From positions 218,904 to 282,903 of the forward strand of contig JAGTJX010000004.1 of assembly GCA_023657465.1 (NCBI GenBank): a stretch of DNA of 64,000 bases, in the 5' to 3' direction. Below, piece by piece: positions 1 through 64,000 of the stretch. Numbering within the stretch: the first letter of the stretch is position 1; each line of letters starts with the position of its first letter. Origin of the DNA: Lysobacteraceae bacterium. GTDB lineage: Bacteria > Bdellovibrionota > UBA1018 > JAGTJX01. Made by a program: the position numbers and the translations under genes. The notes below the pieces were generated by a model. The model searched no databases, had not been told where the DNA came from, and saw only the letters and a program-made list of their open reading frames with translations.

Positions 1-552
<552 letters not shown>

Positions 553-813
553 TTACGCTGACAGCGGGTAAATCGAAACTTGCTTACGCTTTTTGTCGTA
601 ATGTTCGAATTTAACTACGCCTGGAATAATTGAATAAAGAGTGAAATCACGGCCAACTTTTACGTTCTTTCCAGCATGGTAACGTGTACCGCGCTGACGT
701 ATGAGGACTTCGCCTGCATTCACTTGTTGTCCACCGAAACGCTTCACACCTAACATCTTAGGGTTACTGTCTCGTCCGTTTCTTGTACTACCACCGGCTT
801 TCTTATGTGCCAT
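553..813 (-). CDS. rpmA: 50S ribosomal protein L27
   Basis: L27 is a component of the large ribosomal subunit near the peptidyl transferase centre. The 86-residue product starts [16 protein letters not shown] and carries the family signature GxxVxxGxxIxRQRGT around residues 27-43. The length is normal (about 85). There is no N-terminal extension needing cleavage of the Firmicute type. It lies between rplU (20 bases upstream) and obgE (39 bases downstream), the classic ribosomal operon order. Confidence 0.98.
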
Positions 814-833
814 GACTAGCTCCTCTGATTACC

Positions 834-1328
834 TTATGCTTTTTTCGTTGTTTTACGTGTCGCTTTTGAAGTCTTTTTTGCAGCAGCAGTTTTTGAAACT
901 TTTGCAACTGCTTCTAAAGTGCCCTTGCTCGCGCCCAAGTTAGTTGTAAACTTTTTGAGTTTCGCAGTTTTCTCTTCGTTAGACAGAGCGAGTTTGTTTC
1001 CGCTGCCGTTGTCTACTTGAGTGATCAACACCTGAGTTTGCTCTTGGCGATGGCCTTGAGTACGGCGGTATTGTTTACGACGTTTCATCTTGATGATGAG
1101 GATTTTCTCGCCGCGACCTTGCGCTACGATTTGTCCATCAACGGATGCGCCAGCCAAAAGAGGAGCGCCAACCCAGATTTCCGATTTCTCAGTACCTGGT
1201 TTTGAAACCAAGAGTACTTCGCTGAATTTGACGGAAGAGCCTTTTTCGCCAGTCAATTTCTCGATCTGAACGATATCGCCGGGTTGAACTTTAACCTGTT
1301 TGCCACCTGTGTTTATTACTGCGTACAT
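834..1328 (-). CDS. rplU: 50S ribosomal protein L21 with a long basic C-terminal extension
   Basis: This is ribosomal protein L21, which binds 23S rRNA. Residues 1-103 match the compact family: MYAVINTGGKQVKV at the start and the K-x-RRKQYRRTQGHRQ block near residues 80-95. The protein is 164 residues against about 103 for typical L21. The extra roughly 60 residues are rich in Lys, Ala and Thr and end in a strongly basic tail (TRKTTKKA). Similar tails occur on ribosomal proteins of some lineages and probably contact rRNA. The start codon is only 34 bases from the stop of the upstream kinase gene, so a promoter for the ribosomal operon probably lies inside or just after that gene. Confidence 0.97.
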   Translation of the reverse strand: MYAVINTGGKQVKVQPGDIVQIEKLTGEKGSSVKFSEVLLVSKPGTEKSEIWVGAPLLAGASVDGQIVAQGRGEKILIIKMKRRKQYRRTQGHRQEQTQVLITQVDNGSGNKLALSNEEKTAKLKKFTTNLGASKGTLEAVAKVSKTAAAKKTSKATRKTTKKA

Positions 1329-1362
1329 AGAGGGTCTGGTTTGCCCGAGAGGTAATCTAAAG

Positions 1363-2502
1363 TCAATAGGATTGACCTGAAATTATGCCAAGCGTAAAGG
1401 TAGTTCCTTCATTTAATTTGCTCTCGACCGATATCTTGCCACCCATCTCCCTCATGAGCTGAGCCACAATGGCTAATCCCAGCCCAGTGCCCTCTCCGAC
1501 GTCCTTGGTCGTAAAGAAGGGTTTGAACAGTTTCTTCATATTTTCGGGTGAGATTCCACAGCCTGAGTCCTGAATGCGAATATCGACCTGACTTCCTGTC
1601 TGAAGAGCGGAAATTTTGAGGAAATGGGGACGTTTTTTGCCCTGTTCAATGTCTTTTTTGATCGCGTAGATAGAGTTCACAATGAGATTGAGAAACACTT
1701 GCTGAAGTCTCGCATGGTCGGCCTTGATCATGATATTTTCAGCTATTTCCATGGTGATTTGGACGGAATCTTCTTTTAGGTTTTGACCGACGAGATCGAT
1801 GATTTCTTCAGCTACAGAGTGCAGATTGAGAGTCTGTATGTTGAGTTCACTCACACTTCTACTAATAGAGAGGAGAGATCGGATGAGCTTAGAAATTCGG
1901 TCGATTTGAGAAGTGATGAGTTCCAAATTCTTAGTCATGGTAGGGTTATCGGTCTGCATCATGAGGAACTCAGCTCTGCCTCTGATGACCCCTAGTGGAG
2001 TGCCCACTTCGTGAGCCAGGCCGCTCGCCAGTAACCCAATAGAAGCTAGGCGATCTTGGTGAGTGATCTTGGTCTCGAGCTCCTTCTGGTAGCTCATGTT
2101 TGCTGCAATTCCCATGAAGCCTGCAATCTGCTGATCATCGTCTTTAAAGGGAGTAATAGTAAGTTGAACGGGAACGAGGGTACCATCCTTAGCCTTGTTC
2201 ACAAGCTCTCCCTTCCAAGTGCCAACGCTTGGATTTAAGATTTTCCTCCACATTTCTTGGTAGAATTCCTGAGGCTGGTGCCCAGAGTGGAGGAGCTTCG
2301 GGCTTGATCCAATGGCTTCTTCCTTAGTGTAGCCATAAGCTTTGCACCAAGCAGGATTCACATAAACGAGCGTACCTTGGGTATCGCTGATCATGATCGC
2401 CTCGCCTGAGTCTTCTACGCATCTGAAAAAGATGCTTTTAGGATCGACAGCAAATTCAAAAGACATGTCGTCCCATATAGCCTTATTTCGTATTTTTATC
2501 AT
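1363..2502 (-). CDS. PAS-domain sensor histidine kinase (NtrB type)
   Basis: This is a cytosolic sensor kinase of 379 residues with no membrane segment. A PAS domain lies at about residues 22-140 (ISDTQGTLVYVNPAWCKAYGY). The dimerisation domain has the phospho-accepting His164 in LAHEVGTPL. The ATPase domain shows an N box (NLIVNSIYAI), G1 (DSGCGI) and G2 ([10 protein letters not shown]). The domain order and soluble nature match NtrB-class partners of sigma-54 activators, and such an activator is encoded just upstream at 2703-4163. It follows a 28-residue peptide gene by 9 bases, and both appear to be transcribed from the sigma-54 promoter at 2623-2639. What the PAS domain senses cannot be told from the sequence. 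A second in-frame ATG (residue 13) is an alternative start. Confidence 0.92.
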   Translation of the reverse strand: MIKIRNKAIWDDMSFEFAVDPKSIFFRCVEDSGEAIMISDTQGTLVYVNPAWCKAYGYTKEEAIGSSPKLLHSGHQPQEFYQEMWRKILNPSVGTWKGELVNKAKDGTLVPVQLTITPFKDDDQQIAGFMGIAANMSYQKELETKITHQDRLASIGLLASGLAHEVGTPLGVIRGRAEFLMMQTDNPTMTKNLELITSQIDRISKLIRSLLSISRSVSELNIQTLNLHSVAEEIIDLVGQNLKEDSVQITMEIAENIMIKADHARLQQVFLNLIVNSIYAIKKDIEQGKKRPHFLKISALQTGSQVDIRIQDSGCGISPENMKKLFKPFFTTKDVGEGTGLGLAIVAQLMREMGGKISVESKLNEGTTFTLGIISGQSY

Positions 2503-2511
2503 GAATATCTT

Positions 2512-2598
2512 TTAGCTCTCGCGAGACATGACGAGTAAAAACACAGCAAACAGGCTGCATAATCCAAAAAAAGAATAAACCAAATTGATGTCGCTCAT
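2512..2598 (-). CDS. 28-residue single-pass membrane peptide
   Basis: This short ORF is below usual size limits. It starts MSDINLVYSFFGLC, continues through a hydrophobic stretch (residues 5-24, one transmembrane helix) and ends MSRES. A strong ribosome binding site, AAGGGAGG, lies 6 bases before the ATG. It sits directly downstream of a sigma-54 promoter and 9 bases before the kinase gene, so it is the first gene of that operon and may couple kinase translation. In size and shape it resembles regulatory micropeptides such as KdpF or CcoQ, but I see no specific sequence match. A role in sensing for the soluble kinase is inference. Confidence 0.7.
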   Translation of the reverse strand: MSDINLVYSFFGLCSLFAVFLLVMSRES

Positions 2599-2622
2599 AG
2601 AGCCTCCCTTGACAGTCTATAG

Positions 2623-2639
2623 AGCAAGAACTCTGCCAA
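2623..2639 (-). promoter_or_regulatory. Sigma-54 promoter for micropeptide-kinase operon
   Basis: On the minus strand the site reads TTGGCAGAGTTCTTGCT, matching the sigma-54 consensus TGGCAC-N5-TTGCW with correct GG(-24)/GC(-12) spacing and one mismatch in the -24 box. Transcription would start near 2612, about 14 bases before the start codon of the 28-residue peptide. The activator encoded at 2703-4163 is the obvious candidate regulator. Confidence 0.82.
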
Positions 2640-2673
2640 GCCTTAAGTCTTATAAATTAGATTTAAGCAGTAG

Positions 2674-2694
2674 TTGTGAGACAAAAACTCACAA
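2674..2694. promoter_or_regulatory. Palindrome upstream of sigma-54 promoter (possible enhancer site)
   Basis: The sequence is a perfect 7-bp dyad, TTGTGAG-N7-CTCACAA. Its centre is about 47 bp upstream of the -24 element and about 72 bp before the predicted start. That fits the upstream activating site of an NtrC-type protein. No T-run follows on either strand, which argues against an intrinsic terminator for the gene ending at 2703. Confidence 0.45.
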
Positions 2695-2702
2695 AGAAGA
2701 GA

Positions 2703-4163
2703 CTAATCGTCGAGCTGCGAATCAGAGATTGGGTTTTCTTCAATCTCAGGTGAGTCACTAGGAACCCAGCCATACTCACGTTCTTTTCGATACAGGGTCC
2801 TTCGATTGATTCCTAAGATTTGAGAGGCCTTATCCTTACGACCGCTTGTTTTGTCGAGTACGAGCTTCATGTACTTCTCTTCAAGTTGAGCCAGAGTCGG
2901 GAAGTTCTGAGTAGATTGATTGAAAAACTGATCTGGAGACTGAACATCAGCATTGGGAATATCAGATTCTTCGATGAGGCTTCCAGTGGCGAGAACCACT
3001 GCGCGCTCAATGACGTTTTCTAGTTCCCTGACGTTGCCTTCCCATTTGAGCTTGAGAAGTTTGTCGATGACCTTCGGACTAAATCCACGAACTTGAGATC
3101 CGTTTTGGGCAGAGTATTTCTCTAAGAAGTGCTGAGCGAGCAGAGGAATGTCTTCTTGGCGATCTCTCAATGGTGGGATCGAAATGGGAATCACACTCAG
3201 GCGATAGAATAGATCTTCTCGGAATAGTCCTTCCTTGATTGCAGCCTTAATATCCTTGTGTGTAGCGGCGACGATTCTTACATCGACGTCGATCATTTGA
3301 TTGTCACCAACAGGTCTGACTTTACGCTCTTGAATGACTCGTAGGAGCTTCGCTTGCAGAGAAGGACTCATGTCACCAATTTCGTCTAAGAAGAGTGTCC
3401 CACCGCTTGCTTCTTCGAATAAACCTTTTTTCCGTTGAATGGCTCCTGTGAATGAACCTTTGGCATGTCCGAAGAGTTCGCTCTCTAAGAGTGACTCTGG
3501 AATCGCTGTACAATTAATCGCGATGAAGGGTTTGCTCGCTCTTGATCCAGAGTTATGAATCGCACGAGCGACCATTTCTTTTCCGGTTCCGCTCTCGCCT
3601 GTAATGAGAATATTTGCGATTGAGTGAGATACTTTCTTCACAAGAGAGAAGATCTGCTGCATCGATGGCGAGCGACCCAAGAAGGTATCTCCCATCGCGA
3701 AGTTCTTTCTGATCTCTTGTCTTAAAATTTCATTGTCTTTGGATAGAATGCGCTTTTCCATCGAGCGTTCAATAGCTACACGCATTTCTGCAAGTTTGAA
3801 GGGCTTCACGATGTAGTGGTAAGCGCCGTTTTTCATTGCTTCAATTGCAGTGTCGATTGATCCGAAAGCGGTGATGAGGATGACCGGGATTTCGTGGCGT
3901 TCTTTCTGTAGGATTTTTAAGAACTCCATGCCATCCATTTGAGCCATCTTCAGGTCTGAGATGATGAGATCGACTTCGATGCTGGGTGAGCCCTTCTCGA
4001 GAGATCCTCCTGGTCGGAGAGCTTTCAGTGCATCGATTGCAAGTGGGAACGTAGTGATCTCGTAGCCCTCAGCTGTAAGGAAGTCTTGAAGCATGGATCG
4101 CATCTCGCGATCATCATCGATAACGACTATGTGGCCTTTTTTTGTGGAGACTTGAGATATCAT
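2703..4163 (-). CDS. Sigma-54-dependent response regulator (NtrC family)
   Basis: This is a 486-residue transcriptional activator with the order receiver, AAA+ and Fis-type helix-turn-helix. The receiver has the acidic triad at D16-D18 and phospho-acceptor D70, preceded by an unusual insert of about 12 residues (GGSLEKGSPSIE). The AAA+ domain has Walker A GESGTGKE, Walker B GGTLFLDEIGD and the sigma-54 contact loop GSFTGA, a Ser variant of GAFTGA. The C-terminal helix-turn-helix is KASQILGINRRTLYRKEREYG. It follows the universal stress protein gene by 4 bases. The operon appears to be driven by the perfect sigma-54 promoter at 5867-5882, so positive autoregulation is likely. Confidence 0.95.
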   Translation of the reverse strand: MISQVSTKKGHIVVIDDDREMRSMLQDFLTAEGYEITTFPLAIDALKALRPGGSLEKGSPSIEVDLIISDLKMAQMDGMEFLKILQKERHEIPVILITAFGSIDTAIEAMKNGAYHYIVKPFKLAEMRVAIERSMEKRILSKDNEILRQEIRKNFAMGDTFLGRSPSMQQIFSLVKKVSHSIANILITGESGTGKEMVARAIHNSGSRASKPFIAINCTAIPESLLESELFGHAKGSFTGAIQRKKGLFEEASGGTLFLDEIGDMSPSLQAKLLRVIQERKVRPVGDNQMIDVDVRIVAATHKDIKAAIKEGLFREDLFYRLSVIPISIPPLRDRQEDIPLLAQHFLEKYSAQNGSQVRGFSPKVIDKLLKLKWEGNVRELENVIERAVVLATGSLIEESDIPNADVQSPDQFFNQSTQNFPTLAQLEEKYMKLVLDKTSGRKDKASQILGINRRTLYRKEREYGWVPSDSPEIEENPISDSQLDD

Positions 4164-4167
4164 TGGG

Positions 4168-5082
4168 TCAATCCTTGTTCTTGAGAAGTAGGACGGGTTT
4201 ACTCGATAAACGTACTATTTGTCGAGAAATACTGCCTAAAAGCGTAGCTTCAACTGGACTGCTCTCCACAGCAAGGGCTATACAGTCTGCCTTTTCTTTA
4301 ACAGAGGCTTTTAAGAGGGCATCAATAATTCCAGGTTTTTTAGTTTCTAAAATAAACTGGGTCTTCACGCCGAATTCAGCCGCTTGATCTACCAAGCGTT
4401 TGAGAGCTTCTCCTCGGCCAGTGCTTTCGGTTTTAATGTAATTACTAAAAGGAACCCAACCACCGCCTAAGAGATAAACTCCTGATTGAAGTACGGGTTC
4501 AAGTGGCATGGGGATGCAATGATAAATGATTATCTGGGCTTTGAGTCCTTTTGAAAGTTTCAATAGAATTGGAAAAGTGCCAATCGACTGGGTCGAAAGA
4601 TCTGTAGAAAACAAAATTCGTTTGATGGGAGTCGACTTCGCACTAGGATTGACACACAGAACAGATGTTGCAGCTTTTGTCATTAGTGTTTCCGTGAAGC
4701 TTCCAATGAAGAACCGAGACAATCCAGTACGAGCATGAGTAGAAATCAGAATCAGATCCGCATGCTGTTTTCTGGCGTACTCATTGAGTGATTCTACGGT
4801 ACCTCTGAGTGACTCCTTAAAATCTCTTAAAATAACTGCGGGTTTAAGCCCCCGCAGTTTTAGTTTTTTGGTGATAGCGCTCAGAGCCTTCTTCGCAGCT
4901 GGCTCATATTGAGGTAGCCATTCTTGCGATTCGAGCATGTGAAGGCTGATTTCGGAGGGGCTGAGAACATAGACGGGTTCTAGGGATTCAGTGATAGTTG
5001 CCCATTGGCTTGCGCATTTTGCCACCGCATCAGTGACCTTTTGTTTTTCAAACGGATCTAGTGCCCAAATTGTTCTCAGCAT
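4168..5082 (-). CDS. Tandem universal stress protein (two UspA domains)
   Basis: This is a 304-residue cytosolic protein built of two Usp folds. The first covers about residues 1-147 and includes HADLILISTHARTGLSRFFIGSFTETLMTKAATSVLCV, a variant of the ATP-binding Gx2Gx9G(S/T) motif. The second covers about residues 150-304 and contains CIALAVESSPVEATLLGSISRQIVRLSSKPVLLL. Usp proteins accumulate under starvation or respiratory stress and may bind ATP. It lies between a secreted protein gene (10 bases upstream) and the NtrC-like regulator (4 bases downstream). This places it in the sigma-54 controlled stress operon. Confidence 0.9.
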   Translation of the reverse strand: MLRTIWALDPFEKQKVTDAVAKCASQWATITESLEPVYVLSPSEISLHMLESQEWLPQYEPAAKKALSAITKKLKLRGLKPAVILRDFKESLRGTVESLNEYARKQHADLILISTHARTGLSRFFIGSFTETLMTKAATSVLCVNPSAKSTPIKRILFSTDLSTQSIGTFPILLKLSKGLKAQIIIYHCIPMPLEPVLQSGVYLLGGGWVPFSNYIKTESTGRGEALKRLVDQAAEFGVKTQFILETKKPGIIDALLKASVKEKADCIALAVESSPVEATLLGSISRQIVRLSSKPVLLLKNKD

Positions 5083-5091
5083 GATCTCTCC

Positions 5092-5820
5092 TTATTCTCC
5101 GAAATTCTCAATGACGTTCACTGAACGACCACCGAGTGAGCGAATGTGAATGAGTGTGTCTCCATAAAGGTTTCTCGGGAGTTTCACTCGTTTTTGGAAT
5201 GGTACTTTTTTATCTTTGCAGCTCAAGTCTGAGTAAGTTGCGAGAGGAATGACTGTGAGAATATCATCTTCCATTCTCTCGAAACGCACATCTCTCAATT
5301 TCATGCAGGTATTGGTGAAGAGTCCTGAAAGAATGATCTCAGGGTTTGCTAAGTCTGAAACATCAATGAACGCTTGAGTAATGGGAGCATAGAAATGGTC
5401 GTCAGTTTCAGAGCGAAGTGCTCTTTTGACAGTGATATTTCTGTCGATTTGGTTGAATTTTCCAAATTCTTCTTCCAAGAAGATATCGTGTTTCCCTGCA
5501 TCAAGAGCACCGATGTTAACGGTTGCAGTGTAAGGAACTAAGATGTCCATACACTTCTCATCTGTACGGTAGTTAGCTCTATTAGTGATGAAGACACGGT
5601 TTTTATTTTGATCGATAGAAACGAGAGGGGTTGAGTATTTATAACAAGTGTTCGGATAGAATCCGCCCATAATGACTTGGGAGTTATCGTTGTTATCAAA
5701 ACCAACCGGAATAAAAATTTGAGAAGGCTTAATGATCAACTTCTTGATTTCTGCTTGAGCTCTGCTTTGAAATCCGATTGCAAATACAGAGACTAATACT
5801 AATAAACGAAACAAATTCAT
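5092..5820 (-). CDS. Secreted protein of unknown function in the sigma-54 operon
   Basis: The product has 242 residues and a clear Sec signal peptide (MNLFRLLVLVSVFAIGFQSRAQA). The frame stays open upstream to 5940. The ATG at 5820 is preferred because it begins the signal peptide and follows AAGGAGATC, a good ribosome binding site. The mature part is predicted to be mostly beta-strands, with four Cys residues in two similar contexts: FYPNTCYKYSTP near residue 60 and LFTNTCMKLRDV near 175. This suggests two repeated beta-domains, each with a disulfide. It is the first gene after the perfect sigma-54 promoter at 5867-5882. The family is not recognised. Confidence 0.85.
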   Translation of the reverse strand: MNLFRLLVLVSVFAIGFQSRAQAEIKKLIIKPSQIFIPVGFDNNDNSQVIMGGFYPNTCYKYSTPLVSIDQNKNRVFITNRANYRTDEKCMDILVPYTATVNIGALDAGKHDIFLEEEFGKFNQIDRNITVKRALRSETDDHFYAPITQAFIDVSDLANPEIILSGLFTNTCMKLRDVRFERMEDDILTVIPLATYSDLSCKDKKVPFQKRVKLPRNLYGDTLIHIRSLGGRSVNVIENFGE

Positions 5821-5866
5821 GTCTGATCTCCTTGATCTGTTTATGGTTATTGACGAAGGAGTGAAT

Positions 5867-5882
5867 AGCAATGCTCGTGCCA
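5867..5882 (-). promoter_or_regulatory. Perfect-consensus sigma-54 promoter
   Basis: On the minus strand the site reads TGGCACGAGCATTGCT, identical to the consensus TGGCAC-N5-TTGCW. The start would be near 5855, about 35 bases before the ATG at 5820. It drives the secreted protein, the tandem Usp and the NtrC-like regulator. Confidence 0.9.
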
Positions 5883-5934
5883 ATCTTGTGTCGGCTATAA
5901 ATATGAGATCAGGCGATTTTTTTTGTGGCAGTCG

Positions 5935-5950
5935 TGTCATTGATGGGACA
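5935..5950. promoter_or_regulatory. Dyad between divergent sigma-54 promoters (possible shared enhancer)
   Basis: The sequence is TGTC-N8-GACA, with further symmetry outside it (GTCG to the left, CGAC to the right, offset by 3 bases). The centre lies about 87 bp before the minus-strand start and about 117 bp before the plus-strand start. Both distances are typical for NtrC-type enhancers, so one site could serve both operons. The spacing differs from the TGTC-N6-GACA sites found elsewhere in this window. Confidence 0.35.
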
Positions 5951-6032
5951 TCTCGACTCGTGATTTTACAAAAGAGTCCCCAGAGCGAGCGCGTTAGTCT
6001 CTTGGCTAGGTCATAAAACCTCGTGAGAGAGT

Positions 6033-6048
6033 TGGCCTGGTTTCTGCA
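6033..6048 (+). promoter_or_regulatory. Sigma-54 promoter for CBS protein and cytochrome operon
   Basis: The site reads TGGCCTGGTTTCTGCA. The GG and GC dinucleotides have exact -24/-12 spacing, and the bases next to each depart modestly from consensus. The start would be near 6059, just before the TAAGGAG ribosome binding site of the gene at 6078. It diverges from the perfect sigma-54 promoter at 5867-5882. Confidence 0.75.
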
Positions 6049-6077
6049 AACTCATTTGATTAAGGAGAAAACAAAAT

Positions 6078-6482
6078 ATGAAAACAATGCCAAAAATTCA
6101 AAAAGTAATGAGCACACAACCCCACACTATCGGTCAGGATATTCGTCTTAAAACTGCGATGAATATGATGCGCGAACACGGAGTGCGACATTTACCTGTT
6201 GAACAGGGTGGAAAGCTTGTCGGAGTACTCACAGACCGAGATGTAAAACTTGTTTCTGCGTTCAAAGGTTCTGACTCGATGACTGTAGAAGAAGCGATGA
6301 CTCCAGATCCATATACAGTAGGTCCTGACGTTGCACTTGATCATGTAGTCAGCGAAATGGCGGAACATAAGTACGGTTGCGCTATCGTGATGCAGGACAA
6401 CGGAAAAGTCGTTGGGATTTTTACTGCTAATGATGGATTGAGAGTGCTCGCAGAAACTCTAAAAACTCGCTATCATGAATAG
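6078..6482 (+). CDS. Tandem CBS-domain protein
   Basis: This 134-residue cytosolic protein consists of two CBS domains only (about residues 8-60 and 70-127). Each has the typical HLPV/GCAIV, GKLVG/GKVVG and LTDRDV/FTANDG pattern. Stand-alone CBS pairs bind adenosine nucleotides and often accompany energy or oxygen stress responses; mycobacterial Hrp1 is an example. A strong ribosome binding site (TAAGGAG) precedes the ATG. The gene follows a sigma-54 promoter and is 3 bases from the cytochrome gene. It is therefore likely part of the regulon of the kinase/activator pair at 1363-4163. Confidence 0.9.
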   Translation: MKTMPKIQKVMSTQPHTIGQDIRLKTAMNMMREHGVRHLPVEQGGKLVGVLTDRDVKLVSAFKGSDSMTVEEAMTPDPYTVGPDVALDHVVSEMAEHKYGCAIVMQDNGKVVGIFTANDGLRVLAETLKTRYHE

Positions 6483-6485
6483 ATC

Positions 6486-7685
6486 ATGAAAAATAAAAAC
6501 TACGGATGGTTGACGGTGGTGCTTTTAGTTTCACACGTTTCTCTCGCTAAGGAGCCTGAAAAAAAACCCTCAGGATGGAGCACAAAGATGCATCAGATGG
6601 CTCAAGCACTCTCGGAGATCTTGGTCGATGCTTCAAGTGTAGAGAGATTCACTGCACCTAAGAATGCAAAGCGAATTGAAGCTAACTCAAAGAAACTCGC
6701 TGACCTCGCACATGACATCGCGAAGGCTACTCAAGGCGCTAAGTCTGATGTGATCTCTCCAGATGGAGATGTCAGCTTGGGAATTATTTCAGGATTGTTC
6801 AAAGAAGAATCCAACCGCGCGTATCAAGAGATTAAGAGAGGCAATAAAGTATTTGCTCGCTCAATCATTCGTTCGATACCGAGTTATTGCATGGGCTGCC
6901 ACACTCGTGGAAGTGGTGGACCAGAGTTCGGTGAGCTCCTGACAGATGCGCAGATCAAAGGATTGTCTGAATACGAAAAAGCAGAAGCTTACGCATCTGC
7001 TAGACAGTACGACAAGGCCCTCACGCAGTTTGAGTCTGTCATTAAGAATGCAAAATTCTCTCGAGAGAGAATCGTAGAGTGGGAGAGAGCTACTCGTTAT
7101 GCGGTAGCGATCTCCGTACGTGTGAAGAAAGATCCTAAGAAGGCAATCGCTATCACTGAAGAAGTTCTCGGTTCTAAAGCTTCTCCGAAGTACTTCAGAG
7201 ATGATGTCGAGCTTTGGAAGGAATCACTCGTAGCTTGGGAGAAGGAATTCTCTAAAACCCCAACATCAGAAGAAGGATTATTCGTAGAGGGGCAAAGGCT
7301 CATGAGCTTAGCACTCTCAACTCAGAAGTATTCCTCTGACCGGGGTAGTGAAGTGATTTATCTCAGAGCAACTCAAGTGTTTCACGAGTTACTGAAGTCC
7401 TATCCTAAGGGTGGAAAGACTTCCGAGAGCTTGTACATGCTAGGACTTGCGTATCGTGCGCTTCAGGATCTGAATCTCTGGTCACTGAGTGATCTCTACT
7501 TCGAAGCGTGCATCAGGCAATCGCCTAAGACTGAAGTCGCAAGTCAGTGCTTCAAGCAATACGAAGAGTCTGTGTTCATCGGATACTCAGGCAGCGGTGG
7601 AGTTTCAATTCCTTCTGACGTGAGAGCCAAGGTTCTAGAGTTAGATAGCCTAGCAAATGGACTCAGAGTAGAGAAGGCTCAGTAG
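6486..7685 (+). CDS. Periplasmic mono-haem c-type cytochrome with TPR-like C-terminal part
   Basis: The product has 399 residues and a signal peptide (about residues 1-22, ending VSLAKEP). A single CxxCH haem motif (CMGCH, residues 135-139) follows a helical region (about 35-130) that resembles cytochrome c'-like or DUF3365-type bundles. From residue 165 on there are helical repeats of TPR type (for example EKAEAYASARQYDKALTQFESVIKNAKF). These suggest a scaffold that docks the haem domain to a partner. It is translated 3 bases after the CBS gene, from the same sigma-54 promoter. Redox sensing or electron transfer under stress is inference. Confidence 0.85.
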   Translation: MKNKNYGWLTVVLLVSHVSLAKEPEKKPSGWSTKMHQMAQALSEILVDASSVERFTAPKNAKRIEANSKKLADLAHDIAKATQGAKSDVISPDGDVSLGIISGLFKEESNRAYQEIKRGNKVFARSIIRSIPSYCMGCHTRGSGGPEFGELLTDAQIKGLSEYEKAEAYASARQYDKALTQFESVIKNAKFSRERIVEWERATRYAVAISVRVKKDPKKAIAITEEVLGSKASPKYFRDDVELWKESLVAWEKEFSKTPTSEEGLFVEGQRLMSLALSTQKYSSDRGSEVIYLRATQVFHELLKSYPKGGKTSESLYMLGLAYRALQDLNLWSLSDLYFEACIRQSPKTEVASQCFKQYEESVFIGYSGSGGVSIPSDVRAKVLELDSLANGLRVEKAQ

Positions 7686-7688
7686 ACT

Positions 7689-9119
7689 TCAATACCAACT
7701 AGTCCAGTAGACATCGCAAACCACTTCATTTTTTGATTTGGCGAATAGCTCACACCGTCTTCTAGCTTCTTTTGGGCTACCAAATACTTCAGGCGTTTGG
7801 TGTGTAGAGTTCATCAGCATAAAGGGTATAGATTCTCCCCTTTCGCATGAGGATTTTGTAGAAATATGACAAGTGTATCCTTCTAGAGTACTTAAGTACT
7901 GCTTTGAATGAACGATATCGCATAATGTGAATTTTTTATTTATTGCTCTCATGCATGCTTTAACCGCTTCTTGCTTTGTGAAACCAGGCTCTTTTTCGTT
8001 TATCAAATAAGTGTTTCTACCACTTGTACAAGTGTAAGAAGTGTAGAGACATTTCCAGCTGATAAACTTTGGGTTTTCGCGAATTGCGACTTGGGTTAAA
8101 GAGCCAACGCTCGGTGAAAAACCGAGTGACTTATTGGTTTCTGTTAATCCGGTTAGTGGCCCAAGATCCATTCGTCCTACGCAAACAGGCGCTATTTTTC
8201 TTAAAAAACTCAAATATCGTTGAGAGCCATCAAGAGGAGTATCATTTACCAATACTTTTTGTTCTCTCACCCAGAGCCAGGGGTTCCAAGTTGATTCGAC
8301 AGGATATTTTTGACAAGCGACCAGATCGGAAGTGGCACGCTTAATTGCAGCTGGTTTTTTAAAGTTGATGCAGTATTCAGCTCTGTACCCTGTCCCAGTC
8401 CATTCTAATGACATTTTTCTACCGTTCACTGATTTAGACTTAATGAATTCATCGATGATCTTCTTATGGCTTAAGAGTGCTTTGCTCAAAACTAATCCAT
8501 AGTCTGTTCTGGCAGGATTCTCATGTTGTGTGGCAGCGAGCCCTTTCAAAGCCGGGTCAATTTTTTCAATCCGTCGATGATACAATGCTAGGTATTCATG
8601 TAAAATTCCTTGTGAGACAGTAGAATTTCCGATGGGAATAATACGGTCTTGATCCTCTGTGAATTTTTGAATTTCATCCCCAATATCGATGAATTCTTTT
8701 TGAGCGGCATTCAATAGGTTTTGAAATTCTATAATGGGATTTTGATTGTCGACTAGGAATTGAAGGTAGTTTTGTTCTGCAGTTAAAAAATCAACATTGC
8801 ATGGGTCATAATTGTCTAGTTGCTTTTCGATATTCTTTTTACAGGCTGCAATCGATTCTGAGGCTTTCTGAAACTCCATGAGAACTTCAGTAGATGCCTG
8901 TATGGACATTCTTGCGGCTAATTCTTGAAGTTTTTTATTGTGTTCATTTTGATCGATGGTGAATTTGATTTTGATTTTGATTTTTACATTCTCTTTTGAT
9001 TTTTTGATGGTATTGATTTGAGTCCCAATACTTTGAAAAGTGAGTTCGTTGATTTTGTTTTGATATTCTTGAGTGAATTTGGGTTTTTCGCCGGTTTTCG
9101 TTTGCTCAATCGTCTTCAA
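7689..9119 (-). CDS. Unknown secreted protein, main part downstream of an in-frame TGA
   Basis: This 476-codon frame opens at a TTG, but the same frame is uninterrupted back to a TGA at 9213-9215. Beyond that stop, a signal peptide is encoded (9213-9395). The two parts therefore look like one 568-codon gene broken by a single stop. The N-terminal half is charged and helical, with likely coiled-coil (about residues 20-180). The C-terminal third holds two Cys-rich repeats with SYTCTSGRNTYLI and GYTCHISTKSSC, each followed by an EAVKACMR/EARRRCEL helix. No family is recognised. It converges with the cytochrome gene, with only 3 bases between the ends. Confidence 0.7.
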   Translation of the reverse strand: MKTIEQTKTGEKPKFTQEYQNKINELTFQSIGTQINTIKKSKENVKIKIKIKFTIDQNEHNKKLQELAARMSIQASTEVLMEFQKASESIAACKKNIEKQLDNYDPCNVDFLTAEQNYLQFLVDNQNPIIEFQNLLNAAQKEFIDIGDEIQKFTEDQDRIIPIGNSTVSQGILHEYLALYHRRIEKIDPALKGLAATQHENPARTDYGLVLSKALLSHKKIIDEFIKSKSVNGRKMSLEWTGTGYRAEYCINFKKPAAIKRATSDLVACQKYPVESTWNPWLWVREQKVLVNDTPLDGSQRYLSFLRKIAPVCVGRMDLGPLTGLTETNKSLGFSPSVGSLTQVAIRENPKFISWKCLYTSYTCTSGRNTYLINEKEPGFTKQEAVKACMRAINKKFTLCDIVHSKQYLSTLEGYTCHISTKSSCERGESIPFMLMNSTHQTPEVFGSPKEARRRCELFAKSKNEVVCDVYWTSWY

Positions 9120-9212
9120 CTCAGTTGTTGAAACGAGAAAAATTTGTGAATCTTCGGAGACCTGTCTCTTTTTTTCTAAGATAGCTTTTTTTACAGCTTC
9201 ATCAGGATTTGT

Positions 9213-9395
9213 TCAAGCAGCTACAGGAACGTTGAATTCGCATTCGAGAATCTTGAAATTAGATTGAGGACTATTTGTTTGAAGTTCCACACATTCTTCA
9301 ACTGCTGCTGCTAATTTGTAGCTGGTACGTTTTGCATAACTGTTAGTGGAGAGTGTGATGAGAGTGCATGCAAAAAGCAGGCTGATTGGTTTCAT
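9213..9395 (-). CDS. Signal-peptide fragment ending at in-frame TGA
   Basis: This 60-residue ORF begins MKPISLLFACTLITLSTNSYA, a good Sec signal peptide, and ends at TGA after VPVAA. Translation of the frame after the stop gives TNPDEAVKKAILEKKRQ and runs straight into the 7689-9119 frame. I read it as the 5' end of one gene interrupted by a nonsense codon, by sequencing error, or by stop-codon readthrough. The encoded fragment alone would be a short secreted peptide with two Cys residues. It diverges from the lipoprotein gene at 9482. Confidence 0.6.
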   Translation of the reverse strand: MKPISLLFACTLITLSTNSYAKRTSYKLAAAVEECVELQTNSPQSNFKILECEFNVPVAA

Positions 9396-9481
9396 AATTG
9401 ATCCTCAGTTCATATTCGGTTTTTTGTCTTTTCCACTTAAATCACTCAAGTATTCTGGGCAAACACCGACAAGTATTTGGC

Positions 9482-9946
9482 ATGAGTACGAGATTTAAGA
9501 TTTTGCTGTGTCTATTTGGACTCGTGATTGGCTGTGCAAGCGATAAACCTCTCCTGGAGCAAGATTCTCCGAGAGGCCCAGGCGCTCTGACCCGCGTGAT
9601 CACTGATCTACGGTTGATGGGCAATCAAGACAAACAAACGGTTGAGTACAGGATCTCAGAGTTCCTGAGACAGACTTCTATCCTTGCTGCAGGTGAGTCG
9701 ATCGATGTGATCGTAGGTACTACTAAAGAAGACGAAGCCTTGGGTAAGATCAAGGAGCAGTTTCAGAACGAAGAGTCCTTCTTCTACAAAGAGTTCGGTC
9801 TCTCTGCGCCTAGTCGTGATCATGTAATCCAGAAAATTGACCAAGAGCTTGCAGTGCTCAAGACTTCTCGTGGAGTTGCCTCTAAGAGCCTACCTCCGAT
9901 GCGAGAGAGCCGCCGTCCTATTGGTGGACAGGCAATGTTTTACTAA
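9482..9946 (+). CDS. Small lipoprotein of unknown function
   Basis: The start chosen is the ATG at 9482, giving MSTRFKILLCLFGLVIGCAS with lipobox LVIGC (Cys18). The frame is open from 9398, but that extension would spoil the lipoprotein signal. The mature part of about 137 residues is charged and mainly helical and ends in a basic tail (MRESRRPIGGQ). No family is recognised. It is followed after 90 bases by murD on the same strand. No clear terminator lies between them. Confidence 0.75.
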   Translation: MSTRFKILLCLFGLVIGCASDKPLLEQDSPRGPGALTRVITDLRLMGNQDKQTVEYRISEFLRQTSILAAGESIDVIVGTTKEDEALGKIKEQFQNEESFFYKEFGLSAPSRDHVIQKIDQELAVLKTSRGVASKSLPPMRESRRPIGGQAMFY

Positions 9947-10036
9947 AAACTGAAAAAAATTTAAATTTATTCAAGTTGTTGCACTGTTATCAGGTGATGG
10001 ACTGTCTCAAAAAATGTTTTATGATAGCATTGGAAA

Positions 10037-11437
10037 ATGTCTCTTAAGCTAGTTCATTCCTCTCAAAACTTCAAAAACAAACGCGTGTTTGTCCTTGGGC
10101 TCGGCGTCTCAGGTTTCGCAATTGCTGGCTTCTTGGTTGGTCGTGGAGCAGTAGTCACTAGCTCAGATCAGAAGACAGAAGAAGAGCTCGGTGATCGAGC
10201 CAAGACTTTAAAAGACTTAGGTGTGAATGTGAGAGCGGGGGATTTTGCGACCACTCTCGAAGGAGACTTCGATCTCCTCGTCCTCTCGCCTGGAATCTCA
10301 CCTCTGCATCCAATCGTCGCAGATGCAGTCAAGCGTGGCATCGCCATTACGAATGAGCCAGAGATCGCGTTTTCGTTTCTTAAGAAACCAGTGATCGGAA
10401 TTACTGGAACAAGCGGCAAGAGCACAGTCACCACACTCATTGGACTCATGCTGAAGTCGTCAGGCTTCAACACTTTCGTGGGTGGAAACTTAGGTACATC
10501 ACTCATTACGGCAGTCGAACATGAGAGTGACTATGACTTCATTGTGGCTGAGCTTTCTTCTTATCAGCTCGAACAGATTCGTTCACTTGTTCCTAGAGTC
10601 GCAGTCTTTACAACTATCGGTCAAGACCATCTCGATCGCTACGGAACCATGGATAAGTATGTTGAAACTAAAAGAAGGCTTCTCACACTAGGTAACTCTG
10701 AGACACTTGTCGTGCTCAATCATGACAGTTTGTACTTAAATAAATTCTCAGAGAGTGAAGAGATCAAAAATAAAAAAATGCGTGTGAGTTGGTTTACCAC
10801 TCGTGAAGTTCTTCACGAAGTGGGAGCTAATTACGATGAGATTGCTAGAACATTTACAGTTGTGTATGGCGAGGAAGTAGCTGAATTCGATGTGAGTGAT
10901 ATGAAGATGTTAGGTGAACACAATATTAAGAATCTCATGACTGCCGCAATTGCTGCACTTGAAGTAGGCGCCACTCCCGATGCTATACAGAAAGTGATCG
11001 AGACCTTCCCAGGTCTTCCTCACAGAATTGAATTCATCCGTGAGATCGCAGGTGTCAGATACTATAACGACTCCAAGGCTACGAATGAAATCGCTGTGAA
11101 GCAGAGTATGGCACTCTTCGAGGATAGCTCTGTGATCTGGCTTGCTGGTGGAAAATCAAAAGCAATCGCGTATGAGACTCTGGGTAAAGTGGCTCAGCGG
11201 AAATGCGCGCATGTGATCTACTTCGGAGAAGCGCGCGATCGTTTTGAAAAAGAAATTCCACTGAAGAAAGTAAAGTTTAAGTCCGTCCCCACTATGGAAG
11301 AGGCCATCAGACTTGCTCACTCGTTAGCGAAACCAGGTCAGACTGTTCTTCTCTCTCCCGCATGTGCAAGCTTCGATGTTTATAAGAGTTTTGAAGATCG
11401 AGGTGATTCGTTCAGACGAGTCGTTGAGAGACTTTAG
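10037..11437 (+). CDS. murD: UDP-N-acetylmuramoyl-L-alanine--D-glutamate ligase
   Basis: MurD adds D-glutamate to UDP-MurNAc-L-Ala in cytosolic peptidoglycan synthesis, using ATP. The 466-residue length is normal. Visible features are the N-terminal Rossmann segment VFVLGLGVSGFAIAGFL, the ATP-binding GTSGKST at residues 124-130, the AELSSYQL motif and FPGLPHRIEF of the central domain. The C-terminal domain carries NDSKATN and LLSPACASFD. It stands apart from a dcw cluster. It ends 2 bases from the convergent thioesterase gene. Confidence 0.97.
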   Translation: MSLKLVHSSQNFKNKRVFVLGLGVSGFAIAGFLVGRGAVVTSSDQKTEEELGDRAKTLKDLGVNVRAGDFATTLEGDFDLLVLSPGISPLHPIVADAVKRGIAITNEPEIAFSFLKKPVIGITGTSGKSTVTTLIGLMLKSSGFNTFVGGNLGTSLITAVEHESDYDFIVAELSSYQLEQIRSLVPRVAVFTTIGQDHLDRYGTMDKYVETKRRLLTLGNSETLVVLNHDSLYLNKFSESEEIKNKKMRVSWFTTREVLHEVGANYDEIARTFTVVYGEEVAEFDVSDMKMLGEHNIKNLMTAAIAALEVGATPDAIQKVIETFPGLPHRIEFIREIAGVRYYNDSKATNEIAVKQSMALFEDSSVIWLAGGKSKAIAYETLGKVAQRKCAHVIYFGEARDRFEKEIPLKKVKFKSVPTMEEAIRLAHSLAKPGQTVLLSPACASFDVYKSFEDRGDSFRRVVERL

Positions 11438-11439
11438 AA

Positions 11440-11868
11440 CTAAGCTTCAATTCCAATAGCACACATCCACTCAGGAGTGGCTGTGATGATTCTGCGTTTG
11501 TGAGTGTCGAAGAGAGCGATCTTGTAATTCGCTTCTGATGCGAGCTCGCCTGCTTCATTCCAGATCTCATGCTTGAGATAACCAATCTTAGAAGAGTAAT
11601 CTGTGATCTGAGTGGTGATTCTTACTTTCTGTCTCAGAAGGAGTTCGCGTTTGAATGAGATCTCAATATTCAGAATGGTTGGACCTACGCCTAGTTCCTT
11701 CACTTGCTTCAGTCCGTAGCCGTTATTTGTGATGAGATCCCAGCGCGCTTCTTCTAAGAGTTGCAGGTAAGTTGCATTGTTCACATGACCGAAGGTGTCG
11801 AGATGCTTCTCTAGAATCACCGTCGTGTATTCAAATTTTTTGCCAGGTTTAGGATTTTTTGCGCTCAT
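11440..11868 (-). CDS. Acyl-CoA thioesterase, hotdog fold (4HBT/FadM type)
   Basis: This is a 142-residue hotdog-fold protein. The N-terminal part has the 4-hydroxybenzoyl-CoA thioesterase-like motif LDTFGHVNNATYLQLLEEARWD, with the catalytic Asp and the Asn/Tyr signature of YbgC/FadM proteins. Such enzymes hydrolyse acyl-CoAs; the substrate is not predictable. The gene follows topA by 3 bases, so the two are probably co-transcribed. It converges with murD. Confidence 0.88.
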   Translation of the reverse strand: MSAKNPKPGKKFEYTTVILEKHLDTFGHVNNATYLQLLEEARWDLITNNGYGLKQVKELGVGPTILNIEISFKRELLLRQKVRITTQITDYSSKIGYLKHEIWNEAGELASEANYKIALFDTHKRRIITATPEWMCAIGIEA

Positions 11869-11871
11869 AAC

Positions 11872-14460
11872 TTACTTCTTCTTACCACGGCCTTTTTTCA
11901 TGCCTTTGCGCTCTGCAATCATCTTTACGGCTTGATCGAGAGTAACGTCTTCAGGTTTCATTTTCTTAGGGAGCGTAGTATTGGTTGTTCCATGCTTGAT
12001 GTACATGCCGAACTTGCCGTCGTAGATCCCGATAGGTTTGCTGTCTTCAGGATGTTTGCCGATTTCACGAACTACGGTAGCTCCCCTGCGACCTTTTTTC
12101 TCTTCGTTGAGAAGTTCCATTGCGCGATCGAGCGTAACTAAGAACACGTTGTCTTCTTTCTTCAGAGACCGGTAATCCTTAGTGTCCTTATCTACTTCGT
12201 GCACAACATAGGGACCGAATCGTCCTAAGTTCGCCATCACAGGACGTCCGGTCTTCGGATGATTCCCGAGTACTCGTGGGAGTGAGAGCATTTCAAGAGC
12301 GTCAGCCATTCCCACAGTCTTAGGATCCATGGTCTTTAAGAGTGAAGCTCTACGTGGTTTTGGTTGTTCTTCGGTTGCTTCACCCAACTGGAAGTAAGGA
12401 CCGAATCTGCCAGAAAGTACATAAACATTGAGCCCGCTCTTAGGGTCTTTTCCTAGGGGCTGAGGTCCACGTTCAGAGATTTCAATGAGTTCCTTGGTCT
12501 TAACAATACTGAGATCAGCGGGAGCAATGTCTTCAGGGATTGTCGCGTGAATCTCGTCTTTCTTGTCACTACCTTCTTGAATCAGGTAAGCGCCATAGCG
12601 ACCGATCTTCACTTCTACGCCTTTTAATTTTTTGTAGAGATCCACTGTGCGAGATTCGTCTGGATCAATTTTCTTTTCTTTCAGCTTCACTTGATTGAGA
12701 AGTCCATCTTTGCCGAGATAGAAACCATCTAAGAAAGACAAGTGAGCGATTTTACCTTCGGCGATATCATCGAGACTGTCTTCCATGCGTGAAGTGAATT
12801 GCATGTCGACTAAGTTTGCAAAGTTTTTCTCTAAGAGCTGTACAACAGCCATCCCAGTGAATGTAGGAACAAGCGCGTTTGCAACTTTCCGAACGTATCC
12901 GCGATCGACAATCGTATCGATGATCGAAGCATAAGTAGACGGGCGACCTACGCCTTCTTTCTCTAACATCTGAACGAGAGATGCTTCAGTGAATCTTGCA
13001 GGGGGTTTGGTTTCGTGTGCTTGAGGCTTCAGATTATCACACTTCACTGTGTCACCTTTTTTAAGTGGAGGAAGGAGTACTTCTTTCTCTTCAAGTGCTG
13101 CTTCAGGATCATCGTGACCTTCAGCATACGCACGTAAGAATCCTGGGAAAAGAATGCGTGTGCCACTTGCGGTGAATACAGAGTTTCCAACTTCGATCTT
13201 AGTAGAGATGCTGAGCTTCTTCGCTTCAGCCATCTGAGTAGCAACTGTTCTCATCCAGATGAGTTCGTAGAGAGCTAACTCCTTACCAGCAAGACCTGTG
13301 CTCTTCGGATGAACAAACTCTGAGCCAGCTGGACGAATCGCTTCGTGGGCTTCTTGAGCTCCTCGTGCTTTGGATGTGAATTGTCTTGGCTCTGCTGACA
13401 AGTAATCTTTACCATAGAGATCTTCTACAGCAGCACGCGCGCCACTGATTGCTTGAGTAGAGAGATTCGGTGAATCCGTTCTCATATAAGTGATGAGACC
13501 TTCTTCGTACAAACGTTGTGCTGTTCTCATCGCTTCTTTGGCGGAGAGTCCTAGTTTTCTGTTGGCTTCCTGTTGAAGAGTGGAAGTGATGAAAGGAGGA
13601 GCGGGTTTGGATTGAAAATGTTTTTCTTCAACTTCGATGACGTTCCACGGCTTTGATTTAAGTTCTTTTGCGAGCTTTTCTACATCGCTCTCAACCAGAA
13701 CTCGAGTGTCTTTGCCAGCACGTAGCTTACCTGTGTTCTCGTCGAAGTCTTTTCCAGTTGCGACTCTTTGGCCGTCGACAGAGATGATTTTAGCATCGAA
13801 GGATTCGCCACCTTTATTCAGTGAAGCAAGGAGATCCCAGTAAGAAGCACTTTGAAATGCAAGACGTTCGCGTTCACGCTTCACGATCACGCGCAAACCC
13901 ACAGATTGAACTCGGCCTGCAGATAATCCGTAAGCGATCTTCTTCCAGATCAATGGAGAGAGTGTATAGCCCACGAGACGATCGAGAATCCTACGAGTCT
14001 CTTGAGCGCGTACGAGATTCATGTCGATGTCACGAGGAGAGGCAAGGGCCTTCTCGATCGCAGACTTCGTGATCTCATGGAACACCATGCGCTTGACTGG
14101 GCACTTGGGTTTCAAAAGTTCTAGCAGATGCCAGGATATGGATTCCCCTTCGCGGTCTTCATCGGTTGCAAGGTAGAGTTCGTCTACATTTTTTAGTTTT
14201 TCTTTAAGCATCGAAATGATTTTCGATTTTCCCTTTGGGATCACATAGAGAGGAGCGAATTCGTGTTCTGTGTCGACTCCGAACTTAGCCCACTCTTCTT
14301 TTTTGAATTTGATGGGAATGTCAGTAGCCGACTGTGGAAGGTCGCGCACATGTCCCATACTTGCTTCGACGATGAAATTCTTTGGCAGGAATTTTTTGAT
14401 CGTCTTTGCCTTAGTTGGCGACTCGACGATGACGAGAGCGGATTTAGCCATTGCTTCCAT
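11872..14460 (-). CDS. topA: DNA topoisomerase I
   Basis: This type IA topoisomerase relaxes negative supercoils. The TOPRIM domain is at the start (LVIVESPTKAKTIKKFL and DEDREGESISWHL). The catalytic Tyr is in GLITYMRTDS, and the strand-passage core follows. After about residue 600 there are three topoisomerase C-terminal repeats lacking zinc-finger cysteines (GRYGAYLI, GRFGPYFQLG, GRFGPYVV, GKFGMYIKHG) and a Lys/Gly-rich tail. The length is 862 residues. The first ATG gives MEAMAKSALV; the ATG three codons later (14451) is an equally good start. It leads a two-gene unit with the thioesterase. Confidence 0.97.
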   Translation of the reverse strand: MEAMAKSALVIVESPTKAKTIKKFLPKNFIVEASMGHVRDLPQSATDIPIKFKKEEWAKFGVDTEHEFAPLYVIPKGKSKIISMLKEKLKNVDELYLATDEDREGESISWHLLELLKPKCPVKRMVFHEITKSAIEKALASPRDIDMNLVRAQETRRILDRLVGYTLSPLIWKKIAYGLSAGRVQSVGLRVIVKRERERLAFQSASYWDLLASLNKGGESFDAKIISVDGQRVATGKDFDENTGKLRAGKDTRVLVESDVEKLAKELKSKPWNVIEVEEKHFQSKPAPPFITSTLQQEANRKLGLSAKEAMRTAQRLYEEGLITYMRTDSPNLSTQAISGARAAVEDLYGKDYLSAEPRQFTSKARGAQEAHEAIRPAGSEFVHPKSTGLAGKELALYELIWMRTVATQMAEAKKLSISTKIEVGNSVFTASGTRILFPGFLRAYAEGHDDPEAALEEKEVLLPPLKKGDTVKCDNLKPQAHETKPPARFTEASLVQMLEKEGVGRPSTYASIIDTIVDRGYVRKVANALVPTFTGMAVVQLLEKNFANLVDMQFTSRMEDSLDDIAEGKIAHLSFLDGFYLGKDGLLNQVKLKEKKIDPDESRTVDLYKKLKGVEVKIGRYGAYLIQEGSDKKDEIHATIPEDIAPADLSIVKTKELIEISERGPQPLGKDPKSGLNVYVLSGRFGPYFQLGEATEEQPKPRRASLLKTMDPKTVGMADALEMLSLPRVLGNHPKTGRPVMANLGRFGPYVVHEVDKDTKDYRSLKKEDNVFLVTLDRAMELLNEEKKGRRGATVVREIGKHPEDSKPIGIYDGKFGMYIKHGTTNTTLPKKMKPEDVTLDQAVKMIAERKGMKKGRGKKK

Positions 14461-14522
14461 TTAGACTGACGAATGAAGGTTTTGCAAGCAGCACGTTTAA
14501 AATCGACAAAATTTTGTCATTA

Positions 14523-15257
14523 CTAGAAAAGAGGAGGTTGATCCCAATCTGATTTTTGTGCTGAGTGAGATCGTAGTGTCGCAAGTTCAAACCACGACTG
14601 TCCGATCGAGTGAATTCCCCAAAACGGTTCAGCGTGTTTTGCGTCGATCAGATCTTGTGCTCCGATGTTTTTAATTTCTCCCGGAAATGAGGGAGTGGCG
14701 TAAACCATTCGGTCATATTCTCTCGCCCAACCAGCAGTATTGAGTGTCCCAGATTTTCTCTGCGCTTCGACAACCCAGAGCGCTTTTGACCAGTGAGCGA
14801 TGAGTCTATTGCGCATCGGAAAATGATAGTCGTTTGCCGGTGAATTCAAATCAAATTCAGAAATGATGAGTCCGCCGTTTTCTAAAATTCTTTTTTTAAG
14901 TTCGGCGTTCTGGGTGGGGTAATTCACCTGCAACCCACAGCCAAGAATTGCAATGGTGGGTAGTCCAATTTCAAGCGACATTTCGTGAGCGATCGCATCG
15001 ACTCCGCGGGCGAATCCTGAAACGATAATGAGATCTTGTTTCGTGAGTTTTATGAGTTCAGACTTGATTAGTGATTCAGCTCGTAGTGAAGGGTTTCTAG
15101 GCCCAACCACAGCTAATCCACGCTCCGGGAGCTTGCTTAAGATTTCGAGTCTGGACTCATCCGCATATTGAACGAAAATTTTCTTAGGTTTTAATTTTTC
15201 TGGAAGAGGTGCAGGAAAGTTTTCGGGACTGAATTCTTTGATCGAATAGTGATTCAT
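14523..15257 (-). CDS. dprA: DNA-processing protein DprA, short form
   Basis: DprA binds incoming single-stranded DNA and loads RecA during transformation. The 244-residue protein has the Rossmann-like core: GLAVVGPRNPS, IVSGFARGVDAIAHE, AILGCGLQVNYP and MRNRLIAHWSKALWVVEA. It lacks the N-terminal SAM domain and the C-terminal winged-helix domain seen in longer DprA proteins (about 360 residues), so it is a core-only version. It is upstream of topA on the same strand, 62 bases away; dprA-topA neighbourhood is common. Confidence 0.9.
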   Translation of the reverse strand: MNHYSIKEFSPENFPAPLPEKLKPKKIFVQYADESRLEILSKLPERGLAVVGPRNPSLRAESLIKSELIKLTKQDLIIVSGFARGVDAIAHEMSLEIGLPTIAILGCGLQVNYPTQNAELKKRILENGGLIISEFDLNSPANDYHFPMRNRLIAHWSKALWVVEAQRKSGTLNTAGWAREYDRMVYATPSFPGEIKNIGAQDLIDAKHAEPFWGIHSIGQSWFELATLRSHSAQKSDWDQPPLF

Positions 15258-15314
15258 GAGTCATCTCTATTACAAGAGGTGTGCCAGAGTTTATGTGAAG
15301 CGACATATCTCTCA

Positions 15315-15368
15315 TTTTAGGAAATAAGAAGGTATCTCGTAAATGAAAGCAGCTTATATTTCCTAAAA
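15315..15368. repeat. 12-bp inverted repeat upstream of hisS
   Basis: The arms TTTTAGGAAATA (15315-15326) and TATTTCCTAAAA (15357-15368) are exact complements separated by 30 bases. The right arm also takes part in a second, shorter dyad with GGAAATA just after it (15370-15376), so two alternative hairpins are possible. It lies in the 233-base gap between divergent dprA and hisS. No T-run follows, so a terminator is unlikely. An operator or leader structure is possible. Confidence 0.4.
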
Positions 15369-15490
15369 AGGGAAATACAAGCAGACAGAGCGAACTGAGT
15401 GATGTTTTAAATTGCTACCTCATGCTCAATAATCAGACTATCTGGGCTAGATTTTTTGCTCTTAACTATGCGATGCTGAGTGCAACTTAA

Positions 15491-16804
15491 ATGAGCTACT
15501 TATCCACACAATCATACAAAGGGACTCGCGACTTCTATCCTGCTGACATGCGCCTAAGGAATTGGATGTTTGGGAAGCTGCGCAATGTCGTGTCTCAGTA
15601 CGGGTATCAAGAGTACGAAGGCCCAATGATGGAGCCGTTTGAGCTTTATGCTGCTAAGTCGGGCGAAGAGCTCGTGAGTCAACAGCTTTATTGGATGATG
15701 GACCGCGGCGAAAGAAAGATTGCAGTACGCCCAGAAATGACTCCGACTTTAGCGCGTATGGTCGCAGCCCAGGTCCATGAGCTCCCAAGACCAGTCCGCC
15801 TCTATAGTATACCGAATCTTTGGCGATACGAGCGTCCACAGAAAGGTCGCCTCCGTGAATTCTGGCAGCCTAACGTCGATGTCTTAGGTGGAGATCCCGC
15901 TCTTGCCGATGCAGAGATCCTCTCGGTTGCTTACGACATCATTGAATCCTTCGGTGGTGGTAAGTTCATCGAGATCCGCGTGAACAATCGTAAGTTGATG
16001 GATCAATATTTTAAAAAAATTGGAATACATGATTCAAAAGCAGCATTGAAACTTGTTAAGTTAATTGATGCGCGTTCAAAAATTGGTGAAGAGAAATTTA
16101 ATATTGAAATTCAGTCACTCAATATTCAAAAAGAGTATGAAGTATTAAATGTTTTATATGGTGACGATATTATTTGTACTCCAGATTTAAACTTAGTTAG
16201 AGATATTGTTGGAGACAAAAATGAGGGACTTGAGGAGCTCAAACAAGTTTTTAATGCACTTAAAGGAACTCCAGCGGAAAAGGTTGTAGTATTCGACCCA
16301 TCTGTCGTCCGTGGTCTCGACTATTATACCGGCACAGTATTCGAAATTTACGATACCTCAGGCGAGAATCCGCGCGCGATGTTCGGTGGCGGTCGCTATG
16401 ACAATCTCATTGGAATGTTCGGTAAGGAGACTCTCTCAGGCGTGGGTTTCGGGATGGGGGACGTGGGACTACAGAACTTTCTTGAGACACACAAGCTCAT
16501 CCCTGAGTTCAAATCTGCTATCGATGTATTCGTTACTCTTCCTAAGAAGGAACTTTTTCCTACAGCACAATCTATCGCACAGGAGCTCAGAGCAAGTGGA
16601 GTGAGTGTGATGACTCCTCTCAGTGACGGCGGATTCGGCACACAACTCAAGCAATCTTCTAAACACAATTGCAGATACACAGTCCTCTTGGGTGATGCAG
16701 AGCTCGCGAAGAAATCTGTAATGGTGAAGGACATGGGTTCTCAAGAGCAAACCGAAGTCAAAATTTCAGAACTCGTCAGTTGGGTGAAAGGGAAAATTAA
16801 ATGA
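15491..16804 (+). CDS. hisS: Histidine--tRNA ligase
   Basis: HisRS charges tRNA-His. The 437-residue protein has the class II motifs: motif 2-like RPEMTPTLARM and RYERPQKGRLREFWQ, and the His-binding VRGLDYYTGTVFEIY. It ends in an anticodon-binding domain from about residue 345. The length is typical. Codon use changes inside the gene: from about 16000 to 16285 (residues about 170-265, the insertion region) third positions are mostly A/T, while the flanks prefer C/G. The stop overlaps the dut start by ATGA, so the two are translationally coupled. Confidence 0.97.
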   Translation: MSYLSTQSYKGTRDFYPADMRLRNWMFGKLRNVVSQYGYQEYEGPMMEPFELYAAKSGEELVSQQLYWMMDRGERKIAVRPEMTPTLARMVAAQVHELPRPVRLYSIPNLWRYERPQKGRLREFWQPNVDVLGGDPALADAEILSVAYDIIESFGGGKFIEIRVNNRKLMDQYFKKIGIHDSKAALKLVKLIDARSKIGEEKFNIEIQSLNIQKEYEVLNVLYGDDIICTPDLNLVRDIVGDKNEGLEELKQVFNALKGTPAEKVVVFDPSVVRGLDYYTGTVFEIYDTSGENPRAMFGGGRYDNLIGMFGKETLSGVGFGMGDVGLQNFLETHKLIPEFKSAIDVFVTLPKKELFPTAQSIAQELRASGVSVMTPLSDGGFGTQLKQSSKHNCRYTVLLGDAELAKKSVMVKDMGSQEQTEVKISELVSWVKGKIK

Positions 16805-17223
16805 GAGTGATCAATGTTCAGAAACTTCATGCAGACTCTACTCTTCCTACGCGCGCTCATGCAGACGACGCTGGAATGGATCTCTATGCGCTAGAAGATG
16901 TCGTGATCCCTGCTGGCGCAGGTAAGATGGCTCGTACAGGAGTCGCGATCGCTCTTGATCTCGGTTACGTGGGGCTCATTGCCGATCGCTCGTCATTAGC
17001 TAAGAAGGGTCTTAAGACTGCAGGTGGAGTGATCGATGCTGGATACCGTGGAGAGATCCAAGTCGTATTCTGGAATCTCTCTCGCGAAGAGATTCTGATC
17101 CGAAAAGGTGATCGCATGGCGCAACTTCTCGTGATGAATGTTGCAACACCAGCCGTCAGTGAATCGCATGATTTGGGATCAACGGGTCGTGGTGCTGGCG
17201 GGTTTGGTAGCACTGGGCGTTAA
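16801..17223 (+). CDS. dut: dUTP diphosphatase
   Basis: dUTPase hydrolyses dUTP to dUMP and PPi, keeping uracil out of DNA. The 140-residue trimeric-type enzyme shows all five motifs: HADDAGMDLYA (1), ADRSSLAKKG (2), GGVIDAGYRGEI (3), RKGDRMAQLLV (4) and GRGAGGFGSTG (5). Its ATG overlaps the hisS stop codon (ATGA), so expression is coupled to hisS. Confidence 0.97.
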   Translation: MRVINVQKLHADSTLPTRAHADDAGMDLYALEDVVIPAGAGKMARTGVAIALDLGYVGLIADRSSLAKKGLKTAGGVIDAGYRGEIQVVFWNLSREEILIRKGDRMAQLLVMNVATPAVSESHDLGSTGRGAGGFGSTGR

Positions 17224-17306
17224 GAATTGTTAAGTCACCGTTTAGTTTTTGACTTGCAATCTATCTAGTTCAATTTACTCTATTATTCTGAAAGGAAATT
17301 TTAATT

Positions 17307-17618
17307 ATGAAGAATTTATTCGCAATCGCTTTGATCTCTGTAGGTATGACTGGCTGTGCAACATCGATGTTTAACAAAGGCGGAATCGGTTTCATCTACA
17401 CAGATGCTAAAGACTCTCACATGGCAACTTCTGCACAAGGTGCAAGAGTGGGTAAAGCATGTCAGCAAAACATTTTAGGAGCTGTCGTAACAGGTGACTC
17501 TTCAATTGAAGCTGCAAAAAAAGAAGGCGGAATCAGAACTGTCGCTGCAGTTGATAACGAATTCAGCAGCATCATGGGCGTGTATTCAAAATACTGCACC
17601 ATCGTTACTGGAAATTAA
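17307..17618 (+). CDS. TRL-like family lipoprotein
   Basis: This is a 103-residue lipoprotein with lipobox MTGCAT (Cys17). The mature part matches the TRL (tRNA-associated locus) family: GIGFIYTDAKD, GARVGKACQQNILG, VTGDSSIEAAKKEGGI and VDNEFSSIMGVYSKYCTIVTG. The function of the family is unknown. It has a clear ribosome binding site (AAAGGAA) and is followed by a strong intrinsic terminator, so it is probably a single-gene, well expressed unit. Confidence 0.88.
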   Translation: MKNLFAIALISVGMTGCATSMFNKGGIGFIYTDAKDSHMATSAQGARVGKACQQNILGAVVTGDSSIEAAKKEGGIRTVAAVDNEFSSIMGVYSKYCTIVTGN

Positions 17619-17643
17619 TTCTAAAAAATCTTAGTTTAACTAA

Positions 17644-17677
17644 AACCCAGGAATCTTTGATTCCTGGGTTTTTTTTT
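17644..17677 (+). terminator. Intrinsic terminator after TRL lipoprotein gene
   Basis: The stem AACCCAGGAATC/GATTCCTGGGTT (12 bp) has a 3-base loop and is followed by a run of nine T. It is the strongest classic terminator in the window. The T-run abuts the end of the convergent gene at 17676. On the minus strand the same stem is followed only by TTTTAG, so it works mainly for the plus strand. Confidence 0.92.
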
Positions 17678-18191
17678 AGACTGATCTCAGTAGCGCAGAC
17701 TTCGGAAAATATTTCTGCGCAAGCGCAATGTGGGCAATTTCTTCTTCTGCAATCGTTCCAAAAATTTTAGCAGTGACTGGATCACGTTTTTCAAGATCTT
17801 GGTAGAAACGAACTCCAGCTTTGCGACCACGCTCTTCTGCATTCGCCATGAAGACTGCGAATTGTTCTGCGCTTATGCAATTCATGAACGACATCCAGAG
17901 GTGATCGCTCACCGGGCGGTCGACGACACTCATGCCGAGTTCTGTGAGACGAGTGAGTAACCAGTTCATGTGCTTCTCTTCTTCGATAGACAGAGTGAGC
18001 CATGCATTCTTCAAATCTTCTGGAGCATCAGTCAGAGTCCGTGCTGCCCATCTAAACGCCTCACGCGCTTGGATCTCAGCCCAGGCAGCAGATCTCAAAC
18101 GATCGCCGACACCTTCGAGCGTAGTGATCGGACGTGGAGCTATTCTCTCGTCTGTTTCGCTCAGTCTGAAGGGAGTCCAGTCAGGTTTCAT
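17676..18191 (-). CDS. Ferritin-like diiron protein (DUF455 type)
   Basis: This protein has 171 residues from the ATG at 18191, which overlaps the upstream EVE gene stop (ATGA). The frame is open to 18248, but the coupled start is preferred. A four-helix bundle with iron-binding motifs is visible: EIQAREAFRWAART, SIEEEKHMNWL, ANAEERGRKAGVRF and IAEEEIAHIALA. These provide E, ExxH-type and EExxH ligands as in ferritin-like hydroxylases and rubrerythrins. DUF455 is my best family guess; the substrate is unknown. Confidence 0.8.
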   Translation of the reverse strand: MKPDWTPFRLSETDERIAPRPITTLEGVGDRLRSAAWAEIQAREAFRWAARTLTDAPEDLKNAWLTLSIEEEKHMNWLLTRLTELGMSVVDRPVSDHLWMSFMNCISAEQFAVFMANAEERGRKAGVRFYQDLEKRDPVTAKIFGTIAEEEIAHIALAQKYFPKSALLRSV

Positions 18192-18601
18192 TTTGCGGAA
18201 CCCATTTTCATAATGAGATCGAAGTGAGCCTTTGTGACAGGCATGCAAGATAATCGAGACTGTTTGATGAGCTTCAGGTCTGCGAGGGCTTTGGTTTTTT
18301 TTAGTTCAGAGAGCGTGACCGGTTTGTCAAAATGAGAAACATATCCAATATCGATTTGTACCCATTCACCAGCCATTTCAGGATCTAGATCGGGATAGGC
18401 TGCCTTCACCACGCGAGCGACGCCTACGATCTCCTTGCTATCTCCCGAATGATAAATGAGAGCAAGGTCGCCGATGGCAGCTTCACGGAGAGAGTTCCTG
18501 GCTTGGAAGTTACGGACGTTATTCCAGTTCGTTTTCTTATCCTTCTTCAGCTGATCAAAGCTGTAAGTTTCTGGTTCCGTTTTGAACAACCAATAAGCCA
18601 T
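18188..18601 (-). CDS. EVE-domain protein (THYN1-like)
   Basis: This is a 137-residue stand-alone EVE (PUA-like) protein. It begins MAYWLFKTEPETYSFDQL and contains WNNVRNFQARNSLREAAIGDLALIYHSG and IVGVARVVKAAYPD, the aromatic-cage scaffold that binds modified bases in nucleic acids. It ends with the family-typical RLSCMPVTKAHFDLIMKMG. It is coupled with the ferritin-like gene by an ATGA overlap. The start at 18601 is only about 20 bases from the divergent metal transporter start. Confidence 0.93.
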   Translation of the reverse strand: MAYWLFKTEPETYSFDQLKKDKKTNWNNVRNFQARNSLREAAIGDLALIYHSGDSKEIVGVARVVKAAYPDLDPEMAGEWVQIDIGYVSHFDKPVTLSELKKTKALADLKLIKQSRLSCMPVTKAHFDLIMKMGSAK

Positions 18602-18620
18602 AATGAGGATGAGGTATCAA

Positions 18621-19241
18621 ATGGGCGCGGGTCACGGCAAGCATGAACATGATGATAGCGATCACGGCGGAGTACTAGGATTCACCTTATGGATCACACT
18701 TGCCTTCGGTGTGCTTGAACTCATCACGAGCTACTGGTCCAATTCTCTCGCACTCTTCTCTGATGCTGCTCATATGTTCTCTGATTCTGCAGGTATTCTG
18801 CTTGCTTATGTGGCACTCCATCTCTCTCGAAAGAGGAAGGACGAACGCTTCGAGATTCTGGGGGGATTATTAGGCGGAATCCTTGTTACAGGAATGTCTC
18901 TGTTGATTCTTTATAAGTCTGTCATACGCCTCAGTCACCCCGAGCATGTGCATGCTCAGACGATGGTTTGGGTTGGGGCTGTGGGGCTGCTCGTGAATCT
19001 TCTGTGCATCTGGAAGCTTTGGGACCACAGGGAAGACAATATTAATATGCGCGCCGCATTCCTTCATGTGATGGGGGACGCTCTCGGTAGTGTCGGTGCA
19101 ATGCTCGCAGGTATACTTATGGGACTCTATGGATGGGATCTCGCTGATCCAGTATTTTCGATCGTGTTTACGGCCTACGTTCTTTTTGGGGGGATGAGGG
19201 TGATCCGTGATGCCTTCCTTGAGATCAAACATTCATCGTGA
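18621..19241 (+). CDS. Cation diffusion facilitator (Zn/Co/Cd efflux), short form
   Basis: This is an inner-membrane metal/proton antiporter with six predicted helices. The metal site on helix 2 is visible in LFSDAAHMFSDSAG (AHMxxD) and that on helix 5 in HVMGDALGSVGA. The N-terminus is His-rich (GHGKHEHDDSDHGG). The frame opens at 18603, but the ATG at 18621 is preceded by GATGAGG and is chosen as start. The 206-residue length lacks the usual cytosolic C-terminal domain of about 90 residues, so it is a CDF protein without that metal-sensing dimerisation part. Confidence 0.9.
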   Translation: MGAGHGKHEHDDSDHGGVLGFTLWITLAFGVLELITSYWSNSLALFSDAAHMFSDSAGILLAYVALHLSRKRKDERFEILGGLLGGILVTGMSLLILYKSVIRLSHPEHVHAQTMVWVGAVGLLVNLLCIWKLWDHREDNINMRAAFLHVMGDALGSVGAMLAGILMGLYGWDLADPVFSIVFTAYVLFGGMRVIRDAFLEIKHSS

Positions 19242-19257
19242 TAACTCTTTTATCAAC

Positions 19258-19334
19258 GCGCCCGTAGCTCAGCTGGATAGAGTAACCGGCTTCGAACCGG
19301 TTGGTCGGGAGTTCGAATCTCTCCGGGCGCGCCA
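19258..19334 (+). tRNA. tRNA-Arg (anticodon TCG)
   Basis: This is a 77-base cloverleaf with encoded CCA. The acceptor stem is GCGCCCG/CGGGCGC. The D-arm contains GCTCAGCTGGATAGAG. The anticodon stem ACCGG/CCGGT has loop CTTCGAA (anticodon TCG), and the T-arm loop is TTCGAAT. It reads CGA Arg codons. Confidence 0.95.
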
Positions 19335-19480
19335 TTAATTTTCAAAAAAATAAATCTTAGTTCGGTCTAGGAATAGGAATCGCTTTATCTCCAGCGCAAA
19401 CGATTGGACACGGTGATGGTCCTCCAGATTCTCCTCCAGAGGGTGGCAGTCATGGAGGCGTATTAACTAAAATAACACGA

Positions 19481-19508
19481 TTGATCAATTATTGTGTGGG
19501 GCTATAAT
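19481..19508 (+). promoter_or_regulatory. Sigma-70 type promoter for SRPBCC protein gene
   Basis: TTGATC and a perfect TATAAT are spaced by 16 bases. The transcript would start around 19515, only about 4 bases before the ATG at 19519, giving a leaderless or nearly leaderless mRNA. The 146 bases before it, after the tRNA, hold nothing I can recognise beyond a short Pro/Gly-rich open stretch on the minus strand. Confidence 0.55.
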
Positions 19509-19518
19509 TAGAGGACAT

Positions 19519-20052
19519 ATGATCAAAAAAATACTCATGGGTTTAGGTGTCGTTGTTATTGGTTTTCTTGGTGCTGTGTCGATGCAGCCAGCGGATTATA
19601 CGATCACCAGGTCAGTCACGGTGAATGCAGCTCCACAGACTATTTTCCCTTATGTGAATGACCCAAAGAAGATGGATGTCTGGCATCCTTGGAGTGAGAT
19701 TGATAAAACCGCCAAGGTTTCCTACTCGGGTGCCCCTAGCGGTTTGGGAGCAAAAACAGAATGGACTGATGGCGAGAAAATGGGGTGGGGTAGCGCCACT
19801 GCACTAGAGGTGAAACCTAATGCTCTCGTCAGAGTGAAACTCGAGTTTGTGAAGCCTTTTCATATGGAGCAAATTTCAGATTTAATTTTAGAACCTACAG
19901 GTAGTGAAACTAAGGTGACTTGGACTGTCTCGGGAAAAAACAACTTCATAGGCCGAGCATTCTGCATATTTGGAAGCATGGATAAAATGGTGGGTGGAAT
20001 GTTTGAAAAAAGCCTCAACCGTCTCAAAGCTATCGCTGAAACTAAAAAATAA
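19519..20052 (+). CDS. SRPBCC (START-like) family protein with N-terminal membrane anchor
   Basis: The product has 177 residues from the ATG at 19519 (the frame is open to 19492). An N-terminal hydrophobic helix (MIKKILMGLGVVVIGFLGAVSM) is followed by a polyketide cyclase/SRPBCC fold. The fold is shown by ITRSVTVNAAPQTIFPYVNDPKKMDVWHPWSE, KTEWTDGEKMGWGSA, LILEPTGSETKVTWTVSG and the C-terminal amphipathic helix FEKSLNRLKAIAETKK. The fold holds a hydrophobic ligand cavity; the ligand is unknown. It converges with the aldolase gene. Confidence 0.88.
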   Translation: MIKKILMGLGVVVIGFLGAVSMQPADYTITRSVTVNAAPQTIFPYVNDPKKMDVWHPWSEIDKTAKVSYSGAPSGLGAKTEWTDGEKMGWGSATALEVKPNALVRVKLEFVKPFHMEQISDLILEPTGSETKVTWTVSGKNNFIGRAFCIFGSMDKMVGGMFEKSLNRLKAIAETKK

Positions 20053-20071
20053 GCAAAATAAGTAAAATTTG

Positions 20072-21136
20072 CTACCCGTTTCGATTCACGTTGTTCAGAT
20101 CTTCAAACGCAGACTTAAGTCGCTTCACGAAGTTGTCTTCACCTTTACGTAACCAAACTCGTGGATCGTAGTACTTCTTATTAGGTGAGTCGGTACCTTC
20201 AGGATTGCCGAGTTGTCCTTGTAAGTAGGCGCTTTTCTCTACATAGAAGTTCTTGATGCCTTCCCAGAATGCCCACTGCATATCTGTGTCGATGTTCATT
20301 TTGATCACGCCGTAGTTGATCGTCTCGCGAATTTCTTCTTGTGTAGATCCTGATCCGCCGTGGAATACGAAGTTCACAGGTTTCTTACCAGTCTTGAGTT
20401 TCTGCTCAATGTACTCTTGCGAATTCTTAAGAATCACAGGAGTGAGCTTCACGTTTCCAGGTTTATAAACTCCGTGCACGTTTCCGAAGGAAGCGGCGAT
20501 GGTGAATCCGTTACCGATTTCCTTGAGATGTGAATAAGCATAAGCCACATCTTCTGGCTGGGTGTAGAGCTTAGAATTATCAACGTGTGAGTTGTCTACG
20601 CCGTCTTCTTCGCCGCCAGTAACACCCAATTCAATTTCGATTGCGCACTCGATTGCCTTCATGCGCTTGAAGTACTTAGCTGAAATCTCAATGTTCTCGG
20701 CGAGTGACTCTTCAGAAAGATCGAGCATGTGTGAGGAGAAGAGAGGTTTTTTGTGAGTCTTGTAGTTCTGTTCTGAGAAGGTGAGCATTCCATCGATCCA
20801 AGGAAGGAGCTTCTTAGCTGCATGATCCGTGTGAATCACGACAGGAACTCCATAGTGCTCTGCCATGAGTTGGATGTGCTGTGCTCCACTGACGGAACCA
20901 AGAACAGCAGCCATGTCGTTTGCAAGCTTGAGAGATTTTCCAGCGTAGAACTGTCCGCCGCCGTTTGAGAATTGAATGATGACAGGAGAGTTCAGTGCCT
21001 TCGCTGTTTCAAGCACTCCGTTTACAGAGTTGGTTCCAACGACGTTCACCGCCGGGATCGCAAATCCTGTTTCTTTTGCGTATTGATATAAGTCTTGGAG
21101 CGCCTGGCCAAACACGAGTCCTGGTTTGAGTTTCAT
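20072..21136 (-). CDS. fbaA: Class II fructose-bisphosphate aldolase
   Basis: This zinc-dependent aldolase of glycolysis and gluconeogenesis is type A, 354 residues, close to the E. coli FbaA length. Visible features are the catalytic Asp and zinc His in VVIHTDHAAKKLLPWIDG, the motif IELGVTGGEEDGVDN, zinc ligands in SFGNVHGVYKPG and FVFHGGSGSTQEEI, and the phosphate-binding NIDTDMQWAFWEG. It follows a secreted protein gene by 15 bases on the same strand. Confidence 0.97.
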   Translation of the reverse strand: MKLKPGLVFGQALQDLYQYAKETGFAIPAVNVVGTNSVNGVLETAKALNSPVIIQFSNGGGQFYAGKSLKLANDMAAVLGSVSGAQHIQLMAEHYGVPVVIHTDHAAKKLLPWIDGMLTFSEQNYKTHKKPLFSSHMLDLSEESLAENIEISAKYFKRMKAIECAIEIELGVTGGEEDGVDNSHVDNSKLYTQPEDVAYAYSHLKEIGNGFTIAASFGNVHGVYKPGNVKLTPVILKNSQEYIEQKLKTGKKPVNFVFHGGSGSTQEEIRETINYGVIKMNIDTDMQWAFWEGIKNFYVEKSAYLQGQLGNPEGTDSPNKKYYDPRVWLRKGEDNFVKRLKSAFEDLNNVNRNG

Positions 21137-21150
21137 GAGCTATTTCTAGC

Positions 21151-21633
21151 TTAGAATTTTGATTCGTTCACTACAAAACTAAACACCTCAGTGTCTTCTG
21201 TTTGGTTGTCGAGACGCTTCGTAAACTCTTTGTAGGTTTTATGATCTTCACCAGTGATGCGGAGATAATATTCTTTTTCACGCTCACTTCGGATGAAGTA
21301 CTTGAGTGTGACTTCGGTGCCGCAGACGGTGTTGACCTTTTGTGAAACAAAGGGAATAGCGACTATTTTGAATTCTTTTTGTTTCTCGATTTCACCATGA
21401 GCCAGATTGTCCTCTCTCATGACATCTGCCTTCATCACGATCGTCATTTGGATTCTGCCGTTATTCTCGAAGTTCGTTTTGGCAGAACGAGTGGGAAGGT
21501 CTTGGGTTTTGCCATCGGCACTGGCTAGTACGACTATCGGGCAGGCCTTGGGATGCTCCTGGGTACGAGGTTTGGCTTGGGTCTGGGTGCTCAGAATCGA
21601 TAAAATGGCTAATGAGATGAGTTTGAGGTTCAT
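21151..21633 (-). CDS. Secreted protein of unknown function
   Basis: The product has 160 residues with a signal peptide (MNLKLISLAILSILSTQTQA). The mature part is mainly predicted beta-strand, with two Cys residues (CPIVVLASADG and VCGTEVTLKYF) that could form a disulfide. No family is recognised. It is placed 15 bases before the aldolase gene, so co-transcription is likely, though a functional link is not evident. Confidence 0.75.
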   Translation of the reverse strand: MNLKLISLAILSILSTQTQAKPRTQEHPKACPIVVLASADGKTQDLPTRSAKTNFENNGRIQMTIVMKADVMREDNLAHGEIEKQKEFKIVAIPFVSQKVNTVCGTEVTLKYFIRSEREKEYYLRITGEDHKTYKEFTKRLDNQTEDTEVFSFVVNESKF

Positions 21634-21725
21634 CCTATGAGCTTACACCTGTCTCGCTACAAATAAAATAACGCGACGCATATTATTTATACTACTCCCG
21701 TGTAAAGGGTGGTAAGACCCCCTTC

Positions 21726-23363
21726 ATGGAAAACTTCAGCGAACTGAACCTGCTCCCCCAAATTCAAAAAGCGATCACCGAGATGGGCTACGAAAAACCC
21801 ACTGGTATCCAAATCCAAGCCCTCCCCATCCTCATGGGTGAGCCTACCGATTTCATCGGTTTGGCAGCTACTGGAACTGGAAAGACAGCAGCATTCTCAA
21901 TCCCGATGCTTCAGAAGATCGATCCTTCCAAGCATTATGTTCAAACTCTGATTCTCTCTCCTACTCGTGAACTTGCAATTCAAATCGCAGGACAGATTGA
22001 TCTTCTCGGTAAGCATTTAGGCATCAGAGCTCTCCCAATTTACGGTGGCGCTGGATATGATGAACAACTCCGTGGACTCAAAAAAGGTCCAGCCGTAGTC
22101 GTAGGAACTCCAGGTCGAGTGATCGATCACATGGAGCGCGGCACATTGAAACTCGATCGCATGACTCTTCTCATTCTCGATGAAGCTGACGAAATGATTT
22201 CCATGGGATTCAAAGAAGAGCTCGATATGATTTTGAGTTCTGTTCCTAAAGAACAATCCAATATCTGGTTATTCTCAGCAACCATGGGTCGTGAAGTCGA
22301 CCGTGTGACGAAGGAATATCTCACTCATCCAAAGCAAGTTCAGATCAACAAAACAGAAATGCTCCCCGACACCATTGAGCAGATCTATTACATGACCATG
22401 GAATCCAATAAGCCAGACATTCTCTGCAAAATTGTAGAGATGGCTGAAGACTTCTATGGAATCGTATTCTGTCAGACCAAGATGCTCACCATGGATCTCA
22501 CTCGTTTCATGACCGATCGTGGATACAAGGTCGATTGCTTACATGGAGATCTCTCTCAGTCTGCTCGCGAACGTACGATGCAATCCTTCCGTGATAAGAA
22601 AATCAAAGTTCTGATCTGTACAGACGTCGCTTCACGCGGTCTTGATGTGAAGGACGTTACTCACGTCATTAACTTCTCAATCCCACGTGAATTAGAGAAT
22701 TATGTTCACCGTATTGGTAGAACTGCTCGTAGTGGCAAAAAAGGTTACGCTATGAGCTTGGTGACTAACTCTCACCGTGTTCTCATTGGTCGCCTTGAAC
22801 AAATGACAAAAAGTAAGATCAAAGAAGGCAAAATCCCAACTCGTAAAGAAATCGGGATGAAGAAAGTTTCTAACTTACTCCAGAGATTCAAAGATCAGAA
22901 AGATTTCGCACGCGCGATGGAAGTCATCGGTGATGACTGGAAAGCAGCAATCAGCGAGATTGAAATGACTCGTGAAGAAATCGTAGCAAGATTCCTTTCG
23001 TTCTCTTTCCCAGAAATTTTCGCAGCTCACGATGAACTCGTTCATAAGAAGGTGATGCCAAGATCTGTATCTGAAAGTGCGCCTCCAAGACGTGATGGTC
23101 GTGGCGGTGGCGGCGGATACTCAAGAGATCGCGGTCCACGTCGTGATGGTGATTACGGTAGATCCAACACCAGCGGCGCATTCGGCGGCGGTGGTAGAGT
23201 GATGCGATCCGGTGATCGTAGCGAGAACCGCGGTTGGGGAGGCGGAGGTCGTAGTGATAGACCGGTCTCAGCTAATGAACGCGGCTTCGCGATGCGAACT
23301 GGTAACCGTCCAAAGTCCTCTAAGGGCGTATCTCGTCCATATTCCGGTCCACAAAAAACCTAA
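21726..23363 (+). CDS. DEAD-box ATP-dependent RNA helicase (DeaD/CsdA-like)
   Basis: This 545-residue RNA helicase has the full motif set: Q motif (GYEKPTGIQIQALP), I (AATGTGKTAA), Ia (PTRELA), Ib (TPGR), II (DEAD), III (SAT), V (ASRGLDVKDV) and VI (HRIGRTARSG). The C-terminal region (residues about 450-545) is low-complexity Arg/Gly-rich (RGG boxes), typical of cold-shock and ribosome-assembly helicases that bind RNA non-specifically. The 5' region holds no recognisable cold-shock element, but a GTAAAGGGTGG ribosome binding region is present. Confidence 0.95.
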   Translation: MENFSELNLLPQIQKAITEMGYEKPTGIQIQALPILMGEPTDFIGLAATGTGKTAAFSIPMLQKIDPSKHYVQTLILSPTRELAIQIAGQIDLLGKHLGIRALPIYGGAGYDEQLRGLKKGPAVVVGTPGRVIDHMERGTLKLDRMTLLILDEADEMISMGFKEELDMILSSVPKEQSNIWLFSATMGREVDRVTKEYLTHPKQVQINKTEMLPDTIEQIYYMTMESNKPDILCKIVEMAEDFYGIVFCQTKMLTMDLTRFMTDRGYKVDCLHGDLSQSARERTMQSFRDKKIKVLICTDVASRGLDVKDVTHVINFSIPRELENYVHRIGRTARSGKKGYAMSLVTNSHRVLIGRLEQMTKSKIKEGKIPTRKEIGMKKVSNLLQRFKDQKDFARAMEVIGDDWKAAISEIEMTREEIVARFLSFSFPEIFAAHDELVHKKVMPRSVSESAPPRRDGRGGGGGYSRDRGPRRDGDYGRSNTSGAFGGGGRVMRSGDRSENRGWGGGGRSDRPVSANERGFAMRTGNRPKSSKGVSRPYSGPQKT

Positions 23364-23382
23364 TTCTGGTTAGAATGGGTGG

Positions 23383-24210
23383 ATGCCCTTTTTCAAATTC
23401 GTTTACGCATCGATTGATGAGGATCAAGAGCTGCTCCTCTATCTCGGGTTCTATGCTTTTTTCACATTACTCCCACTAGCATTTGTTTTTTATTACTTGT
23501 CTTCTAGTGGCAACGGTCCAGATGGTGAAAGCATTGCGTTTTTTGGATTTGGGGTGCTATTTTACGCTACTGCCATCAATCGCTTTTTTGAATTTGCAGT
23601 AAGTCACTCAATTATAGAGAGGTATTACGGAAGAAGTGCAAATCCAGTTTCGTGCTTGGGTTATCTGATTAAAAAATCTCCACTCATATTCAAAATCACT
23701 TTCGTATCTTTCGTTTGGGATTTATTTGCACTCATTACTAGGTCTATTCTTAGAAAAGATTTTCCTGGCATTGTGAATTGGATTGCTACGTTTTTCTTTA
23801 GTGTTGTAGACGTCGCTAAGGAAGTCTTCATGGGATTCTTAGTCCCCATAGCTATACTTAAAGATAAAAACAGCTTGGTAGAGCTTGGTAAGGATACTAC
23901 TCAGTTTTTAAAAAACAATTTATTAGAATCTGTTCGATTAAACATGAAACTTTTTTTTATCAGTATGCTTTGGGGAGTCATTGCGATCATTGCAATTGTT
24001 GTATTGCCTGAACTTACTTCCCGATCCGAAATTATAAAAACATCCTATGTAGCACTTATTTTAAGCGCGTTTCTATTTAGATATCTTATCGCACTTTGCA
24101 CGATTATTCTTTATACCCAGACCGTAGTGGAAATTGTTAAGGGCGGACTATCTCAAGAACAGATCCAAGCGAACTTAAAGAATAGAGGAGTGATCACAGG
24201 TGACTCTTGA
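23383..24210 (+). CDS. Multi-pass membrane protein of unknown function
   Basis: This 275-residue protein has about six hydrophobic segments: residues 19-42, 52-72, 100-122, 135-160, 195-217 and 226-250. It resembles DUF6159-type membrane proteins in length and layout, but I am not certain of that. It ends in a charged cytosolic tail (QIQANLKNRGVITGDS). Codon use is more AT-rich than the neighbouring helicase. Its stop overlaps the GTG start of the ArfB-like gene. Confidence 0.75.
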   Translation: MPFFKFVYASIDEDQELLLYLGFYAFFTLLPLAFVFYYLSSSGNGPDGESIAFFGFGVLFYATAINRFFEFAVSHSIIERYYGRSANPVSCLGYLIKKSPLIFKITFVSFVWDLFALITRSILRKDFPGIVNWIATFFFSVVDVAKEVFMGFLVPIAILKDKNSLVELGKDTTQFLKNNLLESVRLNMKLFFISMLWGVIAIIAIVVLPELTSRSEIIKTSYVALILSAFLFRYLIALCTIILYTQTVVEIVKGGLSQEQIQANLKNRGVITGDS

Positions 24211-24595
24211 ACAGGAAGTAGAGTTCACATTCGCTCGCTCGTCAGGACCTGGTGGACAGAACGTCAATAAGGTGAACTCTAAAGCTGTGCTGAGATGGAA
24301 CCCTCTAGAATCCCAGTGCATTAGTCTCGCTAATATTCCGAGATTACTTAGAATTGCTGGTAGCCATTGTACTACTGAGAATGAAATCATCATCATGAGT
24401 GATCGTTTCCGTGATCAGCTCAGGAACAAAGAAGATTGCCTTGAGAAGCTCAGGGCGATGATCGAGACAACATCTCGTCCGCCTAAACCTAGGAAAAAAA
24501 CTAAACCCTCGCGCTCGAGTGTTCGCCAGAAGCATGAGTCCAAGCGCAAACACAGTCAGAAGAAGGCAGCGCGAAGAGGCTCTTACGAAGATTAA
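24200..24595 (+). CDS. arfB: ArfB/YaeJ-type peptidyl-tRNA hydrolase (ribosome rescue)
   Basis: This 131-residue protein has the release-factor GGQ motif in ARSSGPGGQNVNKVNSKAVLRW (GGQ near residue 19) and a basic C-terminal tail (KKTKPSRSSVRQKHESKRKHSQKKAARR). Together these are diagnostic of ArfB/ICT1 proteins, which free ribosomes stalled without a stop codon. The start is GTG at 24200, inside the end of the upstream gene. It overlaps the convergent MFS gene by 4 bases. Confidence 0.92.
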   Translation: MTLEQEVEFTFARSSGPGGQNVNKVNSKAVLRWNPLESQCISLANIPRLLRIAGSHCTTENEIIIMSDRFRDQLRNKEDCLEKLRAMIETTSRPPKPRKKTKPSRSSVRQKHESKRKHSQKKAARRGSYED

Positions 24596-25797
24596 GTTCT
24601 TTTGCGCTCATTCAATACGAACAAAGTCAGCGCCACTCCTGAGATGAGAGAGGCCATGGCATACGCGGCTCCAGGAAAGTAAACCGCGCCAGTTGTGTAA
24701 TGATTAAACAAGTTTGAATAGAGAATCGGAGAGATGACTGCCGCGAGACTCGTAATCGCAGTGAGGCTTCCTTGAAGTTCGCCTTGGAAATCCATGGGTA
24801 CTTGCTTTGAGATGAGCGATTGAAGCGAAGGACCCGCTAATCCAGAGAGCGCAAACACAGAGGTGATCGCATACATCATCCAAGGTTGTGAGGCGAATGC
24901 GTAGAGAGCTAAGCAGATCAAGTACATCGATAAACCAAACTTGACAGCATTGCGCTCTCCCATTCTAGGGATGAGCTTGCGTGTGAGGTAGCCTTGGACG
25001 AATGCCACACAGATTCCTACAAATGCGAGGGATGCTCCCACCTGAGCTGAGGTCCATCCAAACTTGAACTCCGTGTAGAGAGTCCAGTTGGCAGGGTGAA
25101 CGCTTCCGCTTAAGTAGATGAGCGCGTGAATCCAGATCAGCACCATGAACTTCGATTCAGTGAGAATTTTGAACACTGATTTGAACGGATTGAGCTTGGA
25201 GAGTGTGATGTCGCGTCGCTTAGAGACAGGAAGTGATTCTGGAAGAACAAAAAATCCGAATGCGAAATTGGCTAGATTCATGATTGCAGCTGCAACGAAG
25301 GGTGCCTTGGGACTGATGTGTCCAAGAAGTCCACCGATTGCGGGTCCCAAAATAAATCCTAAACCAAACGCTGCACCAATCATTCCGAAGTTTGCTGATC
25401 GATTGGAATCATCAGAGACATCGGACATGTAAGAAGTTGCAACAGTCTGACTTGCTCCAGTGAGTCCAGAGATCACACGTCCAATGAAGAGGAGTGGAAG
25501 TGTGTTTGCAAACGCCATCAGAATATAATCGAGTCCGGCACAAAGGAGGGACACGAGTAGGATTGGCCTTCTTCCAAACTTATCAGAAAGTGATCCCAGT
25601 ACTGGAGAAGCTAAGAATTGCATCAGTGCGTAAATTGAAATGAAGTACCCGAAGTATTCGTTGACGAATTTGGGATCTGAGCTAAACCTGCGAATCACAT
25701 CAGGAAACACAGGGATCATGAGTCCGATCCCTAGCATGTCGATGAATATTGTGAAAAAAATGAATTTTGATGAAGCTTTCTTTTGAGAATGTTGCAT
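24592..25797 (-). CDS. MFS drug-type exporter (TetA/DHA1-like)
   Basis: This 401-residue, 12-helix major facilitator protein has motif A in loop 2-3 (GSLSDKFGRRPILL), motif C in helix 5 (GAAFGLGFILGPAIGG) and a DHA1/TetA-like start (FIFFTIFIDMLGIGLMIPVFPDVI). This subfamily exports drugs or metabolites by proton antiport; the substrate cannot be assigned and resistance should not be assumed. It diverges from the gene at 25833. Confidence 0.9.
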   Translation of the reverse strand: MQHSQKKASSKFIFFTIFIDMLGIGLMIPVFPDVIRRFSSDPKFVNEYFGYFISIYALMQFLASPVLGSLSDKFGRRPILLVSLLCAGLDYILMAFANTLPLLFIGRVISGLTGASQTVATSYMSDVSDDSNRSANFGMIGAAFGLGFILGPAIGGLLGHISPKAPFVAAAIMNLANFAFGFFVLPESLPVSKRRDITLSKLNPFKSVFKILTESKFMVLIWIHALIYLSGSVHPANWTLYTEFKFGWTSAQVGASLAFVGICVAFVQGYLTRKLIPRMGERNAVKFGLSMYLICLALYAFASQPWMMYAITSVFALSGLAGPSLQSLISKQVPMDFQGELQGSLTAITSLAAVISPILYSNLFNHYTTGAVYFPGAAYAMASLISGVALTLFVLNERKRT

Positions 25798-25832
25798 AGC
25801 GATGATTAGAAAATCTGTTATAAACGTAGACT

Positions 25833-26408
25833 ATGCAAACAAAAAACATTCTAGCTTGTTTAATATTATTAATTTCAACAAATACAGTATTCGCTGAAAG
25901 TCATAAAAAAACTGACGCCTCAGAGATTGAAGTCTGTAAAAGGCCTCAGGATGCAGAAGTTAAAACTTCTAAAACCAGCGTAATCTACCGTCATTTGTTT
26001 TCAGGAAGTCAATTTCAGGTAGGATTTCAAGGATCTCAATATATTGAAAAGAGTATTTTTCATTTTGGAGGAGAACTCGTTTATCAAAGTGCATATGCCT
26101 CTGCTTCAAATTATCTTTTTAATGCGAATCTTTTATTGGGTGCAGAAAAAGTTGATAATAAATTACTTTACGGTGGTTCACTCGGTTTAGGTGCCGCAAT
26201 GATTTATGGAACTCCCGGAGTGAATCTCGCTTCATCGTTTGTAATACAGCCTGAAGCTTACGTAGGGTTAGTCCTAGGTTCAGGTTGGAGAGTTGCTGCC
26301 ACCACGAGTTATTCTGCGTATGTTGCTCAGAATGCATTCTCTAGTTTGGCTTTAGGTATCCGTTTTGATTACAAAATGGAAACCACAACCGTTGGTCTAG
26401 ATAATTAA
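25833..26408 (+). CDS. Probable outer-membrane beta-barrel protein
   Basis: The product has 191 residues with a signal peptide (about residues 1-21, ending TVFAES). The mature part is Gly/aromatic-rich with alternating strands: FQVGFQGSQYIEKSIFHFGGELVYQ, LFNANLLLGAEKV, YGGSLGLGAAMIYG, YVGLVLGSGWRVAATTSYSA and FSSLALGIRFDY. That is the pattern of a small beta-barrel of about eight strands. No specific family is recognised. It converges with the nucleotidase gene, overlapping by 4 bases. Confidence 0.75.
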   Translation: MQTKNILACLILLISTNTVFAESHKKTDASEIEVCKRPQDAEVKTSKTSVIYRHLFSGSQFQVGFQGSQYIEKSIFHFGGELVYQSAYASASNYLFNANLLLGAEKVDNKLLYGGSLGLGAAMIYGTPGVNLASSFVIQPEAYVGLVLGSGWRVAATTSYSAYVAQNAFSSLALGIRFDYKMETTTVGLDN

Positions 26409-28216
26409 TTAGTCTGCTTCCATCTTCCGTCTGGATAGACAGAAAGATCGATCGTGTGAGTCTTCAGATAATCCACAATCACTTCTCGTGCGATTCCTGA
26501 ATCATTCAGTTTAAACTCAGCCGATGGATCAGTGAAGTTACCGAACTCTGACTTTCCTGAAATGAGGAAATCAAGAGTAGCGATCTTAAACACCTTCGCA
26601 GGATCAATGTGTTCTACACCTGTTGCGACATCGAGAAGCACTTCGCCGCCTAGGGTTTCGACATGAGTGAGTTTTGCATCCTTATCGAAGTCGACGTCCT
26701 TACAGTTTTTAGTAAACATTACTTTCAGTCCGCTTTGCATGAGTGCTCCGAACTTCCCGCAGGTCTTAATCGAGTGAGAGAGGAGTCGCTCAAGTTGAGC
26801 GCCTCTCATTGGCTCTAGATTGACAGCGCGATTGTTAAAAGGTAGAACCTCGAAAAGGTCTTCGTACTTCACATTGCCCTTGGATAGGTTCGCTCTCACT
26901 CCACCGGTATTCATGAATGCAATCTGAGTGTTAGTTGCGAATCTTAATGCATCTGTGAGCCAATCCACGAGCGCGCTCTCATCTGTCCTACTTCGTTGAA
27001 GAGGCTTCGCAGTCACGGCGACTACTTGATCAGCGATGTGCGCGATATTTTTACGAGCTTCCGTAGCAATATCCACGAGAGATTGGTCTTGAACGAGAGG
27101 CTCTCCTTCGATGAGGATGGTGCCAGTGGTTTCATCGGTAGTGCAGAATTCTGGATTGAACTTCGGGCACTTCTTCATATTCACTGAGAGTGAGGAGTAC
27201 ATTTTTGTTTTGGCTCGGACGAGTGACTTCTTCTCTGTATCGTAAACAAGATCGATACGACCGAACGCAGTTCCGTTTGCTCCGGATTGAATGAAGGGTA
27301 CGCCATCAAGCCATCTACGATTGTCTTGGTGAGTGTGACCTGCAACCACTGCATGAATGGGGAGTCCTAGTTCTTGAATTTCTTTTACGACCTTGGATCC
27401 GTCTTCGCTCTTGTACTGGAGAGGTCCTTCCTTCTTCTTATCGTAATCAGGTACATCGCCGTTGTGCATGACGATGACGAAGAGATCGGCTTGGTCTTTG
27501 ATCTCTGCGATCACACGCTGATACGCTCTTGCGCCATTGTCGAAGCAGAGATCGCTCACATTGACTTCGGTAGTAGTTGTCGAGGTCTTGTCATTGTCGA
27601 TGCCGATCACAGCAATGCGAACGCCTGCGCGTTCGAAAATTTGGTAAGGCTTCACGAATTCGGCGCGCATGGCCTTGCTCCAGTCGGCATCTGTGTTGGT
27701 TTTGCAACCGATAGCCTCGACTTCTAGAGGCGCACCACTAAAATCTACGAATGAGTTTTTGTAATAGGTGTTTGCTGAGAGCACAGAGAATTTGGCTTGG
27801 CCAACAATTCTCAGAAAAGCGCCACGTGGGTTCTTGTCTTCAGTGCGTTCACTCACTCGATCTTCTAACCAGCCCATGGGACCGAAGTCATAATCGTGAT
27901 TACCAGGAACGATCGCATCGTAACCTAAAACATTCATCGCTTTGAAAATTGAAACGCCTTCGTCGTAGTTACTGACGAGTGTTCCTTGAAATTGATCTCC
28001 ACCATCCAGAAGGAGTGTGCCGGTTCGCATGGTTCCGAACTGATTGGCTAAGCCCTTCTTCACAGCGTTGATTTGGGCTGCCCACATCCCTAGATTGTCC
28101 ATAGAACCGTGAAGGTCATTTGTGGCCATCAGAGTGATGAGTTTTTCATTCGGATCGAGAGTCATTGCAGATGCTGAAATCGTCCAAGCCCATAGAATTA
28201 AAAGAGTTTTTTTCAT
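26405..28216 (-). CDS. Periplasmic 5'-nucleotidase / 2',3'-cyclic phosphodiesterase family
   Basis: This 603-residue secreted metallophosphoesterase has a signal peptide (MKKTLLILWAWTISASA). Metal-binding motifs appear in order: ATNDLHGSMD, LDGGDQFQGT, PGNHDYDFG, VIVMHNGD and VVAGHTHQDN. The C-terminal nucleotide-binding domain has FMNTGGVRANLSKG and the substrate-stacking FNNRAVNL region. These enzymes strip phosphate from extracellular nucleotides for scavenging. The length and domain order are those of UshA-like proteins. Confidence 0.93.
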   Translation of the reverse strand: MKKTLLILWAWTISASAMTLDPNEKLITLMATNDLHGSMDNLGMWAAQINAVKKGLANQFGTMRTGTLLLDGGDQFQGTLVSNYDEGVSIFKAMNVLGYDAIVPGNHDYDFGPMGWLEDRVSERTEDKNPRGAFLRIVGQAKFSVLSANTYYKNSFVDFSGAPLEVEAIGCKTNTDADWSKAMRAEFVKPYQIFERAGVRIAVIGIDNDKTSTTTTEVNVSDLCFDNGARAYQRVIAEIKDQADLFVIVMHNGDVPDYDKKKEGPLQYKSEDGSKVVKEIQELGLPIHAVVAGHTHQDNRRWLDGVPFIQSGANGTAFGRIDLVYDTEKKSLVRAKTKMYSSLSVNMKKCPKFNPEFCTTDETTGTILIEGEPLVQDQSLVDIATEARKNIAHIADQVVAVTAKPLQRSRTDESALVDWLTDALRFATNTQIAFMNTGGVRANLSKGNVKYEDLFEVLPFNNRAVNLEPMRGAQLERLLSHSIKTCGKFGALMQSGLKVMFTKNCKDVDFDKDAKLTHVETLGGEVLLDVATGVEHIDPAKVFKIATLDFLISGKSEFGNFTDPSAEFKLNDSGIAREVIVDYLKTHTIDLSVYPDGRWKQTN

Positions 28217-28297
28217 GCTGTGGGGTTTTTATAACGGTGTGATCCAGGGGTCAATCACTTAACTAAAATAGACAACTTGCCGATAAAGATTACGGGT

Positions 28298-29284
28298 ATG
28301 TCTGTTAAAAACGTTTTGGAAGCTCATTATATTGATATTTCGATCCCAGTCCTCTCTAGGATGCAGGGGGTGCTTCCGTTCGATATTTACATTAAACGCT
28401 CAGACCGCGCTTATACCAAACTCTTCCCCAAGGGAGAGGCTCTCGATCACGCAAGACTTACAGAGTACTCGGTGGGCAAGGGAGTCGAAACTCTCTACGT
28501 CCATAAAGACGATTATAAAAAATACACATTCTATGTTGAGCAAGTGGCCAAGATCCTTCTTGAGAACGCTGATCGTATTAGTGCTGAAGACATGAGTGCA
28601 GTAGTGAAGGACATGGCAGATCTCACGATGATTGAGATTTTCCTCACTCACCACATCGATCAAGATTCGATGATGCATGCGACGATGACCATGAAGGGTT
28701 GTGTGCAGGTGCTCGCCAAACAGCCTAGAGCTCTTGTAAAAGTTTTGAAACTACTCACGTGGCATCCTTATCAACTGAAGCATTCACTGGCGTGCGCGAT
28801 TTACTCACTTCTTATTGCTAAGCTCGACGGGATCACGAGTGACAAAATCCTCCAGAATATTGCGCTCGGTGGATTCCTCCATGATCTAGGAATGTCGAAA
28901 CTCTCGTTTGATGCTGAAGCCAAGGAAGATCTCACTCCGCAAGAGCTGAAGGAAATCAAAGAACATCCGCATCTCAGTAAGCGCATCTTGGATCAGTTGA
29001 AACAAGTTCCTCCTGAAGTGAGAATGATTGCGTTTCAACATCACGAACAGCCCAATGGTTTGGGATATCCAAATGGTCTCTACGACAAAGAAATTTATTA
29101 TCCCGCAAAAATTGTTTCTATCGCAGATGGATTCTCTGCGCTCACCAGTCCAAGGCCATATCGAATCGAGCCCTACGGCGCACTCCAGGCGTTAGAGCTC
29201 ATGGCTGAAGATCGTGGACATTTTGACTCGCGACTTCTCAGTCTATTTACTTCTCTCTTCGCAAAAATTGCAAAAGCAGCCTAG
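28298..29284 (+). CDS. HD-GYP domain protein (probable c-di-GMP phosphodiesterase)
   Basis: This 328-residue cytosolic protein has an N-terminal domain (about residues 1-130, with FDIYIKRSDRAYTKLFPKG) of the kind found before HD-GYP domains in bdellovibrios. The HD-GYP domain covers about 140-328: HD ligands in FLHDLGMSKL, HPHLSKRIL, FQHHEQPNGLGYPNGL (GYP present) and IVSIADGFSALTSPRPYR. The motifs are complete, so hydrolysis of c-di-GMP is plausible. The frame opens at a TTG at 28277, and the ATG at 28298 is preferred. Confidence 0.9.
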   Translation: MSVKNVLEAHYIDISIPVLSRMQGVLPFDIYIKRSDRAYTKLFPKGEALDHARLTEYSVGKGVETLYVHKDDYKKYTFYVEQVAKILLENADRISAEDMSAVVKDMADLTMIEIFLTHHIDQDSMMHATMTMKGCVQVLAKQPRALVKVLKLLTWHPYQLKHSLACAIYSLLIAKLDGITSDKILQNIALGGFLHDLGMSKLSFDAEAKEDLTPQELKEIKEHPHLSKRILDQLKQVPPEVRMIAFQHHEQPNGLGYPNGLYDKEIYYPAKIVSIADGFSALTSPRPYRIEPYGALQALELMAEDRGHFDSRLLSLFTSLFAKIAKAA

Positions 29285-29304
29285 TTTTTGCTATATTGTC
29301 CACA

Positions 29305-29934
29305 ATGACCACAGAAGAAATGAAAACCCTGCTCATCGCGTCATCAGGTGTGAAGGCTTATGCGATCTACTTCTTCATCTTGATGAGTTGTTCTTACGGG
29401 TTTCCGTTTAACTCAGATCTCCTCATGGTCATCGGTGGAGCGCTTGCTTCACTCGGAGTGTTTCAGATTGGCGCAGTGATGATTCTCTCTCCGATCTTCA
29501 TTCTCATGGGCGATTCGGTCTCATTCTATGTTGGCAGGAAGTTCGGTGTGAAGATTCTCGCTTCTCGCTACATCCAAAAAGTTTTCCCATTTACGCGTCA
29601 AGAGAAACTCAAAAGTCTCATGCGTGCTAACGCGAGACAGTTTTGTTTCATGATCAGATTCATTCCTGGATTCAGAACTTTTGTTTTCGTATTTGCGGGA
29701 ACGATGAGAATTGAGCCTAAAATATTTTATCAGATGAACGCTCTTTCCACGTTTCTTTATTGCCCGACGATTGTGTGGTTGAGTTATTCAGCTGCAAATC
29801 AATTGCAGGAAGTGGATGGTGGGTTCCAGAATTATACGAAGTGGATCATGATCATAGCTGGGTTTGTAGCACTAATGTTTATTGTGAAGCAGCTCAGCAG
29901 AAAATTTTGGTTACAAGAAGAAGGAGCAAAATGA
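29305..29934 (+). CDS. DedA family membrane protein (VTT domain)
   Basis: This 209-residue integral membrane protein has the DedA/VTT core: MGDSVSFYVGRKFG and the signature RFIPGFRTFVFVFAGTMRI (F/Y-x-PGxR). DedA proteins act in lipid carrier recycling and membrane homeostasis. The start is the ATG at 29305, 20 bases after the HD-GYP gene. The stop overlaps the next ATG (ATGA), so it is coupled to the PhyH-like gene. Confidence 0.9.
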   Translation: MTTEEMKTLLIASSGVKAYAIYFFILMSCSYGFPFNSDLLMVIGGALASLGVFQIGAVMILSPIFILMGDSVSFYVGRKFGVKILASRYIQKVFPFTRQEKLKSLMRANARQFCFMIRFIPGFRTFVFVFAGTMRIEPKIFYQMNALSTFLYCPTIVWLSYSAANQLQEVDGGFQNYTKWIMIIAGFVALMFIVKQLSRKFWLQEEGAK

Positions 29935-30785
29935 ATATGAGCGCTGAATATCAAGACGTGACGAAGAAGTTTACATTAGGAGAACACATTACTCCTGAGC
30001 AACAGAAGTTCTATGATACTTTTGGTTTCGTCCATTTTAAGAAAGTCTTCAGTGAAGAAACCATCATGAAGATGCGCGAGGAAATTGCCAAAGCCCAACA
30101 GAAATGCGTCGATGAGCAAATAGAGTCCATCAATGGTGTTCCTGTCAAGTTTGGGCAAAGAGTCGATGGATCACTCGTCCCTCAACGTACTCCCTTCATG
30201 AATGTACTCAGTCCTTACATCAACGAGATTGTGACCTCTCCCATGTTGAAGCCTCTGCTTGAGCTGATTCCTGATTCGAGATTCGGATTGGGCGAGCGTG
30301 ATGGAGTTGTGATCAATCACTACATCAATGCGAAAAAGTCTAAATTCAAAAAGTTGGGCTGGCATAATGATTCGATGAGAGACTTGTTCTATTTTGAGAA
30401 AATCAGACCCATGCTGAACGTAGGCATTGGACTCTTTCCTTCTTCTCAAACAATGGGTGGTTTGAGACTGATTCCTGGAACACATCTTCAAAATATTTTT
30501 GGATTCCTATTTGGTAAACTCCATATTCTCGACAATCGTCCAGACCCAAGAGAGATTCCAGTTGAAGTAGAGATCGGTGATCTCACCATTCACGACGGAA
30601 GACTTTGGCATAGAGCTGCAAGTCCTACAGTGAAGATGTCGCACGAGAGGAAGTCACTCTACTTCCCGATTCTCTGTGGACCCTATAAACCTAAGAACAA
30701 AGACAGCAAAGCACCTCTCTATGTGAAGATTTTCGCAATGGGTGGACCAAAGTTTACCGACAAAAAACCAGATGCAAAAATTTAA
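29931..30785 (+). CDS. Phytanoyl-CoA dioxygenase (PhyH) family protein
   Basis: This 284-residue Fe(II)/2-oxoglutarate oxygenase has iron ligands H145-x-D147 (WHND) and H227 (GRLWHRA), with the 2-oxoglutarate-binding Arg shortly after in SHERKSLYF. GGLRLIPGTHL is the typical PhyH strand. The start is the ATG overlapping the DedA stop; the longer open frame upstream is a shadow of dedA. The substrate is unknown. The operon with DedA and a short-chain dehydrogenase suggests lipid modification (inference). Confidence 0.88.
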   Translation: MNMSAEYQDVTKKFTLGEHITPEQQKFYDTFGFVHFKKVFSEETIMKMREEIAKAQQKCVDEQIESINGVPVKFGQRVDGSLVPQRTPFMNVLSPYINEIVTSPMLKPLLELIPDSRFGLGERDGVVINHYINAKKSKFKKLGWHNDSMRDLFYFEKIRPMLNVGIGLFPSSQTMGGLRLIPGTHLQNIFGFLFGKLHILDNRPDPREIPVEVEIGDLTIHDGRLWHRAASPTVKMSHERKSLYFPILCGPYKPKNKDSKAPLYVKIFAMGGPKFTDKKPDAKI

Positions 30786-31548
30786 AACACTCATCACGGG
30801 CGCTAGTCAGGGAATCGGAGCAGCGCTCGCTTACGAGATGAGTAAGCGTGGGTCGGAGTTATTCCTCGTTGCGCGGTCTCGAGAGAAACTTGAACGAGTA
30901 GCCGATGAATGTAAGAAACTCGGATCTCCTGTCGTAAAAGTTTCTTCGTACGATTTATCAGATGCGAAGTCTTGGGACGCAGTCGCGAGTGAAGCGGAAG
31001 CATTCGATATTAATGTACTGATCAACAATGCAGGTTACGGTCTCTGGGGACAGTTCGCAGAGCAAGGTTTGGATGAGCTTTATCAGAACATGCGTCTCAA
31101 CATGGATGCTGTGGTGACTCTCACACATCGTTTAATTCCGCAGCTGAAGCGCGCACAGCCTAGTTATGTACTGAATGTTTCGAGTACCACTGCTTATCAA
31201 GCGCTTCCTACATTCGCAGTCTATGCTGCGAGTAAAAGCTTCGTTCTCTCGTGGTCTCGTGCGATTCATCACGAACTCAAGCGTCAAGGAGTTAGCGTTA
31301 CCGCTCTCGTACCAGGTGCAACTGATACGGGTTTCATAGACAGAGCTGGATTACAGCATGCCGCAGAAGCTGCGAAGAAAGTCAGCATGAGTGCTGAGTC
31401 TGTTGCTCGTATAGGAATTGACGGAATGCTAAGGGGTAGAGTCGAAGTGGTTCCTGGTTTCATCAATAAACTATCAGCCCACGCTATTCCGCTTTTACCA
31501 AAACAACTCATTGAGAAGGCAGCAGCATCACTCTATAATAAAAAGTAG
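30772..31548 (+). CDS. Short-chain dehydrogenase/reductase
   Basis: This 258-residue classical SDR has cofactor motif TGASQGIG (residues 9-16), NNAGYG, the catalytic Ser in LNVSSTTAYQ and YAASK with the catalytic Tyr/Lys. The C-terminus resembles DltE/SadH-type SDRs acting on lipids (VPGFINKLSAHAIPLLPKQLIEK). The start at 30772 overlaps the PhyH gene by 14 bases and is chosen because the cofactor fold begins right after it. It is followed after 2 bases by the radical SAM gene. Confidence 0.92.
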   Translation: MQKFKTLITGASQGIGAALAYEMSKRGSELFLVARSREKLERVADECKKLGSPVVKVSSYDLSDAKSWDAVASEAEAFDINVLINNAGYGLWGQFAEQGLDELYQNMRLNMDAVVTLTHRLIPQLKRAQPSYVLNVSSTTAYQALPTFAVYAASKSFVLSWSRAIHHELKRQGVSVTALVPGATDTGFIDRAGLQHAAEAAKKVSMSAESVARIGIDGMLRGRVEVVPGFINKLSAHAIPLLPKQLIEKAAASLYNKK

Positions 31549-31550
31549 AC

Positions 31551-32600
31551 ATGAATTCATGGGTAAAACTCTCTACTGATGTTTTGAGTTCGAATTTTGG
31601 GAAGCTAGGGCTTCCCTACAAACTCACGTACATCGTGACGAAGGAGTGTCACTCCCGTTGTGTGAATTGCAAAATCTGGAGAATCAAACCTCAGAATGAG
31701 CTCACTCTCGATGAAGTCACTCAGTTCGCTCGTAATTCTCCATTTCTCTCATGGATCGACTTCACAGGTGGAGAGCCCACAGATCGACCTGATTTCGTAC
31801 AAGTGGTAAAAGCATTCTTAGATCATTGCCCTAATCTTATTTTCGTTCACTTCCCATGCAACGGTCTGAAACCAGATCGTATTGAGCAAGTGGCTAAAGA
31901 AATCATTGCCCTCAAACCTAAACGTTTCGTCGTCACAGTGAGTATCGATGGCCCATCGAAGGTGAATGATGGGATCCGTGGAATTAAAGGTGACTTCACT
32001 TCAGCAGTAGAAACTTATCGAAGACTCAGTCAGCTGAAGGAGCTCGATGTATTCGTTGGAATGACTCTTTATCCAAATAACGTACATACACTCGATCAAA
32101 TGGTCTCAGAGATTCAGGCGATCATTCCTGAGTTTTCTTACAAAAAAGTTCACGTAAATGTTCCACACGTTTCAGGACACTATTACGGAAACACAGAACA
32201 CACCGACGAGAGGCCTTCGGCAACTATTCCAGATGTGATTAAGAGCCTGATGAAAAAACGTGGAATTCCACTCAAGCCATTCGAATGGGTCGAGCGCCTG
32301 TATCATAATCAAGTAGCCAAATACATTGAGACTGGAAAAACTCCCATCGATTGCTCTTCCATCATGAGTTCAACCTATCTGGCAGAAGAGGGAACTCTCT
32401 ATCCTTGTTCTATCTGGGATGCGCCACTGGGAAATATCAGACAATCCGGATACTCATTGGTACCTCTTGTACAATCCGCGCGCTCGAAACTCATGCGCGA
32501 GAAAATCAAAAAGAAAGATTGCCCCAACTGTTGGACTCCTTGTGATGCATATCCCTCGATTGCTGCAAGTATTATCAAGACCACGATGGGGGTGGGATAG
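31551..32600 (+). CDS. Radical SAM protein with SPASM-like C-terminal cysteines
   Basis: This 349-residue protein has an iron-sulfur motif CxxxCxxC at C33, C37 and C40 (ECHSRCVNC), then WIDFTGGEPTDRPD for SAM binding and the VSIDGPSKVNDGIRG strand. A second Cys set near the C-terminus (DCSS, YPCSIWD, KKKDCPNCWTPCDA) suggests an auxiliary cluster, as in SPASM or twitch proteins. Its position at the head of glycosyltransferase and carbamoyltransferase genes suggests modification of a surface glycan or lipid. The reaction is unknown. Confidence 0.9.
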   Translation: MNSWVKLSTDVLSSNFGKLGLPYKLTYIVTKECHSRCVNCKIWRIKPQNELTLDEVTQFARNSPFLSWIDFTGGEPTDRPDFVQVVKAFLDHCPNLIFVHFPCNGLKPDRIEQVAKEIIALKPKRFVVTVSIDGPSKVNDGIRGIKGDFTSAVETYRRLSQLKELDVFVGMTLYPNNVHTLDQMVSEIQAIIPEFSYKKVHVNVPHVSGHYYGNTEHTDERPSATIPDVIKSLMKKRGIPLKPFEWVERLYHNQVAKYIETGKTPIDCSSIMSSTYLAEEGTLYPCSIWDAPLGNIRQSGYSLVPLVQSARSKLMREKIKKKDCPNCWTPCDAYPSIAASIIKTTMGVG

Positions 32601-34259
32601 ATGGTCGCAAATTTTTTTTTTAAAATTATCGACAGTCCAAAGATAACGACAGAGTTTCTCCCGACGATGTCCGTATTGGGATTAAGAAGTAGTTTTGTTC
32701 TCATGCTGATGGGACTAGGCTTTGGGTTTAAATCATTTGCATCAAGTTTTATTGCTTCAGCAACTTCTACCAAAAAACACTTTGCTGCTCTTGTTGTTCT
32801 CTCGCTAGTCATTCTTGTTTTTGTAGTTCCTAGGGCACACAGGCTTTACTATGATGAACATATTTACGAAAACATTGCACAGAGCATTCATTCTCTAGAC
32901 GAAGCTGTGATGGCCAATGATGGTTACAGTCAGTATTCAGAGTATAAGGTTTTTACAAAGTTTTATAATAAGCAGCCCAATGCTCATCCCTACTTCATTA
33001 GTTTGTTTTTTGGTTTATTTGGAGTGAATGACTCAGTAGCTTTTTTCGCTACTAATTTTGCTTTTTTTGTTTCGTTGTTTTTGATTTTTATTTTGGGATT
33101 GAAGCTTTTCCGGTCTGAGCACACGGCTCTTGTTGCCTGCTATATTCTGATCTCAATGCCGATGGTCATGCGATGGTCGAATACAGTCTCAGCTGAAATT
33201 GTAGCCATGATGTTTGGGCTTCTGTCGGTTGTTGCAACGTTTTGGTTCAAAGAAGAGAGATCTTGGCCTAGTTTATTTCTCTTTGTAGGAGCGGTAACAT
33301 TCGGAATCCAAGTGAGGCCTGAGTCACTGCTCATTCTTCTGCCGATTGCGTTTATTCTGTTTTTGGATCGTAATGATTCTAAGAAATGGGAGAAATTCGA
33401 TTCGGCTCTTTTGTTTGGAATCATTCTGCTCATTCCTCACTTCATTCATCTGATGGTGTTTAGAAATAATGACTGGGGTAATAATGGAGGAGATAAATTC
33501 TCACTCTCGATCTTCCTCCATAACATCAAGGTTAATGGCCCGTTTTATTTTGTAAATTACAAATTTCCTGCACTGGTTACGGTTCTTGCTCTTGGCTCGT
33601 ATATTGCGAAGCCAAAAGAATACTGGAAGTCACTGGTTGCGTTGTCGCTTTGGTTTTTCCCAATGTGGGGAATCTTCCTTTTCTTCTATGCTGGTAGCTA
33701 TGAATATGGAGTCGATGTTAGGTATTCATTGATTTCTGCAGTTCCTCTAGCACTTCTGGGTGCACAGGGTTTCGTGCAACTCTCAGGAATGATCAGTGAT
33801 CGATTCACTTTTAGTTCGCGTACCACTTTCATGGTATTGGGATCGGCATTTCTGGTTTATTGGCTTCCGTTCACCTACCACTTGAGGTTGCTCGGTGAAG
33901 AGCCGAGAGAAGCGAGATTCGATGCAGAGTATGCAAGGCAAATGCAGAGCAAGCTTCCTGAAGACTCAGTTGTACTCACCCATAATGTGGGGATGTGGCT
34001 TGTCTTTGGCCAAAGCGCTGCACAAGGTTTTTCGGCACTTGATAACACAGACTTTGTTTACAAGAATCTATTCGTTAGACATACAGGTGGTGTTTATTTC
34101 CATTGGAATTTTTGGTGTAACACAGCAGATGAATCTCAGAAGACAATATGCACGAAAATTCTAGATAAGTACCAGCACAAACTCTTTCATGAAACTACAA
34201 TGTACCGTAAACGTTATGCGATTTATGAATTACTACCGGAAAGCAAAATGAAAAAATGA
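32601..34259 (+). CDS. GT-C family membrane glycosyltransferase (PMT/ArnT-like)
   Basis: This 552-residue protein has about 11-12 membrane helices. The first external loop holds the acidic catalytic pair in LYYDEHIYENIAQ, as in dolichyl/undecaprenyl-phosphate sugar transferases (PMT_2/GT39/GT83). FGIQVRPESLLILLP and the periplasmic C-terminal part (from about residue 430) follow. It starts directly at the stop of the radical SAM gene. Codons 4-7 contain a run of ten T (32612-32621), a possible slippage tract. A second ATG (codon 23, 32667) lies after the run. It overlaps the next gene by ATGA. Confidence 0.88.
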   Translation: MVANFFFKIIDSPKITTEFLPTMSVLGLRSSFVLMLMGLGFGFKSFASSFIASATSTKKHFAALVVLSLVILVFVVPRAHRLYYDEHIYENIAQSIHSLDEAVMANDGYSQYSEYKVFTKFYNKQPNAHPYFISLFFGLFGVNDSVAFFATNFAFFVSLFLIFILGLKLFRSEHTALVACYILISMPMVMRWSNTVSAEIVAMMFGLLSVVATFWFKEERSWPSLFLFVGAVTFGIQVRPESLLILLPIAFILFLDRNDSKKWEKFDSALLFGIILLIPHFIHLMVFRNNDWGNNGGDKFSLSIFLHNIKVNGPFYFVNYKFPALVTVLALGSYIAKPKEYWKSLVALSLWFFPMWGIFLFFYAGSYEYGVDVRYSLISAVPLALLGAQGFVQLSGMISDRFTFSSRTTFMVLGSAFLVYWLPFTYHLRLLGEEPREARFDAEYARQMQSKLPEDSVVLTHNVGMWLVFGQSAAQGFSALDNTDFVYKNLFVRHTGGVYFHWNFWCNTADESQKTICTKILDKYQHKLFHETTMYRKRYAIYELLPESKMKK

Positions 34260-34975
34260 CCAATCTTGATGATTTAGATTTTAAAAATGTGACCGTCATT
34301 ATTCCTGCAAAAGACGAAGAACCTACTATCGGGAATGTGATTGATAGAGTGAAAAAGTATTGTGGTGAGGTCATCGTAGTAGATGGACACTCAAAAGACA
34401 AAACATCAGAAGTTTCAGAAAGTCACGGCGCAACGGTAGTAAAAGATCGTATGCGTGGTAAGGGTGATGCCATTCGCTGTTCAATCAAACACATCAAGAC
34501 TGATATTGCGGTTTTCATTGATGCAGATGGTTCACATGATCCTACCGATATTCCTCATCTCATTAAGCCTATTTTAGAAGACAAGTATGATCATGTTTCA
34601 GGTTCAAGGTTGTTGGGTGGCTCAAGCGAACTTCATGGTGGCTTCGATGAGTTCTTAAGACTGACTGGGAGTTCATTCATTACAGCTTGTATCAATTGGA
34701 GATACAAAGTCAGAATTTCAGAGAGTCAGAATGGATTCAGAGCAATTAAGACAGATGTCTTAAGAAAACTGAAGCTCAAGGAAGACATCACAACGATCGA
34801 GCAAGAAATGATCATTAAGACTATCAATCAAGGATATAGGCTAGGAGAAGTACCTGCGCACGAATACGAACGTAAAGCGGGTGTTTCTAAAATTAGACTC
34901 AGTCGTGTCTGGTTGAGATACGGTTGGACACTTTTTTATTATCTTCTCACTCCTAAGAAAAAAACGAGGACATGA
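34256..34975 (+). CDS. GT2 family glycosyltransferase (DPM1-like)
   Basis: This 239-residue soluble GT-A enzyme has VTVIIPAKDEEPTIGNVID at the nucleotide-binding start, VVDGHSKDKT, the metal-binding DxD in VFIDADGSHDP and the acceptor-site SESQNGFRAI. It resembles polyprenol-phosphate mannose/glucose synthases without membrane helices. Such enzymes make the lipid-linked sugar that GT-C transferases use, which fits its coupling (4-base overlap) to the GT-C gene upstream. Confidence 0.92.
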   Translation: MTNLDDLDFKNVTVIIPAKDEEPTIGNVIDRVKKYCGEVIVVDGHSKDKTSEVSESHGATVVKDRMRGKGDAIRCSIKHIKTDIAVFIDADGSHDPTDIPHLIKPILEDKYDHVSGSRLLGGSSELHGGFDEFLRLTGSSFITACINWRYKVRISESQNGFRAIKTDVLRKLKLKEDITTIEQEMIIKTINQGYRLGEVPAHEYERKAGVSKIRLSRVWLRYGWTLFYYLLTPKKKTRT

Positions 34976-36675
34976 GCAAACACAAATACATTTTAGGACT
35001 TTGGGATGGTCATGATGCAGGAGCAGCTCTGATTGCTGGCGATCAGATTCTCTGCTGTATCAATGAAGAGCGGATCACGCGAAAGAAGCTCGACGTGGGT
35101 TTCCCTGTTCAAAGTATTCTCACAATTTTAAAAACTCAGGGAATCAAACCAGAAGAGATTACTGATGTAGCTTTCACCACGAGCGACTTTTCTAAGACTC
35201 TCACTCGTATGATCCCTAGTCTTAAAGACAGCTATTACCAGATCAGACGCCGCAAGGTCATGCCTGGAGTCTTCTATCAGATCAAAAAATCTGCAAAGTA
35301 TTTGCTGACGCTCTTTCCATCAAACGCCTTCTTCAGATGGATGAGTCGTGAATACATCAAAAAAGAATTAAAGAGCTTAGGTTTTAAGAGTCCTATGATT
35401 CACTTAGTAGGACACCACGATGCACATGCTGTCTGTGCGGCTTACTGTTCAGGCATGAATGATGCGCTCGTAATCACTCTCGATGGAATTGGTGATGGTC
35501 TTTCAGGTTCTGCCTGGAAACTCGAATCAGGTAAGCTCACACCTTATAAAAGCATCTCTGGTCGAGATTCTTTTGGGATTTTCTTCGAGCATGTGACGAA
35601 TCTCATGAACATGAGAGAGCTTGAAGATGAGGGCAAAGTGATGGCACTCGCCAACTATGCGTTTCCGATAGAAGATTCGAAGAATCCCATGTTGAGTCTT
35701 TTCAAGATTGATTCATCAGGCGTACATTGCAAGTATGGTCCTCTTAAACTCTACAAAGAATTAAAAACAATTCAGTGGAAGTATCCGTTTGAACAATTCG
35801 CCTATATGGCTCAGCGAGTACTCGAAGTAAAAGTGCTTGAATTTATTCAGTCGCTTCTGAAAGAAACAGGTGCAACTCGCATCGCATATGCTGGTGGAGT
35901 TGCTTCTAATATTAAGATCAATAGACTCATTCGAGAGTTGCCAGGAGTGAGTGAGCTCTTCGTCTTTCCTCATATGGGTGATGGCGGACAGGCGCTCGGT
36001 GCCGCGATGGCTGTCAATGAGAAGCAGAATGGAATTAATAAATACTCGCTGAAGGATCTTTATTTGGGCAATGGCTACACGGACTCAGAGATCGAAACAG
36101 AAGTGAAACGCACGGGTCTGAAGTACAAGAGAATCGAAAACCCAGTCGAAACCGCGGCACAGCTCATCTCTGATGGAGAAATCATCTTCTGGTTTCAAGG
36201 TCGAATGGAGTATGGCCCTAGATCACTCGGTGCTCGCAGTATCCTATCTCGTCCAGATTCAGTAGAGATCAAAGACAGGCTCAATCTCAGTCTCAAGCGT
36301 CGAGTTTGGTACCAACCCTTCTGCCCTTCAATGCTAGAAGCAGATGCGAAAATCGTGATTAAAAACTACGACGGCGATATCAATCCGTTCATGACAAGAG
36401 CCTATCTCGTTAATCGTGAGCATCAAGACAAGCTTCAAGGCGTGATTGGAATAGATGGTACATGCAGGCCTCAGATCTTAAGAGGAAATGAAGGTACACC
36501 TTATGCGAATCTCATTCAAAAGGTGAAAGACAAAACAGGATTAGGTGTGGTGCTCAATACGAGCTTCAATATTCATGGTGAGCCACTTGTGTGCTCTCCC
36601 TATGATGCTCTCAAGGCGCTGAAGGAAACAGGTGTGAAGCATCTCGTGATGGGGAACTACTACATTGAGCAGTAG
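34972..36675 (+). CDS. Carbamoyltransferase (NodU/TobZ family)
   Basis: This 567-residue enzyme has two domains. The N-terminal Kae1/ASKHA-like part shows ILGLWDGHDAGAALI, INEERITRKK, the metal-binding HHDAHAVCAAY and ALVITLDGIGDG. The C-terminal YrdC-like part contains MEYGPRSLGARSILSRP, VWYQPFCPSML and NTSFNIHGEPLVCSP. The family transfers carbamoyl groups to hydroxyls of sugars or antibiotics. Its overlap with the glycosyltransferases (ATGA) suggests carbamoylation of a surface sugar. The length is normal. Confidence 0.94.
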   Translation: MSKHKYILGLWDGHDAGAALIAGDQILCCINEERITRKKLDVGFPVQSILTILKTQGIKPEEITDVAFTTSDFSKTLTRMIPSLKDSYYQIRRRKVMPGVFYQIKKSAKYLLTLFPSNAFFRWMSREYIKKELKSLGFKSPMIHLVGHHDAHAVCAAYCSGMNDALVITLDGIGDGLSGSAWKLESGKLTPYKSISGRDSFGIFFEHVTNLMNMRELEDEGKVMALANYAFPIEDSKNPMLSLFKIDSSGVHCKYGPLKLYKELKTIQWKYPFEQFAYMAQRVLEVKVLEFIQSLLKETGATRIAYAGGVASNIKINRLIRELPGVSELFVFPHMGDGGQALGAAMAVNEKQNGINKYSLKDLYLGNGYTDSEIETEVKRTGLKYKRIENPVETAAQLISDGEIIFWFQGRMEYGPRSLGARSILSRPDSVEIKDRLNLSLKRRVWYQPFCPSMLEADAKIVIKNYDGDINPFMTRAYLVNREHQDKLQGVIGIDGTCRPQILRGNEGTPYANLIQKVKDKTGLGVVLNTSFNIHGEPLVCSPYDALKALKETGVKHLVMGNYYIEQ

Positions 36676-37573
36676 TCTCGCAGGGCCACTTGCACTACTC
36701 ATGGGGATGGTCATTGCGGCATTCTTCAAAAACAAAATTCAACCCAAGCAAGTTAAGTTCTATCAAACACTCATTCTGCAGACAGCCGTTGTGGGTCTGG
36801 GTGCAGGAATTGATTTTATTGAAATCCTGAAGCAAGGTGCCAGTAGTGTGCCTCTCACTCTTGCAATGTTATCAGTCATGATGATTCTAGGGATGACGAT
36901 TGCACGATTCATCAAGGTGAAGAGTAATATCGGTTGGCTCATCTCAGCGGGTACAGCGATCTGCGGGGGTAGTGCGATCGCAGCAGTGGCACCAGCGATC
37001 GAAGCAGAAGACGATGAGATCGCTCTTTCGCTTGCTGTCGTGTTCTCGCTCAACGCGATCGCACTCATTGTGTTTCCTCTGTTGGGACATGCGCTCTTGA
37101 TGAGTGAAGCGCAGTTTGGGATCTTCGCAGCTCTAGCGATTCATGACACAAGCAGTGTAGTGGGGGCTGCGTCTCAGTATGGAGCTCATGCTCTCACCAT
37201 TGCCACTACGACAAAACTCGTGAGAGCACTCTGGATTGCTCCACTGGTGATAGGGATTATTTATGTACGTAAGTGGAATAACCGAAAAGAATCAACAAAG
37301 ACAAAATTCATTTTTCCAAAGTTCATTTTATATTTTCTTGCGCTCTCACTTCTGTCTACTTTACTTAAACATCTGGGAGTTTCAGACACGCCCTTCTCAT
37401 TGATTCACCAGACATCAAAGATACTCCTAGTGGGTGCCTTGTTTTTCGTAGGACTGGGAGTGAGCTTTTCTAGTTTTAAGAAAGTGGGATTCAAAGTCTT
37501 GGCTTATGGAGTGAGTCTCTGGATGATCTCTATTGTTTTTTCGTATGGGGTTATTCAAGTTCTTGTGGATTAG
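36665..37573 (+). CDS. YeiH-type putative sulfate exporter family membrane protein
   Basis: This 302-residue protein of the Cons_hypoth698/YeiH family has about ten helices. The family core is visible: LAGPLALLMGMVIAAF, LQTAVVGLGAGIDFIEIL, AGTAICGGSAIAAVAPAIEA, AALAIHDTSSVVGAA and KLVRALWIAPLVIG. The function in the family is unproven (sulfate or other small anions proposed). The start is probably TTG at 36665, inside the end of the carbamoyltransferase; the first in-frame ATG is at 36701. Confidence 0.88.
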   Translation: MSSSLAGPLALLMGMVIAAFFKNKIQPKQVKFYQTLILQTAVVGLGAGIDFIEILKQGASSVPLTLAMLSVMMILGMTIARFIKVKSNIGWLISAGTAICGGSAIAAVAPAIEAEDDEIALSLAVVFSLNAIALIVFPLLGHALLMSEAQFGIFAALAIHDTSSVVGAASQYGAHALTIATTTKLVRALWIAPLVIGIIYVRKWNNRKESTKTKFIFPKFILYFLALSLLSTLLKHLGVSDTPFSLIHQTSKILLVGALFFVGLGVSFSSFKKVGFKVLAYGVSLWMISIVFSYGVIQVLVD

Positions 37574-37602
37574 TGGCCAAACGAATTAGAAAATACGAAG
37601 AG

Positions 37603-37618
37603 TGTCTGTCGAGACACT
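37603..37618. promoter_or_regulatory. Operator-like dyad GTGTC-N6-GACAC, site 1
   Basis: GTGTC-TGTCGA-GACAC is a perfect 5-6-5 dyad, extended by one base pair on each side (A/T). It ends 6 bases before a TTGACG -35 box. Its centre is about 49.5 bp before the predicted start of the secreted-protein gene at 37673. The 16-bp geometry is that of CRP/FNR-family sites. Four other copies occur in the window. Confidence 0.6.
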
Positions 37619-37624
37619 ACTATT

Positions 37625-37653
37625 TTGACGAATAGGTAGTTTAAAGAGATACT
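37625..37653 (+). promoter_or_regulatory. Promoter for secreted Pro/Thr-rich protein gene
   Basis: TTGACG-N17-GATACT, with the transcript expected to start near 37660, 13 bases before the ATG at 37673. The weak -10 box and the adjacent dyad are what an activator-dependent promoter would look like. The promoter at 56464-56492 has the same -35 box, spacing and dyad distance. Confidence 0.6.
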
Positions 37654-37672
37654 ACACGTGGGGTACACCTTT

Positions 37673-38452
37673 ATGCGTTCATTAAGATTGAATTGGGTTA
37701 TAGCCTTTTTTATCATGACTACAGGTTTCTGGACGGGGCTTGCCCACTCTACACCACCCACATCTAGCGGTACCACTACTGGTAGTAGTGGAGGAGGCGG
37801 TGGTTATAATTGTACTACCTCGTATTATGCGAATGGTTCAGAATGTGTATGCGGGCCTAGCGGAGGAGCTGTTTATAAAACAACCTCTTATGTTTCTACT
37901 ACTGATGACTCACATGCCAAGTCTTGTGATGGGTCTACTAGTGATGCGTGTAATCCTGGTTGTCCAGGTACCTTCTTTGTTTGTGAGTCTGTAGCTTGTA
38001 CTGCCATACCAGGAACATCACCACCACCGCCGCCACCAGCGACAACAGTTGCTACTACCGTTGCTACGACAATTTCGCCGCCACCGCCGCCACCAGCGAC
38101 AACAGTTGCAACGACAATTGCGCCGCCGCCACCACCACCATCGACAACAGCTCCAGCAACAACGGTTGCTACAACTATCGGTGTGCCACCTCCATCAACT
38201 TCAGTTTCACCACCACCTCCAACACCTCCAACACCTTATGGTCCACTTCCTGGCTACAATTCGCAACCTGCGAGATGTACACCTCCTAATGCTGGAAACT
38301 TCACAGTGGCTGATAGCTCCGGAAGATGCCCAGAAAACACTCAGAGATTCAGGGACTATTGCACTCCGGGTGGAGGATACATCTGTATCAAGTCTGTAGG
38401 ATCGGGCATATCTAATGAAACTCAGCGTGCTCGACCGATTCAGGCTCAGTAA
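37673..38452 (+). CDS. Secreted Pro/Thr-linker protein with C-terminal Cys module
   Basis: The product has 259 residues from the ATG at 37673 (MRSLRLNWVIAFFIMTTGFW). A signal peptide (about 1-25) precedes an N-terminal Cys-rich domain (about 40-110, eight or more Cys). Next comes a repeated linker of PPPPPP and ATTVATT units (about 115-195). The C-terminal Cys module (RCPENTQRFRDYC, GGGYICI) resembles that of the protein at 57000 (QCRGEYTKIRNYC, GQFVCM). The linker is mucin-like and likely extended and extracellular. The function is unknown. It is preceded by the dyad and promoter described separately. Confidence 0.8.
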   Translation: MRSLRLNWVIAFFIMTTGFWTGLAHSTPPTSSGTTTGSSGGGGGYNCTTSYYANGSECVCGPSGGAVYKTTSYVSTTDDSHAKSCDGSTSDACNPGCPGTFFVCESVACTAIPGTSPPPPPPATTVATTVATTISPPPPPPATTVATTIAPPPPPPSTTAPATTVATTIGVPPPSTSVSPPPPTPPTPYGPLPGYNSQPARCTPPNAGNFTVADSSGRCPENTQRFRDYCTPGGGYICIKSVGSGISNETQRARPIQAQ

Positions 38453-38527
38453 GCGAGTAGCTGCATTGCGCTACGGATGTTTTCTAATTGCACTACCTCT
38501 CTTAGAGAGGGTAAGCCATGAGTCTGT

Positions 38528-39373
38528 ATGCGGAAGATCGTATTCGACTTTGATGGAGTGCTCACTGACCTGACCCATGAGGCCCAAGCGGTCATCGATC
38601 TCTTCCAATCCAAGCTAGGTACCGAGTCACGCGGTTTACTCAAACAATTGAATTCAGCGTTCAGTCAGTCTCCACTCTCTTATGGCTGGAAGATGCACGG
38701 AAGAGTGAGTGCGTTCTATGACGAAGATCTCTTCGTTCAGAATATCGCCATGGCCACTGCTTTGGACGAACTGAGTCCTAAGCAAACAAGCGAATTACTC
38801 AAAAAAATCCAAGGCGAATTCGGTGCTCAGACATTCTCTGAACTCGGTCAACAGTGCTTCGATCAAGTTGTAGCAAAAACATCTCGTGGAGAAATTCAAC
38901 CTTTAGAAGCAGCATCTAAGAACTTACTCAATGAACTCCAAGACAAAGGTTTCAAAGTCGTCATCGTTTCAAACTCAGGAACGGAACGCATTGAAAATAT
39001 TCTGAAGCAATCAGGTGTGACTCTCTGTCCTCACCTCAAAATCCGTGGGGGAGCTAGAAAATTTGAACTAGGCACGGAGCCTAAGAAACTTCAGTTCGTC
39101 GACCGCGAAATCGACATCGACAGACCCGCATATCTAGAAGCATTGATGGAAGAACGCCCAGATGCGGTAGTGGGGGATGTCTTCTCTCTTGATCTCTCGC
39201 TTCCTCTCTATCTCTCTGAAAACTCAGTCGATGGATTCAAGCCATTGAAGGTGTGCTTAAGGCAGCGCCCCTATACTCCGAGCTGGACGGTCAAAAACAT
39301 TCAATCGTTCAAACCGAAGCGCGCACGCTTAGTCGCCATTCAAAACTTAAGTCAAGTCCTGGAGGATTTATAA
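38528..39373 (+). CDS. HAD-superfamily hydrolase
   Basis: This 281-residue cytosolic protein has motif I MRKIVFDFDGVLTD (nucleophile D8 and D10), motif II VVIVSNSGTERI and a later acidic motif AVVGDVFSLDLSLPLYL (GDxxxxD). A helical cap lies between residues 20 and 130. The substrate is unknown. It overlaps the organophosphate-type MFS transporter start (TAATG), which suggests that the pair imports and dephosphorylates a phosphorylated compound. Confidence 0.88.
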   Translation: MRKIVFDFDGVLTDLTHEAQAVIDLFQSKLGTESRGLLKQLNSAFSQSPLSYGWKMHGRVSAFYDEDLFVQNIAMATALDELSPKQTSELLKKIQGEFGAQTFSELGQQCFDQVVAKTSRGEIQPLEAASKNLLNELQDKGFKVVIVSNSGTERIENILKQSGVTLCPHLKIRGGARKFELGTEPKKLQFVDREIDIDRPAYLEALMEERPDAVVGDVFSLDLSLPLYLSENSVDGFKPLKVCLRQRPYTPSWTVKNIQSFKPKRARLVAIQNLSQVLEDL

Positions 39374-40674
39374 TGTTAGCAATTCCCAAACACACAAAAG
39401 GGTTTCGCACTCGTCGTGCAATGAATTGGTTAGTTCTCGGATTCACTTATTCTGCAATGTACATGGGCAGATACAATCTCAGCTTCGCGAACAAGGCATT
39501 AAGCGATGCCTACGGTTGGGACAAAACCCAAATCGGCGCGATCATCACTGCCGCTCTCTCTCTCTACGGATTCTCGGCAATATTCAACGGACCGATAGCT
39601 GACAAAATCGGTGGCAGAAAAGCAATGCTCATCGGAGCTTCGGGAACTGTGTTTTTTAACTTCCTGTTTGGACTTGGTGCTTACATGGGATTTTTGGGGA
39701 CAGGTTCCTATTTGCTCCTCTACTTTACTGTCATCTGGTCATTAAATTGCTACTTCCAGTCCTATAGTGCTCTTTCACTCATTAAAGTGAATGCGAGTTG
39801 GTTTCATATTTCTGAGCGTGGCGTTTTCTCAGCGATTTTCGGTTCGATGATTCAAGGTGGACGCGCACTCATTTATGCAATCGGTCCTGCACTTGTCGTC
39901 ATTCTTCCTTGGCAGTGGGTGTTCTTCGTTCCTTCGATCATCATCGCTATCATGGCATTCCTCACTTACCGAGTTGTACAAGACGCGCCTGAGAAGGCAG
40001 GTCTCTCTCCTCTAGACGTACAAGATGCTTCGAGTGGTGACACCGAAGTGGTGAGCGTGAAGTATGTTATTAAAAAAGTTCTTACGAATCCTGTCGCGCT
40101 TGCTATTGCCGCCGCAGAGTTTTGTACAGGGATAGTGAGACATGGATTCGAGCAGTGGTTTCCGAGATACATGGTCGAAGCTCAAGGATTGCAACTTAAC
40201 TCTCCTGTGTTTACGAAGAATGCGTTTGCAGTGGTGTTCGCTGGGATTGCAGGTGCGTTTGCTGCTGGAACGATGAGTGACTGGGTATTCAAAGGTCGTA
40301 GGCCTCCTGTTGCGCTTATTGGTTATGTGCTTCAAGTGCTCTGCTTGGGTGTGATCTGGCGTGCTCCGAGTTTGGACTGGGTGACTGCTGCATTCGTGGT
40401 GAATTCATTCGCAATCACGATGGTTCACTCGATGCTCTCTGGAACTTCTTCGATGGACTTCGGTGGCAAGAAAGCAGCTGCTACTGCCACAGGATTATTC
40501 GATGGCATGCAGTACATTGGCGGCGCATTTGTAGGCTTGGGTATGGGATTTCTTCTCGATACTTACGGCTGGGGTGCTTGGGGTCCAAGCATGATCGGGT
40601 TTGCGCTCATCGGTGGTGTGATCATGCTCTTCCTCTGGAACGCACGTCCTCAGTCGAAGAACTCCGGACACTAA
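39373..40674 (+). CDS. MFS transporter, organophosphate:phosphate antiporter type (GlpT/UhpT-like)
   Basis: This 433-residue, 12-helix transporter starts at the ATG at 39373, preceded by GGAGG and sharing a base with the HAD stop. The N-terminal part YSAMYMGRYNLSFANKAL resembles the OPA family Arg/Tyr-Asn signature, and loop 2-3 reads GPIADKIGGRKAMLIG. MSDWVFKGRRPP is the loop 8-9 counterpart. The OPA family exchanges sugar or glycerol phosphates for phosphate. Its stop codon lies in the left arm of the palindromic element 40672-40965. Confidence 0.88.
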   Translation: MLAIPKHTKGFRTRRAMNWLVLGFTYSAMYMGRYNLSFANKALSDAYGWDKTQIGAIITAALSLYGFSAIFNGPIADKIGGRKAMLIGASGTVFFNFLFGLGAYMGFLGTGSYLLLYFTVIWSLNCYFQSYSALSLIKVNASWFHISERGVFSAIFGSMIQGGRALIYAIGPALVVILPWQWVFFVPSIIIAIMAFLTYRVVQDAPEKAGLSPLDVQDASSGDTEVVSVKYVIKKVLTNPVALAIAAAEFCTGIVRHGFEQWFPRYMVEAQGLQLNSPVFTKNAFAVVFAGIAGAFAAGTMSDWVFKGRRPPVALIGYVLQVLCLGVIWRAPSLDWVTAAFVVNSFAITMVHSMLSGTSSMDFGGKKAAATATGLFDGMQYIGGAFVGLGMGFLLDTYGWGAWGPSMIGFALIGGVIMLFLWNARPQSKNSGH

Positions 40675-40965
40675 GCTTTTCTAGCTCTACTTCATCTGCA
40701 TTGTGATCCTAGGTCAATCGCTGCCTAAATAGTCTTCCATAGAGTGCAGCTCCTGCTTCGCATGTACTTCTCAATATATTTTAAGAAGCGGATGAGGTTT
40801 TATCGAGCGTGATGCGAGTCGATAAAGGGCAGGAGCCCGACCGACAGAAGCTTCTTAAAATATATTGAGAAGACGCATCCGCTTACATGAGCCTCAATGG
40901 AAGACTATTTAGACAGTAATTGAATTATGATTTAAACGCAGATGAAGTAGAGCTAGAAAAACTTA
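40672..40965. repeat. Long palindromic structured element, copy 1
   Basis: This element fills the gap between two convergent genes. Outer arms 40672-40699 and 40938-40965 are 28 bp with one mismatch; each arm begins with the TAA stop of the gene on its side. Middle arms 40721-40744 and 40893-40916 are 24 bp with two mismatches. Inner arms 40767-40789 and 40850-40872 are 23 bp, perfect. Between the middle and inner arms lie block 1 (40747-40767) and block 2 (40872-40895), both identical in copy 2 at 48718-48903. The apical part contains an 8-bp hairpin (40799-40806/40819-40826) and block 3 (40794-40817). Its GATGCG is complementary to CGCATC in block 2. Confidence 0.85.
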
Positions 40966-41445
40966 AAGAAGAGACTCGATTTTGTCTGCGAGTGACTCAG
41001 GCTTCGCTGTCGGTTGATAGCGTCCAACTACTTTACCGTTACGATCGACAAGAAACTTAGTAAAATTCCAAGCAATACCATTCACAACAAAAAACGCTTT
41101 TTTCTCATTCTTCAAAAACATGAAGAGAGGTTCTGTGTTGGGACCATTCACGTCAATTTTTTTGAAAAGTGGGAAGGATACATCATACTTCATTTTGCAG
41201 AAATTTTTGATTTCATTCTCATCACCTGGTTCTTGAGCTCCGAATTGATTACACGGAAACCCTAGAACGACGAATCCACGGTCTTTGTATTTTTTGTAGA
41301 GATTCTCTAGTCCTTCGTACTGGTAGGTAAACCCGCATTGACTGGCAACATTCACGATGAGGAGCACCTTGTCCTTATATTGAGACATTGACTGGGAAGA
41401 TCCATCGATGGTTGTGACATTAAAATCAGTGATTGTTTGACTCAT
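40963..41445 (-). CDS. Glutathione peroxidase family (thiol peroxidase)
   Basis: This 160-residue GPx-fold enzyme has the peroxidatic cysteine (not selenocysteine) at C37 in NVASQCGFT. The conserved Gln is in FPCNQFG (Q67) and the Trp/Asn in WNFTKFLVDRNG. No signal peptide is seen, so it is cytosolic and probably reduces hydroperoxides with thioredoxin. The length is standard. Its stop codon is part of the right outer arm of the palindromic element downstream. Confidence 0.95.
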   Translation of the reverse strand: MSQTITDFNVTTIDGSSQSMSQYKDKVLLIVNVASQCGFTYQYEGLENLYKKYKDRGFVVLGFPCNQFGAQEPGDENEIKNFCKMKYDVSFPLFKKIDVNGPNTEPLFMFLKNEKKAFFVVNGIAWNFTKFLVDRNGKVVGRYQPTAKPESLADKIESLL

Positions 41446-41476
41446 AACCTAAGTGAATACTATAATTTCTCTATCC

Positions 41477-42070
41477 ATGTCGACTTCTGCTATCAAAGTT
41501 ATACGATTTTTTGCAGATCCACTCTTCCCAGAGTGGACAGGTCAATCTTTACAAAACGTTCTCACTCAACAAGGTTTTTCGTTTTCAGTGGGTGGAGCAG
41601 GAGAAAAGACTCATGCCATTGCGTTTGGCCTCGGTGCTTATCAGCTATTCAAAGAAATCGAATCCATGCCCGAGCGTTTCAGCCGCTTGATCCTGATCGC
41701 GCCTGAGCTCAAAACCACTCAACCCATCTCAAGCATGACTGCAATGATGTTTGGGATGCTGGGAGCAAGTTATATTAAAAAATCAGCAATTCAGTTCAGA
41801 GTGAATTCTCAGGATGCGTTCTTGAAAAATTGGAAAATTAAACGAGCAGCTTCTGTGGCTCCGATCTCAGGATCTCTGACTCTCGCGTTTAATGGTCTCT
41901 GTGTTTTTGGGGACAAGGACGACCGAGTGGATGCAGGAGTTCAAGAAAACGAAATCAAACGTGTCGCTCCTGCAATCAAGATTGAAGAAATTCACGGCGC
42001 TAAGCACGACCTCATGGATACACACACTGCAAAGATCGTCGAAATGATCTTAAGAGAACTTAAGAACTAG
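41477..42070 (+). CDS. Alpha/beta-hydrolase-like protein without a clear nucleophile
   Basis: This 197-residue protein starts at the ATG at 41477 (the frame is open to 41453). Strand/helix order and the C-terminal LCVFGDKDDRVD (acid) and IHGAKHDLMDTH (His) suggest an alpha/beta-hydrolase fold. The expected nucleophile elbow is HAIAFGLGAYQLF, with Leu where Ser would be, so it may be catalytically inactive or use another residue. The family assignment is tentative. It converges with the VTT-like gene (4-base overlap). Confidence 0.65.
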   Translation: MSTSAIKVIRFFADPLFPEWTGQSLQNVLTQQGFSFSVGGAGEKTHAIAFGLGAYQLFKEIESMPERFSRLILIAPELKTTQPISSMTAMMFGMLGASYIKKSAIQFRVNSQDAFLKNWKIKRAASVAPISGSLTLAFNGLCVFGDKDDRVDAGVQENEIKRVAPAIKIEEIHGAKHDLMDTHTAKIVEMILRELKN

Positions 42071-42594
42071 CCTTTCTTTTGGCGGGTGCTTTTCTCGCTG
42101 ATGATTTTTTTAAATGTTTCTGGGGCGTAGGATCCTATCCCACACAGAATCAAGTTCTTCCCGAATCGTCCTAAGAATATCGATACAAACATAGCTCCCA
42201 CCGAAACGTGGGCGATGGATGCAATGAGAATGAGAGGCTGAATCGGGAAAGGCCCGAAGGCAGCTCCTGCTAATGCCCAAGTCCCATAGTGATCGAAGAA
42301 GGCTTGAGTCTTTGCGAACGCATCAGGAGAGATGATCCCTTTGACCTTGAGTTCAAGGATTTGGAGTCCCAAATGAGTGAATGCGAAGTCAAAAGATGCC
42401 GCTCCCACAGCTGTGGCAAACGCGAAGAAAAGGGCAAGCGGGATCCACTGCTTCGCTCTCACCCAAATGATGGAAAACATAATAGGATCTGCAGGAATCA
42501 AAATAAAAAAACAATCTGCAGCTACGATGATGAGCAAGAGAGGATAGAACCAAGGTCTGTCGATAAATTTGGTAAATTTAGTCAGTCTCTTCAA
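42067..42594 (-). CDS. Small VTT/DedA-like (YqaA-type) membrane protein
   Basis: This 175-residue protein has about five hydrophobic segments. FDHYGTWALAGAAFGPFPIQPLILIASIAHVSVGAMFVSIFLGRFGKNLI resembles the VTT core of YqaA/DedA proteins, with GPFPIQP in the re-entrant loop position. It probably acts in lipid or membrane homeostasis. Its start overlaps the stop of the YitT-family gene by 4 bases. Confidence 0.78.
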   Translation of the reverse strand: MKRLTKFTKFIDRPWFYPLLLIIVAADCFFILIPADPIMFSIIWVRAKQWIPLALFFAFATAVGAASFDFAFTHLGLQILELKVKGIISPDAFAKTQAFFDHYGTWALAGAAFGPFPIQPLILIASIAHVSVGAMFVSIFLGRFGKNLILCGIGSYAPETFKKIISEKSTRQKKG

Positions 42595-43472
42595 TCGAAT
42601 CTCAAGTTTCTTTTCTTAATGACGCCTCCACGTACATCATTGACAGTGTGTTCGATGATGACGGCTTTCTCGTCGAGCTTGGATACTTCAGTTTTGAGTC
42701 TTAAGAGTTCAAGTCTAGTGACGACTGAATAGAGGATGTCGATATTGGAGGATGGATGAGAGGACGATCTGTAGCCACCTTTTCCGAGATAGACGGTTAC
42801 GCCACGACCCAACTGCTCTTGAATCATTTTTTTGATTCCGACGTTCTCTTCAGAGATGATGGTGACCCCTGTGTATTCTTCAATTCCAGTGAAGACATAA
42901 TCCACGGTCTTGGTCGCTGTGAAGTAGGTGAGGACTGAATACATCGCTGATTCCAGTCCGAATACGAATGCCGCAGCAAAGAAGATGAATAAGTTAATGA
43001 GAAGAATCATGTTACCGATTGAGAGAGAGGTCATGCGTCTCATGACGAGCGCTAGAATCTCAGTACCATCAATCACCGCTCCAGAACGCATCGCAATTCC
43101 TAATCCAAGTCCAATGAGTAAACCACCGAACACAGCGATGAGAGTTTTGTCGCTAGTGATAGGATTTATTTTTACGATGAGAAGCCAAAGACTGAGGAAG
43201 ACAATTCCAAAGAATGTACGAAAAGCGAACTCTTTTGAAAGGTGCTTATTGGCTAAAATAATAAACGGTAAATTCAATATGAAAACTGTTGCAGAGATCG
43301 GGACAGTCAAAACTTCCTTCATTAGAAGCGCTACGCCTGTAATACCGCCATCAACGAAGTGATTAGGTATTAAAAAGCCTCTCAGTCCTATGGCTGCAGT
43401 GAGGGTTCCTATAGCAAGTCCAAGGATTTCTTTAAACGAGATGAGAGAGGTTATATTTTTTTTTCGGGTCAT
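42591..43472 (-). CDS. YitT family membrane protein with C-terminal DUF2179 domain
   Basis: This 293-residue protein has five or six N-terminal helices with the YitT pattern (LRGFLIPNHFVDGGITGVALLMKEV, GSAVIDGTEILALVM-like segment). A cytosolic DUF2179 domain follows (about residues 205-293: GVTIISEENVGIKKMIQEQLGRGVTVYLGKGGY). The function is unknown. A TTGTGT-N18-TATAAT promoter precedes it on the minus strand and overlaps operator-like site 2, so the factor binding there could repress it. Confidence 0.9.
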   Translation of the reverse strand: MTRKKNITSLISFKEILGLAIGTLTAAIGLRGFLIPNHFVDGGITGVALLMKEVLTVPISATVFILNLPFIILANKHLSKEFAFRTFFGIVFLSLWLLIVKINPITSDKTLIAVFGGLLIGLGLGIAMRSGAVIDGTEILALVMRRMTSLSIGNMILLINLFIFFAAAFVFGLESAMYSVLTYFTATKTVDYVFTGIEEYTGVTIISEENVGIKKMIQEQLGRGVTVYLGKGGYRSSSHPSSNIDILYSVVTRLELLRLKTEVSKLDEKAVIIEHTVNDVRGGVIKKRNLRFD

Positions 43473-43485
43473 GAGCTTGTACGAG

Positions 43486-43515
43486 ATTATAGCTCGGGTG
43501 TCCTACAAGACACAA
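43486..43515 (-). promoter_or_regulatory. Sigma-70 type promoter for YitT-family gene
   Basis: On the minus strand, TTGTGT (43510-43515), 18 bases and a perfect TATAAT (43486-43491) lie 14 bases before the start codon at 43472. The dyad at 43498-43513 sits inside the spacer and -35 box. Confidence 0.55.
43498..43513. promoter_or_regulatory. Operator-like dyad GTGTC-N6-GACAC, site 2
   Basis: GTGTC-CTACAA-GACAC is a perfect 5-6-5 dyad. It ends 2 bases before the -35 box of the plus-strand gene at 43570, with the centre about 46.5 bp before the predicted start. It also overlaps the minus-strand YitT promoter. Confidence 0.6.
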
Positions 43516-43545
43516 TTGAGATCGTAGTTTGATTCGCTGTAAACT
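43516..43545 (+). promoter_or_regulatory. Promoter for small secreted protein gene at 43570
   Basis: TTGAGA-N18-TAAACT, with the start expected near 43552 just before the GAGAAGGAGA ribosome binding site. It is preceded by the dyad at 43498-43513. Confidence 0.45.
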
Positions 43546-43569
43546 CTTTAGAGAAGGAGACTCCACCAG

Positions 43570-43926
43570 GTGACTCGAATTTTTATCTTATTTTTTCTAT
43601 TGCCTTCAAACATATTCGCAGGGGATCAATGTGATCTCAGTCAATCTGTTGGAGTTCAGTTACCCAGTGGACAGATTCTTGGAATCAAAGACCTGGTTGC
43701 TGATTTCACTCTCAAAGTCACTCAGATCAGTTGCTCCAAGGGTGCGAATGGCGACGATTGCAACGGAGCACTCGATCCGAACTCTCAAATTTTGGATATT
43801 GTCAAAACACAATTAGCTTCAAAACTTAAGGTCGACAAATCGAGTCTTAAGTATATTAAAAAACCAAATATGAGGCAGCCCGCAAGCCAGTCATACAGTA
43901 ATGATCTCTACGGCAAGTGCATCTAG
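43570..43926 (+). CDS. Small secreted protein of unknown function
   Basis: The product has 118 residues with a GTG start (after GAGAAGGAGA) and a signal peptide (TRIFILFFLLPSNIFAGDQ). The mature part has five Cys residues (DQCDLSQS, ISCSKGANGDDCNG, LYGKC). The frame ends 1 base from the convergent giant lipoprotein gene. No family is recognised. It shares the TGTC-N6-GACA promoter layout with other small secreted proteins in the window. Confidence 0.75.
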   Translation: MTRIFILFFLLPSNIFAGDQCDLSQSVGVQLPSGQILGIKDLVADFTLKVTQISCSKGANGDDCNGALDPNSQILDIVKTQLASKLKVDKSSLKYIKKPNMRQPASQSYSNDLYGKCI

Positions 43927-46900
43927 CTACTGCGTTCGAAGCGGTTCATCTGGCTTGGCATTGAGTGAGCGTTGAATCTCGGCGAAGATCTTCAAAATGT
44001 TGAGTTTATTCGCCTGGAAGCTCTGAGGTGTCGCTAACCACTTATTAAATGAAGTAGTGCCTTCAACAGGAATCTCACCTTTTGCTAGCATGTAGGTAAA
44101 TGCCTTATCCAAAATGTATTCATTGGTTACGTTCTTAGCGACTTCAGCGATTTTAGTTTTAAAGATTGGGAACGCATCAGAAACTTCGTCAAATCTCGGA
44201 CTCATTAGGGTCCATGAGCCGAGATCGAGTGTGCCGCTCATGTTCTGGTCGAATCTCTGAACGAGTGCTTCAATGTACTGAAGTAGAACCATGAATGTCC
44301 TCGTATCAGCAGAGGTCATCCACTTCGCATCCACTGTCACAGCATATGCATCTGCGCAGAACTCGATGAGGTCTCTAAAGAGCTTCTTATCGACGTCGTT
44401 TAGGTTCTTATAGAATCTCGCCATATTGGGGAGAGACTTCCAGAAGATTTCTGCATTTGCGAAAAACACTTTTCGGTAGCACTCGCTCTCAATGAACGGA
44501 TATCCATAACCTGATCCTTTGAGATTGGGGCAGCGTTCAGCCAGAATCTTGTTGGGTTTTAGGGACATGGTGCTACCTGACTTCAAGTAAGTAATGAGCT
44601 CAGAGAACTCAGCTACATCGATGAGTGTTTGGCCGCGTGCCGAAGGAGTGAAGTGAGTGCCTTCGAAGAAACGCTTGCCGTGAATATTCTGAGTGAGTGG
44701 GTCGATGATGAAGAGTTCAAGCCCTAAGTCTCTGACGTCATCTATAAAAATTTTCATCTCTTCTTCGTTGATACCCGTGTATGCCTGAGCGCGAGATGCA
44801 TCCTTGGCATATCCTCGAATGATGGACTTCGTGAGGATGCGTAACCAGTGAGTTTCTGAAATAGAATTGATCGTGAGGTTTTGAGTTTCGTTCAACTTAG
44901 GGAAATAAACTTCTTCTCCACTGGCTGGAAGCATAGGTTGAGCATAGAAAATCAGCTCCCTCAAGCCTGCGGCATGTGCTTTGGATAAACCCAAAGTCCC
45001 TAGAGTCGTCGTGTTTCTTAGGACTTTTACGAGATTGAACTTCCAAATCTGCAATTGATAAGGATCGGATTTGGAGGGAGTTTTGTTGAGAGTGCAGTCA
45101 AAGAACATCGTGTTCTCTTGAGAGTTGGGGGTGAGGAATTGAGGGTACTTCTCTTTAATACAATCAGTGAGTGAAAACAGTTTAGGGAGAACTGTTTGGA
45201 TAGCGACATATCGATCCAACTCTGCTTGAAGTTGCAAGAGCGCTGCTGACCTAATTCCGAAGTTGAGTACTTCAGTCTCAGTATAAGAATCAATGTTCTT
45301 AGCGCTGATCAGTCTTGCGGAAAGTGGCCCAATGAACGCACTCAATGTTTCTTTCTTCACAGCGACTGGCATTTCGTCAGGTTGTAGTCCATTCACGATA
45401 TTCTTGAGTTGTCTGACGGTGAGAGCCTTACTTGGTCTAGTTTGTACAACATAATTCAACCAACCTAATAGTTCTCTGATTGCTGAGTCGAAGGAGTTGA
45501 GCGCTGATCCTTTGTAAACATACTGTCCGCTTGTTGAGAGTTTCTTGGTTTTAGAAAACGCGCTTAAGCCTAGTTGAATCGACTTCGAAGCGATGGCCCA
45601 GTCACTAGGTTGAATACTTGCAGTATTCGGAAGAGTAAATGCGCTGACAATCTCCTGTACCCAAGATTCTCTTGATATGAATAAACGAGTTCCGTCACTT
45701 GGAGTCTTCTTATGGATTTCTTTTACTAGACTCGAGATGAGTATCCAAGTCATTTGACCTGAAAGTTTAGTGAGGACCTTGGAGAGGTTGCCAATCGCGA
45801 TATTGAACTGGTCAATCTTAAGCTGTGAGTCCGAAGGCGTGATCGGGAGTTGATGATAAACGGGAATCGCAGCTAGTCTCAGATCTCTGATCCAAGTGAG
45901 TATCTTCTTCAGTTCTGAAGCTGTCGTGGTCGAAGCTTCACCACCAGCGATTGGTGTTTTGAACTTGAGTAGGGTCTGCTCGAATGAGCTTGGGATTAAA
46001 TCCTTAACGGAGCTGAATTCGATTTTTTGGTTCTGGTTGGTTTTCTGAATCCAAGTGAAGAGGTTTGAAGCGGTATTAATTGCATGATCGATCTCATCAT
46101 TGATAGATGGGCTCAGCCATTCATTTTCTTTTACGGAGAGAAGGGGATTGATTGCGCTCTTCACTCTGAATGAACTCATCATGAGCTTTACGAGAGGTTT
46201 CCAGTCTGCTCTCTCAATGGAGGTGCGCTTCGATCCTAGAGACCATTGAAACACTCTCATGTATGAATCAAATTGAGCTGTGAAGGTTTCAATTTCTTGA
46301 GAGTGGAATTGGCTTTGAATAGCGATGAGGAAGTTTTTGAGGTCTTTGAATTCAAATGAAGAAGCAGACTCAGAGAGTCGTTCTGCCCAGTTATCGAGAA
46401 CGGATTCCAACACAACGAAGGCTTCTTCGTTGGTCTTAAGCGTGATAGGGAAATAGGGTTTGAGCTTCACTCCGGATTCATGAAAACGATTCGCCCAGAG
46501 TTTGCACTTCTCCATGTCTTGTTTCGTAAGATCAAGGTTTGCGCTACCGAACCAGGCCTTCTTGAAAATGAGAAACTGTTCGAATACTTCTGGCTTGATG
46601 GAGGCGAGATCTGCTTGGTGGAGTTGCTTGAGCAAATCCATGAGATCAATGGCCTTGAGAGCTTGATCAGGATTGCGATCAATCGCAGAGTTCAGGAGGT
46701 CAGTGGTGCTTTGGTAAACTTGTTCCCAAGCTGCAAACCCAGGAACATCGAAGAAGCCTCCGGGTTCACCCGCCCAACGTCTGGCTGCTCTTCCCATTTT
46801 GAGTGCTTGGTAGGAAGTGAGTAAGATGGGTTTCCAATCCGTGGGTTTAATTTGTTCAGGTGTCTTGGAAATGAGGACTTTCAGACCAGTCTCGATCAGT

Positions 46901-47529
46901 GGCTTACGATTCAACCAGTACGCGAGAGTAGGAGAATCAATCGAGAGTTGAATCTCGCGTGCAAACCTCAGTGCACTCTCGATGGTGTAGGCAGTCTTGG
47001 CTTGCGAAAGAGTATCACCTAAGAGTTCAGCCGAAAGACGCGCGCGCTCAATCGCTGCATCTGAACTACTACTGATACTTAGTGGTAAGTCGGTACGGAT
47101 GAGCTGCGAGACGTTCTTTAGTGCAGTTAGAAATTTTCTGAATGATTCAATCTCTAGGGTAGTGATTTGGGAAGGAGTGCCTCCAAAAAGAGCGGACTTG
47201 AGAGTCAGTGTCTCAGTGATCATTTCCGGTCTTAGATTCTTGCCATCCATGATGAATCGCTCGACGAAACGCTTGAGTTCGTCTTGAGTATAGATTCCTT
47301 CAGATTGTCCTGAGGTGCGTTCGGTGAAAAGTTTGAGTGAGTCTTGTATGCAGTCGAATACAGCGTCGGTTTCTTTTTCGCTCGCTCGACCGTCAAAATA
47401 ATCGTTCAAAGTCCCCGGCACTTTCTTCATGCAGGAGCCCACAGCCATCTCACGCTTTTCAGGAGCGTTATCACCGCCGCCGCAGGCGACTAACGCAGTA
47501 AGACAGAGCAGGGTTAAAATGAGTCTCAT
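43927..47529 (-). CDS. Very large helical lipoprotein (1200 residues), unknown function
   Basis: A lipoprotein signal, MRLILTLLCLTALVAC with Cys16 followed by GGGD, is at the start. The rest is almost entirely predicted helices, with recurring segments of roughly 100-130 residues that share patterns such as SxxDWxxLxxxxxxxxxxxxP and W-rich linkers (for example KPTDWKPILLTSYQALKMGR, ERADWKPLVKLMMSSFRVK, QPSDWAIASKSIQLGLSAF). This suggests a solenoid of divergent repeats. No membrane helix lies inside. It is probably anchored in the outer membrane facing the periplasm or surface. It is likely restricted to this lineage, but I could not check that. Confidence 0.85.
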   Translation of the reverse strand: MRLILTLLCLTALVACGGGDNAPEKREMAVGSCMKKVPGTLNDYFDGRASEKETDAVFDCIQDSLKLFTERTSGQSEGIYTQDELKRFVERFIMDGKNLRPEMITETLTLKSALFGGTPSQITTLEIESFRKFLTALKNVSQLIRTDLPLSISSSSDAAIERARLSAELLGDTLSQAKTAYTIESALRFAREIQLSIDSPTLAYWLNRKPLIETGLKVLISKTPEQIKPTDWKPILLTSYQALKMGRAARRWAGEPGGFFDVPGFAAWEQVYQSTTDLLNSAIDRNPDQALKAIDLMDLLKQLHQADLASIKPEVFEQFLIFKKAWFGSANLDLTKQDMEKCKLWANRFHESGVKLKPYFPITLKTNEEAFVVLESVLDNWAERLSESASSFEFKDLKNFLIAIQSQFHSQEIETFTAQFDSYMRVFQWSLGSKRTSIERADWKPLVKLMMSSFRVKSAINPLLSVKENEWLSPSINDEIDHAINTASNLFTWIQKTNQNQKIEFSSVKDLIPSSFEQTLLKFKTPIAGGEASTTTASELKKILTWIRDLRLAAIPVYHQLPITPSDSQLKIDQFNIAIGNLSKVLTKLSGQMTWILISSLVKEIHKKTPSDGTRLFISRESWVQEIVSAFTLPNTASIQPSDWAIASKSIQLGLSAFSKTKKLSTSGQYVYKGSALNSFDSAIRELLGWLNYVVQTRPSKALTVRQLKNIVNGLQPDEMPVAVKKETLSAFIGPLSARLISAKNIDSYTETEVLNFGIRSAALLQLQAELDRYVAIQTVLPKLFSLTDCIKEKYPQFLTPNSQENTMFFDCTLNKTPSKSDPYQLQIWKFNLVKVLRNTTTLGTLGLSKAHAAGLRELIFYAQPMLPASGEEVYFPKLNETQNLTINSISETHWLRILTKSIIRGYAKDASRAQAYTGINEEEMKIFIDDVRDLGLELFIIDPLTQNIHGKRFFEGTHFTPSARGQTLIDVAEFSELITYLKSGSTMSLKPNKILAERCPNLKGSGYGYPFIESECYRKVFFANAEIFWKSLPNMARFYKNLNDVDKKLFRDLIEFCADAYAVTVDAKWMTSADTRTFMVLLQYIEALVQRFDQNMSGTLDLGSWTLMSPRFDEVSDAFPIFKTKIAEVAKNVTNEYILDKAFTYMLAKGEIPVEGTTSFNKWLATPQSFQANKLNILKIFAEIQRSLNAKPDEPLRTQ

Positions 47530-47637
47530 TCGAGACGGAAACTTACACTAGGGGGTAGCGTCAGTAAAACAATAAAGTGAAAGAGTCTTAATTAAATTAT
47601 ACTTGTAGTTTCAAGTAGTTATAGTTATTTTTAATAG

Positions 47638-48720
47638 GTGAGAGCTTGCCTAATTCCTATTCTTGTTTTTGCCACTGTTTTTACACAAAACATTGAGCCT
47701 AGTTTTGCAGCAAAAGTTTTAGATAAAAACCATTTTTTGAAGTCGCGAGCACCTCTCGCTAAGGATCAAGAGACCCTGCTGAGACGTGCTTTTTACACTT
47801 ACATCTTAAACAGGCCAGAAGCGCTATACCGATGCGTATCCAGTATAGTCATGCAAACTCGTTTTTCAGATTTGAAGAAGAAGCCTGAACTTTTTGAGAT
47901 TTTCATGCTCTTAAGATCTCGAACCCTCTCCCCAACTCCAGAAATGAGTCTGCCGTTCATCAACGACGCAGCGTCGTTTGCTGAGATCTGCCCTGTGAAG
48001 TACGGAGTCTGTCAGGGAATTACGAACCTGGATCGAAAGCTCGCGATGTTGATTTATTACGATCCGAAGAATGTATCGAATCAGCCCCTACCTCCAGTAG
48101 ACAATCCAGAAGCTCGGTTTACTTACTTCGAATCGGTCATCGCTCAAGTGATGAGAGGCAAGCCTATGGTCGTTGCTGGCTACGGTAATCTTCTCAGTTT
48201 TGCTCAGGATCCTGTGGGACGAAGAGTGCTCATTGAAGCTGCAATGAAACTCTGGGCTTCAGAAAACGCGACATTGCCTTCAATTACTCAAGTGCTTCAA
48301 GCAATTAAGCATACGGTTTCAAAAAAAGAAGTGTCTGAACTCCACACCCGTCTCAGTGAGAGAATTGCGCTGAATTACTCGCCGATTATTTATTTGGCGA
48401 GATCACCTCAAGAAGCGAAGCAGAAGTGGATTCATGTACTGCAGGTGATCTCAGTGACTGCGAAAGACCCTAAGAATGGCTCTTATCGCATTCAGGTCAA
48501 GGACCCTAACTTCTATGCCGTTCAAGATCGTATTCGATTCATTGAGATGGATGGTAAAGGAAAAGCTACTTACGGCAACGCTCCACTCACTGAGATCGAT
48601 ATCGCACCAGGTGATGATCTTGAGATCGCAAGGTTTCTCGTTAATACGATTCAGTTCTGCAGAGATAACCCAATCTTCTGCACGATTCCAGGAACCCCGC
48701 CTTCTTTGATGAAGAACTAG
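47638..48720 (+). CDS. Secreted protein of unknown function
   Basis: The product has 360 residues with a GTG start and a signal peptide (RACLIPILVFATVFTQNIEPSFAAK). The mature part is mixed alpha/beta with Cys pairs (CPVKYGVCQG and QFCRDNPIFC). Near residues 245-300 (WIHVLQVISVTAKDPKNGSYRIQVKDPNFY) it resembles papain-like or C39-like folds in outline, but I cannot confirm catalytic residues. It is divergent from the giant lipoprotein. Its TAG stop lies in the left arm of the palindromic element downstream. Confidence 0.78.
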   Translation: MRACLIPILVFATVFTQNIEPSFAAKVLDKNHFLKSRAPLAKDQETLLRRAFYTYILNRPEALYRCVSSIVMQTRFSDLKKKPELFEIFMLLRSRTLSPTPEMSLPFINDAASFAEICPVKYGVCQGITNLDRKLAMLIYYDPKNVSNQPLPPVDNPEARFTYFESVIAQVMRGKPMVVAGYGNLLSFAQDPVGRRVLIEAAMKLWASENATLPSITQVLQAIKHTVSKKEVSELHTRLSERIALNYSPIIYLARSPQEAKQKWIHVLQVISVTAKDPKNGSYRIQVKDPNFYAVQDRIRFIEMDGKGKATYGNAPLTEIDIAPGDDLEIARFLVNTIQFCRDNPIFCTIPGTPPSLMKN

Positions 48721-48903
48721 CCCTCTCTTTAATTTTATGGGTACCTCAAGAGGCTCATGTAAGCGGATGCGTCCTCTTACTTTTATGTAGGAATCGCATC
48801 CAACTCTATAAAATCTCGTACTACTTCAAAAAATAAAAGTGAGATGTACATGCGAAGCAGGAGCTGTACTTTTAAGGTGCCCAATAAATTAAAGAGAGGG
48901 CTA
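48718..48903. repeat. Long palindromic structured element, copy 2 (inverted orientation)
   Basis: It lies between two convergent genes. Outer arms 48718-48746 and 48875-48903 (29 bp, three mismatches) each begin with the TAG stop of the gene on that side and are unrelated in sequence to the arms of copy 1. Inside are block 2 (48750-48773) and block 1 (48846-48866), both identical to copy 1 on the opposite strand. Block 3 (48794-48817) is 19/24 identical. Inner arms share ACTTTTAT (around 48778-48786 and 48833-48840). Compared with copy 1, the middle stem is missing. GGATGCG in block 3 is complementary to CGCATCC in block 2. Confidence 0.85.
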
Positions 48904-49617
48904 TTTTTTCTTAATGAGCCAATTCCTGACTCTGTTCTGAAGTTCGATGTCGCTTGGATCGAAGGTGCCATAGATGCGGTAGGTTTCTTGTGTGGCTCCT
49001 GGCTTAAGGAAATTCTCAGACACTGTGAGAAGTGCAGGGGTAGTTCTGCCTGTGATTTTCTCAAACTCAGGATCTTTGAAATAAAAAATACTTCCTCTGG
49101 AGATTAAGTTTTTTGAACTAAACCAAAGTCCCATTTCATCAATCTTATTCCACTCGAGTGGATACGAGATTTCTGCGCGAGCTTGCGTGGCAGGAACTTT
49201 ATAAAGTGGCGTTGAACTCTTGTCCGAATGTTTCTGAGGAGCATATCGATCTAGTAGAGTCACCAAGCGTTCTTTAGTGGGCGGCTTAATCATGTAGTCC
49301 ATTGCACCCGATTCAAGTGCATTGGAGATCACTTCAGTGTCGTCGTGTCTTGAAAGAATCACGATCGGAAGTGAGCCGTGATGAGCCATCAGAATGGCTT
49401 CAACAAGAATGAGTCCTGATTGAGACTCGCCGATGTCAAGATCGATGAGACATAAATCTGGTTGAAATTCTTCCACTTCTTTCAGGAAAGATTCTGGATC
49501 AGTAGTCGTTTTCACTTCGTATCCCATGTAGGTGACATGTCGTTTGATGAGTGCATTGATCTCTGGGTCATCATCGATGGTGAGAATTTTCTTTTTCACT
49601 TCTTTTTTTATTTCCAT
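48901..49617 (-). CDS. Response regulator with C-terminal output domain (PilZ-like?)
   Basis: This is a 238-residue protein. The receiver domain covers residues 9-130 (DDD 15-17, phospho-acceptor D59, SRHDD in the Thr/Ser position, KPPTKERL). The C-terminal part of about 100 residues (EISYPLEWNKIDEMGLWFSSKNLISRGS and later) is a beta-rich domain that may be PilZ-like but lacks an obvious RxxxR motif. The start overlaps the end of another receiver protein gene (49608-50294). Both are probably partners of the HPt protein and hybrid kinase encoded divergently. Confidence 0.85.
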   Translation of the reverse strand: MEIKKEVKKKILTIDDDPEINALIKRHVTYMGYEVKTTTDPESFLKEVEEFQPDLCLIDLDIGESQSGLILVEAILMAHHGSLPIVILSRHDDTEVISNALESGAMDYMIKPPTKERLVTLLDRYAPQKHSDKSSTPLYKVPATQARAEISYPLEWNKIDEMGLWFSSKNLISRGSIFYFKDPEFEKITGRTTPALLTVSENFLKPGATQETYRIYGTFDPSDIELQNRVRNWLIKKK

Positions 49618-50294
49618 TGAGACAGAGTCTCCTGGATTTTCTTAAGAGTAGCAGACGATAATCCAAAAAAACTAATCGTCGAGGTGAAGAGATTGTCCAT
49701 GATGAGGTGACTGGGGTTTGAATTGATTTTGCAAATCGCTTTTTCAATCCCCAGAGTTTCAAAGACTCGTGCTTTTAGTTCGATGCGTGTATCTCCAGTA
49801 AGTTTGGCAGCGCATTCGACCATCACGTCCTTCTCGCCCATCTTAATCAGTGTTGAAGGGATTGTGATCTGAGTTTCGATAGGCTTCTCAAAAGTATGGC
49901 TGAGAGGTTGATTCTTATAAGATTTCAAGATGCGCTCAACCTTGTTCACAAGAGTGAACCTCGTGATGGGTTTGGTGAGGAAGTCGATTGCTCCTAGCTT
50001 AAGAGATTTGAGAACGGTCTGGCGATCGTTCTTCGAACTCATGATCATGATCGGAATGGACTTAAGCGTTTCAAGTTTTTTACGGATCTCCATGAAGTCT
50101 AATCCGCTTGCATCAGGTAGATTCAGATCGAGAAGAATGAGGTGAGGGAGTTTCTTCTGTAGCGCTGCAATTCCTAGAGCAATTGATTCGGCAGAATACG
50201 TCCTTGCCCCTGTCGACTCTAGAATGAGTCTAGTGAGTTTGATGAAGTCTTTGTCATCATCGATGACGAGTATTTCAAAACCTTGTAGTGACAC
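49608..50294 (-). CDS. Response regulator with C-terminal output domain
   Basis: This is a 228-residue protein. The receiver domain (residues 7-125) has DDD 12-14, phospho-acceptor D56 in ILLDLNLP, IMSSKND and FLTKPITRFT. The C-terminal 95 residues (PSTLIKMGEKDVMVECAAKLTGDTRIELKARVFETLG) form a beta-rich region similar in size to the one in the adjacent regulator; PilZ-like is possible. It is transcribed away from the HPt gene, with 70 bases between the starts. It overlaps the next gene by 10 bases. Confidence 0.86.
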   Translation of the reverse strand: MSLQGFEILVIDDDKDFIKLTRLILESTGARTYSAESIALGIAALQKKLPHLILLDLNLPDASGLDFMEIRKKLETLKSIPIMIMSSKNDRQTVLKSLKLGAIDFLTKPITRFTLVNKVERILKSYKNQPLSHTFEKPIETQITIPSTLIKMGEKDVMVECAAKLTGDTRIELKARVFETLGIEKAICKINSNPSHLIMDNLFTSTISFFGLSSATLKKIQETLSQWK

Positions 50295-50364
50295 GTAACC
50301 TTATCGACGAAAGTGCTTCATTCATCAACAATTTATTCCGAAAAGTCAGTTGAGGAAGTCTGTC

Positions 50365-50679
50365 ATGAGTCAAAAAATTGTCGTTAAAGTGGATGCCGAG
50401 ATTAAAGAACTGATTCCTGGGTATTTAGAAAACAGGAAAAAAGAAATCGCTGAGCTTGAGTCCTACTTCTCGAAGAAGGATTTTGATGCCATTGCCAAGA
50501 TCGGACACAAACTCAAAGGAAACGCTGCGGGATATGGATTCATTGAGTTAGGCGAAATTGCAATTCGGCTTGAGAGTGCATCAAAAAAATCAGACTTAAA
50601 CGTTGTAAAAAATTGCATTGATTCCATCAAAAGCTATCTAAGCTCAATCGAGATTGAATATGTCGAGGTCGCCGCATGA
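50365..50679 (+). CDS. Histidine phosphotransfer (HPt) protein
   Basis: This 104-residue HPt domain has the phospho-accepting His48 in AKIGHKLKGNAAGYGF. The ATG at 50365 follows GAGGAAG; the open frame begins 15 bases earlier. It relays phosphate between the hybrid kinase (next gene, 4-base overlap ATGA) and a separate receiver protein, probably one of the two encoded divergently. Confidence 0.93.
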   Translation: MSQKIVVKVDAEIKELIPGYLENRKKEIAELESYFSKKDFDAIAKIGHKLKGNAAGYGFIELGEIAIRLESASKKSDLNVVKNCIDSIKSYLSSIEIEYVEVAA

Positions 50680-51431
50680 AGTGGAGGCTGATCAATCCAA
50701 ATGCACCCCTTGCAACGCAGATTGCAACGCTTTCTGCGGGATTGGTCTTGGTCACAGCACTTCTTGTGATTCTTGTCTATCACTTGAGTATCAAGGATCT
50801 CTTGGTCTCTCAGGAAATGGAAATGCTCAGAAACCAAAATGCTCTCCTCATTCCAGATATCATTGACATCAGTGATGAGCTCAAAGGGGATGTCCAAAGA
50901 ATTGCAGCTGAAACACGAAATCAAAGCGGGAATACAGAAAGTTTTGAATTAGTTGTTAAGAAAATATTCCAAAACTCACGACACTTCGATGAAGCGGTAC
51001 TCATTAAATGGAACAAAGATAAGCCAGAGTTTAGAGCTGGATTGGCTTTTGATAAAAATAAATGGATTAAGACCAAACGACTTGCAGGTATTGAGCTCAT
51101 AAAAAACAAAGACATTGAGGTGAGCCCGCCTACTTTTGATGAGGGTGGAGTGCCTGTGCTTAGGGCTCAGAAGTCAATTTATAGTGCGCGCGGTGAATCC
51201 AAGTATTCAGTGCTTCTGCAAATCAAACTCATTCCAAAAATGTTTCCAATCGCAAATAAGCTAGGTCAGAAAATCAGTCTCTTACTGACCGATAGTAAAG
51301 GCAGATACCTCTATCGGTCTGTTGATGAGCTTGAGGACGGATTTCTGACCAAAGATTATCCTACGATTACGGATTTCTTCACTTCTCAGAGCGTTAGTCG
51401 CACTTTGATTGCAGATACTCCACGCGGGTAA
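50676..51431 (+). CDS. Hybrid histidine kinase, N-terminal sensor part (frameshifted)
   Basis: This frame encodes 251 residues: a membrane helix (about 14-36) and a periplasmic sensor region resembling a double-Cache domain. It ends at TAA (51429-51431) right after TPRG. The missing continuation of the sensor, the second membrane helix and the kinase are in the +1 frame (51409-53358). Removing one G from the GGG at 51426-51428 would give [12 protein letters not shown] and one continuous 894-residue kinase. The start overlaps the HPt gene (ATGA). Confidence 0.75.
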
Positions 51432-53358
51432 AGAAGTGATCAACATTACTAAGACATTCCTCGATCCTCTCAATCCTCAGACTGAGTTAGGTCTAGGAAT
51501 CGTGATCCCTTATGGTGAGTTAGTTAAAGAAGCCAATCAGAACCTCACGCGCGCACTTTTCTTCACTGTGATTCTAACTATTGTAGGGAATATCGCAACA
51601 CTTCTTACGATGCGTAAGAGGATCTCGCCACTTGTCGAACTTACAGAAGCTGCTCTCAAGTATTCGAAGGATCAGAAGGAATTTAACCCTCCAATTGGAG
51701 CAATTGCTGAAATCGGAGTGTTATCAAGAACTCTTGAAACCACTATTAAACAAGTGAATGAACGAACGACTGAACTGAAGCGCGCCAAAGATAGCGCTGA
51801 GGCATCCAACAAATCTAAGACCATGTTCCTCTCCAACATGAGTCACGAAATCAGAACACCTATGAACTCGATTGCAGGAATGTGCGATCTCATGCTTGAA
51901 ACTGATTTGAACTCTGAACAAATGAGATATGTGCAGACGATTCATCGCTCTGGAAACGTACTTCTAGCGCTCATCAACGACATCCTGGATTTATCAAAAG
52001 TAGAATCAGGCTCCATGAGACTCGATCCCATCTCGTTTAGCTTGGAAGAAGTCGTCGACGCTGCTTGTGAGTTAGTTGCACACAAGGCTCATTCTAAGGG
52101 TCTGGAGCTCGTCGAGGATATTGACCCAAGTTTAGAGGATAGCTTCGTCGGAGATTCTAATAAACTCAGGCAAATTCTTATCAACCTCATCGGCAATGCT
52201 GTGAAGTTCACAGAATCAGGTGAAGTGAGGGTCAAAGTCCGTAGAAACTCTAAAGATTGGCTCACATTCCAAATAACCGATACAGGAATTGGAATTCCCA
52301 GTGCGAAAATACCCCTCCTATTCGAAGCGTTTGTCCAGGCGGATCCTTCTACAACGAGGAAGTATGGCGGTACAGGACTCGGTCTTGCGATCTCTAAGCA
52401 AATGGTTGAACTCATGGGTGGAGAAATCTCAGTAGAGAGTCAAGTCGGTCAAGGAAGTCAGTTTGAGTTCCATGTACCACTCAGTCCTGACGATCTCACT
52501 CAAGATGCAGCAGTCATGCGTGAAGAGCAGTTTGCAAAAATCAGATCACATCAGCTTCTGTTCTTCGATCTCGGTGATTCACTTAAAGAAGTTTTCCATT
52601 CGCTCCTCAATCATTGGGGTGTCAAGCATCAGTTCTTAAAGTCGGTAAATGATCAGACTGAGATTCTCATCAAGAAACCATCAGCGATCATTGCACCGAT
52701 CAAATCCATAACGGTAAGAGTACTCAAAGACAAATACAAGGATGCAAAATGGATTGGGCTTGTCAATCAAACCAAAGAAGAGTCAGAAGAGAGTAAGCAA
52801 ATCAGTTCTGTTTTCGATTGGGTGCTAGTGAACCCTGTCAGTCGCGCTGAGCTCAAAGAGCTTCTCATCAGGCTCAGTCAACCTGGCAAGCGCGATGAGA
52901 AGTTCATCACTCCTCATGCTTGGAAACCAGTTCTCACTCCCACGCCTGAAGTCCAGTTCTCTGAGAATCATATTCTTCTTGTGGATGACTCTGAAGATAA
53001 TCAAGATCTCGTGATTGCTTACTTGAAGAAGTATCCATCGATTAAAATCGAGTGTGCAGAGAATGGGTTAGAGGCCTTGGAAAAAGTGAAAACAAATACT
53101 TACGACTTCATCCTCATGGACATGCAGATGCCGGTGATGGATGGATATGAAGCTGTAAGAAAAATCAGAGATTACGAAAAGCTTGAATCGATCAATAGAA
53201 CTCCAATTCTGGCTCTCACCGCATTCTCACTAGCGGCCGAAATTGATCGTGCATTGAAAGCAGGTTGTGATGACTACCTCACTAAGCCAATCAAGAAGAA
53301 TAGGCTCGTTGAGGTTCTGGCAGCCTATCTGAAGGTAGAGCTCAGGTCAGTCGCGTAA
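51409..53358 (+). CDS. Hybrid histidine kinase, catalytic and receiver part
   Basis: This is the +1-frame continuation of the gene starting at 50676. Residues 10-36 complete the sensor domain. A membrane helix (about 50-68) is followed by a HAMP-like linker and HisKA with His146 ([10 protein letters not shown]). The HATPase shows [30 protein letters not shown] degenerate receiver (about 375-490) lacks the Asp cluster, and a complete C-terminal receiver (about 520-640) has [18 protein letters not shown] and LTKPIKK. The upstream-most start in this frame is a TTG, which is unlikely to be native. It works with the HPt protein upstream. Confidence 0.85.
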
Positions 53359-53382
53359 TAAGTACAGCGTCAAACTGGATAT

Positions 53383-53398
53383 ATGTCGAAAAAGACAC
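53383..53398. promoter_or_regulatory. Operator-like dyad ATGTC-N6-GACAC, site 3
   Basis: ATGTC-GAAAAA-GACAC matches the other sites with one outer base changed. Its centre is about 47.5 bp before the predicted start of the gene at 53451, and it ends 3 bases before the probable -35 box. Confidence 0.55.
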
Positions 53399-53401
53399 AA
53401 C

Positions 53402-53431
53402 TTTTCAAGTGCATTCGAATCGGGTGATACT
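53402..53431 (+). promoter_or_regulatory. Promoter for small secreted protein gene at 53451
   Basis: TTTTCA-N18-GATACT. The -10 box is the same GATACT as at 37648-37653. The -35 box is poor, as expected if an activator bound at 53383-53398 is needed. The start is predicted near 53438. Confidence 0.45.
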
Positions 53432-53450
53432 GAGTTCAGAGGGTTTTACT

Positions 53451-53762
53451 ATGATTTACAAAAGTTTATTATTGATGGCAGTTTTATTCTCCTCTTCTGC
53501 ACTTGAAGGATCAAATGCAAATGCGCCGAGTGCGATTACAGGAGCTTGTCCTAGAAACTCAATCAAAGTACGCGTGCAACCTTCTGGAAATGCTAAGTCT
53601 TACGAGACTTGCAGTTCAATCACTGATTCAAAGAATCAATGCTACTATTCAAGATTAGGTCTCAAAAAAGGTGACACTCCAGAGGTTCCCAGTGAAGTTC
53701 GTTGCATCTCGGGTCAGTCTCCGATGTTCTACAGTCCTATAACCTCTTCGTCGAACAACTAA
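53451..53762 (+). CDS. Small secreted Cys-containing protein
   Basis: The product has 103 residues from the ATG at 53451, after CAGAGGG (the frame is open to 53409). Signal peptide MIYKSLLLMAVLFSSSALEGSNA. The mature part has four Cys (GACPRNS, YETCSS, NQCYYS, VRCIS), probably two disulfides. No family is recognised. The promoter region carries dyad site 3, linking it to other secreted proteins of the window. Confidence 0.75.
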   Translation: MIYKSLLLMAVLFSSSALEGSNANAPSAITGACPRNSIKVRVQPSGNAKSYETCSSITDSKNQCYYSRLGLKKGDTPEVPSEVRCISGQSPMFYSPITSSSNN

Positions 53763-53770
53763 TTCAAATT

Positions 53771-54373
53771 CTAAAGTTGAATACAGTATGTAGAGAGAAC
53801 CGTCTGAGCAGAGAATGCTAGATCAGGTTCTTTCTCTTTTTGGGGCTTTTCTTTTAGCTTCTCTGATCCAGGAATGGGTGAGTTGAATAGAGGGATTTTT
53901 AAACCTTTCTTGGTGACGAGTTCCCAGACTTTTTTTTCAGATAGTTGATGGGCTGGTACTAAGACATGCAGATCTTGCTCGATGTAGTCTAACTTTTTTC
54001 CACCTTTGGTTTTGAAAATAACATTCTTGTGTATAGGAAACTCAAATACAGAAGGGTACTCATAGAAGGACTTCTCTTCTATCGATTTTGATCCGACTTT
54101 TTTGATTGAATAGTCTTTAGGATTTCTTGAGAAGAAGAGAAGAGTGAGTATCCCGTAGTGATTGAGCTTTTGTACCGACACAATATCAGTGGGAATGATG
54201 AAGTTGTAGATAGCGAATTGCTCTGGGTACTCTTCTCCAAAAAGTGCGATTTGGTTCTGAACTAACTCTATCAACGGAGATTTGCACTCTGATGGCTTGT
54301 CTTCAATTGAAGAAGTGGCGTGAGTACAATTGCTCAAAATAAGTAGAAAACATGCAGAAGCGATTGCTCTCAT
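53771..54373 (-). CDS. Lipoprotein of unknown function
   Basis: The product has 200 residues with lipobox LILSNC (Cys16) in MRAIASACFLLILSNC. The mature part has two further Cys (near residue 29 and near the C-terminus), and Lys/Glu-rich stretches close to the end (EKLKEKPQKEKEPD). No family is recognised. It starts 2 bases after the stop of the large secreted protein gene (54376-56352), so the two form an operon. Confidence 0.78.
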   Translation of the reverse strand: MRAIASACFLLILSNCTHATSSIEDKPSECKSPLIELVQNQIALFGEEYPEQFAIYNFIIPTDIVSVQKLNHYGILTLLFFSRNPKDYSIKKVGSKSIEEKSFYEYPSVFEFPIHKNVIFKTKGGKKLDYIEQDLHVLVPAHQLSEKKVWELVTKKGLKIPLFNSPIPGSEKLKEKPQKEKEPDLAFSAQTVLSTYCIQL

Positions 54374-54375
54374 TG

Positions 54376-56352
54376 TTAGAACGGCGATCCACCATTCACG
54401 GGATAGCCCACTAATCCTTGGACTCCAAACAAGAGATCATCTGAACCCCCTTGTGGACGGTTCTCGCAGTAACGGTATTGACCGTTAATCGATCGGGAGT
54501 TGAATGCACCTGGGTCTTTGATGTTGTTGTAGTCTAAGAACGCTTCGTTTGCAGAGCAGATCGTACCATATCCTCCGATGAGTATTTCCTTCACGAGTCC
54601 ACCCTTGAATTCCGGAGGTGCGATTTTCTGAGCTAATGCTCCGAAGGTGATTTTAGATTTAGTCGGATCGCGCTCCTGACTACCAGGAGCGTTATCGAGA
54701 ACTCCAGCTTCCATGCCTAAATTAGGTTCGTGAATGATTCCACTGGCTCCATCATAACCGAATGATCCACCACATATGGCATCACACAGTAGGGATGAAG
54801 CGCCACCTGTAGGTGGGAAGCTAATCTGACCGGCAGGGCCGTTAGCTGGTAATCTGCTGTATCTGAATGGGTTAGTGTATCCTCTGAGAGCATCAGCTGC
54901 AACTGATTGCACAATATAACTACCGACTGCTCCCATAGCTCTGTCGGCATTATCACTATTTAGAAGCGTCATGCATGCTGCAGATGGAACATCAGCAGGA
55001 AGGGTTGATCCAGGGTAAGATACCACTGCTTTACTACCTACTGCAGTAGTCAAAGTGTTCATAGGGTCAGGGGCTCCAGCCGAAGTAATATTAAATAAAC
55101 CCAGAGGCAGTAAGCATTTGTTTCTAAAGACTTGATCTCCAACCATCGCAGAATTTAAGTTACTGAGTTCCCAATAAAACGCAGTAAGGATATTATCTTC
55201 GAAGTAGCCAATATTCCCTTGATAAAATTGTTTTTCAATTTCATTTGCAATTTCGATACACCTGTCTTGAAAATAGCGATAATGACACTCCTTAAGAGTT
55301 GAAGCATATTTAGTTGTAGAAAAAGTATTACATGCAGCAAGATTAGCTGCAGTTGAGTTTCCAAATACAGGCTGTCCGGAACTAATGTTGATCCCAGAAT
55401 TAATTGGACCAACACTAGAATTATTAATGGATGCCGGAACTGTTGAGGTCCACAATGCATCGTAGACTTGCTTACCACTAGAATGAGCAATTGGAGAGTT
55501 TAGAGATCCATTACCTCTGCAAAAGTTCCTTACAGTGCTAAATACAGAACCATCTCCATGTGCAGCAGTTTGATTGAAATCGGTTCCTGGATTCTGAGTA
55601 CGAGAGAGTGATTGAAGGACTCCTGTCGCCACTCCTGAGCAGGAGTTTTTGCATTCGATGTTCATGTTAGAAGGAAGTTGGGTCACAGGTGTAGCTCCTA
55701 TAATACCCGCTGCAGAACCCGCTGCAGAAATAGGATCAGTAGTAGCTGCACGAGTGAATGCGGGACCGCTTAAGAAGTGGGCTCCGGAGAGAACTCCTCC
55801 TAAAACCTTGACCTCTTGAATGAGTGAGGCTGATCCTGAGGCCACTACGAATCCAGGGATAGCTGGGTCAGAGTCTTGAACTCTGACGTTCCCTGCGCAA
55901 ACACCGATGGTCGATGAACCTGCAGGAATCGTATTGGTAATAAACTGCATCACGCAAGTGCCGAGTGGCTCAAGATTCTTGTCGATACAGCTTGGATCAG
56001 TATCAGCGCCACCTAGAGGGTGGATCAAGATTTGGTTGTATCGGATTTGTTCGTCTGTTCCAGGTGCAGTTGCAGGCGCATAGACCCTAGCACTGTTGAG
56101 ATTCACTCCGCTGTATCCGTAGTTGTAGAAGTTAACGCCGACGATTTTTTGTGTCGAGCTCGTTTGGCTTGTATTGACGATGACCAAGTTACACAGGACT
56201 TTGTCCAGGAATTCTGTCGTTTCACGTCTCTCGGTGATGCTCGAGACCACTCCTGCGAATTGAACGACTCGTTCTGCAGCTCGCGAAAGGTGTGGATTGA
56301 GTGATGTAATTATGACGATTAGAGCGCCTACAGATTTTATCAAATTGTGCAT
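54376..56352 (-). CDS. Large secreted protein of unknown function
   Basis: The product has 658 residues from the ATG at 56352, which starts the signal peptide MHNLIKSVGALIVIITSLNPHLSRAAE; the open frame to 56457 is an unlikely extension. The mature protein is rich in Gly, Ser, Asn and Cys. An N-terminal part (about 25-230) looks like an adhesin-type beta domain. A Cys-rich central part (NIECKNSCSG, VRNFCRGNG, LKECHYRYFQDRCIEIANEIEKQFY) follows, and the C-terminal half has GYG and NG turns. No family is recognised. Dyad site 4 overlaps its promoter region. Confidence 0.8.
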   Translation of the reverse strand: MHNLIKSVGALIVIITSLNPHLSRAAERVVQFAGVVSSITERRETTEFLDKVLCNLVIVNTSQTSSTQKIVGVNFYNYGYSGVNLNSARVYAPATAPGTDEQIRYNQILIHPLGGADTDPSCIDKNLEPLGTCVMQFITNTIPAGSSTIGVCAGNVRVQDSDPAIPGFVVASGSASLIQEVKVLGGVLSGAHFLSGPAFTRAATTDPISAAGSAAGIIGATPVTQLPSNMNIECKNSCSGVATGVLQSLSRTQNPGTDFNQTAAHGDGSVFSTVRNFCRGNGSLNSPIAHSSGKQVYDALWTSTVPASINNSSVGPINSGINISSGQPVFGNSTAANLAACNTFSTTKYASTLKECHYRYFQDRCIEIANEIEKQFYQGNIGYFEDNILTAFYWELSNLNSAMVGDQVFRNKCLLPLGLFNITSAGAPDPMNTLTTAVGSKAVVSYPGSTLPADVPSAACMTLLNSDNADRAMGAVGSYIVQSVAADALRGYTNPFRYSRLPANGPAGQISFPPTGGASSLLCDAICGGSFGYDGASGIIHEPNLGMEAGVLDNAPGSQERDPTKSKITFGALAQKIAPPEFKGGLVKEILIGGYGTICSANEAFLDYNNIKDPGAFNSRSINGQYRYCENRPQGGSDDLLFGVQGLVGYPVNGGSPF

Positions 56353-56381
56353 GAATTCCAGAGTAAACGAAATATGTGAAC

Positions 56382-56397
56382 GTGTCGATAGTGACAG
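56382..56397. promoter_or_regulatory. Operator-like dyad GTGTC-N6-GACAG, site 4
   Basis: GTGTC-GATAGT-GACAG lies 30 bases before the minus-strand start at 56352. It falls inside a possible TTGCTG-N17-ACATAT promoter for that gene. That position would suit repression of the minus-strand gene. It is 60 bp (centre to centre) from site 5. Confidence 0.45.
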
Positions 56398-56441
56398 CAA
56401 TTGAGTTACAAATGGAACTAAACATAAGTAAATGTGGGGAG

Positions 56442-56457
56442 TTGTCAATATTGACAC
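56442..56457. promoter_or_regulatory. Operator-like dyad TTGTC-N6-GACAC, site 5
   Basis: TTGTC-AATATT-GACAC contains the perfect 14-bp palindrome TGTCAATATTGACA. It ends 6 bases before the TTGACG -35 box, with the centre about 49.5 bp before the predicted start of the gene at 56516. This is exactly the layout of site 1. Confidence 0.65.
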
Positions 56458-56463
56458 ATTGCT

Positions 56464-56492
56464 TTGACGTTTTTACAGTTTAGAGAGACAAT
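56464..56492 (+). promoter_or_regulatory. Promoter for secreted protein operon at 56516-57752
   Basis: TTGACG-N17-GACAAT, with the start expected near 56499 and the ATG at 56516. It has the same -35 box and spacer length as the promoter at 37625-37653. Confidence 0.6.
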
Positions 56493-56515
56493 TGAGCCTG
56501 TAGAGGGGCTTCAGT

Positions 56516-56995
56516 ATGTTCAGTAGAAAATTTTTTTATATCTTTATTTGTATGTTAGCGACTGGTTATTTTTATAATCAGACAGCCTCAGCCGCTACTT
56601 GTAGTGACTGGATTAGTAATGGTACGGGTTATTACATTGATGATCCCAAATGTGTAATAGGAGGTCCATTTACTTTCACTGTGAAAGAGTGTCCATCAAG
56701 CGGAAATTGTTCTGATTTTGGGGCTGGGTATGTTGTTTGTAATGGACCTTGCCCACAGCCAAGCACTCCTCCAGTACCACCACCTCCTACTGCAGGCTAT
56801 GTTTGTGAAGCCAGTTCTACAGGTTCTACATCTACTAGCGGTTCACCAACACCACCAACACCCTGTGGATTAGGAGGGTATTGGGATCCAGCATGTGGAC
56901 ACTGTTCTCATGATTGCTCGCTAGAAGGAGGACCTGGACTTCAGTGGGATTCAGGTTCTTGTAGCTGTGTTTGCGTAGGACCAGGAGATTGCTAA
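56516..56995 (+). CDS. Secreted Cys-rich protein with Pro-rich linker
   Basis: The product has 159 residues with a signal peptide (about 1-26, ending ASAATCSD). The N-terminal Cys domain (about 27-80) is followed by a short linker (TPPVPPPPTAG), a Thr/Ser segment and a C-terminal Cys-rich part (CGLGGYWDPACGHCSHDCSLEGG, SCSCVCVGPGDC) that resembles small disulfide-knotted modules. It is followed after 4 bases by a related gene at 57000. Both depend on the promoter at 56464. The function is unknown; an extracellular location is likely. Confidence 0.78.
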   Translation: MFSRKFFYIFICMLATGYFYNQTASAATCSDWISNGTGYYIDDPKCVIGGPFTFTVKECPSSGNCSDFGAGYVVCNGPCPQPSTPPVPPPPTAGYVCEASSTGSTSTSGSPTPPTPCGLGGYWDPACGHCSHDCSLEGGPGLQWDSGSCSCVCVGPGDC

Positions 56996-56999
56996 ACCT

Positions 57000-57752
57000 A
57001 TGAAAAAAACTTTTAGCCTTTTTTTGGTATTTGCCTTCAGCCTTTTTGGGTCATTGAACTCAAATGCTACCCCAATCATTTGCATTGCTGATCAATGTAA
57101 TTTTAATAATGGTGGAGCTATTTTAGTGGGTTCATGTCCCGGTGGTCCCTATGGATGTTCTATGTGCATCTGTACCGGATTGTTTAATGGAGATTTCACG
57201 TGTGATACAAGTTCATGCACTGCACCCACAACAACATCCTCATCTTCATCATCATCATCTTCATCATCTTCTTCATCTTCTTCTTCAGGTTCAGCAGCAT
57301 TCTGTACTCCTTCTCAGTTAGTGAGAGGGTGTATTGAAGACGCTACTTGTTGTCTCTGTCCTCCTACGGGATCAACCGCTACAACTTCAACCTCTACTTC
57401 AACCTCTACAAGTTCAACCTCTACAACAACTGTAACCACTACGATTGGGATGGATCCTACATCAACTACACAATTACCACCACCTAGCGGCAATACGACT
57501 ACTGGAGGATTACCACCACCTAGCGGCAGTACGACTACTGGAGGATCGCCACCGTTTAATGGTAACTATAATGCTAATCAAAACTGCTCGATCACCGATA
57601 CACGACCTGTAGAAGCTAACGGTCAGTGTCGAGGTGAGTACACCAAGATTAGGAATTACTGCGGACAAATGGGCTCCCCTGGACAATTCGTCTGTATGCC
57701 TGCTGGAAAAACAAATTCTAAAGGGGTTCAAGATAGAGGCAGAATTCAGTAG
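57000..57752 (+). CDS. Secreted protein with poly-Ser and Thr-rich linkers and C-terminal Cys module
   Basis: The product has 250 residues with a signal peptide (about 1-23, MKKTFSLFLVFAFSLFGSLNSNA). A Cys-rich N-terminal domain (about 24-72) is followed by a run of 17 Ser codons (57237-57287), a short Cys segment, Thr/Ser repeats and two near-identical Pro/Gly/Thr repeats (LPPPSGNTTTGG, LPPPSGSTTTGG). The C-terminal Cys module (QCRGEYTKIRNYC, GQFVCM) matches that of the protein at 37673. The Ser-codon tract is prone to slippage in steps of three. Its TAG stop lies in the arm of the hairpin at 57750. Confidence 0.8.
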   Translation: MKKTFSLFLVFAFSLFGSLNSNATPIICIADQCNFNNGGAILVGSCPGGPYGCSMCICTGLFNGDFTCDTSSCTAPTTTSSSSSSSSSSSSSSSSSGSAAFCTPSQLVRGCIEDATCCLCPPTGSTATTSTSTSTSTSSTSTTTVTTTIGMDPTSTTQLPPPSGNTTTGGLPPPSGSTTTGGSPPFNGNYNANQNCSITDTRPVEANGQCRGEYTKIRNYCGQMGSPGQFVCMPAGKTNSKGVQDRGRIQ

Positions 57753-57813
57753 CAGGCTTGAACAGCAGGGTTAGCACCGCACTAAATAGCTACGCTGTTC
57801 AGCGCGGCTGCTA
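57750..57813. terminator. Hairpin between convergent genes, arms starting at both stop codons
   Basis: Left arm 57750-57766 and right arm 57794-57813 share TAGCAG at the ends (the TAG is the stop codon of each convergent gene) and TGAACAGC further in, with a small bulge. No T-run follows. It is probably a bidirectional end-of-transcript structure. It lacks the conserved blocks of the elements at 40672 and 48718. Confidence 0.55.
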
Positions 57814-59676
57814 CATTGAAAATCCAGTTACATAAAACGGAAGTGTCATGATAGGGATCGATAGGGTCTTATCTGTCACACGGTATACACTCGAACTATA
57901 AACTTCTTCACCCAATGCCATTGAGACAGTGTTGTCTGTGACGAATGCAGCATCTCCAGATGGCGACATAAAAAACGTACCCACTCTACTGGGAAGTGAT
58001 GTGAAATAAGGTCTTGGGAATTCAGCTTTTACTGCGAGAGGATTAGGAATTCCAGTAGTAGATCCATCTGGAGCAGGAGCTGTGTTTCCTATCGTACAGA
58101 GTACTTTTTCACCAGCATCGTCTAAACAATCCACCACTCGAGATTTGACTTCACCACGAAAGGTATTATTCCCAGCACCGCCTGCACCGTTTCCACCTTC
58201 TATGGGTGTAGGAGTGCAGTCTACGGCACCGCATTTTCCAAGAGGCGAACCAGGTGTAGCTGGTCCAGGAACAGATGCCCCGTTAGTGAGTTCCAAGATT
58301 AATCCGCCTGACTGAGACTTGGCAAACCCAAAAACTTTACCCGTCCGATAATCCACGCCGATCGATGTGATTCCAGTAGGAACATTCCAAGATTGATATT
58401 GCGGCCAAGCTCCAGTGAGTGGTCCCCAAGTACTCTGATCTGGGAATCCACCAGATGCGTTTGCAGCATCGTCAACGCCAACTGTACAATTCACAGGAGT
58501 TCCAAAACAATTGGAATAGCGAGACAGTTGTCCCGCCCTCAGTACCCAAATGGAAGTATCACGTGGGTGAACCGAAAATGAAAGAATCGCATTGGATGAG
58601 AGCTTGCTCTTCGCTGCTGTCCCCGCTACATCTGTGTTAGCTCCGCCTTGGTAAACGTTACGAAACACCATGTTGGTAGCTGCGAGAGTTTCAGTGGATT
58701 TGTTCCAAGCGGTACCATGAATGCTATAAATTTTGCTTTGATTGGTGATCATGTATCTCGCGGGATAACGGTAAGGAGTGATCACAGCAGAAGACTGACA
58801 GGTCAGTTCGAAGGGATTAGTGACGCCGCCTATGCTCGTGAGAGGAGGAGTTCCTACTGATTTGTAGTCAATGACACCTGTGACAGTGACTTTGATCGCA
58901 TCACTCTGTCCTGAGAAGTCATAACTCGAAGTGACTCCTGCAGGGGGATTCCCAAAATTAGGGCAGCGATCATGCAACCGTTGAATGAGATCGGGCGGCG
59001 ACGAAGCGGGAGGAAGGAGTGTTGTTTGAGTACCATTGTCTCCATATCTCCACGGTGTTTCAAGCTCGAGCTTCACATAGAGTTTGAATCCCTGTAGCTC
59101 TCGAGAAATCTTCATGTCGATTTGGCTGTTTGCACAGGGATTGACTGGTGCAGGAATAGTAGTGTCTTTCCAAGCCATTGGGGGAACACCTTTTGGTCCA
59201 CCAATGCATTCTCTTATTCCCAAATATCTGAACTGAGGAAGCCCTGAGGTAATTGTCGCCAAGGATTCTCCGACGCAACTTTCAGGATAGAAGTGATTGT
59301 ATCTGACCTTTGCGAATGCAAACCCAGAAAGGACTCGGGTCGGAGTGGCACTATTGAGAGTGCCCATAGAGTCATCGGAATAACTCTCAAGTGAGAGGGC
59401 GTTGAGTTGAACTTCGTTTGCAGGGGTGTCAGGCCAAGTGAGTGGAATGTAGCTCGTGTTGAGATCTACGGGATATCCAGATTTGTAGGATTCGAGCTTC
59501 GTACTGACAATTTGCTGACAGAGTCTGCGGATGTTCGTGTTCTTCCCAATTTTTTGAATTTCAGTGAACGTAGGATAAATCGATATCACCATGATGCCAA
59601 AGATGGCGAAAGCCGTCATAGTTTCGATCATTGAAGCACCACTGTTATTTAACCGAATGTTTAACCGCGTATTCAT
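57811..59676 (-). CDS. Large prepilin-like protein with C-terminal globular domain
   Basis: This 621-residue protein has an N-terminus of type IV prepilin kind: a short basic leader (MNTRLNIRLNNSG), a cleavage-like G^ASMIE with Glu at +5 and a hydrophobic helix (TMTAFAIFGIMVISIYP). It resembles PilV-type minor pilins but is far longer (usual 150-200). The extra part (about residues 150-621) is Gly/Pro/Thr-rich and beta-like, with many paired Cys (for example CGAVDCTP, CLDDAGEKVLC); it may form a beta-propeller-like or adhesin tip. It is divergent from the next prepilin-like gene, 31 bases between starts. Confidence 0.82.
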   Translation of the reverse strand: MNTRLNIRLNNSGASMIETMTAFAIFGIMVISIYPTFTEIQKIGKNTNIRRLCQQIVSTKLESYKSGYPVDLNTSYIPLTWPDTPANEVQLNALSLESYSDDSMGTLNSATPTRVLSGFAFAKVRYNHFYPESCVGESLATITSGLPQFRYLGIRECIGGPKGVPPMAWKDTTIPAPVNPCANSQIDMKISRELQGFKLYVKLELETPWRYGDNGTQTTLLPPASSPPDLIQRLHDRCPNFGNPPAGVTSSYDFSGQSDAIKVTVTGVIDYKSVGTPPLTSIGGVTNPFELTCQSSAVITPYRYPARYMITNQSKIYSIHGTAWNKSTETLAATNMVFRNVYQGGANTDVAGTAAKSKLSSNAILSFSVHPRDTSIWVLRAGQLSRYSNCFGTPVNCTVGVDDAANASGGFPDQSTWGPLTGAWPQYQSWNVPTGITSIGVDYRTGKVFGFAKSQSGGLILELTNGASVPGPATPGSPLGKCGAVDCTPTPIEGGNGAGGAGNNTFRGEVKSRVVDCLDDAGEKVLCTIGNTAPAPDGSTTGIPNPLAVKAEFPRPYFTSLPSRVGTFFMSPSGDAAFVTDNTVSMALGEEVYSSSVYRVTDKTLSIPIMTLPFYVTGFSM

Positions 59677-59707
59677 GTTCTCAAAATTGTACTACAATAG
59701 TGGCTAG

Positions 59708-60853
59708 ATGAAATTGAAGATTCTAAAAAACCAATCGGGTTTCACTCTTGTTGAGTTGATGATCACGACAGGATTGTTTGGTTATTGCGCTCTGATGGCG
59801 GGGACTTTGTTCGCTGAAGGTATGCGTTTAGTGGTGACGGCCAGAGCTCAGGCTGACTTTAATCAACAACTCATCTCTTTTAATGATTCAGTAGATACCT
59901 ATATTGCGAATACAACAAGAGTTCGAAGCTGTCTTTGTGGGAATGACGGACTCAAGTGTCTCTATGATGCGTCATATGGGAGTGGAACATTTCCGACGGA
60001 TGGATCACGTGTCCCCGGTGGATGTGACACATATTCTGCGAATGGAAGCGACTCTGCATGTGACTTTCTAGATTTTGATTCAGATACCGCTATGAATCCA
60101 GGTCAAGAAGCGACAGGCAATTGTATTGGAAATACAGGCTGGGAAGCTTTTACGGGTAAAGCAGTTGCAACTCAAACGACAGATTCTCTTGCGGTAGATT
60201 ATCAACTCTATCCGAAAGGATGCAAAGAGAGATTCAAGCTCCGTTGGATTCCACCCACAAAAAATAGTGAATCAGGAGGAGTATACACAGTCGGTGTTCC
60301 TGGAGAAATCCAAATGGTAAAGATCTCACTCTCTGGAGTGGAAACTGTCATGGCACGTGTTCAAGGTGTTTATGCTTTTCAATGTGGGTTTGATGCAATT
60401 AATCGAAGGTCTACTTCAATTGGTGGCATTCCACCTACAGTTGACGACCGTGGAGCTGCAACAGGTTTCAGGCTTGATATTGAAGCTAAAACTCGTAGAT
60501 CTCAAGTACCTTTTGGTGCAGCAAATGTTGTAGAGAGTTGGGCTCCGCAAGAAGTAATTCCAGATCAGTTCACGAAGGGACTTCACCGAGTCCTCTCACT
60601 TAATATTCAGTTCAGAAACTTAGCTGCAGAATCGATTCAATTCGGGCGAACGGTTTCATTCCGCGGTTGTCAGCCAGACAATACAGCTTCTTTAACTGGT
60701 GACTGCTGTTCTGGATATATTGATAGAGGAACAGGTTTATGTATGCCTAAGACTCTATGTAAGACTGCTGGGACAACGATTGCTAAAAGTGATTGGGAAC
60801 AGTGTTGTTCGCACGTCGTTTCAAATATCAATATGGTCGAACAATGCATTTGA
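59708..60853 (+). CDS. Large prepilin-like protein (PilW type)
   Basis: This 381-residue protein has a clear prepilin signal, QSG^FTLVELMITTGLFGYCALMAGTLFAEGM, with Glu at +5. It resembles PilW minor pilins in position and start. The long Cys-rich C-terminal domain contains many Cys pairs (CLCGNDGLKC and CCSGYIDRGTGLCMPKTLC at the end). It overlaps the next gene by 10 bases. Together with the genes at 57811 and 60844 it forms a minor-pilin-like set, as pilV-pilW-pilX in other bacteria. No assembly genes are in the window. Confidence 0.88.
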   Translation: MKLKILKNQSGFTLVELMITTGLFGYCALMAGTLFAEGMRLVVTARAQADFNQQLISFNDSVDTYIANTTRVRSCLCGNDGLKCLYDASYGSGTFPTDGSRVPGGCDTYSANGSDSACDFLDFDSDTAMNPGQEATGNCIGNTGWEAFTGKAVATQTTDSLAVDYQLYPKGCKERFKLRWIPPTKNSESGGVYTVGVPGEIQMVKISLSGVETVMARVQGVYAFQCGFDAINRRSTSIGGIPPTVDDRGAATGFRLDIEAKTRRSQVPFGAANVVESWAPQEVIPDQFTKGLHRVLSLNIQFRNLAAESIQFGRTVSFRGCQPDNTASLTGDCCSGYIDRGTGLCMPKTLCKTAGTTIAKSDWEQCCSHVVSNINMVEQCI

Positions 60854-61842
60854 ACAGTTCCGGCCAATCGCAGCTACTCTCTGTAATTATTCTAGGCAAC
60901 GTGATGCTTGCGATGCTTCTGGGTGTGATGGAATACTCGAATCAAGTGAGACAAGTCGCAATCAAAGAATCTCGTGTGACTGAAATGCGAAAAGCGCTCG
61001 ATGCTTCCAATCGTTTGGTGCTGCAACTCTACAGAGAAAGTGTCTGTGACCCGGTCGCACTCAATAATAAAATTAATTTCCTCAATGTATCAGGTCAACA
61101 AAGTGGAGCTATTGGTCAGAGGCAGGTTAACTTTCAGGTGAATGGCAGAGACTATCTTGTGTCAATTGGACCTGTTTCAAGACTTCCTTGGACAGTGCTC
61201 TTTGATCCTTCAATGCCTGCAGCAGGGCCAGGGGAAGGAGAAGATATTGTGGGAGTTTCGCAGGATGCAGTTGTAGAAGTTTGGACTCATTCAGGCGGTA
61301 CAAGAGTTTCTCAGAAAGCAGCACTTCTGAATAATTGTGCTTATCCATGTGCGTATATCTATGGAGGCACTCTCAACGCAAAAATGGGAATGTGTGCGAT
61401 CGCAGCTGATCCGATCGTGGGCTACCATATGGTGAACCCTGCTTCTTCTGGTGTATATTCTCCGGATACGGCCGCAGGTACAGCAGTACATCCAGCCGTA
61501 CCTCAAACTTATGGAACAGCCAATACTCCTGCAGTTGTTAAAGATGGTAACTACTATCCAGGTAATGTTTCTATAAGTATAGGTGGAGATTGCGGTACTG
61601 AAGATAATGAGCCTGTTCTGGCTGGAACGTTTACGGGTTCTTCAAGATTAGATGTTCGTGACCTGACTATTTTCCGAGATTATCTAAGATCTGGAAACAA
61701 GAACGCAACTTGCGATGCTAGGGTTCAGGACAGTGATCTCAATGCAGATGGGATTATAAACGAAAACGATTTAGTCATTTTAGAGAAGTTCTTAAGAGGC
61801 TACATTTATCAGATCCCAGTCGCAGCAGATTCTGTGTTTTAG
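60844..61842 (+). CDS. Pseudopilin-like protein (PilX type) with C-terminal dockerin repeats
   Basis: The product has 332 residues from the ATG at 60844, overlapping the previous gene. N-terminus MHLNSSGQSQLLSVIILGNVMLAMLLG has the hydrophobic helix of PilX-like pilins but lacks Glu at +5. A Cys-containing globular domain follows. Residues about 275-325 form a type I dockerin: RLDVRDLTIFRDYLRSG and DSDLNADGIINENDLVILEKFLRG, each with a Ca-binding loop and helix. Dockerins bind cohesins, so the pilus tip may dock a partner protein. Confidence 0.82.
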   Translation: MHLNSSGQSQLLSVIILGNVMLAMLLGVMEYSNQVRQVAIKESRVTEMRKALDASNRLVLQLYRESVCDPVALNNKINFLNVSGQQSGAIGQRQVNFQVNGRDYLVSIGPVSRLPWTVLFDPSMPAAGPGEGEDIVGVSQDAVVEVWTHSGGTRVSQKAALLNNCAYPCAYIYGGTLNAKMGMCAIAADPIVGYHMVNPASSGVYSPDTAAGTAVHPAVPQTYGTANTPAVVKDGNYYPGNVSISIGGDCGTEDNEPVLAGTFTGSSRLDVRDLTIFRDYLRSGNKNATCDARVQDSDLNADGIINENDLVILEKFLRGYIYQIPVAADSVF

Positions 61843-61877
61843 TCATAAGTATCAATAGGTTGTATTGTAATTAGACT

Positions 61878-61906
61878 TTGACAGCCGATGGTTTTAATCA
61901 GATAAT
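61878..61906 (+). promoter_or_regulatory. Near-consensus promoter giving a leaderless transcript
   Basis: TTGACA-N17-GATAAT is the best sigma-70 type promoter in the window. The -10 box ends 6 bases before the ATG at 61913, so the transcript should begin at or next to the start codon. No ribosome binding site is visible before that ATG. Confidence 0.7.
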
Positions 61907-61912
61907 AGATAG

Positions 61913-62509
61913 ATGAAGACATTGGGGGTTTTAACGGTTTTAATGATTATTCCTGTGCTTGGAGTAGCTCAGTCTACTAATCAGGGCTCTGTTCTCACTC
62001 CTGTTAAAGAGTCAGGAACGAGACGCAGAATCAACACAACTATTGCAACGACAACTTCAGTGGCAACTGCAGCTTCTACTGCAGCTTCTACCGCAGCTTC
62101 TACCGCAGCTTCTACTGCAGCTTCTACTGCAGCTTCTACCGCAGCTTCTACTGCAGCTTCTACTGCAGCTTCTACCGCAGCTTCTACTGCAGCTTCTACT
62201 GCAGCTTCTACTGCAGCTTCTACTGCAGCTTCTACTACAACTACGATTGTCGCAACTACTACAGTAGCATCGACTTCAACTGCAGCTTCTACTACAACTA
62301 CGATTGTCGCAACTACTACAGTAGCATCGACTTCAACTGCAGCGACCACTACAGCAGCTCCATCCTGTTCATCGGGATCAGTAGGAATGGGATGTCCCGA
62401 TTCGGGTTCGTGTATGAGTGGCGCATGTGGAAATTGCAGTGGAACATGCAAGGGATTCACAGGATATCCTACTTGCGGATGCCGAGACTCTAAAGGAAGT
62501 TGGCTTTAG
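61913..62509 (+). CDS. Secreted Ala/Ser/Thr-repeat protein with Cys-rich C-terminus
   Basis: This is a 198-residue protein. The signal peptide (MKTLGVLTVLMIIPVLGVAQ) is followed by a short linker and 14 exact AAST units (residues 53-108). The last unit opens two identical 19-residue repeats (105-142; AASTTTTIVATTTVASTST). A Cys-rich C-terminal module of about 50 residues (CSSGSVGMGCPDSGSCMSGACGNCSGTCKG) closes the protein. The repeat region is probably an extended, possibly glycosylated stalk. The repeat number likely varies between strains. The frame on the opposite strand is open only because of the repeats. Confidence 0.82.
   Translation: MKTLGVLTVLMIIPVLGVAQSTNQGSVLTPVKESGTRRRINTTIATTTSVATAASTAASTAASTAASTAASTAASTAASTAASTAASTAASTAASTAASTAASTAASTTTTIVATTTVASTSTAASTTTTIVATTTVASTSTAATTTAAPSCSSGSVGMGCPDSGSCMSGACGNCSGTCKGFTGYPTCGCRDSKGSWL
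62069..62236 (+). repeat. 14 tandem 12-bp repeats
   Basis: The unit is GCAGCTTCTAC[T/C], in frame, encoding Ala-Ala-Ser-Thr 14 times. Only the last base varies (T or C). Units start every 12 bases from 62069 to 62225. The order of T and C variants suggests recent expansion by slippage or unequal crossing-over. Confidence 0.95.
62225..62338 (+). repeat. Exact 57-bp tandem duplication
   Basis: Bases 62225-62281 and 62282-62338 are identical, encoding a 19-residue Thr-rich unit twice. Nucleotide identity including silent positions indicates a recent duplication. The first copy shares its first 12 bases with the last AAST unit. Confidence 0.92.
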
Positions 62510-62563
62510 TACAAATGACCAATTGCAATTGCCTTCTTTGTCTGAGTAGTTAGAATAGTTCTC

Positions 62564-63439
62564 ATGAACCTATTTTTGCTTTTGGCTAGTTTACAGGCGA
62601 TTTATGCGTCCCCTCCATTGTCTTCTGAAGTCATTATCTTTCACACTAACTTCGGAGATATCGCATTCAGGCTCTATCCCAAGGATGCTCCTCAAACTTC
62701 TCAACAAATTCTTCGACTAGTGAAAGAAGGAGCGTATCGAGGTGTTGAGTTCTTCCGTGTGATTCCGGATTTTATTGTTCAAACAACAGAAGTCAAAAAC
62801 AGCACCATTAACCTCCTGCCTGTTGAAGCCACTCACTTAAAACACCTTCCGATGACATTGAGTCTTGCGCATCAAGATAATAATCCTGTCAGCGGCAGAA
62901 GTTCATTTTCTTTTATTTTGGGTCAAGCTTCACACTTGAACGGTAAGTACACTGTGTTCGGTGAAGTCATCGGAGGACAAGGAGTACTCTATAGCATTAC
63001 GACTCTCCCCAGAGTCAGTGGAACCGAAATGCCAGAGCTAAGAGTGGTGATCGAGCAGACCGAAGTTGTGAATATTAGAAAATATGACTCAAAAAAACTA
63101 AAAGAAAGCCCTGAACTTACAGCTGAATTCAATACAAAGTATGCGAGACCTGCATCTCAGATGGTTTCATCTGCTGCATCTGGAAAGATGCCTAAGCAAA
63201 ACATTCTTTATGCCTTCGTGTTTGCTCTTCTGTTTTTATTCGGCTCAGTGTTCATGCACATGAATAAGAAGCCCAGAGCAATGATGGCGTTGGTTCTACT
63301 TGCGATTCTTGTTCTCGTTTATGGACTAGTAGAATATTCATTATCATCTTCCGCTTTTCCGGTCAGTTGGGCGGGAATAGCACTTTTTCTTTTGGTTCTG
63401 GTTTCACTCAAAGTCATGAGCCGATTTGAAAACCTATGA
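62564..63439 (+). CDS. Cyclophilin-type peptidyl-prolyl isomerase with C-terminal membrane anchor
   Basis: This is a 291-residue protein. A signal peptide (about 1-16, MNLFLLLASLQAIYAS) is followed by a cyclophilin domain (about 22-170): GDIAFRLYPKDAPQTSQQIL, YRGVEFFRVIPDFIVQTT with the catalytic Arg, SFSFILGQASHLNGKYTVFGEVIGG. Three hydrophobic segments (about 215-235, 240-260, 266-286) anchor it in the inner membrane, which is unusual for the family. It would fold Pro-containing proteins in the periplasm, possibly the nearby Pro-rich secreted proteins. Its stop overlaps the next ATG (ATGA). Confidence 0.88.
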   Translation: MNLFLLLASLQAIYASPPLSSEVIIFHTNFGDIAFRLYPKDAPQTSQQILRLVKEGAYRGVEFFRVIPDFIVQTTEVKNSTINLLPVEATHLKHLPMTLSLAHQDNNPVSGRSSFSFILGQASHLNGKYTVFGEVIGGQGVLYSITTLPRVSGTEMPELRVVIEQTEVVNIRKYDSKKLKESPELTAEFNTKYARPASQMVSSAASGKMPKQNILYAFVFALLFLFGSVFMHMNKKPRAMMALVLLAILVLVYGLVEYSLSSSAFPVSWAGIALFLLVLVSLKVMSRFENL

Positions 63440-64000
63440 AGAAGTACTTCTATAATTTCAAGTTAGACTTCTTCTTTTTATCAGGAATCACTATTCTCAT
63501 TTGGTGCATTGTATTTACATTCACTCAAGGTAATCGTAGTGATTTGATTTATCAAATTGCTGCTCTCACGAGTTGGGTCGTGAATTGGCCACATTTCGCG
63601 GCAACGAGCTATAGGCTCTATTATAGGAAAGATTTCTACAGCCAGTTTCCAGTAACAAGTTTTTTGATTCCAATTTTAGTACTAGTCGCAACAGTGTTCA
63701 GTCTACTTCAGCCCGAATCCTTTGCAGTCATATGGATCAAACTTTATTTAATTTGGTCTCCTTACCATTTTTGCGGGCAGACATTGGGACTTTCGCTTCT
63801 TTATGCAAGAAGAGGGGAAATGGTAATTACTCCGGTTCAGAGATTCTTCTTAGCGTCTTTTGTTTATGGATCGTTCATCACGATGACTGCAATATCAGAA
63901 ATAGGTGAGGGGTTTAATAGCTACTATGGAGTGAATTATCCCAGGTTTAACTTGAATCACCAGTTTGTAAATTTACTCATGACTTGGCAATACTTGAATA
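63436..64000 (+). CDS. Multi-pass membrane protein, N-terminal part (cut by window edge)
   Basis: The first 188 residues are visible. It begins MKKYFYNFKLDFFFLSG, with hydrophobic segments at about 13-32, 40-52, 75-95, 100-125 and 135-155. His residues sit in membrane-proximal positions (NWPHFAATSYRLYY, SPYHFCGQTLGL, LNHQFVN), which could bind metal or haem, but no family is recognised. It is translationally coupled to the cyclophilin gene (ATGA overlap). The rest lies outside the window. Confidence 0.8.
   Translation, partial: MKKYFYNFKLDFFFLSGITILIWCIVFTFTQGNRSDLIYQIAALTSWVVNWPHFAATSYRLYYRKDFYSQFPVTSFLIPILVLVATVFSLLQPESFAVIWIKLYLIWSPYHFCGQTLGLSLLYARRGEMVITPVQRFFLASFVYGSFITMTAISEIGEGFNSYYGVNYPRFNLNHQFVNLLMTWQYLN

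Follow-up and report, generated by a model that had tools for sequence, protein, structure and literature searches.

Short mobile palindromes of the REP, BIME and MITE kinds are already known. REPs measure 20-40 bp, carry a GTAG or CGTC tag and are mobilised by RAYT (PMC3733652). The hairpins of Bdellovibrionota described here share with REPs and BIMEs that they are dispersed, extragenic, non-autonomous palindromes, most of them lying in convergent gaps or at the 3' ends of genes, and often organised as inverted pairs (PMC3733652). Nevertheless, they are about 150-300 nt long, with a Y-shaped tip and hypervariable arms, they are unlinked to a Y1 transposase, and the constant REP-type tag (GTAG/CGTC) is not present at their foot. 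Like MITEs (e.g. MITEAba12, PMC6382973), they are small and non-coding, have inverted-repeat arms and, at some sites, a short target duplication. The terminal repeats are the conserved part of a MITE, with a freer interior, whereas these hairpins conserve the tip and differ at the ends, even among the copies of one genome. An empty orthologous site with a target duplication, as expected for a MITE, was identified in the G041/G042 genus only, while conserved terminal inverted repeats, of the kind that a MITE has in common with an autonomous element, were not found: ends are shared only within subfamilies, and an autonomous partner was not detected. Mitochondrial double-hairpin and repetitive hairpin-forming elements are likewise scattered, mobile intergenic hairpins that diverge in structure and sequence, but they are organellar, and a conserved Y tip is not described in the portion of that account drawn upon here (PMC2800124).

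The Bdellovibrionota hairpins also resemble attC sites in folding with a variable stem and fixed unpaired features. Integron attC sites function as a folded strand in which the stem varies and unpaired features are fixed, accompanied by R/L boxes, cassettes and an integrase; these accompaniments were not noticed beside the hairpin copies. The present family seems new in its inverted pattern of conservation, its Y tip, its range across the phylum and the putative dimer of nested inverted modules; we found none of these features described in the literature searched.

Fold of the hairpin and organisation of its tip

In the 64-kb stretch of DNA analysed (the window), copy 1 occupies positions 40672-40965, a convergent gap that runs from stop codon to stop codon (ORFs ending at 40674 on the plus strand and 40963 on the minus strand). 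It forms a 73-nt inverted repeat with 84% complementarity, whose outer 28 bp contain one mismatch and which encloses a perfect 23-bp inverted repeat (40767-40789/40850-40872). Its minimum free energy, -144.1 kcal/mol, compares with -69.3 +/- 4.9 in 200 shuffles, none of which folded as well (z -15.3), so that the rod-like fold of the original prediction is real. The parts of copy 1, and those of a second copy on the opposite strand, are the following:

40672..40741, plus strand: left outer arm of copy 1 (inverted repeat, arm mismatch map)
about 40672-40699, plus strand: outer helix of the left outer arm
about 40699-40718, plus strand: poorly paired zone of the left outer arm
about 40719-40741, plus strand: inner helix of the left outer arm
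40742..40895, plus strand: conserved core of copy 1, 154 nt, the sole portion homologous between copies
40747..40766, plus strand: box 1 (loop strand 1), CAGCTCCTGCTTCGCATGTA, exact match in copy 2
40767..40789, plus strand: stem 2, 5' strand (inverted repeat; covaries)
40799..40826, plus strand: tip hairpin A, with motif GCGTGATGCG at 40807-40816
40827..40838, plus strand: tip hairpin B, GGGC-AGGA-GCCC
40850..40872, plus strand: stem 2, 3' strand (inverted repeat)
40872..40891, plus strand: box 2 (loop strand 2), GACGCATCCGCTTACATGAG, exact match in copy 2
40896..40965, plus strand: right outer arm of copy 1, its end coinciding with the stop codon of the gene on the minus strand
48711..48749, minus strand: one outer arm of copy 2 (inverted repeat)
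48750..48871, minus strand: core of copy 2, 122 nt, tip without hairpin B (homology to other cores)
48872..48910, minus strand: other outer arm of copy 2 (inverted repeat)

The loop strands had been noted as identical in a second element 8 kb away and, in fact, both recur exactly on the minus strand of copy 2 (CTCCTGCTTCGCATGTA at 48847-48863 and GACGCATCCGCTTACATGAG at 48754-48773), where no match such as that of the 20-nt GACGCATCCGCTTACATGAG is expected by chance. No inverted repeat of comparable size besides copies 1 and 2 is present in the window, whose remaining convergent gaps are mostly near zero, with small or absent hairpins. We also observed several convergent gene pairs in the window that overlap by exactly 4 nt and share their stop codons (for example 42070/42066, 24595/24591 and 26408/26404).

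The tip has the shape of a Y, composed of a short helix followed by hairpin A (motif GC-NKGAW-GCG) and hairpin B (GGGC-AGGA-GCCC), the latter being replaced by GGAC-AGGA-GTCC in two genomes, with preservation of the pairing. A second set of conserved boxes, around stem 2, is present in the genome of the window and in one other (G039); TACATG of box 2 and CATGTA of box 1 form a pairing that covaries. Read on the reverse strand, box 2 is AGC-GGAT-GCG, similar to the motif of hairpin A (a pattern observed in 12 of the 13 own copies), and box 1 is AGC-AGGA-GCT, similar to hairpin B, meaning that the same two motifs occur on the opposite strand in the same order as in the tip. We infer from these motifs that the element of this genome may consist of a tip module nested, in inverted orientation, within a second tip module, which would allow the module to be presented by either strand.

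This nesting would account for the complementarity that had been read as a possible pseudoknot. GATGCG is indeed present at 40811-40816, while the apical match to strand 1 is longer than had been stated, since GCAGGAGC (40829-40836) complements GCTCCTGC (40749-40756). The pseudoknot itself was rejected, because the box strands are conserved in copies that lack the partner (C05 has no tip and C02 no hairpin B) and C03, C09, C14 and C18 show mismatches in the pairing. In a further genome (G026; L308:2096-2311) we observed two tip modules in head-to-head inverted orientation, separated by 120 bp, and a third one about 1 kb beyond.

Family range and position relative to genes

A covariance-model search, which the original prediction had proposed, did recover further copies. 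Pattern searches of the complete genome brought up more copies, and the model, built from eight copies, gave 14 matches in the genome of the window, all with E<=2e-11 and distributed over 13 places, one of which (C1:157481-157723) holds two matches as adjoining inverted pieces; the full model detected the family in 7 of the 58 genomes of the relatives set, own genome counted. A tip-only model matched 19 of 369 Bdellovibrionota genomes (about 5%), with up to 12 matches per genome; the members inspected share the tip and a long, nearly perfect stem, except for a few weak matches with no long stem. Named carrier records are metagenome-assembled genomes of Bdellovibrionota (JAUICP 7_bin.39, JAUHWN 2_bin.24, SZAS-2 and others). 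A pattern scan of genome contigs returned mainly unrelated GC-rich stretches, with confirmation only for Bdellovibrionota records, and a scan of viral contigs yielded zero confirmed members. Among the 4227 Rfam families, none matched the element above its gathering threshold (the sole match in the window is a tRNA), in agreement with the original prediction, in which it was not recognised as a known RNA class.

Convergent gaps and the 3' ends of genes are enriched in the hairpins; with crude gene calls, the 49 classified loci comprise 17 convergent, 25 tandem and 7 divergent gaps. In convergent gaps the element fills the available space, often reaching precisely from one stop codon to the other, with the two stop codons equidistant from the core (67/67, 29/29, 74/73, 63/62 and 60/60 nt). 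Most own copies have TA at the foot of the arm, which we did not use as evidence of duplication since it also belongs to stop codons. A consistent sense orientation of the tip downstream of genes was rejected, as the orientation relative to the adjacent gene is inconsistent, and so was a promoter in the mismatch zone of the arm, where scores are at background. At L043:1387-1669 an element lies right behind a tRNA-Ser gene, and its arm takes in the last 8 nt of that gene. We rejected the tRNA as a copied target because other copies of the same genome (G006) share the arm start CTCYRCCATTT, so this end may be the element's own.

Divergence and matching of the arms

Homology between own copies stops sharply at the core: identity between C07 and C08 is 91% over 154 nt, with nothing shared outside, and C01 and C03 are 92% identical in the core, with arms devoid of homology. 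The arms in this genome, of approximately 65-75 nt, differ at each locus, yet the two arms of one copy are complementary to each other. Three copies (C03, C05 and C18) have outer arm boxes in common and different inner arms. We also observed that the outer arm ends of these three copies correspond to a solo 22-nt intergenic sequence, GGTAGTCCCATACTTCACGTAGC, near position 1500 of L216, L217 and L218. In eight copies, the zone lying 24-43 nt from the core is enriched in arm mismatches, its 20 positions out of 60 holding 64 of the 95 (p<5e-5 by circular shift), and this regular layout of helix, mismatch zone of about 20 nt and helix suggests some structural selection on the outer arms of this genome, beyond simple drift.

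The stems covary strongly, with 91.6% of cells paired, both sides changed in 21 of 41 pairs, and 45 cells changed on both sides vs 5 on one, a result equalled in none of 500 shuffles. RNA stems under selection usually evolve via G-U pairs. In the own arms, G-U mismatches number 28 and A-C mismatches 37, and in the single-tip elements, with the IS1-borne copies described below left out, about 26 and about 30, respectively; again with the exception of the IS1-borne copies, there is no strand bias of wobble pairs in the arms. Covariation nearly without G-U intermediates, together with this lack of strand bias, points to correction of the arms at the DNA level and not to selection on a single RNA. 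Template switching is a documented way of making, maintaining and repairing stems (PMC8794818), and replication template switching between the arms is most likely what keeps them matched. The original prediction, which took conserved loops on variable stems as a sign of selection on structure, is upheld in that loops are fixed and stems covary; selection specific to RNA is not, as G-U does not exceed A-C and promoter scores are at background.

Mobility and alternative explanations

Comparison of two species of one genus (G041 and G042) revealed three loci at which one species carries the element and the congener has an empty site, with flanks of about 90-97% identity. This comparison covered 5429 of 7037 nt of query, with two loci left out, and all empty sites are from these two genomes. 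At L058 the empty site is GTATCGTGAGTAGTAAAGG and the filled site is flanked on both sides by AGTAG, a 5-bp duplication; CATATTT is repeated at L055, where about 10 bp were also lost, and GTG at L044, so that the duplications vary between 3 and 7 bp, being clear at L058 and shorter or imperfect at the other two loci. The L058 arms lie within the inserted DNA and are missing from the empty site, therefore the arms travel with the element in this genus. The mobile-element alternative raised by the original prediction is accordingly the one favoured, although the near-identical copies, stems included, that it had envisaged were not what we found, as arms differ per locus. Just outside one arm, L044, L038 and L057 have a one-sided box in common, GGTGTGTCAAAGGAATAAG; these sequences suggest that the element of genus g27 may be longer than its hairpin.

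In two genomes (G261/G262) the element directly follows the stop codon of an IS1-like transposase gene and has multiplied along with that insertion sequence (NCBIfam IS1 below cut-off, E 1e-14):

L150:4010-5188: IS1-like insertion sequence bearing the hairpin right after the transposase stop codon
L169:4099-5276: as above
L107:1221-2394: as above

This transposase was rejected as mobiliser, since it is found without the element, is absent from genomes with it and has homologues without the hairpin; it is a mere carrier in two genomes. The arm mismatches of these IS1-borne copies are, unlike those of other copies, mainly G-U on the transposase strand. A Y1/RAYT transposase was rejected as well, showing no correlation with the element and being absent in G026, G035, G041 and G042, and we found no hairpins flanking the Y1 transposase gene of the own genome (G000).

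We consider it fairly probable that copy 1 belongs to a new non-autonomous family of mobile DNA hairpins of Bdellovibrionota, REP/MITE-like and conserved at the tip. More tentatively, and with rather more doubt than support, the family could be a phylum-wide mobile element recognised via its structured tip, with ends and arms free to diverge, possibly moved by a putative enzyme whose substrate would be RNA or folded single-stranded DNA. The Y tip would probably be recognised, in extruded or single-stranded form, by a mobilising or binding protein, allowing non-autonomous movement and insertion into a site with the short duplication seen in one related genus; the nested inverted modules of the own-genome copies would offer the tip on either strand. 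The long arms would need complementarity only; they would drift fast, and template switching would most likely be what makes them match again at the DNA level. Copies would be retained at gene 3' ends because they do no harm in that position and because the hairpin could terminate transcription in both directions, the element probably being also a bidirectional terminator.

A structured non-coding or 3'-UTR RNA class, in which the tip would bind a protein such as CsrA and the stems would be under RNA-level selection, seems rather unlikely, despite the strong stem covariation, the conserved loops, the AGGA in the loop of hairpin B and the presence of CsrA in 56 of the 58 genomes searched. The IS1-borne copies, which are not independent of each other, do have mainly G-U arm mismatches (23 vs 3 A-C), located on the tip strand, but this excess is absent from the remaining members. 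Moreover, GGA is missing from loop A in many copies (GTGATGCG), which led us to reject a CsrA sponge, and neither the variable orientation of the tip, nor promoter scores at background, nor a patchy presence with empty sites fits an RNA class. A role mainly as bidirectional terminator or insulator of convergent genes, with the tip as a factor-binding site and dispersal as secondary, would explain the stop-to-stop placement, the symmetric stop distances, the convergent bias in the own genome and the small or missing hairpins of the near-zero convergent gaps in the window. We find it improbable, as most convergent pairs have no element, several members lie in tandem or divergent gaps, and a tip conserved across the phylum is needed by no terminator.

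Quite improbable, in our assessment, is an attC-like or REP-like recombination site made of folded DNA, whose single-stranded hairpin would be acted on by a tyrosine or HUH enzyme: as in attC, the stem sequence is free while the structure is retained and the unpaired bases are fixed, and inverted pairs recall REP dimers (PMC3733652), but a correlated Y1 transposase was not found and no integrase or cassette array was noticed beside the copies. Arms arising as inverted target duplications, from hairpin-primed synthesis at insertion, would suit the arms unique to each locus, the symmetric stop codons and copy C09, whose right arm carries an inverted 8-nt copy of GTACTCTC from an ISL3-like terminal repeat; this origin is refuted for the G041/G042 genus by the absence of the L058 arms from the empty site, is at odds with the common outer arm boxes of C03, C05 and C18, and is very improbable overall. 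C09 (L009, minus strand, about 1320-1560) lies within the terminal repeat of that ISL3-like element. The mobile, tip-conserved family that we favour does not fully cover the unrelated outer arms around cores of about 91-93% identity, which could reflect concerted evolution of the core at old loci or, with some support from C09, replacement of the arms at insertion.

With these hairpins, a repeat family is added to the genomes of Bdellovibrionota, which have been little studied, and the rule usual among small mobile repeats is turned around, conservation lying in the tip and not at the ends. A mobile hairpin would have been turned into the 3' boundary of essential genes, for example at C08, where the gene is, judged by eye from its sequence, presumably argS. 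Covariation alone is often taken to prove a functional RNA; this natural series of long stems bears on that practice, since it makes covariation produced by DNA template switching directly testable against that produced by RNA selection.

Follow-up and report, generated by a model that had tools for sequence, protein, structure and literature searches.

A multi-copy palindromic hairpin with a constant tip and variable ends, probably a non-autonomous mobile DNA element of bacteria

The usual definition of a bacterial MITE rests on fixed ends that have been copied from a parent insertion sequence. Examples such as QMITE2 and Chunjie are short (ca. 100–400 bp), non-coding, AT-rich and intergenic, fold into a hairpin over their whole length, and have no gene of their own (PMC10969869). 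REPs and REPINs, which are linked to RAYT proteins, are extragenic hairpins as well and are possibly recognized as folded single-stranded DNA (PMC2817692, PMC3116915, PMC3733652), insertion sequences such as ISPpu9 target palindromes or REPs (PMC1525189), and the structured non-coding RNAs of Rfam 15 have conserved helices and strong covariation. The hairpin family described here shares these traits of MITEs, REPs/REPINs and structured RNAs, and we regard it, with a probability of about 0.72, as non-autonomous mobile DNA, i.e., as a MITE-like palindromic hairpin that encodes no gene and whose full copies at this locus appear to be nested.

In the window (the whole stretch of 64,000 nucleotides that was analyzed), positions 48718–48903 form a single long imperfect hairpin with folding z-scores of −8.3 and −7.8 for the two strands and 0 of 200 shuffles as good. 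The hairpin begins with the TAG stop codon (48718–48720) of its left neighbor, a gene at 47638–48720, and ends with the CTA (48901–48903) that is the stop codon of a convergent response-regulator gene on the minus strand (48901–49617). We call it copy 2; copy 1 lies upstream in the opposite orientation and spans the interval from the stop codon of a glutathione peroxidase gene to that of an MFS gene. Their parts are as follows, where A, B and C denote the elements of the conserved apex that is described below.

48718–48903, plus strand: copy 2, whole hairpin element, from the left gene's TAG stop to the CTA in mirror position, where the convergent right gene stops
48718–48749, plus strand: outer left arm of copy 2, unrelated in sequence to other copies
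48750–48773, plus strand: 24-nt block of copy 2, the 3' half of the outer apex in minus-strand reading (GACGCATCCGCTTACATGAGCCTC: hairpin C and stem B)
48774–48790, plus strand: inner left arm of copy 2
48791–48816, plus strand: inner apex of copy 2 in plus orientation (ATCGCATCCAACTC...: hairpin C and stem B)
48817–48845, plus strand: inner right arm of copy 2
48846–48866, plus strand: 21-nt block of copy 2, the 5' half of the outer apex in minus-strand reading (CAGCTCCTGCTTCGCATGTAC: hairpin A and stem B)
48872–48903, plus strand: outer right arm of copy 2, the mirror of the left one, stop codon included
40672–40965, minus strand: copy 1, 294 bp long and inverted relative to copy 2; likewise a probably nested hairpin, with ca. 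70 bp in its outer arms and a complete inner apex

Elsewhere in the window, at 38018–38191, short repeats code for Pro-rich PPPPPATTVATT in a secreted-looking protein.

A preliminary description of the locus had recognized shared blocks in the two copies and proposed that they belong to a multi-copy genomic family, and both points stand. The blocks GAGGCTCATGTAAGCGGATGCGTC (24 nt, 48750–48773) and GTACATGCGAAGCAGGAGCTG (21 nt, 48846–48866), which are strands of an outer apex, recur without change on the other strand in copy 1, and a third block (CGCATCCAACTCTATAAAATCTC versus CGCATCACGCTCGATAAAACCTC) is identical at about 19 of 24 positions. As had also been noted, both copies do have an outer stem, one without relation to the other (inverted repeats I1 and I3), a stem that copy 2 lacks is present in copy 1 only (the GGGCTCCTGCCC hairpin), and the complementarity of GGATGCG and CGCATCC is longer by one base in copy 2 (7 nt) than in copy 1 (6 nt). 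With a covariance model made from six copies of this genome (G000), we found 14 copies in its 2.83 Mb at E-values between 6e-42 and 3e-9. Patterns for the two blocks had seven genome matches each, compared to none for a reversed-pattern control, and one among the first seven (L007) is a chance match in a coding region; a search for the exact pattern in the genome_contigs set gave no matches. The typical full copy is a hairpin of ca. 290–300 bp that consists of outer arms (ca. 65–76 bp), conserved core strands, an inner stem and an apex. Some copies are single hairpins with an apex only (L047 and L052), one has no inner apex (L051), one is a half copy comprising the 3' half only (L011), and in another (L006/L049) the core is interrupted by a different repeat, which is found next to the Y1-like gene of G000 as well.

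Nearly all copies in G000 lie directly 3' of a gene, most of them in sense just past its stop codon, and many are found between convergent genes, where the stop codons of both neighbors frequently occupy mirror positions in the copy (L022, L042 and L048). The expectation that the blocks come in pairs was borne out, with the half copy as the one exception; several copies (e.g., L051, L028 and L039) do not lie between convergent genes. At G000:C1:157481–157739 (L047/L053), a convergent gene pair is separated by two single hairpins in head-to-head arrangement, each of which follows one of the stop codons. Three copies have arms ending in GGTAGTCCCATACTTC-GTAGCG and the ends of the others differ; solo GGTAGTCCCATACTTC-CGTAGCG repeats, which differ little from the arm ends in these three, are located just past stop codons at L017 (G000:C2:609078) and L021 (G000:C4:70258).

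The part conserved across copies is a T-shaped apex composed of mini-hairpin A (CTCCTG, loop TCCT) followed by a stem B that encloses mini-hairpin C (CGCATCC, with CGCATCCAGC or CGCATCACGC as variants). The arms are complementary to each other without being conserved in sequence, i.e., any sequence can stand below the apex, and copies with a common core and apex can have wholly different outer arms. Further copies are carried by relatives, both within the order and in the wider phylum: 9 of 58 genomes had matches (G000 and eight relatives from its own order), and the distribution over the phylum is patchy (12 of 369 genomes). In G006, three hairpins (L034, L040 and L027) adjoin the 3' ends of tRNA-Ser or tRNA-Ser-like sequences, two of them just downstream of apparent tyrosine-recombinase genes, and beyond them come more structured repeats, which contain GGATTCGAAC; these loci look like the ends of integrative elements.

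Two sister genomes of a single genus (G041 and G042), each with tens of matches to related copies, differ at four orthologous sites that are filled with a hairpin of 180–250 bp in one genome and empty in the other, which identifies a mobile DNA element and not a fixed RNA gene. At the first site, G041 has an insert of ca. 184 bp with GTGAGTAG on one side and TAAAGG on the other, immediately past a TAG stop codon, and G042 is empty. The second is filled in G042 with an insert of ca. 246 bp that includes both arms and is flanked by 8-bp direct repeats (TTAACTAA), with G041 empty, and the third holds a G041 insert at a TTAA that is free of it in G042. At the fourth site, the G041 insert is central in a short perfect palindrome that stands alone in G042, which could be a case of loss instead of gain. 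Neither arm is present in the empty target at the first three sites, where both came as part of the insert. The length of direct repeats varies, with 8 bp at one site and 4–7, 5 or up to 14 bp at the others. A fifth site is filled in both genomes, and the differences between the two hairpins are concentrated in the apex. G042 also has a second, different insertion of ca. 149 bp (L109, 2820–2968) that is absent from G041, pieces of which recur at many places in that genome.

If one omits the inner hairpin of a full G000 copy and reads the rest of the core from the opposite strand, the result is AGTGCAGCTCCTGCTTCGCATGT^ACGCATCCGCTTACATGAGCCTC, which comprises hairpin A, stem B (CATGTA/TACATG) and hairpin C, and outer cores spliced in this way (CAGCTCCTGCTTCGCATGT^ACGCATCCGCTTACATGAG) have the same A-B-C order and topology as the inner apex, from which hairpin A (GGGCTCCTGCCC) has been deleted in copy 2. 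A search for the A..C pattern in 0.83 Mb of G000 found the elements and one stray match (reversed controls: 0), and in a profile test the real spliced cores had the top five scores above 2,600 shuffles, if weakly. A relative (G295) has an outer element with the same core that contains only a small CCCCTTCGGGG hairpin in place of the inner one. From motif order and topology together with this one weak test, we infer that each full copy in G000, including both in the window, is probably a hairpin inserted in inverted orientation into the apex of another one, between stem B and hairpin C. The preliminary description had interpreted GGATGCG and CGCATCC as loops that pair with each other. In the nested reading, these sequences match because they are inverted copies of one apex motif within a single copy. 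Of 27 copies without the partner strand GCGGATGCG, 21 still have the apical CGCATC motif, which agrees with nesting and speaks against loop–loop pairing as a functional contact. A paired-loop RNA model is not needed.

A first alternative is a structured RNA, located in 3' UTRs or acting in trans, with a conserved internal loop, a kissing interaction, and covariation that reflects selection on the fold. Changes on both sides were seen at 47 of 48 pairs, with none of 500 shuffles as high, and the sense orientation of most G000 copies directly past a stop codon would fit such an RNA. However, covariation is also expected if one DNA arm templates the other, and strong covariation between paralogous palindrome copies is by itself no evidence of a functional RNA. 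Mismatches between the arms give a divided picture: G-T and A-C were nearly equal in a first set (110:93, p = 0.26), a lack of strand preference that argues against selection on a one-strand RNA fold, while the excess of G-T in a second set from G041 and G042 (80:40) leaves some room for strand-specific pairing. The empty sites, the apical motif kept without its partner, the total difference of outer arms between copies with a common core and apex, and the lack of any match among the Rfam 15 covariance models at gathering and permissive thresholds all make this alternative improbable. A CsrA sponge (AGGA loops on the opposite strand) was considered and dropped, as several copies have GTGAT instead.

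A quite improbable second alternative holds that the apex promotes template switching during replication, with palindromic arms made or corrected from one flank that would be mutational products and not cargo. It would account for arms that are unrelated yet mirrored in close copies, for the stop codons at symmetric positions, for the symmetric mismatch types of the first set, and for a locus in G295 (L132) where the last codons and the stop of the left gene recur inverted past the apex. However, the arms arrived with the insert at the first three empty sites, even though the process could still act after insertion. The same sites weaken another idea prompted by the mirrored stop codons, namely that the flank of the target is duplicated in inverted form when the element inserts. 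The idea that all outer arms stem from terminators that were there before the insertion was rejected for G000: long palindromes (score of at least 29) in ca. 0.75 Mb of G000 are confined to copies of the element, with one inverted gene repeat as the exception, so that apex-less ones are lacking, although the idea does fit the fourth empty site. Finally, it is very unlikely that the element serves mainly to terminate transcription in both directions, or as an insulator, and is repeated only incidentally, because, despite long stems that occupy the gap between convergent stop codons, often symmetrically, there are 0 intrinsic terminator-like sites (GC-rich stem, short loop, T-tract) within 48600–49000, several copies lie outside convergent settings, termination needs no elaborate conserved apex, and the insertions are polymorphic.

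Mobile DNA is the reading that we favor. A constant apex on variable arms, together with the record of insertions, suggests that the apex, whether as a DNA strand folded on itself or as a cruciform, would be the recognition site of a putative transposase acting in trans. Copies would survive mostly right behind stop codons, at places in which an insertion is least harmful, and their arms may have been homogenized by template switching after insertion or else captured. More speculative, and rather unlikely as a whole, is the idea that a hairpin "cap" of ca. 50 nt, as the only conserved part, suffices to mobilize any palindromic arms, with cutting set by the end of the hairpin and not by terminal sequence, and with a preference for palindrome tips leading to self-nesting and the capture of new arms.

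No mobilizing enzyme was found. Two candidates were tested, and neither is consistently present in genomes that have the element. A Y1 (IS200/RAYT-like) protein is present in G000 (C2:508923–509156), but none was found in the element-bearing genomes G026, G028, G035, G041 and G042, some of which are incomplete. The only Y1/RAYT-like gene found in G000 (L106, G000:C2:505000–513000, near 3750) is followed by a repeat GAGTGTGAGCGGGAAACA-RCGAAGY-TGTTTCGTG...CGCC, and a nearly identical repeat sits in the core of hairpin copy L049. The second candidate is an IS1-like transposase (294 aa) of G261 and G262 (L137–L141), encoded by an insertion sequence of ca. 1.2 kb with 11-bp ends (AAACTGACCCA) that carries the hairpin between the transposase stop codon and its right end. 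It is absent from G000, G041 and G042, and its relatives elsewhere have no hairpin, which makes the hairpin look like a passenger.

Compared with known systems, the element behaves like bacterial MITEs in its insertion polymorphism (the four G041/G042 pairs) and its 8-bp direct repeat at one site, and unlike them it has a conserved apex and varying ends instead of constant terminal inverted repeats, and copies apparently nested in each other's apex (PMC10969869); no parent insertion sequence with the same ends was found, the IS1-like carrier of G262 being absent from G000. It recalls REP/REPIN–RAYT systems in that one inspected insertion lies directly past GTAG (a TAG stop) and that G000 has a Y1/RAYT-like gene; a TAG precedes many left ends of the element, as GTAG or a related tetranucleotide does in REPs, but is often simply the stop codon. 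Unlike these systems, it is much longer (180–410 nt), has few copies and a two-hairpin apex, the RAYT-like gene of G000 is flanked by a different repeat, and several (in part incomplete) element-bearing genomes show no Y1 protein. With palindrome- or REP-targeting insertion sequences such as ISPpu9 it shares an apparent preference for the tip or center of palindromes (the fourth site and nesting), whereas the inserting unit here is a non-coding hairpin of the same family (PMC1525189). Structured RNAs of Rfam 15 differ in that the element matches none of them, is mobile, and lacks a strand bias in one of the two sets. Should the tip serve as the recognition site, this would point to a structure-reading transposition system in this bacterial phylum. 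In contrast to the usual MITEs, it is the tip that is constant and the ends that vary, with copies apparently set tip in tip.
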